DNA of 33,656 nucleotides, taken from the NCBI GenBank assembly GCA_902573115.1, contig CACGIM010000011.1:1-33656 (forward strand), read 5' to 3'. The notes beneath the pieces were generated by a model, which worked only from the letters and a program-made list of their open reading frames with translations, was not told the DNA's origin and made no database searches. Source of the DNA: an uncultured Candidatus Poseidoniales archaeon. Lineage in GTDB: Archaea; Thermoplasmatota; Poseidoniia; Poseidoniales; Thalassarchaeaceae. Below, one piece after another: positions 1 to 33,656 of this stretch. The translations under genes and the position numbers were made by a program. Each line of letters begins with the position of its first letter. The stretch's first letter is position 1.

Positions 1-289
1 AGACAGGCACCCCTTCTTCGGGAACGTTCCGAAGATACTTCGGAACACCCGCCTTGCGCAGATATTTCTGGGCGCAGACCTTTCCGGGAACTCCTGAGAA
101 ACCAGAAGGAAGAGCAACTCCTTCAATTGAATCGGCCATCGAGCCATCAGGGTTCCGAATCTCGACGTCCATTGTAATCCATTCGAAAGAGTCGAAGGGG
201 TCTTGGCCTGCCGAGGTAAATCGCCTCTCCACCACTAGGCCGCTTTCTGAGTCTAGCTTCTTATCAGATGACGAAATTTTAGTCTGCAT
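1..289 (-). CDS. Vitamin B12-dependent (class II) ribonucleotide reductase, N-terminal part; truncated by window start
   Basis: My reverse-strand translation from ATG at 289: MQTKISSSDKKLDSESGLVVERRFTSAGQDPFDSFEWITMDVEIRNPDGS...GKVCAQKYLRKAGVPKYLRNVPEEGVPV. The RRF-T-xG-DP(F/Y)D-xxEW, QKYLRKAGVP and VPEEGVP pattern resembles the N-terminus of B12-dependent RNRs. Open to the window edge, so absent from the ORF track. Confidence 0.75.
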   Translation of the reverse strand, partial: MQTKISSSDKKLDSESGLVVERRFTSAGQDPFDSFEWITMDVEIRNPDGSMADSIEGVALPSGFSGVPGKVCAQKYLRKAGVPKYLRNVPEEGVPV

Positions 290-449
290 TTTTATCTCAC
301 TCCCATTATTATACAGTCAGGTTTGGTCCCGCCTGTGCAAGGGAGTTGCATTTCCGAATGGGCGCCCTTTAATGATTAGTATTGAATCGACTATCTTTAC
401 CAGCATTTTAACAAAAATCTGAAAATTTCCAATGGAAATCTAACCGATG

Positions 450-884
450 CTATTCCTCCATTCGCAGGGTCCAGTCAAGACTAGCTCCTGATCGAGTAAT
501 CATTATTCCAACGCTACAATATTTCTCATGACTGCTTTCAATTAGCCTACGAACCAGAGCTTCAGGAATATCTCCAGAAATTATGTAATTCATCTGGATT
601 GATGTGAAAACCTTCGGGCTCTCCTCTGCTCTTGAAGCCTTTATCTCAACTCTTGCCGATTGTAGTTTTTCTATTCTGTGTTTCAGTCCATCAATAACAT
701 CAATTAGAGAGCAAGCTGCGTGACCATGTAGAACCATCTCCATCGGGCTCGGACTTGATTCTCCGTATATGTCGAATCTTTTTCCCGAGCCAGTTGTCCC
801 CACATATCCCCCATCATTAGTCCAAAGAACCTCTCCGTCCACGTAGCTTCGAACAAACCCACCCCCTTGAAGGGTTGGCTTCAT
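450..884 (-). CDS. OsmC-like family protein
   Basis: 144 aa; [31 protein letters not shown] resembles the OsmC SP-E/M-L-xx-xACx-x-D motif; beta-rich C-terminus. Confidence 0.75.
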
Positions 885-914
885 CTATATCTCATCACTC
901 GCAGGCACGATAAA

Positions 915-2144
915 ATGACTAAGACAGAAAGGATTTCAATTTCTGATGGCCGATTGGAGGTCCCGAACAACCCCACGATACATTACATAGAGGGGGATGG
1001 AATTGGGACCGACATCACGCCAGTGATGATTTCCGTCGTAAATTCCGCAGTACACAAGGCCTACGACGGTAATAGGAAAATAAACTGGGAAGAGGTCCTT
1101 GCCGGTCAAAAGGCATTCGATGCAGTCGGCGAATGGCTTCCCGAAGAAACGAAGAAATCCATGCGCCAGGGACTTATATCAATCAAGGGCCCACTTACAA
1201 CCCCCGTTGGAGGGGGGATTAGGAGCCTAAATGTAGCTCTGAGGCAGCAGTTGGATCTTTTTGCATGTGTAAGGCCAGTTAGATGGTTTGAGGGTACTCC
1301 CAGTCCGGTGAGAGATCCTGGTGCCGTCGATATGGTTATTTTCAGGGAGAATAGTGAGGATGTTTACGCAGGAATAGAATGGGAGAGCGGAAGCGACGGA
1401 GCCAGAAAGGTAATTGATTTCCTTCAGGACGAAATGGGTGTTGACAAAATTCGATTCCCGTCGACATCTGGTATCGGAATAAAGCCAATCAGCAAGGAAG
1501 GAACTGCGAGAATTGTTCGCGCTGCAATCAAATACGCAATAGAGAATGATAGGAAAAGCGTTACTTTAGTCCACAAGGGAAACATAATGAAATTCACCGA
1601 GGGGGGCTTTAGGGACTGGGGTTACCAATTGGCCAAAGAAGAATTCGGAGCTACAGAGATCGATGGGGGCCCATGGTGCTCTCTTACCAATCCAAATTCT
1701 GGAAGAAAAATTACCGTAAAGGATGTAATCGCTGACGCAATGCTCCAACAACTGTTGACAAGACCAAATGAGTATGACGTTCTGACAACAATGAACCTTA
1801 ATGGCGACTACATATCAGATGCTCTAGCCGCTCAAGTGGGAGGGATTGGAATTGCACCAGGGGCTAATGTCAACTACGATACCGGCATAGCAATTTTCGA
1901 AGCTACCCATGGCACAGCTCCGAAGTACGCGGGTCAGGACAAAGTAAATCCTGGAAGCCTAATTCTCTCTGCTGAGATGATGCTGCGACACATAGGTTGG
2001 GGTGAAGCGGCGGATTCGATTATCAAGGGTATGGAAGGTGCTATCTCTGCCGGTACAGTGACATATGACTTTGAGCGTCTAATGAAGGATGCTAAACTGC
2101 TATCTTGTTCAGAATTCGGTAAAGCAATAGTCGCCAATATGTAG
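915..2144 (+). CDS. icd: NADP-dependent isocitrate dehydrogenase
   Basis: [97 protein letters not shown] are ICDH motifs. Start moved from 867 to ATG 915 (MTKTER). Confidence 0.95.
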
Positions 2145-2153
2145 GTTAAAACC

Positions 2154-2816
2154 ATGGACGAAGCTAGGGAGAAGATGTTGGAGATTTTCAATCGTTCACT
2201 AGAATCGGATGACCCTCTATCTTGGTTTGAGACCCTCTACAAATACTCAGAGGAGGAAAGGGACCTAATTCCGTGGGATTGGAAAGAGCCCCATCCATAT
2301 CTAGTTGAATGGGTGAATTCTACCGAATACCGTGGAAAGGCCCTTGTGGTGGGATGTGGTCTTGGAGAGGATGCAGCATTTCTAAGTAAGATGGGATGGG
2401 AAGTAACTGCTTTCGATATTTCAAACTCAGCTATTGATTGGGCAAAAAACCTGCATAGGGACGTTTCTGTAGAGTGGCTAGTGGAAGACCTACTAAAATT
2501 ACCAAGTTCTTGGACTGCCTCCTATGATTTGGTCTTGGAGGTGCATATTATCCAGGCCATTCCGAGAAAAATAGGAAAAATAGCCTCAGAAAGATTGGCA
2601 CCACTAGTCTCCGAGGGCGGCCATCTAGTTTGCATAGGTAAATTGAAGGAAACACCCGATGAAGAGCCAGGCCCTCCATGGCCCCTTTCTCTCGATTTTA
2701 TTGAGCGGATAGGGAAAGGGTTAGAGCAGGACGAATTATTAATTTCTAATATAAAAGGCAAAGAATCAACAAGATATAGAGCCGTTTGGAACAGGAAAAA
2801 AGCAACAAGCGATTGA
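2154..2816 (+). CDS. Class I SAM-dependent methyltransferase
   Basis: 220 aa with motif I ALVVGCGLGEDAAFLSKMGWEVTAFDIS and downstream YDLVLEVHIIQAI. Confidence 0.85.
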   Translation: MDEAREKMLEIFNRSLESDDPLSWFETLYKYSEEERDLIPWDWKEPHPYLVEWVNSTEYRGKALVVGCGLGEDAAFLSKMGWEVTAFDISNSAIDWAKNLHRDVSVEWLVEDLLKLPSSWTASYDLVLEVHIIQAIPRKIGKIASERLAPLVSEGGHLVCIGKLKETPDEEPGPPWPLSLDFIERIGKGLEQDELLISNIKGKESTRYRAVWNRKKATSD

Positions 2817-2854
2817 TTAGCCAAATCTAAGTCAAGGTCTCTGCTCCGAAAAAC

Positions 2855-3319
2855 GTGGATTTGGTCAGAGTTGTAATTATCACACTCCACCCAATTGCCG
2901 CGTTGGTACTAATTTGGATATTTTTCAGTCAAAGGAAGTGGAGGGAAATCTCATCAGATCTGAAGGGCGATGAAAGAAGGCAGGCCTTAAATCACCACGA
3001 AATAATGGGAGATAGAATACTCTTTGCTAGCCTATCGGTAGTAGTAATAGCATTCGTGTCAAATGCAGCACGGGGAGTTATAGATAATAGTGACGCAACA
3101 AGTTACCTAACCCCTAGTTTCCATGGGATTACCGGTCTAATTGGGTTGTTCCTAATGTACTATCTGTGGAAACTAGGAAGAAAAACAAAGCACCTAAAAG
3201 GAACTAAACAGGACTTCACTTCGACACGGGAAGCGCATGGTAAGGTTAGCGACCTACTGGGAATACTTGTGGTAATACACGCCTTCCTTGGTTTTCTCTA
3301 CCTTCTAAATATCCTATGA
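2855..3319 (+). CDS. Small multi-TM membrane protein (possibly DUF4079/cytochrome b561-like)
   Basis: 154 aa with about four hydrophobic segments and conserved-looking His residues (LHPIAALVLIW, SFHGITGLIGLF, REAHGKVSDLLGILVVIHAFLGF). Confidence 0.5.
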   Translation: MDLVRVVIITLHPIAALVLIWIFFSQRKWREISSDLKGDERRQALNHHEIMGDRILFASLSVVVIAFVSNAARGVIDNSDATSYLTPSFHGITGLIGLFLMYYLWKLGRKTKHLKGTKQDFTSTREAHGKVSDLLGILVVIHAFLGFLYLLNIL

Positions 3320-4321
3320 CAGACTAGAGCTCCACATTTCCAACCATGCGGAGATATTTCTTTCGATGTCACTCTCAAGTACCTCTCTCTCCTCAACTAC
3401 TCCTTCTCCGATGGGTTTGATTCTGCAGCCACAAGCATTTGCGTGACCCCCTCCATCAGGATCGAAAAGCATTGCAAAAGCAGTTAGATCGAATATCCCA
3501 CCATTAATGTGCAGAAATGAATTAGTGTAAAATGACGCAGATACCGGATATCTATTATCGTCTCCGAATGACCCCCCAAGGTCTCCATGCACTACAATGC
3601 AGGCATCGCATGAATCACCCGCCATAGCGGTAACTTGGTATCCGTTTGATCGCATCCCCAGGCCGTCAAGCCTTACTACTGCCAGCCTATTTTGCACTAT
3701 CATTCGTTCTTCGATTGCCTTTTTCAGAGCTTCACGCTCTGCTCTTTTCTGCTCCACTACGTCGGAGATAACTGAATCAGCTAGAATCTCGTCAACTCCA
3801 AGCCCATCACTGAGAGATCTCATAACTTGCATTGCTGTTTGCTTACCGCTATCGATGGCCCAACTTAGCCAAAGCACAGGGGACTCCGACAGATACTCTT
3901 CTCTGTTTATTTGCCCACTATCGAGCTTATCAACCCAGATTAACAGATTTTCAAGATCTGTAAGGTCCACTTTTTCAGAGACTAGGTCGAATGCAATTCT
4001 TGCTGCGGAAGGGGACTCTTCCCAAACTACCACAGGACCCTCCCCGGTAGCCTTGTGAGGTCTGTTTGATTGATGGTGATCTATACACAAGCCACAATCC
4101 GGGTGATTGGGAAGATCACATACCGCAGTCCATCGGTCAATCTTATTGTCCAGCAAACCAGCCCTCAACTCGCCCGGATGGCCGAATTCAACTTCGGCCT
4201 TCTTCCACCATCTAAGCAGGATCGCAGCTGTTACTACCCCGTCAAGGTCGCTATCTGTGACAATCCTCCGTATTTCCAAGTCCAGCGGATGCTTCTCCAT
4301 CGAATCTTCGACTGGACGCAC
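3314..4321 (-). CDS. DHH family phosphoesterase
   Basis: IVTDSDLDGVVTAAILLRWW, then CIDHHQSN (DHH motif), then C-terminal GGGHANACGCRI typical of DHHA1. Confidence 0.85.
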   Translation of the reverse strand: MRPVEDSMEKHPLDLEIRRIVTDSDLDGVVTAAILLRWWKKAEVEFGHPGELRAGLLDNKIDRWTAVCDLPNHPDCGLCIDHHQSNRPHKATGEGPVVVWEESPSAARIAFDLVSEKVDLTDLENLLIWVDKLDSGQINREEYLSESPVLWLSWAIDSGKQTAMQVMRSLSDGLGVDEILADSVISDVVEQKRAEREALKKAIEERMIVQNRLAVVRLDGLGMRSNGYQVTAMAGDSCDACIVVHGDLGGSFGDDNRYPVSASFYTNSFLHINGGIFDLTAFAMLFDPDGGGHANACGCRIKPIGEGVVEEREVLESDIERNISAWLEMWSSSLS

Positions 4322-4385
4322 ATCATTTGTGGTTTCGCATCATTGCACGGAAGGTTTTCATCCTTGGGCGCCCCATAGTGTTGAT

Positions 4386-4820
4386 ATGCAAGGCAAACCA
4401 GGTACAACAGAGACCTCATGCGGCTTCATTCTTGTTAACTTTGACAGCATATTGCTCCTCCAATATCCTCAGGGTCACTGGAGCTTTCCGAAGGGCCATA
4501 TCGAGGAGGGGGACTCGGACCACCATTCTACCGCTCTGAGAGAACTAACTGAAGAAACAGGCATATCGCAGGTATCGATTTTAGAGGGTTGGAGTCAGAT
4601 GACAGAATATACATTTTTCAGAAAAGGAAAGGAAACTCCTAAGCAGGTTTTCTGGTATCTAGCTGAGACCAAGGAAATGGATGTCTCATTATCACACGAG
4701 CATACTAACTATCTTTGGCTTCAATTCGATGAGGCAGAGAAACAGATTACATTCGAGCAAGAAAAAGAACTTCTACTCTCAGCAAAAACATTCATGGAGA
4801 AGATTGGGAAAATGGTCTAG
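4386..4820 (+). CDS. NUDIX hydrolase
   Basis: GHIEEGDSDHHSTALRELTEETGI matches the Nudix box GX5EX7REUXEEXGU. Start at ATG 4386 (MQGKPGTTETSCGFILVN); the 5' part of the listed 4107 ORF overlaps the DHH gene and is spurious. Confidence 0.9.
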   Translation: MQGKPGTTETSCGFILVNFDSILLLQYPQGHWSFPKGHIEEGDSDHHSTALRELTEETGISQVSILEGWSQMTEYTFFRKGKETPKQVFWYLAETKEMDVSLSHEHTNYLWLQFDEAEKQITFEQEKELLLSAKTFMEKIGKMV

Positions 4821-4855
4821 TTCGAAACCCCAATTATTTTCAAATGAAACACCAA

Positions 4856-5467
4856 TTAACAATCCCGCTTTCCAAGTGGTGTCCATAAAACCTCCTCTTC
4901 TCCTGTATTTTTCGTAATCCACCTCGCAAGCACAAATAGCCAGTCTGATATTCTATTAAGGTAGAATATCACCTCGTCTCTTACAGAATTATCACCTTCC
5001 TCCTCTCTAACAAAACAAGCCTCTCTCTCCGCCCTCCTTGCCACAGTTCTAGCTACATGAAGGAAAGCCACGGGAGCTATTCCTGTGGGTAAAATGAACG
5101 ATTCCAACGGGTCAAGCTCATCCAACCAACTGTCCATCTCCGAGACTAGCCGATCACACTCTTCTATGCCGATTAATATCATTTGCTCGGGTAGCTTACC
5201 GGGTGTGCAGGCACACTCTCCTCCTAGGTCAAAGAGCTCCTGCTGAACTCTTGACAGTGCTTCTTCGGCGTCATTTGGCCTATGGAATCTTGTCACACCC
5301 GGCATCCTACCAAGTTCCATTCTCACAACCCCAATTTGTGAATTCAACTCGTCAACAGTACCGAACAATCCCACTCTCTTGCTCTCTTTTCCTACCACGG
5401 ATCCGTCAAGTAATGAGGTCTTACCACCATCACCAGTACCTGTGTGGACCCTATTTATCCTGACCAT
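4856..5467 (-). CDS. ATP:cob(I)alamin adenosyltransferase, PduO type
   Basis: MVRINRVHTGTGDGGKTSLLDGSVVGKESKRVGLFGTVDELNSQIG N-terminal motif, later FILPTGIAPVAFLHVARTVARRAERE and LNRISDWLFVLARWI. Confidence 0.95.
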   Translation of the reverse strand: MVRINRVHTGTGDGGKTSLLDGSVVGKESKRVGLFGTVDELNSQIGVVRMELGRMPGVTRFHRPNDAEEALSRVQQELFDLGGECACTPGKLPEQMILIGIEECDRLVSEMDSWLDELDPLESFILPTGIAPVAFLHVARTVARRAEREACFVREEEGDNSVRDEVIFYLNRISDWLFVLARWITKNTGEEEVLWTPLGKRDC

Positions 5468-5501
5468 AAACTTCCGAGGGGGTTCTCGCTTTCAATCGTA
5501 C

Positions 5502-6203
5502 TCAAGCGCTCTTTGCAGAGGCCAACCCACTTTCTATGGCATCTATCCAAGACGAATCGACTGATTCCCAACCCCCTAACTTTTCCAGCTCCTCGAGATT
5601 CTGCCTCTCTTCTTTGGAATTTCCTAAGTGACGATGAATAAGAACCAGTGCAGAGTAGCTCATCGAATTTATCCATTGCTCCTCCATATCCCAAGACCGC
5701 TCGAAGTGGGAAATTGCTCCGTTAGGACCCAAAATTAAACCTCTATGAATTTGCCTCAATCCTGATTTAGACCAGGCAATTCCAGGTATTCCCAACACCA
5801 AGCCTCTGAATGCTAGGTATAATTCCACAAACACCATCATGCATGCTAGCATAAACGATCCAATCTGCTCTGCCTGACTGGCAAACTCCCATCTCGACGC
5901 TAGCAACGAGATCCCTCCAACGCAGAACAAAATACCTGCTAGCGGTGCAACAATAACATCCATCTTCGTTATACTCATGTTTCTTATTCCCAAGACAACG
6001 AAGGCACCTCCTAGTACAACAGAAACCACAGATGGTAAATCCTCACTTGCCTCTCTAGGACTAGTGCTCGTGATCCATAGAAATAACGCCGTGGCTAGCA
6101 GAATCCAAGCAAACCTACTAGCTACCTCGGGAAATGGCTGCAGTCGACTAAGATAGAGGGAGTACGAACCCAACAAACAGAATAAAGCAATCCAAAACAA
6201 CAT
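5502..6203 (-). CDS. Multi-pass membrane protein of unknown function
   Basis: Several hydrophobic segments. Preferred start MLFWIALFCLLG at 6203 rather than 6281, which removes overlap with the upstream gene stop at 6205. Confidence 0.6.
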   Translation of the reverse strand: MLFWIALFCLLGSYSLYLSRLQPFPEVASRFAWILLATALFLWITSTSPREASEDLPSVVSVVLGGAFVVLGIRNMSITKMDVIVAPLAGILFCVGGISLLASRWEFASQAEQIGSFMLACMMVFVELYLAFRGLVLGIPGIAWSKSGLRQIHRGLILGPNGAISHFERSWDMEEQWINSMSYSALVLIHRHLGNSKEERQNLEELEKLGGWESVDSSWIDAIESGLASAKSA

Positions 6204-6204
6204 C

Positions 6205-6525
6205 TTAATCCTCCACTTTGCTACCCCATCCAGCAAGCCAAAAATTATCGTCATCAAGGATTTTGCTCCAACCTTCGTCATCTACTTCCAGCAGGATCTT
6301 TCCTCTTCTCTCGAGCCCCTGTAATTGCGCATTCCCCATGTCCCCATTTGAGTGAGATAACCTCCATTGAGACCTCATTATCTCGACATCTTTTTGTCCC
6401 TCAGGCCTACGATTGTAACTCTTCTCGCAAATCTCTCGCAGCTCTTGAATCCACAATTTTGACCCCTTAATGTGGGGCTTATCGCTTACGAATTCCTTCT
6501 CCTTTCTGAACGGCCACCATCTCAT
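6205..6525 (-). CDS. Hypothetical protein, cotranscribed with the membrane protein
   Basis: 106 aa ORF (MRWWPFRKEKEFVSDK...) directly abutting the downstream gene on the same strand. Confidence 0.5.
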   Translation of the reverse strand: MRWWPFRKEKEFVSDKPHIKGSKLWIQELREICEKSYNRRPEGQKDVEIMRSQWRLSHSNGDMGNAQLQGLERRGKILLEVDDEGWSKILDDDNFWLAGWGSKVED

Positions 6526-6602
6526 ACTATTGTAAGCGCGCTGTAGCTGACCTGTATTGATGCTTTGTTAATCCCTAAGTGCGATAGGCTCCACGAGCTA
6601 CT

Positions 6603-7037
6603 ATGGCAAGAGTGGTCGTTCATCTAGATTCAATGCCAAAAGACCGGTCCTTCGCAACGATTGTGAGGGATTATGAAGAAAGACTCAGTCTTATCGGAAT
6701 TAGCTTAAAGGCCCACGACACCACAAAAGATCCGAAAAACTACGAAAAAGAAATTACAAAACTCTCTGGTAAATTAGTGTTACTGGATGAAAAGGGTAAG
6801 ACGATGACTAGTCTGCAATTGGCACGGTGGCTGGAATCTACACAACTCGGGAGAGAGACTACTCATATTGCAATAGGGCCACATAATGGATTTTCAGAGC
6901 GAGCCAAGGAATCAGCAGATTCCCTGATTAGACTGTCATCTCTAACCCTAACACATGAATTTTCAGCAGCATTGCTGATGGAACAACTTTACAGAGCTTC
7001 AGAAATAATCAGAGGGTCACCGTATCACAGAGTCTGA
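6603..7037 (+). CDS. rlmH: 23S rRNA (pseudouridine1915-N3)-methyltransferase RlmH-like (SPOUT)
   Basis: 144 aa; LVLLDEKGKTMTSLQLARWL, IAIGPHNGFSE, LSSLTLTHEFSAALLMEQLYRASEIIRGSPYHRV match the RlmH C-terminal SPOUT signature. Confidence 0.9.
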   Translation: MARVVVHLDSMPKDRSFATIVRDYEERLSLIGISLKAHDTTKDPKNYEKEITKLSGKLVLLDEKGKTMTSLQLARWLESTQLGRETTHIAIGPHNGFSERAKESADSLIRLSSLTLTHEFSAALLMEQLYRASEIIRGSPYHRV

Positions 7038-7073
7038 GGCTCTAGTATGATACTAGAATCGCTCTGTGATACG
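7021..7073. repeat. Nested inverted repeat overlapping the rlmH stop codon
   Basis: Outer arms cgtatcacagag (7021-7032) and ctctgtgatacg (7062-7073), 12 bp perfect. Inner arms tctagtat (7041-7048) and atactaga (7050-7057), 8 bp perfect, 1-nt centre. rlmH stop is at 7035-7037. Confidence 0.9.
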
Positions 7074-7152
7074 AATCATGATTTTATTAGGAATCGATTC
7101 ATAAGCATTTGAACATGCCAACAACCCTAGCCAGCGCTGGGATGAGGATTCT

Positions 7153-10100
7153 ATGAGTGAACATGAAGGAAGAAAGGAAAGTAAGAGGGTTTTGCCCGCG
7201 ATCACATTGGTCACTTTGATGATATTGAGCACACAGCTCATGATTTTCGAAAAACCCAGCGTTTCTGTTGAGGAAGAGGAAAGCATTGAGCCTTCAAAGA
7301 GAACTGCATATCCCCAAATGGGGCAGGTCTCCGCGCCTGTCCAAGGAGACGGGCAGTATCAACCGGCTACTACAAACCCATTCCAAAACCCGGCATTCAG
7401 CCCGTTTTACAATGATGCTGCTTCCATCTATGGCAAGGTCTCCGACCTTTCTGCCTTGGGTTTAGACCCCAGCTACGGCTTCTTTCTTGAGGAGACAAAC
7501 ACCGATGATCACGATAACGACGGGATAAACGACCTTGACGACCTTGACGACGATAACGACGGGATAAACGACCTAATCGAAAGGTTTGACGGATGCTATG
7601 GGACTGACCCATATGATCACGACAACGACGGCATTCAGGATGAATTCGACTGGGACGATGACAACGACGGAATCCTGGAGGGCCCAATAGACTATGATCA
7701 GGGAAACGATCCATGGAACGTCACATCTGACAGGCATGTCGATCCAAGTATGATTCATCCATGGACCGGAGGACCGGTAGGTTTTGGCTATCTAGTGGAT
7801 CAAAATCCAATGGACCACGATAACGATGGAATCACCGATGAGGACATAGATGGCTCGGGAAGAGGATCATATGACGAGGACGATGACAACGACGGTAGAA
7901 TTGATCAATTCATATGGCCATGTGACTTCGATTCGGATGGAATACAGGACTATTTTGACGACGATGATGATGGTGACGGAGTACTCGACATCAATGACGT
8001 CCACCCTTGGGACTCCACCCAGACCTCACAGATTTCCACGGTCCAAGGCATACTCTGGGATACTGCCGTAAGGTGGAATGCCACTGACTATTCGCAATAT
8101 GTCGACGGACTTGATTACGTTGAGCTCCACGCTCTGGAGCACCCAAGAGAGCAGAGCTTCACTGAAATTTTCGATGGGGACCTTGACGGTGATGGAATAC
8201 CAAATTTCCTTGATCCGGACAATGACAATGACGGATCACCAGACTCTTCGGATACTGATGACGATAATGATGGCCTAGCAGACATGTATGATGTGGATGA
8301 TGACAATGACGGAATTCCTGATGAATGCCGACAGCTAGATACTAATTCTGATGGTCAGGGGGACTATCCCCTCGAGGCATTTAATGGGTTTTCAGTGGCT
8401 ATAGAGACTCCGGGTGAAGATTGTGAGATAGACTACGACGGGGATCTGGACGATGATCGGTTCAGAGCCATCGATGCAGACTACGATATGGTTTGGGATT
8501 GGCTAGATACTGATATGGGTGGAACCGAGAGACCCGACAATCCAGTCTGGGAAGCTACACCATGGGACTTAGATAATGATGGCTTGAAGAATGAGGACGA
8601 CCCATACCCGCTCAATGACTCGGCTGAGGTAGCCTCGTGGGACTGTGCCACATTGGAGAACCCAAACCCGCAGAACCCAAGCGATAATTGTATTCTCTGG
8701 AGAACTTCCTACACCGGTTTCAACGACTGGGACGGTGACGGGGTAAACAATTGGGTTGATGTCGATGATGATAACGATGGTATTCTCGACTGGTTGGACA
8801 TCGATCCCGACTGCGATTTGGATAATGATGCTTATCTCCACGAACTTAATGGTTCCATGTTCAGGGATGACGGGCCAAACGATATCGACACCGATGTGGA
8901 TGGGGACGGGCTGCAGAACGATGAGGACTGGGACGACGACAACGACGGAATAAACGACTTCTTCGACCCGGATGATGGTAACTGTGGAATTGTGGATTCT
9001 GACAATACTGACAATTTCTTTGGAAATAGCTGGCCTCAATCAGACGGTGATGCTATAGACGGCTCCGAGGATAGTGCGGCTTATGCTGCAGTAGACAACT
9101 ATTACTGGAATATAACCTGGGGCTTCAATCCGTTCAACTTTGATAATAGCTTCATGCTAGACTACAACGGATACGATGACAGCTCATTTCCACCGACAGA
9201 GGGAACCATCCCAGAGATGTACTGGTTCCTAATGATGAAGTGGAGTCCGTACAATGGAGACAATTTCTTCGATATCGACACAGATGGAGACTCACTAGTA
9301 AACGGAATCGACATAGATCAGGACGGGGATGGCCTTCCAGACTGGTGGGACCAAGACGAGGGTAACGATGGTATCTTGGATGTAGATGATGTAAAGATGG
9401 GCGGGTCTCTAGATCGAAACTCTTGTGGAACTATAATATTCAGTCCTATTCAAGAGAGGTGGTGCGGATTACAGTATGCATTCCTATTCAAAGTACCACT
9501 CTTGACGCCTACCCAAACGGGAGGTAACGTGTTTTCGGTCCCTTACAGCACTCGTCCTGATCCAGAATGGGATGATGGCGCATATGACGGATCCAACCAT
9601 CCAAATGGCGATTTTAGTTGCATATCTAACTGCTACTGGTTTACTTTCGATCCAACTAGCAATCCAACCCCGTCATCGGCAGTTAGCTATCAAGAAATGA
9701 GAAACAACAGAGATCTCTGGATAACTTACATTGGGATCGGACAGAATGGTGGAAACCTTTTCCAATGGACCTCAGATGTGAACAACAACTTCTTCCCTGA
9801 CGAAATTGGCGACTTGTTAAATGATGATGTAGATCCAGATATTGACTGTGGGCAACCGATTCCGGACTTCTCCTGGACTCCCACCTGCATGTTCAACAAT
9901 ACCAATGACTTGGATGATGATTGGGATATTGTTTACGATCACTTCGATGTCGACGACAACAACAATGGGGTCTGGGACTTTCTTGAAGTGGACTCTAATA
10001 GTGACTTAGACGATGATGACCCCGACTCCTTCAATCCTCCAGTGAACGAGCCGTTCTACTTCGTGGGTGACAATTGCGAGGATGCAGATGATGATGGTCT

Positions 10101-13100
10101 GGACACAGATCCTGATGGAGACGGAATTTATCAATCAGTATGGGACAAAGGAGTCCTGGGACAGGCCCTTCTTTTCCCGGAATATTACGATGTCGACAAT
10201 GACAATGATGGGGTCCCGGATGGGGAAGACCCAGACGATGACAACAATGGAGTCTCAGATGCAGCTCAGGAACTTTTCCCTGGATGCTTCACAGGAGAGG
10301 AGCAGAGCACTTGGGACCACGACAATGATGGGATAGTGAACTGGGCGGATGATGATTGGGATGGAGACGGAATCCCCAACTCTCTAGAGCTCCAGAACCT
10401 CGTAGATCACCAGGGAACTGCAGACGCTTTCGACGATGTGTGTTGCCTCAACTTCCCCGTAGCCCCATGGGACCATGACAACGATGGAATCAGAGACGAC
10501 ATAGATGAAGACGACGATTACGATGGCATGAAGGATGAGGACGAGGTGATGCTTTGGCCTTCGAGGTTTGGAATGGAGTCGACCAATCCATGGGATCACG
10601 ACGACTTTGGAGGAGGGGTCGGCATAGCAAATCCAACAAACAACTCGACTGGACCAGACTACTTCGACGTCGACGATGACAATGACGGTAGGGAGGATCT
10701 CGACTGGAACAATCCATCACTGGGAAGCTGGTCAATTCCTTCCAACAAGACTGAGGAATCTTCCGGTTCTAGCTCCGATTGGGACTCTGATAATAACGGG
10801 ATATTAGACGACGATGACAAAATTCCGACTAGGATTACACTATCCACCGAATCAATATTATGGCTGGACGAAAACAGACCTTCAATTTTCAATGGAACTG
10901 TTTTCTGGCTAGACGATACAGGCTTTGTCCCCGCCCCCGACATACCAGTCCAGGTACATATTCGCTACATTGAAAATGGCACCTCAGTAATTGAGACGAT
11001 AGACGTCCTGACTGATTCCAATGGAGATTACGTCGTCGGCCAATTCCTATTCCCAGAGGATATCCAGGTTGGTCCCAATACAACGTACGAGGTTTACTCT
11101 GAGGTTACTGAGATGTTCGTCCACGACTACAGCTCGACTCTTGAAGACACAGATGGGGATGGTCTGGGTGACACTGGCTTCCCGGTTGAAGTCAGAGCCA
11201 ATACGACAATAGGATTCGTGTCAGGTCAAAGATTCAGAGCTGACGAACAACCCTTGAAGCTCGACTTCAAGGTACACTACACAGCCGATTATAACAGAGG
11301 AATATTCGACAACAGACTAGCTTTTGCGCCAGTTTCTTTCACAATTAGCGACTCTGGAACTCAATTTGGGAACATCACTCACCCTACTGTTTACGACGGT
11401 TATGGAAACGGTTACAGAGCTGACTCTGGCGGTTGGGTTTCATTGGCCTATAACCAATCATTGGATCGGTGGGAGCAAGTGCAGTGGAACTCACTACTAA
11501 ACAACGGCGAGGGGATTCCAACTGGGGGGTATGAGGAGATAACTTGGAACCCCTGCTCTTCGAATAATCCAATTGGATCTCATTCTATCCTCGGTACTTA
11601 TGAATACAGAAATACAACACTCCCAGTTGGTGATTACAGCTTCATCGGGTTCTCCAGACCTGATCTCGGTGGATGCTTAGACGACGCATATGAATGGCCA
11701 TGGGCCCATCTAGAGGGCTCCAAGACTGACACATTCTACATCAGAGCCATGCATAGGATGTACGTAGAGGCGGAAATGTACGTTTCATCATTTAGACCCG
11801 TCTACTTCTGGGATGCTACACAGTTCACTGGCTCTTCCTTCGGAGCCTGGAGGGCATTGTTCCACGCCCCTTCTCTGGTGAATGCGGGAACAACTTTCTC
11901 GGATGCAAGCCTAGGCAAGTCGTATCCGATCCTATGGGACGGGACTCCGTCAGGGTTGAACGGTATAGCAGGCGGCGCTCTTGCAGGGTTCCTCTCCTCT
12001 AACGGTACGCATTGGACAATCACCATGCAGAATGGTGCTGACTTCGACTCGCCTCCATGTGGCCCAGTCGATCCGTTGGTTCCGAACAGTGAGGTGAGGT
12101 GTGAAATAGTCCCAGAGATGTTCACTGGAGAGACCATCAGAGTAGTCGGAAACGTGTGGAATCGAACCTTCGTACCTTGGACTCAAGACGCGATCGCCCT
12201 CCAAATGGATATCGATAACAACGGTGTCTTTTCTGGTAGCCTCGAGACGGCATATTCCAGAAGACCAAACATGGTCGAGGGACTAGCAACATTCGACTAC
12301 AACTGGACATGGTTCTCCCAGTACCCAGCAGGAACATTTGGAGTAAAGGCCGACTTCACCTTGTCTGACTACTACTTCACAGGAGAGCAAGAACAGGTAC
12401 TCGCTGCCACAGGAGCATATGGGAACGTTACCGTCATTGGAACTACTGACTTCCAGTTGAACTCCCTTCCACGCCTTTACAGGGGCCAGAACACCACTGT
12501 CGAAGCCCGTCTTATCGACAACGCATTCCAACCTGTGCGAGAAGTCCCCGTAAACTGGACATGGTCAGGGGATCTGACCAGCGGAGTGGCAATAACTGAC
12601 AACAATGGTGTTTTCAAGGTCAATCTGACAGACATAGACACACTCGGAAACTTCTCACTAGGATTTACCTACATGGGAGACAGTCTTAGACAAGGGAACT
12701 CAGCCGAAGTCAGCCTATGGGTAGTTTCAAGGACATACATCAGCCTAAGTAGTGCTGGACCCAACGTTGCCTATAACGGGGATGATTGGCGGCTTTCTGC
12801 GGTTGTTCTTGATGACAACAAGACTCCATTTGAGAAAGATGTCGGTGGCGCTGTACTCACTACTTTGGGCGAGGACATGGGTTGTGCTCCAATCCAAAAT
12901 CAAGATGGATATGACCTAGGAGGAAACGTGACAATAATCTTCGAGGGTGTAGATTTCGAGGATAGGACTCACAGGCAAATAGTGAATAGGACATGCCCCA
13001 AGGATGGGAAGATTGACTTCAAAACTACCCTAGATCCCCAGCTCTTGAAAGACGACCCCTTCTCGTACTTGCCTGACGGATTTGGCCCGGTCAATGTTAT

Positions 13101-15076
13101 CATTAGATTCGAGGAAAATCTCCCCCACGAAGGATGCGGGCCAGTGACTTCAGAGATGCTTACTACATCCGGTGCGTGGGACCCATGTGCCACCATCCTT
13201 AACAGCGACCACTTTAGGAAGGTCCTGCAATTCCAAGTGGATGGGTTCAGTCTCATTGGCAACACCAAGCTGGATGTCGATCAGCAGATAGTCTACACAT
13301 CTGAGATTGACCCTGATACTGGACTTATTCTGGAGAAGCCGATGATTGTCACCGGTCAACTAACAGACGAGCTTGGTGGAAACCTTTCCAGTAGACAAAT
13401 CCGAGTTACATATGAGATGGGATCGATGATCTTTGATCCAATCGAAAACAGAATGAAGTTCCGGGCAGGAGACGATGGTATTGGAGCATGCATCCCCGGA
13501 GCAACAGATGAAAACGGACTATTCGAAATAAACTGCCCCATTTCGGGCGTGGACGCTGGAACTGCCAAGGTCAATGTTGAATACAACGCTTGGGACACTC
13601 TCAACAATGACAGGTACAGATATAAGAATAAGACACAGGTAATGTTCTTCCCTGTCTTTTCTAACTCAACCCTAGAGGTATCAGAGGTCGGCCCATTCAG
13701 GTCTGACTACCTAACTTACACTTTCCCCAATGGCTCCGACTTCCAGGTACTCTATCTCAAGGAGGCCTTCCACATCAATGCCAAGCTCTCCCAGTCCAAT
13801 GGGAAGCCAGTGGGGGGGGAAGTGCGTCAACATATATCTAGACCCAGATGTGAACACTCGACCTATCGCTACAGCATTCACAGCAGACGGAACAGGGCAA
13901 TTCATTTGGTACTCAGCCGATCCCGATGACAATCCTAGCAGACGGGGCGTCGAACCTAGTGGAAACAAACTCGAGGGGTTCAGAACAATAAGGGTAGCAT
14001 ACGAACCGGAGAAGTACATACCCGGAGGATGCGACTATGAGGCACTAGAGCCTAATCCAGTACTAAACAGCTCTTTCATGGATGTTGAAGTTCTGGTTAG
14101 AAGTAAAGTCGACATCTTACTGAAAGAGCACTGGGCGAGCCCAACGGGATATCTGGAAGGAGATATCATCGAGGGAGAGGTTGCTATTCTAAGGGACAGA
14201 CTAGACCTTACAGTGGAGGGTCAGAGAGTGGAGTTCCATAGACAGTTCTGGAACGGTTCAGGGTGGCAGACGGAAAGAGTGGAGATCCTGATTACTAATG
14301 AGAGAGGTTCTGCAAACTTCTCTTTCCCATACACAGGAGAAGAAATACCGGGCCATCCAGAGTGGAGCGCGCCTGATGGGAGATGGAGGGTCCTAGTCCA
14401 CTTCGAGTCTGCTGATGAGAATCAGCCTTATTTCGTGGAACAATGGCTGAACAGCACACCTTCGATATCTCAAGGAAATCCCGAAATTGACGCCAAAGCA
14501 AGCTTCCTAACAACTCAAGTTATCGTTATCTCAGGAATCGCACTCTCGGCCATGGTCTTGGTGGGGACAATCATGTACAACAACTACCGAGAACGAAGGA
14601 AAGTGGAGGTTCTGAGAGGAATTTTAACAGACGCTCTAATGTCACTGAAGGCCTCGAATAATTACATCGAGGCTATTTTCTCTTGCTATAAGGACCTCAT
14701 AAAGTACTTCAGAATGAGAGGGGCTATGAAAAAGGTCTTTGAGACCACCAGAGAGTTTGAGGATGTTATCAACAAGATGCTTGGAGGAATTGTTCCTCCC
14801 GAGGAGATCGATGGTTTCTTTACGATTTTTGAAGAGGCTAGGTATTCAGACCATGATATCGGCTCCGAGGAGAGGGACAGGGCCATACAGATTTTCCAAT
14901 CTATGATTGGGAGAATGAACAGGGCGCTGGGAGAGAGTATGCTATCCAGAACATCCTCAACAGAATCCTCCCTCTACGGACCATCGGTCAAAGCAGGACA
15001 GTTCGTTGATGCGGAGGGCCAGGTTAGGTTTGCTGGGGTCGACGACTCAGTAGACAAAGACGGATTCAAGATATAG
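7153..15076 (+). CDS. Giant cell-surface protein: N-terminal hydrophobic segment, TSP3-like Asp-rich repeats, Ig-like/beta domains, one C-terminal TM helix, cytosolic helical tail; apparent frameshift at 13812-13819
   Basis: ORF 7153-13929 (2258 aa) is followed in another frame by ORF 13730-15076 that continues the same protein style. Reading one G fewer in the G8 tract gives ...NGKPVGGKCVNIYLDPDVNTRPIATAFTADGTGQFIWYSADPDD..., about 2640 aa in total. Confidence 0.8.
7501..10830 (+). repeat. TSP type-3-like calcium-binding repeat region within the giant protein
   Basis: Repeated D(H/D)DNDGI(x)D..DD.DDDNDG motifs. The DNA also contains a 25-bp perfect direct repeat acgataacgacgggataaacgacct at 7511-7535 and 7550-7574. 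Confidence 0.9.
14519..14960 (+). other. C-terminal TM helix plus cytosolic helical domain (DUF4129-like) of the giant protein
   Basis: VIVISGIALSAMVLVGTIMYNNYRERRK (TM plus positive-inside), then LMSLKASNNYIEAIFSCYKDLIKYFRMRGAMKKVFETTREFEDVINKML. Confidence 0.5.
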
Positions 15077-15099
15077 CTATGCCAATATCGCACTTGAAA

Positions 15100-15114
15100 C
15101 GCCCCTACGGGGCG
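15100..15114 (+). terminator. GC-rich hairpin between the giant gene and the ribosomal operon (terminator or leader element)
   Basis: cgcccc-tac-ggggcg: 6-bp perfect GC stem, 3-nt loop, 24 nt after the giant-gene stop. No strong downstream T run, so its role is uncertain. Confidence 0.4.
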
Positions 15115-15174
15115 CCCGCAGGATTCATAACACCGACTTTGGTGGCCGCGCTACCACATATGGGGGCGAAAGCT

Positions 15175-15540
15175 ATGGGCAAGCTAGAAAGAAAGACCAA
15201 TTCGTCGCTAGTAGCCCTCATAGGGGAGCTAAAGGACCACAGTAGGTCTACAGGATCCTCCATCTGGAGGGACACCGCATCTAGGCTGGAATCAAGTAGG
15301 AAGAATTGGGCTGAACCAAACCTGAGTCACATCTCAAGGCACTCACAGGAAAAGGAGACAGTTCTGGTCCCAGGGAAGGTCCTTGGAAGCGGGGAAATTA
15401 ACGGAAAGCAGACCGTCGCCGCATTCAGCTTCAGCGATGTGGCTAAGAACAAAATTGCGGCTTCAGGTGGCAGAACGCTCAGTATCAGAGAACTTATGGA
15501 AGAAAACCCGAAAGGAAAGGGGGTGAGGATACTTGTCTGA
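15175..15540 (+). CDS. rpl18e: Ribosomal protein L18e
   Basis: MGKLERKTNSSLVALIGELKDHSRSTGSSIWRDTASRLESSRKNWAEPNLSHISR...VLVPGKVLGSGEINGKQTVAAFSFSDVAKNKI; order L18e-L13-S9-RpoN is the conserved archaeal operon. Start moved to 15175. Confidence 0.92.
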   Translation: MGKLERKTNSSLVALIGELKDHSRSTGSSIWRDTASRLESSRKNWAEPNLSHISRHSQEKETVLVPGKVLGSGEINGKQTVAAFSFSDVAKNKIAASGGRTLSIRELMEENPKGKGVRILV

Positions 15541-16015
15541 GCCAACTAAAGTCTACGACGCTTCAGGAAAGATACTAGGAAGACTTGCAAGCCAAGTCGC
15601 GAAAGAGATGATATCTGCAAGAAAGTCTGGTAGCCAACAGAGAGTTATAATCATAAACGCTGAAGGTGCTATAGTCTCGGGGCCGAAATCCAAGGTCTTC
15701 AAGGATTATAGAGCGAAATACAATCTAAATCATGCTAGAAAGGGGCCATTTTTCCCGAGAATGCCTGATAAGATCATCAAAAGAACGGTCAGAGGAATGC
15801 TACCTTACCAGAAAAACAGCAGTGGAAGAGGGGCATTAAAGGATTTGAGAGTAATGATTGGGACGCCTGCAAACCTCTCTGGGGAAGAGCTCCCAGAAGA
15901 CCACCAGTGGGGGGATACTGGCAATATAGACCGATCCCCTCCGAACAAGTTCGTTAGACTAGGGGACATAAGCTCCCACTTAGGCGTGGACGCTTCAAGA
16001 TGGGGTGGTGAATAA
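15533..16015 (+). CDS. rpl13: Ribosomal protein L13
   Basis: KVYDASGKILGRLASQVAKEM...INAEGAIVSGPKSKVFKDY...GPFFPRMPDKIIKRTVRGMLPYQKNSSGRGALKDLRV; TTG start overlapping the L18e stop. Confidence 0.95.
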   Translation: MSEPTKVYDASGKILGRLASQVAKEMISARKSGSQQRVIIINAEGAIVSGPKSKVFKDYRAKYNLNHARKGPFFPRMPDKIIKRTVRGMLPYQKNSSGRGALKDLRVMIGTPANLSGEELPEDHQWGDTGNIDRSPPNKFVRLGDISSHLGVDASRWGGE

Positions 16016-16016
16016 A

Positions 16017-16457
16017 ATGGCAAGAAAAAAGACCGGTACTAAGATCGTAAACACGAGCGGGAAGAGAAAGACTGCAATAGCCCGTGCGACTCTCAAGCCA
16101 GGAAAAGGAAGAGTAAGAGTAAACGGCTCGCCGATACATATCATGGAACCCGAGCTTGCTAGGAGGAAGGCACTAGAACCATTGTTGATTGCAGAGGCTA
16201 TGAACAGGACCGATCGCGTGGATATCGCAATTGACGTAAGAGGCGGAGGCCAGATGGGACAGGTAGACGCGATTAGGACAGCTATTGCTCGAGGGCTAGT
16301 CAAGTACAACGACGGAGCCGAGGGCGATGATGAGGAGCTAAGAGACGAATTCATTAGATTCGAGAGGAAGATGCTGGTAAACGACCCGAGGAGGAAGGAA
16401 CCGAAGCATCAAATGGGCCGGGGGGCTCGGAAGAAGTGGCAGAAGTCGTACAGGTAG
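16017..16457 (+). CDS. rps9: Ribosomal protein S9
   Basis: NTSGKRKTAIARATLKPGKGRVRVNG...DVRGGGQMGQVDAIRTAIARGLVKYN...DPRRKEPKHQMGRGARKKWQKSYR. Confidence 0.96.
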   Translation: MARKKTGTKIVNTSGKRKTAIARATLKPGKGRVRVNGSPIHIMEPELARRKALEPLLIAEAMNRTDRVDIAIDVRGGGQMGQVDAIRTAIARGLVKYNDGAEGDDEELRDEFIRFERKMLVNDPRRKEPKHQMGRGARKKWQKSYR

Positions 16458-16464
16458 TGAAATT

Positions 16465-16671
16465 ATGCTTATCCCAGTTAGGTGTTGGAGTTGCCACAAG
16501 GTTATCGCGCACAAGTACGATGAATTCAAAGATGCAGTCGAAGAAGGAGAAGATGCGGGACAGGTCTTAGACAAGCTTGGCTTCCCGCTCTATTGCTGCA
16601 GAAGGATGTTCGTTGGCCACATAGATCTGATTGATGAAGTAGCACCCTTCAGCATCGATAGGCAGCAATAG
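16465..16671 (+). CDS. rpoN: DNA-directed RNA polymerase subunit N (Rpb10 homologue)
   Basis: 68 aa MLIPVRCWSCHKVIAHKYDEF...DKLGFPLYCCRRMFVGHIDLIDEV, Rpb10 zinc signature CxxC...CCRRM. Confidence 0.96.
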   Translation: MLIPVRCWSCHKVIAHKYDEFKDAVEEGEDAGQVLDKLGFPLYCCRRMFVGHIDLIDEVAPFSIDRQQ

Positions 16672-16718
16672 TCTCCGTCAGGGCTTTGACCAATTGCTTC
16701 TTCGCAAGAGGCCCAATG

Positions 16719-16796
16719 GGGCCTGTAGGTTAGTTTGGCCTATACTTCGCGGCTGGGGGTCGCGCGACCCAGGTTCAAATCCTGGCAGGCCCACCA
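16719..16796 (+). tRNA. tRNA-Pro(GGG), CCA encoded
   Basis: Acceptor gggcctg/caggccc, anticodon stem cgcgg/tcgcg with loop ctGGGgg, T arm ccagg-ttcaaat-cctgg, discriminator a then cca. Folded by eye. Confidence 0.88.
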
Positions 16797-16833
16797 CGGG
16801 CAGTTTCAAGGACATCGGCCCCTTTGGATTGAC

Positions 16834-18945
16834 ATGGCTCAGGGTGCTCCGTCGGTGCCCGGCTCCTCCCAGAGAATACAGTGGCTCGCAAAGGAGTTGG
16901 AGAAGCACTCAGAGCTATATTACAATCAAGCCAAACCAATCATCTCTGACTCAGAATTCGACTCAATAAGAGATGAGCTTAGACAACTCTCACCCAACCA
17001 CCCCCAGCTAAGTATTGTGGGCTCTGACCCTCCTCCTGGATCAAAAAAAGTTGACCATTTGTTCAGGATGATGAGCCTTGATAAAGCTACAACTGACCAG
17101 GAAGTAGCTCACTTCGTCTCCCAGACTACTGCAAATGGTCGAAGATTTGTATGTCAACCAAAGTTGGATGGGTCTGCCCTCTCCCTCGAGTATCGTAGAG
17201 GACGCTTGGTTACAGCAGCAACAAGAGGGAATGGTAAAAGGGGAGAGGATGTAACTTCTAACGCACGCAGAATGATCAACGTCCCTAATAGAATTCCTTG
17301 GGAGGGGGACTGTCATGTAAGGGGGGAGGTAGTCATGCCTCTCGAAATATTTGACAAGAAGTACTCAGACGTAGCCCCAAACCCAAGGAATCTCGCTGCC
17401 GGAGCCCTTCGTCAGAAATACCTAGACGTAGGGAAGGGGAGCCCTGAGGACCTAGTGTTCCTGGCATATGGGGTAGAATTCCCAACAGGCCAGGATCGCC
17501 ATCCAGATAGTCCAAAACCTCCCGATTTTAAACTAGACTCTGAGATCATAAGCTGGATCTCCGAGATGGGAATAGAAGTGGCGGGAGATACAGTTGTATC
17601 TGGACAGGACGACGAATCAGTGACGGAATCAATAATGCGTACAACAAGAAGTTGGTTCCAATCCAGAGACTCAGCAGATTGGGAGCTTGATGGTGTCGTC
17701 ATAAAGCTAGATCGTCTAGACAAGCGGGAACTTCTTGGTGAGACCGCCCATCACCCCAGATGGGCATTGGCGTGGAAGTTTCCTCCAGAAGAGGCAGTAA
17801 GTGTTCTGATGGAAGTCCATTGGCAGACCGGCAGAACGGGAAACGTTACCCCAGTATCTAGGGTAGCCCCAGTCGTAGTTTCAGGAGTGACTGTGGAGAA
17901 CACCACTCTCCATAATAGAGGAGAGGTCGAAAGATTAGGAATCAGGATTGGAGACAAAGTCAGGGTTGTCAGGAGGGGGGATGTCATCCCCAAGATCACA
18001 GCGGTTATAGGGCCAGCAAAAGAATCTGATTTGCGGGGAAGAACCCATGCAGATGGAACCCCATTCTCAGAACCTCTCCCTCATAGATCTTCAATATCGG
18101 CACCAGAGAATTGCCCAAGATGCTCTAATCATCTAATAGAAGATGGTGCATTTATCAGATGCACGAATTTAGATTGCCCGTCCAGACTAGAAAGGGCAAT
18201 TCTGTATTGGTGTAGAAAGCTAGGGATGGACGGAATAGGAGAAAAATTGGCCGAACAGCTTTGCTCAGCCGGACTCGTCAGGAGCCTTGGAGACCTATAT
18301 AGGCTTGAAAACAGGCGGGATGAGCTCATCTCGCTGGATAGAATGGCCGAGAAGTCCGCAAGCAATATCCTAGAGGAGCTTAGGTCTACTCGTTCAATGA
18401 CTCTCAGCACTTTCATCTCCGCTTTAGGGCTCCCACGAATAGGTCCCGAGATAGCTACTCTAGTATGTTCGGAAGTAAGGACTCTCGAGGAAATACTAGC
18501 CATGACCGAGGACATAGGGCCATCTATCGAAAGACTGGTATCAATAGACAGAATTGGGGATACAGTTGCTAGACTTTTACTCGATGGCATCTCAGAAAGG
18601 AAGGAGTCTATTTTGGATCTTTACCAAAAGGTCGACATTATCCAGGAGGAGTCGAAGGTCCAAGAAGGAAAACTCTCAGGATCGAGCTTTTGCATAACTG
18701 GGACTCTAAGCAGGCCTAGAAAAGAAATCTCCCTCTCCATAAAATCAGAAGGAGGCAAAGTGGTCTCATCAGTTTCAGGCAATCTAGACTTCCTAGTAGC
18801 AGGTGATTCCGCCGGCTCAAAGTTGGAGAAGGCAAGGCGCCTAGGTGTGAGGATAATCTCGGAGACCGACCTTGATGAGATACTGGGTGGTGCTATACTG
18901 GCAGAAATTCCGCCCGATAGGCAACCAACATTAGGGGATTTCTGA
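16834..18945 (+). CDS. ligA: NAD-dependent DNA ligase LigA
   Basis: CQPKLDGSALSLEYRRGRLVTAATRGNGKRGEDVT (KxDG site), PRNLAAGALRQ, CPRCSNHL...CTNLDCPSRLERAI zinc finger, HhH region, C-terminal BRCT. Start moved to 16834, after the tRNA. Confidence 0.95.
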   Translation: MAQGAPSVPGSSQRIQWLAKELEKHSELYYNQAKPIISDSEFDSIRDELRQLSPNHPQLSIVGSDPPPGSKKVDHLFRMMSLDKATTDQEVAHFVSQTTANGRRFVCQPKLDGSALSLEYRRGRLVTAATRGNGKRGEDVTSNARRMINVPNRIPWEGDCHVRGEVVMPLEIFDKKYSDVAPNPRNLAAGALRQKYLDVGKGSPEDLVFLAYGVEFPTGQDRHPDSPKPPDFKLDSEIISWISEMGIEVAGDTVVSGQDDESVTESIMRTTRSWFQSRDSADWELDGVVIKLDRLDKRELLGETAHHPRWALAWKFPPEEAVSVLMEVHWQTGRTGNVTPVSRVAPVVVSGVTVENTTLHNRGEVERLGIRIGDKVRVVRRGDVIPKITAVIGPAKESDLRGRTHADGTPFSEPLPHRSSISAPENCPRCSNHLIEDGAFIRCTNLDCPSRLERAILYWCRKLGMDGIGEKLAEQLCSAGLVRSLGDLYRLENRRDELISLDRMAEKSASNILEELRSTRSMTLSTFISALGLPRIGPEIATLVCSEVRTLEEILAMTEDIGPSIERLVSIDRIGDTVARLLLDGISERKESILDLYQKVDIIQEESKVQEGKLSGSSFCITGTLSRPRKEISLSIKSEGGKVVSSVSGNLDFLVAGDSAGSKLEKARRLGVRIISETDLDEILGGAILAEIPPDRQPTLGDF

Positions 18946-19764
18946 TTAACCGTACATCCCAGTATTTGTGCTCGCACTCTCTTGTGGTGGATTAAGGTGC
19001 AGGGACATCATATCCCTAATTTGACCCTCAATCCTCTGAGCTTCCTCTAGAAGAGGTTCCGGATCAAGATTTACCGCGGGAAGCAGCCCATCCATGCATC
19101 CTATTATCCTGGCAGCGGCCCTAGCATCCGGGATCACTCCTTGGCCGATCTCTCCATCCGATTCTGCAAGTATCGCTAAGGCATCAATCTCTCTTCTCCT
19201 ACATTCTCCCATCATGACCCCGGTCATGCCCCCAACCACTCCATGTTTCAGAAGAGGCACTCCGATGCTCTTGATCAGAACATGGCTCGAGTCTGTCGAC
19301 CCAATTCCCAACATGGAATCCATTCCTTCATCATCGTCGAAAATACTGTGACTGCTGTCGATTCCGTGGGCAAATGAATCGATCATAATTGTCGAACTTA
19401 CTCCTGATTTTACAATCCAGTCGATAAGGCTGGAAGAAAGAGGCAAGCTCAATTCTGAAGGAACTTGAATCTCAGAAGCGATAAGCACAACCTTGTCGCA
19501 CTTGTCCATATTGCATATTGGTTCACCTGCATAGAACCTAACTGGAGGCAGAGGCTTTCCATCCTGAACTAGGCATACGGGGGGTAGATTCGGATGACGG
19601 ACCCCACCCACAAGCTCCAACTCCAGCCTTTCTACCAAGAAATGTGCAACAATGCTACTTACGAATCCCACAGAGGGGAAGCAGCTTACCAAAAGTGCCC
19701 CTGATGAGTTGACCTCGTCCCCAATGTCAATCGTAGGCCCCTCCGCCATGGTGCTAGTATCCAC
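18946..19764 (-). CDS. PAC2 family protein (proteasome assembly chaperone, PbaA-like)
   Basis: LVSCFPSVGFVSSIVAHFLVERLELELVGGVRHPNLPPVCLV...VRFYAGEPI...PDARAAARIIGCMDGLL. C-terminus NTGMYG (aca aat act ggg atg tac ggt taa). Confidence 0.82.
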   Translation of the reverse strand: MDTSTMAEGPTIDIGDEVNSSGALLVSCFPSVGFVSSIVAHFLVERLELELVGGVRHPNLPPVCLVQDGKPLPPVRFYAGEPICNMDKCDKVVLIASEIQVPSELSLPLSSSLIDWIVKSGVSSTIMIDSFAHGIDSSHSIFDDDEGMDSMLGIGSTDSSHVLIKSIGVPLLKHGVVGGMTGVMMGECRRREIDALAILAESDGEIGQGVIPDARAAARIIGCMDGLLPAVNLDPEPLLEEAQRIEGQIRDMMSLHLNPPQESASTNTGMYG

Positions 19765-19780
19765 TCAATGGTGTTAATCG

Positions 19781-20974
19781 TTGTCACTCATCCGCATCTA
19801 CAGAGGCAGGAGGGATTTGGAGATAGAACACGTTGCCCAATCCCACCAGCTATCTCCTTCTTCTTGGAACAGATATGAGGAGTGCCCAAGAAAGTATTGG
19901 CTTTCCAGACAAAGGTTGCCTAGGAAGGCTAACATGGCTGCCTCAGTTGGTACCGTAGTCCACAACTCTGTCGAGGATCTATGCAACCTCGACCTTCAAA
20001 CAATGAGTGAGGGAGAGTCCGACTGGCTTCCTGGTATGGCCAAGGATGTACTTGACGGGCATTGGAGGGCAGAGAAGCAGAAATTCAACAACACTCCTAG
20101 GCATCCTAGATGGAAACCTGAACAGATTAAGAAGGCACAAGATGGACTGATTGGTGCCCTTAACATACTACTTGCAAAGGCAAGGATGCCTCAATCGTCT
20201 CTTTCAGAGGTTGAAGTCGGGACATGGAGAAAGGTACAGGGAATTGTATTGGGAAACGAGGACACCTTGGTTTCGGAATGTGGGAAATTGATGGGTAGGC
20301 TGGATCTGCTGATTAAGGACCAGAAAGCCGGAGAAGCAGAAGCGTGGATTGTTGCGGATTTGAAAACCGGAAAGCCTCCAGAGAGAGAACTAAATGAAAA
20401 AGTTAACAGGCAACTAAGGCTATACAGGGATCTGATTATACAGAAAAATACAGACCACCCCCCGATTCATGCGGAGGGATGGTACTCCGCTAATCAGACT
20501 GTCCATAGGGCAAAGGGCCCCTCTATTCTTCAGGAGGCCTATGACGCATGGGAGAGGATGAGACCCTCTAGGGAGCCCCTTCCAGCTACTCCTAGTGAAA
20601 TGGCATGCTCATTCTGTGAGTGGAAGGCTTGGTGCCCCTCTTGGTGGGTAGCAATGAAGGATGGTGATCTTGCACCGGGTGGTATGTTCAGAGATGAGGT
20701 TGTAAAATTAGTTAGATTTGACCGGGAGTCTGGAGCGGCGTTATTCGAGAGGGCACCACCAGTCGGGGTAGATGGGGATGTCGCGGGTTCGGAACATAGG
20801 TTCGGAGCAATCCTGAAGGGTCATGCATTAGAAAAAATGAGGGAATTAGAGCCTGTGGATAGTAATACAGTCCTATATCTCGGCAGCGCAAGGTTAGATG
20901 GAAAGATAATGCATCTGGGGGACTGGTCGGAAATCCTGCTATGGGAACCACTACTAAACTCACTGATGGATTGA
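19781..20974 (+). CDS. PD-(D/E)XK nuclease, RecB/Cas4/AddB-type with Fe-S cysteines
   Basis: LSPSSWNRYEECPRKYWLSRQ, GTVVHNSVEDL, GRLDLL...WIVADLKTGKPP, CSFCEWKAWCPSWW (C-x2-C-x5-C). TTG start. Confidence 0.85.
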   Translation: MSLIRIYRGRRDLEIEHVAQSHQLSPSSWNRYEECPRKYWLSRQRLPRKANMAASVGTVVHNSVEDLCNLDLQTMSEGESDWLPGMAKDVLDGHWRAEKQKFNNTPRHPRWKPEQIKKAQDGLIGALNILLAKARMPQSSLSEVEVGTWRKVQGIVLGNEDTLVSECGKLMGRLDLLIKDQKAGEAEAWIVADLKTGKPPERELNEKVNRQLRLYRDLIIQKNTDHPPIHAEGWYSANQTVHRAKGPSILQEAYDAWERMRPSREPLPATPSEMACSFCEWKAWCPSWWVAMKDGDLAPGGMFRDEVVKLVRFDRESGAALFERAPPVGVDGDVAGSEHRFGAILKGHALEKMRELEPVDSNTVLYLGSARLDGKIMHLGDWSEILLWEPLLNSLMD

Positions 20975-21565
20975 TTCGAGGAATTCTTCAACGCTGCTTT
21001 GAAACATTTCTGGATTATTAGCCATGATTCTCCAGAGAAGGAGCAGACTTGCTCCGGCATCCGCATCAGCACTATGCGATCTTTCCAGTCTAATTCCGTA
21101 CCTTTCGCATAATGAACCTAGTTTGTGGGGGCGAGTCAATCTGAGTTTCCTAGCCAATATAAGTGTGTCAATGATTGCATATGGGGCAGGAGGCTCCACC
21201 CCAAACCTAGCACACTCGACCTCGATGAATCTCCAATCGAAGGCAATCACATTATGGCCGACGATAATAGCTCCTTCGGCCATTTCTCTGAAGCTATTGA
21301 TATGGTCGCCAAAATCCGATTCGCTTGCAACATCGTTGCTGGAGATCCCATGAACATGGGTAGACTCTGTAGGTATACTAACTCCAGGATTAACTAGGGA
21401 CTGAAGACTCAGATGAGTTCCGTCAGCATCACTTCCCACCAATGCGTATTGAACGATCCTGTCAAATCTTGGGTTGAATCCTGTAGTCTCGAGATCGAGA
21501 CCTAATACTCTGAATCCCTCAAGCATTCTAGGAGCCACGCATGCACTCCTATCGGGACCGTCCAT
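20960..21565 (-). CDS. DnaQ-like 3'-5' exonuclease (DEDD family)
   Basis: VLGLDLETTGFNPRFDRIVQYALVG (ExoI DxE), GHNVIAFDWRFIE (ExoII), HSADADAGASLLL (ExoIII). Confidence 0.92.
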   Translation of the reverse strand: MDGPDRSACVAPRMLEGFRVLGLDLETTGFNPRFDRIVQYALVGSDADGTHLSLQSLVNPGVSIPTESTHVHGISSNDVASESDFGDHINSFREMAEGAIIVGHNVIAFDWRFIEVECARFGVEPPAPYAIIDTLILARKLRLTRPHKLGSLCERYGIRLERSHSADADAGASLLLLWRIMANNPEMFQSSVEEFLESIHQ

Positions 21566-21638
21566 GAACTATCGCAATTGGCATCTCAACCCTAGGAAGG
21601 CCCAACACTCCTATGAGGGACGGACGGCTGCTAGAACC

Positions 21639-22808
21639 ATGGAGTCTAGCGCCACTACCACAAGTATGCTTATTTCACTCTTGATAATATCATGTTCACT
21701 CTCGGGCTGCGGGGGAATAGGTCCTGGTAGTCCAAATGCTAACCTCACCTCGGATCAAACTACTGTAAATGCAGGCGAGTCGGTTAATTTTGATGCACGG
21801 GCATCAACCACTCCGGACCCCACGATCATCGATGAGTTCAGATGGAACTTTGGAGATGGGGAAATAAAAACAACCAAACAGGGAGTAATCAGTCACACAT
21901 TCCAAGCCTCGGGTACCTTCGAGGTCACTGTAGAGGTATTCAACGACGAAGGTACGTCAGACGCTGCAAGCATCAGCATCTTCGTGAATGCTCTTCCTGA
22001 GATTATACTAAATTTACCTGATTTCGTAAAGACCGGACAAGAGGCAAGACTTGATGCCAGCGAATCCTTCGATCCGGAAGGAGGCGGGATACAGGTCACT
22101 TGGGATTACGATGTAAACACGGACTCCGATGGTGATAGCGACCCCCTAAACGACGCGGACGCAATCGGGTTAATCACCAAGCTAACCACGACTGAGGCAC
22201 GAAACGTGACTGGTGCCGTGACCGTGACTGATGATACCGGTGCATCAAACACAACCTCTTGGACACTAAGAGTCATCTCCCGCTCATTCAGAGTTGTCTG
22301 GGAAGAGGCCTATGTGGACTATGACTGGTCAGGTTACCTCGATCAGGGCGCAACCCATGAAATACAGTTCCAACCTGGCGATGGAGCGAGATTGATTGAG
22401 TTTAGAGCAACATTGTCCCTATCGCGAGACATACTTCCAATTACATGGCCCGAAGATAATTTCACTCTTGAGGTTGATCTGCCCTCATCTGGATGGTCAT
22501 ACAGCGTAATCACCAATCAAGATAACATCACAGAGAACTCATCAGCTACAATCGAGAGAAACGAAATGAATCCCCTACCAGAGTCCGGATATACGATATA
22601 TTCAGACTCCAAAGAAGCCGTTATTGAGAATCTCTTGAGCGATCCTGATGGGAGGTTTGGGCAAGGTACATGGGCCTTTGAAATCACAGCGCTGGAGTGT
22701 GATCCAGACACTCCAATAGACGGTGTGGACCCTGACCAAGGGAACGATTGGACATTGGAAGCCAACTTCCTCGTACTGATCCTCAGAGTAAGTGAGATTA
22801 GTGTCTGA
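21639..22808 (+). CDS. PKD-domain putative lipoprotein
   Basis: Start MESSATTTSMLISLLIISCSLSGCGG (lipobox LSGC); VNFDARASTTPDPTIIDEFRWNFGDGEIKTTKQGVISHTFQASGTFEVTVEV is a PKD signature; a second PKD-like repeat follows. Confidence 0.85.
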   Translation: MESSATTTSMLISLLIISCSLSGCGGIGPGSPNANLTSDQTTVNAGESVNFDARASTTPDPTIIDEFRWNFGDGEIKTTKQGVISHTFQASGTFEVTVEVFNDEGTSDAASISIFVNALPEIILNLPDFVKTGQEARLDASESFDPEGGGIQVTWDYDVNTDSDGDSDPLNDADAIGLITKLTTTEARNVTGAVTVTDDTGASNTTSWTLRVISRSFRVVWEEAYVDYDWSGYLDQGATHEIQFQPGDGARLIEFRATLSLSRDILPITWPEDNFTLEVDLPSSGWSYSVITNQDNITENSSATIERNEMNPLPESGYTIYSDSKEAVIENLLSDPDGRFGQGTWAFEITALECDPDTPIDGVDPDQGNDWTLEANFLVLILRVSEISV

Positions 22809-22859
22809 AAACAGATTGCCCGAGCGAAGGCCTTTGAACTACTGGACCCTGCCGTTGAC

Positions 22860-23210
22860 ATGGTAAAGTCGATGCAGATAACTAAGGCCTCGATAAGAGG
22901 GCGCTTGGTGATAGATCTAGAGGCGAGTATGTCCGACCCACAGGATCACGATTTCTCCCCTAGAGCCAATATCGAGGACAGCATCTTGCACATTTCCAAT
23001 GAGGGGGATGAGGCATCCACATCATTCGAACTTGACTCTGAGCAGATCTCCGTCGCAGAACGTGACAGAATGATAGAAATGAGGGTTAAATTCAGCGTTG
23101 AGGGCATGCACGGAGTACTAACCCACAAAACTCCAATGCCGATGACGGGTCCTAACGCCAAGAAATTAGCAGAGCCTAGGTGGAAGACCCTACTTCCACT
23201 CTCGATGTGA
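22860..23210 (+). CDS. Hypothetical protein
   Basis: 116 aa ORF between the PKD gene and the tRNA, no recognised motif. Confidence 0.45.
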   Translation: MVKSMQITKASIRGRLVIDLEASMSDPQDHDFSPRANIEDSILHISNEGDEASTSFELDSEQISVAERDRMIEMRVKFSVEGMHGVLTHKTPMPMTGPNAKKLAEPRWKTLLPLSM

Positions 23211-23260
23211 TATGAGGTCACCGTCGGGATTAAGCCCGAGCTTGGGCTGCAACGGCTACT

Positions 23261-23337
23261 GGACCCATAGTGTAGCCTGGATATCACATGAGCTTGCGGA
23301 GCTCGTAACCCGTGTTCAAATCGCGGTGGGTCCGCCA
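23261..23337 (+). tRNA. tRNA-Arg(GCG), CCA encoded
   Basis: Acceptor ggaccca/tgggtcc, anticodon stem tgagc/gctcg with loop ttGCGga, T arm ccgtg-ttcaaat-cgcgg, then g-cca. Folded by eye. Confidence 0.88.
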
Positions 23338-23380
23338 ATAAAGAATCCGGGAATAGCTCCATTAGTGCGATGCCAGATGA

Positions 23381-24994
23381 ATGAACATGGAGAGAGCAAT
23401 CCCAATTTCGATGATAATGACTCTGTGCCTCGCCTCCTTTGCCGGATGCACGGGTGATGACGCCAATCTAGAGGAGACAATTAGTGAACTAGAACAACAG
23501 GCATTGGCCGACGAAGAAGCACGAGCTAATCTTAACGCAACCATAGCTTCGATGGAGGCAACCATAGCTCAGCTAAACACTGATATAACCACCCTCCATA
23601 CCCAAATCACAGAGCTTGACTCACAGATTTCCGACTACGATTCTCAGGTTAGCCTACTAAACCAGCAGAACATCACCAAGGACCTTCAAATCGATCTAAT
23701 CCTAGCCCAGTTATCAGTCCTTAACTCAACGAAGGCGACTCTGGAAAGTCAAGTTTCAGCCCTAGAAAGCGAAAAGTCCGAATTACAGATCGAGGTTTCC
23801 TCCCTCACCGCCGCGAATCAGATTTCATCATCGAAACTCTTGGATCTCCAAGATTTGGCGTCAGAGCTAAACGCGACCATAGAGCAATTACAGAATACCA
23901 TTTCAGAGATGGAAAGCGAAGACTCATCGGGAAATCCCACAAGCACCTTGGACACCATAATCTCCAGAGGGTGGATGAAGTGCGGCGTGAAGGAGTCCCA
24001 GTACGGAATGGGATACCTAGACTCGGCCACTGGTGTGCGCTCGGGACTGGACATCTCCTACTGCCGTGCGGTGGCAGCAGCTATCGGACTGGACCCAGAT
24101 ACCGACGTTGAGTACGTCCTAGCGTCTGGATCGGATCGGTTTCAGATGCTGGCATCCGGCACAATCGACGTTCTGATCAGGACCACGACATGGACCGCCT
24201 CCAGGGACGCCAATCTGGATGCGGATTACGCAGGCGTGAACTTCTACGATGGCCAGGGTATGATGGTCAGAAGCGATGCATATGCATATGGAAACGGCTC
24301 ACTGCACCAACTTGAAAACGCCAACATCTGCGTGGGGGTAGGGACCACTTCTGAAGGCAACCTGCTTGGTTGGTTCGAAACCCATGGCATAACCATCTAC
24401 CCTATCGCAGTAAATGATGTGTGGGAAGCCCAACAGAAGTTCAGGGATGGTGAATGCGATGCATGGACTGGTGACACGTCAGCATTGGTCGCGACTAAGT
24501 GGCAGATGGATAATGACGAGGACTGGGCAGACTCCGACACCCACAGTGAAGTTTGGATTGGAGCAGAGCAGATGTCCAAGGAGCCGCTGGCGGCTGTGAC
24601 CAGGGACTATGACTCAGAGTGGAACGAAATCGTGTCATGGGTCTGGTATGGGATGATCACCGCCGAGGAGTTGGGCGTCACCTCTGAAAACTATGGCACC
24701 ATAGACTACTCATGCAACTCGGGAGATTCCAATTACAACATATGGCTTTGCAGGCTTCTTACCCAAAACTTTGGTCTTGGAACCACAGATAACCCACTAC
24801 CTGGAACTTGGATGGAGGACGTCCTAGCGACTGCAGGCAACTACGGTGAGGCATACGACGACGCCTTCTGCGCTGGAGATTACGATGGTCACAGCGGTTC
24901 CGTGGCCATGAACGACTGCCTGATCTCCCGCGCTGGAACCCTAAACGCCCTCGTCTCAGAGGGTGGTATCCAGTACGCCCCCTCCATGCGCTAG
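23381..24994 (+). CDS. Lipoprotein with long coiled-coil N-terminal stalk and AapJ-like (family 3) amino-acid substrate-binding domain
   Basis: MIMTLCLASFAGCTGDD lipobox; heptad-like region EETISELEQQALADEEARANLNATIASMEATIAQLNTDITTLHTQITELDSQI...; C-terminal domain RGWMKCGVKES...GLDISYCRAVAAAIG...RTTTWTASRDANLDADYAGVNFYDGQGMMVRSD...MSKEPLAAVTRDYDSEWNEIVSWVWYGMITAEELGVTSEN...GGIQYAPSMR. Confidence 0.88.
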   Translation: MNMERAIPISMIMTLCLASFAGCTGDDANLEETISELEQQALADEEARANLNATIASMEATIAQLNTDITTLHTQITELDSQISDYDSQVSLLNQQNITKDLQIDLILAQLSVLNSTKATLESQVSALESEKSELQIEVSSLTAANQISSSKLLDLQDLASELNATIEQLQNTISEMESEDSSGNPTSTLDTIISRGWMKCGVKESQYGMGYLDSATGVRSGLDISYCRAVAAAIGLDPDTDVEYVLASGSDRFQMLASGTIDVLIRTTTWTASRDANLDADYAGVNFYDGQGMMVRSDAYAYGNGSLHQLENANICVGVGTTSEGNLLGWFETHGITIYPIAVNDVWEAQQKFRDGECDAWTGDTSALVATKWQMDNDEDWADSDTHSEVWIGAEQMSKEPLAAVTRDYDSEWNEIVSWVWYGMITAEELGVTSENYGTIDYSCNSGDSNYNIWLCRLLTQNFGLGTTDNPLPGTWMEDVLATAGNYGEAYDDAFCAGDYDGHSGSVAMNDCLISRAGTLNALVSEGGIQYAPSMR

Positions 24995-25048
24995 GGACTA
25001 GCTAAGCCTAACTAAAGCCAGCTCAAGTAGCCGTCGCTCGAAATATAA

Positions 25049-25213
25049 CTAAACAAGCTTCTCTATTTCTTGTGAGAATAGAATTAGCGTCGGAGCCCAC
25101 AATCCCACGAAGACCCCTAGCATCTCTTCTTCCATTCCGAAGTAGATGTACAAGGAACCCACAATCGATATTGCGCTAGCAGCTAAACCCAATTTAGAAA
25201 TCAGTCCTTCCAA
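25049..25213 (-). CDS. Possible small membrane protein (TTG start)
   Basis: My translation: (M)EGLISKLGLAASAISIVGSLYIYFGMEEEMLGVFVGLWAPTLILFSQEIEKLV*. Two hydrophobic stretches; not in the supplied ORF track. Confidence 0.35.
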   Translation of the reverse strand: MEGLISKLGLAASAISIVGSLYIYFGMEEEMLGVFVGLWAPTLILFSQEIEKLV

Positions 25214-25279
25214 AACAGTAACCTCCGGCCACCTAGTTGAATGACTTGCATATAATCTTGTGTGAGATGACTATTCCCC

Positions 25280-25750
25280 ATGACTACAATCTCGAAACCC
25301 ACAGGTTATGTTCAAGAGTTGAAGTTCACGCGCAGAAATATGGCTTTTGTCTCAGAGAGGAGAGTCGATTTCCCAATGGTGGACTTGGCGAAAATAGTCT
25401 ATTACCCTAGATTCTGGGATTTAGCCCACAGATTCTATGAGGAGTCATGGGAGTTCTCATGCGGTTTGCATTACAATGAGATTCTCTCCGAGAAGAAAAT
25501 CGCATTCCCATTAGTCCACAGTGAAGCCAAATTCATGCATCCGATTTCCTACGGGGACACAGTTAGGTGCTCGATCACTGTATCGGATATAGGAAAAACA
25601 TCAATTTCTTGGCATTACGAATTCAGAAACCAATCAGGAGTCCTCTGTTGGACCGCAGATCAGATCACGGTCTGTACAGACATGGAAGAGATCGACAAAA
25701 AAATTCCAGTTCCAGAATGGATTAGACAGGGGCTCGCAAAACTATTCTGA
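25280..25750 (+). CDS. Hotdog-fold acyl-CoA thioesterase (4-hydroxybenzoyl-CoA thioesterase-like)
   Basis: RRVDFPMVDLAKIVYYPRFWDLAHRFYEESWE...FPLVHSEAKFMHPISYGDTVRCSITVSDIGKTSISWHYEF. The start may be downstream at MAFVSE (25340). Confidence 0.8.
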   Translation: MTTISKPTGYVQELKFTRRNMAFVSERRVDFPMVDLAKIVYYPRFWDLAHRFYEESWEFSCGLHYNEILSEKKIAFPLVHSEAKFMHPISYGDTVRCSITVSDIGKTSISWHYEFRNQSGVLCWTADQITVCTDMEEIDKKIPVPEWIRQGLAKLF

Positions 25751-25754
25751 TTAA

Positions 25755-26141
25755 CTACTCTTTCGGCCACTTCTTTGAAAGAGCCTTGGTAAGTTTCTCA
25801 TCCATTATGGCATCCCACCAGTTGGCTTCCCTCCACACAGCGTACTTGCCCCTTATTCCTCTCATGTCCGCCCCGTCAAGCCTAGCCCCCTGGAGGTTTG
25901 AAAGTCCAAGCCTTGCCTTGACCATCCTTGCGCCCCTGAGGTCCGCTCCATCGAGTGCCGCTTTCATCAGGTTCACATCTCTCATCGAGGCATTCCTAAG
26001 ATCTGCGCCAGAAAGGTCTGCTCCCTCCAAGTCAGCCCTATCTAGTACGGCTCTGCGTAAATTAGCTCCGGACAGGTCAATTCCTCGAAGGTCCTCACCA
26101 ACATGAGAGGTAAAAGACCAGTCTTTGCCCCCCTCTACCAT
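25755..26141 (-). CDS. Pentapeptide repeat protein
   Basis: Consecutive A(D/N)LxG(A/S) pentapeptides: LRGIDLSGANLRRAVLDRADLEGADLSGADLRNASMRDVNLMKAALDGADLRGARM. Confidence 0.92.
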   Translation of the reverse strand: MVEGGKDWSFTSHVGEDLRGIDLSGANLRRAVLDRADLEGADLSGADLRNASMRDVNLMKAALDGADLRGARMVKARLGLSNLQGARLDGADMRGIRGKYAVWREANWWDAIMDEKLTKALSKKWPKE

Positions 26142-26145
26142 TTCA

Positions 26146-26697
26146 TCACCTGTTCAAGGAGAGTTTGTCTAGGTGGTCCCTACCAGCCTCGGTAAGTACC
26201 ACGAACCCGTTTTTTCTAGGCCTCCGCCTTGGGTATTCTAGCAACGGCCCAACTCCACTCGACCCTCCTTCCAACATCCTCTTTATGTAAAGGGAAATAT
26301 TCCATTTCTTCACAGACCTCTTCGTCCACTTGCGAGTCTCTTCAATCAATCTTCTAAGCTCTCTTGGCTTTGTGACCTCTTCTTTTTCTACGGACCTCAT
26401 GTACTGGATCGCTGCGAGAACTACGTCAGACTTTTTCTCTATTTCACAAGAATTCAGCAGTCTAGCGAAAGAAGAACCGCGATCTGGGAAGCCACTAATT
26501 CTGATTGCTTCTATTGTGCTCTCCAACGCCTCTTGTCTAGCTATTCTGACTCTTGAAAGAGTGGATGACCATGTGTCCTGAGGTGTAACTTTCAACCACC
26601 TATCACTCGCTTCCCTAGTGTAGTCAGCGAGATTGATCTCCATTGACCCAAGACTGAGGTACAATCCCCCCAGCTCTTTTGTCCGATCAGAAGCCAT
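26146..26697 (-). CDS. Hypothetical protein with possible winged-helix-like C-terminus
   Basis: 183 aa, helical and charged; C-terminus RPRKNGFVVLTEAGRDHLDKL resembles a wHTH wing/helix. Confidence 0.5.
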   Translation of the reverse strand: MASDRTKELGGLYLSLGSMEINLADYTREASDRWLKVTPQDTWSSTLSRVRIARQEALESTIEAIRISGFPDRGSSFARLLNSCEIEKKSDVVLAAIQYMRSVEKEEVTKPRELRRLIEETRKWTKRSVKKWNISLYIKRMLEGGSSGVGPLLEYPRRRPRKNGFVVLTEAGRDHLDKLSLNR

Positions 26698-26809
26698 GAG
26701 CTCTCCAGATGGCTCATACTTAATCAGGTTATTTTTGTACGTTTTTCCTTAACAAACGCTGGAACTGTGCAGTAGTGAAATTCAAAGAGCGCCACCATAA
26801 CGAAACGTC

Positions 26810-27577
26810 ATGAGCGAAGAGACCCAAGGCGGCTATCCGCTAGTCCTACATTCTGAGGCCGACCCTTCCAGCTTGGGGGGGACAGCAGTATGTGGCTTCT
26901 CAACAGTAGGCTCAGTTGGGGTCATCGCCACCTCACATCTCATCAGCTCGCTTGAGATGAATCCCATGGGGACTGTATTGCATCCCCAATTCCCTGCAAT
27001 TGCCTTAATACACGACTCTGTGCCTAAACACCCAGTTCGTGTTTACCAAGGAGAGGCAATAGGTGTATTCACATCGGAAATACAATTTCCAAGTGAGCAT
27101 GACGTCTACTTCGCAAACACAGTACTTGAATGGTTCACGAAAGGGGGCTTTGAAAGGCTTGTTGTCATAGATGGAGTGGTAAGCAACGACCTAGGAATCA
27201 AGGAGGAGAGTGAGTTGTGGGGTGTGTCTTCGACCCCACTAGGCCGAGAACAGCTCGATAGCTCCAGCATACAAAGAATCCAACAAGGAATAGTCACGGG
27301 AATAGCAGGATACCTCATAGCAGAGGGTGAGAGGAGGGGGCTTGACGTCACTGCACTCCTCGCAGAGTGCAACCCGATGTACCCAGATGCCAGGGCGGCA
27401 CTAATTGCCGTCGAGGGACTAAGCGAGCTATCTGGAATCGACGTCCCAATAGGCGGTCTACTTGAGGATGCCAAAAATATCGAAGAGAAAGTCAGGGAAG
27501 CATTCGAGAGGGCTCAGGCCGCTGCTCTCCCGCCTCCGGAATCAGACGATGACGATGACGTTCCGATGATCTACTAA
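26810..27577 (+). CDS. PAC2 family protein (second paralogue)
   Basis: AVCGFSTVGSVGVIATSHLISSLEMNPMGTVLHPQFPAIALIHD...VRVYQGEAIGVFTSEIQFPSE...PDARAALIAVEGLSELSG; collinear with the 18946-19764 protein. C-terminus DDDDDVPMIY. Confidence 0.8.
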   Translation: MSEETQGGYPLVLHSEADPSSLGGTAVCGFSTVGSVGVIATSHLISSLEMNPMGTVLHPQFPAIALIHDSVPKHPVRVYQGEAIGVFTSEIQFPSEHDVYFANTVLEWFTKGGFERLVVIDGVVSNDLGIKEESELWGVSSTPLGREQLDSSSIQRIQQGIVTGIAGYLIAEGERRGLDVTALLAECNPMYPDARAALIAVEGLSELSGIDVPIGGLLEDAKNIEEKVREAFERAQAAALPPPESDDDDDVPMIY

Positions 27578-27728
27578 ATCGAGTAAGGATTTCAATCTTC
27601 AAATACACTGGAAATGAGGTACATGGACCTATTCTTCCACTAAAAGCTTCAGTGAGAAATTAGCACTAGGTTCAATGTTAAACTACAGTGAATCATATCA
27701 TAACTGAGTCTGATTTCGCGACGGATTA

Positions 27729-30700
27729 ATGCAGCCTGCCGTATACGGGAACCGAACGAAAAACAATGCTATCTTTATGATTCTTCTAATGGTAGCAACA
27801 CCAGCACTAACGCTACAAACTGGACTACTGGAGAAGGATTTAGCTCCGGAAGAGCTCGAAAATTCAATTCGTAGCACATCTGGCACCACACCATTGCCAG
27901 ATTGCTCGCTAACGAACGTCAATGTTACTGAAGTTTACCACGACTCTTCCAGTGATTGGATCGAGATTCACAACTCCGGAAGCGCTGACTGCGATCTAGG
28001 GGGATGGCACATAAGGGACGATGACACCAGCTCCGGAATGGTCCTTAGCAACGGGACAAACATCACATCAGGAGGGTTCATGCTTTTCGAAAGAGGGAAT
28101 GGCGACTTCTCCTTCGACATCAGCTACTCGGACTCCCTGCTAATCTCAACTAGGAACGTATCAACCTCGAATGCCGCAGTCGTGACAACTCTGGACTACT
28201 ACGGGAGGGACAACGAGGGTTACTCGACCAGCAGGGATGGCTCTTGGGAGCTTTGTAATGGGGTTTGGGACTACAACGAGCCAGACGAGATGACACCGAA
28301 CGCCACTAATCTGTGCGCAGGAGAGCCATTCATGCTCTACGTTCTGGAGTCAGATGGGTCATGGACACAGGATCCTGACACCATATCCAGCGGGGACTCC
28401 ACCCTTGCATGGGACACTAGCAACCTAGATGATGGCCAGTCCTACTACATCTCCTTTTCATGGTATACCGACTTCAGGTCTCGCGGAGAAAGCTTCACAT
28501 TCACCGCAGACGGCTCATACTTAGAGTTCGACCTCAATATGGATCCTGATTGGACCTGCGATGTAAGGGTTGATGCCTACATCCGAAACTCCACCTCGGG
28601 TGTCAACATCGAGTACTACGATGAGACCATAAACGTCAATTGCGGTGAGGAGATTACAGATCTTAGGGTCAATGCTCCATACCCCCTATCAGATGGGCAC
28701 GACCTCAGCTCAGGGACCTTCGCAGGCACTGCTGGATTCCAGGGTGGGAACCAAGATCGCACATACAGAACCGTTTACACCGTCGAATTCGACGGAGACT
28801 ATGTCGCATTCACAGACCTTGAGTGCCCTGAGGGAGACGATGAGTGCTGGGCAAACTACAACGTAAACGTACCCGGTCATGTATGTGATGTCGAATTCTC
28901 GGTTTATGCGTACGTATTGACTCCTCACCAATGGATGGAGGTCGGTTTCGATCAGAAGGACTTCGACGGGCCCTGCGATGGCTCCACTGGGGAAGACACC
29001 TCGGTACTGAGCCTCTACGCCATCATGGATGATGCAAATGGTGGACAGAGCTGGCTCGAGGTCAACGACGAAAACGATGAATTGAACACTTCAACCACCA
29101 GGCTCCAGAACTTCTACTGGGACATTGACCAATCGGCCAATGGGACAGGCATTAGGCTCTACTGGTACTTCGAGAATGATCAGGTCATGGATGACTACTT
29201 CGTTTACGATGGTCAGCCAATCTACTGGAACGCTTCCGTTCATGTCACCGATTGTCACCCAAACGTTCACGCCTACCTATACTTTGAGCTCCCCGACGGC
29301 GGCTCGAAATACGTAGACCACTGGTCTGAATCGTTCGTCACCGAGTGCGAGGACTGGGGGGACGTCAATCTTCACCTCCACAACATGACCTACTCCGGCT
29401 CATCGACCAACAACGGCTCAAACGACTTGATCTGGAACCTCTCCAACCTCGAGGTTGGCGAGGATTACGTATTCGAGTGGTTCACCGACCGTTCGAGCTC
29501 TTACACAGCCGATGGAGAGAGCTCGCTCTACGGTGACTACTACAACAAGACGGTATTCACTGCAACATCGAATTACACACACCTGAATTGGACCCTCGAA
29601 ACCCCAGGGGAGTGGTGCGACGTGGATGTAAATGCCTACCTATATGCCGATTTCGATGAAACGCAGGAGTGGTGGGACGAGGATGATGCGAATGACGATA
29701 AGTGGACAACGGTATCCAGCCACGGTTTCGACCTCGATCCAGTCTGCGACGGTACCGAAGTGGTCCCATACGACCCAGTCAGCCTGTGGCACCTCGACCA
29801 AAGCAACAACTGGGTAGAGGTTAACGAAACGACAAACCTGTCTGTGGGTATCCATCAGATGAAGTGGGAGGTCAGTGGAACAAATGCAGGACAGAACCTC
29901 AAGCTGAATACAAATATCGAGGCCTACCTAAACAGCTCAACACTGTACTCCTACTACGATGGCACAGGGGACTTCAACGTCATGTGGGAGCTACCCATCG
30001 CAGATTGGTCCTGTCACATTGACTTCGAGTATGACCTGTACTTCCGAACACACACGGGAAACCAACACCGGATGGACCACGAAAACGGCGATCCTGTGAT
30101 TGACGGTCCTTGCAATGACGCAGTAGACCTCACGGACGACATAGCCCCAGAGTTCTCCCTGTCGATCGTCGACACGGACGATTCACTCGATGACCTCGAT
30201 GAGGTAGCAGAACTGGAAGAGGGAGACAACACATTCAGATGGGGCGTGGAGGATTCTCTGGACGGGTACGAACACTTCATTACCATGCATCTGAGATATA
30301 ACGGAAAAATCCAGGAAATCAGGACCGAGAACTTCTTCGGCGACACAACAGACGTCAGCGGCGACTGGACAGTTAACATAGACGAGGACGCCTGCGACCT
30401 CTACCTTTACTCCGAGATGTACGTTAAGGACTACAACGGATGGTTCCGGTCCGGTACTCTCTCCGAGCACTTCGGGTACTCAGGAAGCTCCACGAATTGC
30501 GATTACGAGGGCTCGCAGATTACATTTTCCAAGTTGGGCTCCGACGGTACCTGGGACAATGATCCCGAGCTCTTGGAGTCCGGAGTCAACCAACTCAGGT
30601 TCAACATAGGCTCGCTGAGCCTGACGGACAACATGACCTACTACATCAGCACCTACGTCCAAGGCGAAGGGAGCAGCACTGCGAGCTACAATACCTACTT

Positions 30701-33656
30701 CAACGTCGGAAACCCCTCGAACCCGAGCTATTCAAACTACGACGGCTACGAAGGCGAAGACATCTACCTCAACTACACCGTCAACGATTGGACCTGTACC
30801 TCACAGGCCTACTCCCATATCTACTACATATCTTTGAGCGGCAATTGGAATACCTATGCCTCCATGCCAACTAGGTACTTCCAGAACTCCGACTGCGATC
30901 CTGCCGGGGACATTTCGGTGTCCGCGATACTCAGTGATGGTTGGGAGGACGAGCTCGAGCTAAACAACAACGGATGGGACATCCCATCGGGAACCACCGA
31001 CCTCTACTGGAACATGACGGACCTGAACATTGGGGAGAGGTACTCGATATACTTCTACGCATATGTAGACGATGAGTACGTCTACAGCAACGCGGGCGAA
31101 ACATGGTATGCTACCTCGGATAGCCACTCATGGCACTTCGACTTGGACGTAGAGGAGAGCTCGTGCGACGTCTGGGGCTATGGAACTCTAAGGATCTGGA
31201 ACGATGGCAGTATGAGGAATCTAGAGACAGTCTACTTCTACGCAGACGAGCCGTGCATCGCTCCTTATGACTTGTTATTCGAGGACGCATCCTCTTCGAC
31301 CGGATGGTCTGACTCGACCACATCCACCCTTCCTGAAGGGACCGTCCAGATGATCTTTGATCTGTCGAGCATCGGTCACGGCGACTACGAGGTCGACTAC
31401 TACTGGCATGGCGACAAATCGGGAGGACACGGATGGTACTACGACAACCAATTCACTGTCAACGAGACCATCGACGGATACTATTGGAACATGACTCTCG
31501 ATGACGAAGACTGCGAAATCTACGTCGATGTGCGAGTGTACGAAATCTCCAACGGCAATAGTGATCGGGTAGGAGGCACCTACAGAATCGATTTGGATGG
31601 GCCTTGCGTCCTTCCCGCTGTCCTTGAGATAGACCCAGAGGAAGATGGGACCTACGTCTCAGCAGGCTCTGAGCTATTCTCGGCAGGAACGAACGAGATG
31701 AGGTGGAACCTCGACAACCTAGAAGTTGGTAGCGACTACAGGGTGAACTACTACTGGAGGGCACCCTCCACCCAAGGCAACGTGCATTTCGACCATGACT
31801 TCACGCATGACGGTTCCCACATCGACTGGCACCTAAACGCCACTATATGGGACTGCGAGATTTACGTCAGGGTCTACGTTTACAACGACTCTGCAGGAGG
31901 CAGCCAGATTCAAAGCTGGAGCAGCTACTTCCACCCCGATGATTGCGTCGACGGGGGCCGTGCAGTATCGCAGGTGAACAGATCCTACGGATGGACCGAT
32001 TCATACTCCAACTCGAACGTGGACAACGGATCTAACGAGATTAGGTGGCGCATACATAACCTGGTGGAGAACCAGACCTACCAATTCGAGTGGCTAGTCT
32101 TCAGGAACGATGACTACACCAGTCACCACCACTTCGAGTTCAACTCGACCTCTTCTGAGCATACCCACGAATTCACCCTCGACGTGGAGGAGGAGATAAC
32201 ATGCCAGATTAGGCTACGATACTACCTCTACGTTCTGACTGACGAGGGAACCCATGTCGAGGTCCACTCCGGCTCGGACTACCTCAACCCCAATTGCAAC
32301 TATGAGGCGGACTTCAACCAGTTCCCCCTCCTTGTTCTGGATGACAACGATACCGAGGACACTTCCGATGACTCTTGGGCCACCTCGGACCTCATCGAGA
32401 ACGGCGACCACACCTTCAGGATAGACTTATCCGGATTGGATCAAGACAGGGAATACAACAGTTGGGGCCACATACGCACCAACTTCGACCAGGAGAGCTG
32501 GAACTGGGGTAGCTTCTACCCAGCGGACAGGGAAGACTACGTGGAGGTGGAGATGACTGTCGACGAGTGGGTCTGCCAAGTAGAGGCCTACCTATACGTG
32601 GGCATGTACCTCCTGGATGGTGAAATGATCTACATCAAGTCAGGGACGGAATACACCGACTCGCCATGCGTCAACACCGGAGACGTGGAGCTAGAGATTG
32701 ACTCCGAGGATGTCGGCTACGACATGGGACTGGAGAACGGATCAAACGCCATGTCATGGAACCTAACGGACCTAGTGGCCAATACCACCTACACGTTCGA
32801 ATGGAGGGTCCAGTACAACAACGACTACGTGAGCTACGTAAGTGAGACTTGGAACACAGGCGACAACTCAAGCGCCCTGTTCGACTGGGAAATGGATGTA
32901 GACACCTCGACAACTTGCAACGTGAGGGTATACTATCGGACATTCGTCGACATTACAGGCTCTGGCTACTGGGCCGAGATGGACAATGGCAACTACTACG
33001 AGTCCTTCAGCTGCGATCAGTACGTCTACCCAGATGACCACTACGTGAGCATTGAGTTCGACGTCAACGGTACATGGGTGGAAGATCCCGATACCATGCC
33101 ATATGGATTCGATGTTGTGCAGCTAAGGTTCGAGAACATGAGCGAGGGGGCCAACTACATGTTGTACTTCTCCTACTCCGGAACCGGGTTCAATAGCAAT
33201 TCGGATCACATCTACTTCACCTACGATGGTGAGCCCATGGACATCGATATGCCGATAGCTCCCTGGGCATGCTCGATATCGTACAACTGGTACCTTCAGG
33301 TGTACGACTTCAGGTATGGTACCTCATCCAGCACCGGCTACAACAGCTGGTGGATGGGCTCGGACAGCGGATCGCTTGACGGACCTTGCTTGACGATGAG
33401 CTATGACAGCTCAGACTCGCCCTACTTCAACGTCACAGACGGCTCAGGCAGCGAGATAAGCACCGACTACGAATTCTCGGAGACCAACAACACTTTGCAT
33501 CTGTCCGCAGAGAACCTGCAAAGCGACTTCCCATACTACATGGAGGCGAGGGTTTACTTCAACGGATACTTGAACATCTTCGACCAGACCACTTGGTTCG
33601 GAAACAGCACCGTCGGCGAGGCTCTGGCAGTCGAGTTCGACGTACCAGGGTTCGTC
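27729..33656 (+). CDS. Giant secreted repeat protein with N-terminal lamin-tail-like domain; runs off the window
   Basis: My translation from ATG 27729: MQPAVYGNRTKNNAMIFMILLMVATPALTLQTGLLEKD...LTNVNVTEVYHDSSSDWIEIHNSGSADCDLGGWHIRDDDTSSGMVLSNGTNITSGGFMLFERG (LTD-like). No stop was encountered in the parts read, and the ORF track lists no real gene here because there is no stop before the window end. Confidence 0.85.
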   Translation, partial: MQPAVYGNRTKNNAIFMILLMVATPALTLQTGLLEKDLAPEELENSIRSTSGTTPLPDCSLTNVNVTEVYHDSSSDWIEIHNSGSADCDLGGWHIRDDDTSSGMVLSNGTNITSGGFMLFERGNGDFSFDISYSDSLLISTRNVSTSNAAVVTTLDYYGRDNEGYSTSRDGSWELCNGVWDYNEPDEMTPNATNLCAGEPFMLYVLESDGSWTQDPDTISSGDSTLAWDTSNLDDGQSYYISFSWYTDFRSRGESFTFTADGSYLEFDLNMDPDWTCDVRVDAYIRNSTSGVNIEYYDETINVNCGEEITDLRVNAPYPLSDGHDLSSGTFAGTAGFQGGNQDRTYRTVYTVEFDGDYVAFTDLECPEGDDECWANYNVNVPGHVCDVEFSVYAYVLTPHQWMEVGFDQKDFDGPCDGSTGEDTSVLSLYAIMDDANGGQSWLEVNDENDELNTSTTRLQNFYWDIDQSANGTGIRLYWYFENDQVMDDYFVYDGQPIYWNASVHVTDCHPNVHAYLYFELPDGGSKYVDHWSESFVTECEDWGDVNLHLHNMTYSGSSTNNGSNDLIWNLSNLEVGEDYVFEWFTDRSSSYTADGESSLYGDYYNKTVFTATSNYTHLNWTLETPGEWCDVDVNAYLYADFDETQEWWDEDDANDDKWTTVSSHGFDLDPVCDGTEVVPYDPVSLWHLDQSNNWVEVNETTNLSVGIHQMKWEVSGTNAGQNLKLNTNIEAYLNSSTLYSYYDGTGDFNVMWELPIADWSCHIDFEYDLYFRTHTGNQHRMDHENGDPVIDGPCNDAVDLTDDIAPEFSLSIVDTDDSLDDLDEVAELEEGDNTFRWGVEDSLDGYEHFITMHLRYNGKIQEIRTENFFGDTTDVSGDWTVNIDEDACDLYLYSEMYVKDYNGWFRSGTLSEHFGYSGSSTNCDYEGSQITFSKLGSDGTWDNDPELLESGVNQLRFNIGSLSLTDNMTYYISTYVQGEGSSTASYNTYFNVGNPSNPSYSNYDGYEGEDIYLNYTVNDWTCTSQAYSHIYYISLSGNWNTYASMPTRYFQNSDCDPAGDISVSAILSDGWEDELELNNNGWDIPSGTTDLYWNMTDLNIGERYSIYFYAYVDDEYVYSNAGETWYATSDSHSWHFDLDVEESSCDVWGYGTLRIWNDGSMRNLETVYFYADEPCIAPYDLLFEDASSSTGWSDSTTSTLPEGTVQMIFDLSSIGHGDYEVDYYWHGDKSGGHGWYYDNQFTVNETIDGYYWNMTLDDEDCEIYVDVRVYEISNGNSDRVGGTYRIDLDGPCVLPAVLEIDPEEDGTYVSAGSELFSAGTNEMRWNLDNLEVGSDYRVNYYWRAPSTQGNVHFDHDFTHDGSHIDWHLNATIWDCEIYVRVYVYNDSAGGSQIQSWSSYFHPDDCVDGGRAVSQVNRSYGWTDSYSNSNVDNGSNEIRWRIHNLVENQTYQFEWLVFRNDDYTSHHHFEFNSTSSEHTHEFTLDVEEEITCQIRLRYYLYVLTDEGTHVEVHSGSDYLNPNCNYEADFNQFPLLVLDDNDTEDTSDDSWATSDLIENGDHTFRIDLSGLDQDREYNSWGHIRTNFDQESWNWGSFYPADREDYVEVEMTVDEWVCQVEAYLYVGMYLLDGEMIYIKSGTEYTDSPCVNTGDVELEIDSEDVGYDMGLENGSNAMSWNLTDLVANTTYTFEWRVQYNNDYVSYVSETWNTGDNSSALFDWEMDVDTSTTCNVRVYYRTFVDITGSGYWAEMDNGNYYESFSCDQYVYPDDHYVSIEFDVNGTWVEDPDTMPYGFDVVQLRFENMSEGANYMLYFSYSGTGFNSNSDHIYFTYDGEPMDIDMPIAPWACSISYNWYLQVYDFRYGTSSSTGYNSWWMGSDSGSLDGPCLTMSYDSSDSPYFNVTDGSGSEISTDYEFSETNNTLHLSAENLQSDFPYYMEARVYFNGYLNIFDQTTWFGNSTVGEALAVEFDVPGFV
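28320..33656 (+). repeat. About 14 tandem ~110-135 aa modules with conserved W-x-C-D-V-x-V-x-A-Y-type core
   Basis: Core motifs near 28557 WTCDVRVDAY, 28885 CDVEFSVYAYV, 29244 DCHPNVHAYLYF, 29610 WCDVDVNAYLYA, 30012 WSCHIDFEYDLYF, 30390 CDLYLYSEMYV, 30793 WTCTSQAYSHIYY, 31163 CDVWGYGTLRI, 31510 CEIYVDVRVYE, 31855 CEIYVRVYVYN, 32200 CQIRLRYYLYV, 32572 CQVEAYLYV, 32917 CNVRVYYRTFV, 33270 CSISYNWYLQV; spacing about 330-405 nt. Confidence 0.8.

Follow-up and report, generated by a model that had tools for sequence, protein, structure and literature searches.

A conserved tandem TGATAC element in the likely promoter of a giant secreted-protein gene of Candidatus Poseidoniales

We analyzed a window of 33,656 nucleotides (contig CACGIM010000011.1) from a member of Candidatus Poseidoniales (Marine Group II), archaea that are very abundant and uncultured. 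The genome that contains the window (G000) is a 0.98-Mb draft with 63% completeness, and most of the genomes used for comparison are also incomplete drafts. The region of interest is the junction between the methyltransferase gene rlmH and a giant secreted-protein gene, designated family A. All of its repeats were confirmed at the coordinates reported in an earlier, sequence-only reading of this DNA. The features of the junction are the following:

6603-7037, plus strand: rlmH, SPOUT methyltransferase of 144 aa ending in PYHRV-stop (Pfam SPOUT_MTase, E 1.9e-27)
7021-7073, plus strand: nested inverted repeat, with outer and inner arms around the end of rlmH
7021-7032 and 7062-7073: outer arms CGTATCACAGAG and CTCTGTGATACG, 12 bp, perfect
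7041-7048 and 7050-7057: inner arms TCTAGTAT and ATACTAGA, 8 bp, with a 1-nt spacer
7048-7053, plus strand: TGATAC copy 1, distal box of a putative tandem operator, from conservation
7067-7072, plus strand: TGATAC copy 2, proximal box, from conservation; outer part of the right arm
7074-7083: first palindrome, AATCATGATT
7090-7097, plus strand: probable BRE region, adjoining the TATA-like box on its 5' side and holding most of the second palindrome
7091-7100: second palindrome, GAATCGATTC
7098-7104, plus strand: TATA-like box TTCATAA, 25 bp past copy 2
7125-7152, plus strand: predicted short 5' leader, with an SD-like GAGG (7144-7147) and the third palindrome
7131-7140: third palindrome, CCAGCGCTGG, 12 nt 5' of the ATG at 7153
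7153-15076, plus strand: giant secreted-protein gene, family A, ~2640 aa, with an orthologue in genome G026

The giant gene appears in the window as two open reading frames (7153-13929 and 13730-15076), its frame being broken near 13816, where eight G occur in a row. The two pieces are 98% identical to the intact 2640-aa G026 orthologue, with 98.6% identity for the second, C-terminal piece, and the break is probably a sequencing or assembly slip. Family A proteins are conserved at ~2640-2700 aa and were found in all 18 genera and in 73 of the 79 genomes searched; they have a hydrophobic N-terminus with a signal region of the '...STQMYSFQDFE' type and weak matches to Big_1 and DUF4129. In the window, the giant gene lies directly 5' of rpl18e-rpl13 (15079-16015), encoding ribosomal proteins L18e and L13. 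The distant genome G037 has the same order (271-273 kb), and there the L18e and L13 genes follow ~0.7 kb past the giant gene end; from this arrangement, co-transcription of the giant gene with the ribosomal operon is possible.

Inside and across the palindromes runs the layout TGATAC-N13-TGATAC, 25 bp, TTCATAA, and then the giant-gene ATG at 7153. The segment at 7090-7097 would serve as the BRE; several relatives have GGAATCCATT there, from which the palindrome GAATCGATTC is one base away (C to G). The short leader at 7125-7152 is predicted because of the position of the TATA-like box.

The element is conserved, with fixed spacing and position, across the order. We compared 57 giant-gene promoters from 16 genera of both Candidatus Poseidoniales families; the window belongs to the first, Thalassarchaeaceae, and the second (f2) presumably corresponds to Poseidoniaceae. 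The orthologues were found mostly by protein similarity, and the composite TGATAY-N13/14-TGATAY-N24/25-TATA-like was present in 54 of the 57 promoters, a set in which seven promoters (g4, g6, g8, and g18) came from pattern-scan loci and are not motif-independent picks. The boxes of these 54 promoters recur with a period of 19 bp, or of 20 bp in the three genera with a 14-bp spacer (g9, g10, and f2-g13). A TATA-like box stands 24-25 bp after box 2 in every one of the 54 box-bearing promoters, while its sequence differs by genus (TTSATAA, TTGATAT, TTSAAAT, and TTTGAAA). In g3 and g5 (L197 and L198), the spacer between the boxes contains an inverted-type GTATC, and G070 has two sites with such a spacer 1.4 kb apart on one contig.

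Within the genus of the window, the rlmH-giant gene junction was readable at 25 loci, and 22 of them carry the boxes. The distance from the rlmH stop codon to box 1 varies between 13 and 46 bp at these loci, while both internal distances are fixed, save for one locus with 24 rather than 25 bp. In some other genera (L066, L109, and L133), the TGA stop of rlmH doubles as the TGA that opens box 1, a true overlap of coding and regulatory sequence. The TGATAC boxes are absent from three genomes of the same genus, G015, G020, and G024, of which G015 and G020 clearly retain the giant gene; on these sequences, the site appears to be dispensable in some lineages. The giant-gene promoters of G015 (L027) and G024 (L025) have GTACTTTTTGTAGTAC in place of the boxes, abutting the TATA-like box (TATTGATAA). 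It looks like a replaced operator in both genomes, which suggests regulatory turnover.

The element is also specific and nearly single-copy. An exact scan for the composite in 84,980 genomes returned 99 stretches, 80 of them with titles shown. Among these 80, 61 belong to Marine Group II, and all 61 precede a gene of family A (55) or of a second large secreted-protein family, B (6). The other 19 come from scattered taxa with no consistent gene, and they fit the ~15 chance matches expected under an estimate that assumes equal base frequencies. Of the 28 genomes of the genus, 22 contain the N13 pair, once in each and always at the rlmH-giant gene junction. In G037, a single contig of 2.0 Mb, a flexible form of the composite was found once, at the giant gene, and the reversed-pattern control gave no match; with one mismatch tolerated in the pair of boxes, two more sites appeared, one inside a gene and the other intergenic, in front of family B. 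TGATAC alone showed no general enrichment upstream of genes, and general promoter-motif discovery in G037 yielded no more than a slight A+T rise ~28 nt ahead of start codons. The element is restricted to a small gene set, families A and B only.

Family B comprises beta-helix/Big_7 proteins of ~1400 aa. In several f2 genomes, its promoters contain TGATAY pairs with a 13-bp spacer, placed 25 bp from TATTATA (spacing judged by eye), and sometimes two such pairs. Family B lacks a TGATAC pair in the genus of the window, where the gene is present, and in g4, g6, g8, and g9. The family B upstream regions (L369-L380) of most of the genus, g4, and g9 share another conserved core, CCCTAYGRTTAAAT, with no TGATAC pair.

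Based on these results, we consider it likely that the region acts as the giant surface-protein gene's promoter and that the TGATAC pair is an upstream activating site for a small regulon of the cell envelope. The sequence-only reading had proposed, as one possible role, that dimeric regulators of the surface gene use the palindromes as operators. It was right to place regulation of the giant gene here, but what is conserved as an operator is a direct repeat (TGATAC twice, 19-bp period) rather than the palindromes. We infer a tandem-binding activator because repeated boxes rigidly spaced upstream of BRE/TATA are the layout of an archaeal activator site, and archaeal activators typically bind upstream of these elements (PMC5512572). 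Tandem copies of a Poseidoniales DNA-binding protein would occupy the two boxes along a fixed face of the helix, and the bound factor would recruit or stabilize TBP/TFB on the suboptimal TATA/BRE. Such activation, from a start whose position is predicted, would switch on the giant gene and, in some lineages of the order, a single further large envelope gene. Going further, we tentatively suggest, as a possibility with somewhat less than even odds, that a dedicated order-wide envelope regulator of Poseidoniales, or a specialized initiation-factor partner, reads the tandem boxes rigidly phased to TATA and that its control of this regulon of two giant-surface-protein genes dates back to the ancestor of the order. 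So specific a cis-element could serve as bait for the regulator, and it offers a prediction on cell-envelope control.

The layout has parallels in characterized archaeal promoters. The upstream activating sites of Ptr2 and TFB-RF1 also lie upstream of a weak TATA/BRE and are proposed to act by TBP or TFB recruitment; Ptr2 sites are palindromic, as opposed to the direct-repeat boxes described here. The closest match in form is the EarA-dependent fla operon promoter of Methanococcus maripaludis, in which four 6-bp sites lie immediately upstream of the BRE (PMC5512572). Both systems have several 6-bp boxes just upstream of BRE/TATA and serve cell-surface genes, in that case a gene cluster of a euryarchaeon with one dedicated activator. 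They differ in the number of boxes (four there; two here, or two pairs in family B), in box sequence, in target (the archaellum there, a giant secreted protein here), and in the spacing, which here is rigid across the order. The repeated boxes with conserved phasing and the small related gene set are as in EarA-type promoters, and the TATA-like box at a conserved place is as in archaeal BRE/TATA promoters in general. The Sulfolobus ara-box likewise is a conserved box directly upstream of BRE/TATA whose factor was unidentified at the time, but it has another sequence and belongs to sugar-inducible metabolic genes of Crenarchaeota (PMC5512572). Searches of the openly licensed literature found no published description of the element and no paper joining Poseidoniales with promoters and transcription factors; TGATAC itself was encountered there only in a Sulfolobus metal-resistance paper. 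An mdRNA-Seq study of Marine Group II exists (PMC5069720).

The direction of regulation is not readable from a footprint, and tandem sites can also seed a repressor filament, so that the pair could instead be a repressor operator or the site of a nucleoid or architectural protein. We regard this as unlikely, though the least so of the alternatives. The boxes lie upstream of BRE/TATA in rigid phase with the TATA-like box, the usual place of archaeal activators, whereas the binding sites of repressors usually overlap with TATA/BRE or with the transcription start (PMC5512572).

A conserved hairpin in the leader, marked by the third palindrome (7131-7140) and controlling how the giant gene is translated, is rather improbable. 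Near the corresponding position, relatives do show short inverted repeats whose sequences differ, for example TACCCGAGGGTA and CTCTCCCCGAGAG; however, their folds are not clearly better than those of shuffled sequences (mean z -0.7), and the predicted pairing moves between species.

Much less probable is that the nested inverted repeat forms an RNA hairpin that terminates or stabilizes the rlmH mRNA, one of the roles raised in the sequence-only reading. No other inverted repeat in the window reaches the length of the 12-bp arm pair (spacers up to 60 bp considered), and the sequence is predicted to fold well as a single strand (z -4.2 for 141 nt and z -5.4 for the 64-nt core). This fold, however, is exceptional only in the window sequence, as the mean z of its relatives is -1.1. 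The left outer arm lies, as had been observed, in rlmH codons, those for the PYHR end of RlmH, and at the 22 same-genus loci with the element these codons vary freely (TAT/TAC and CAC/CAT) and without compensation, whereas the right arm retains TGATAC and box 2 is invariant. Even in the closest relative, G026, whose RlmH is 89% identical, the left arm reads CTTATCATAGGG and is broken, the right arm having stayed intact. Left arms pair with their own right arms at 8.9 of 12 positions and with those of other species at 8.7 of 12; 10 of 10,000 permutations reach the own-arm value, an excess that can be explained by shared ancestry, with close relatives sharing both arms. Neither the arm-swap nor the fold tests revealed covariation of the outer arms across the 22 loci, so that the arms are neither conserved nor covarying, the outcome that the earlier reading itself had named as counting against its proposal. 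In many other genera, the boxes remain without rlmH upstream, and the arm is absent where rlmH is not a neighbor. No T- or U-tract directly follows the stem (7073), an Rfam covariance-model search of the region gave no matches at E up to 1, and a scan for bacterial-type terminators found its sole terminator-like match at 7226, inside the giant gene. We conclude that the nested inverted repeat is a lineage-specific coincidence of the RlmH PYHR codons with the operator; the eye-catching hairpin is a by-product of a coding sequence meeting a conserved direct repeat.

A recombination site or mobile repeat, also suggested earlier and typically built of palindromes and inverted repeats, can be practically dismissed, given that the 300-bp region has no second match in the genome and the box pair occurs about once per genome, in the genus always at orthologous promoters.

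The three palindromes had been singled out as a notable cluster, a claim that weakened under simulation. The window holds 29 perfect palindromes of at least 10 bp, an ordinary density when set against the 28.9 of first-order Markov simulations, and three palindromes within 57 bp occurred in 10 of 300 simulated windows (3%). The statistical weight of the palindromes is modest, and they are not preserved in relatives. The first is retained only in G026, and the second is not kept as a palindrome because it is one base off the GAATCCATTC of the relatives. The palindromes are mostly chance and incidental to the promoter.
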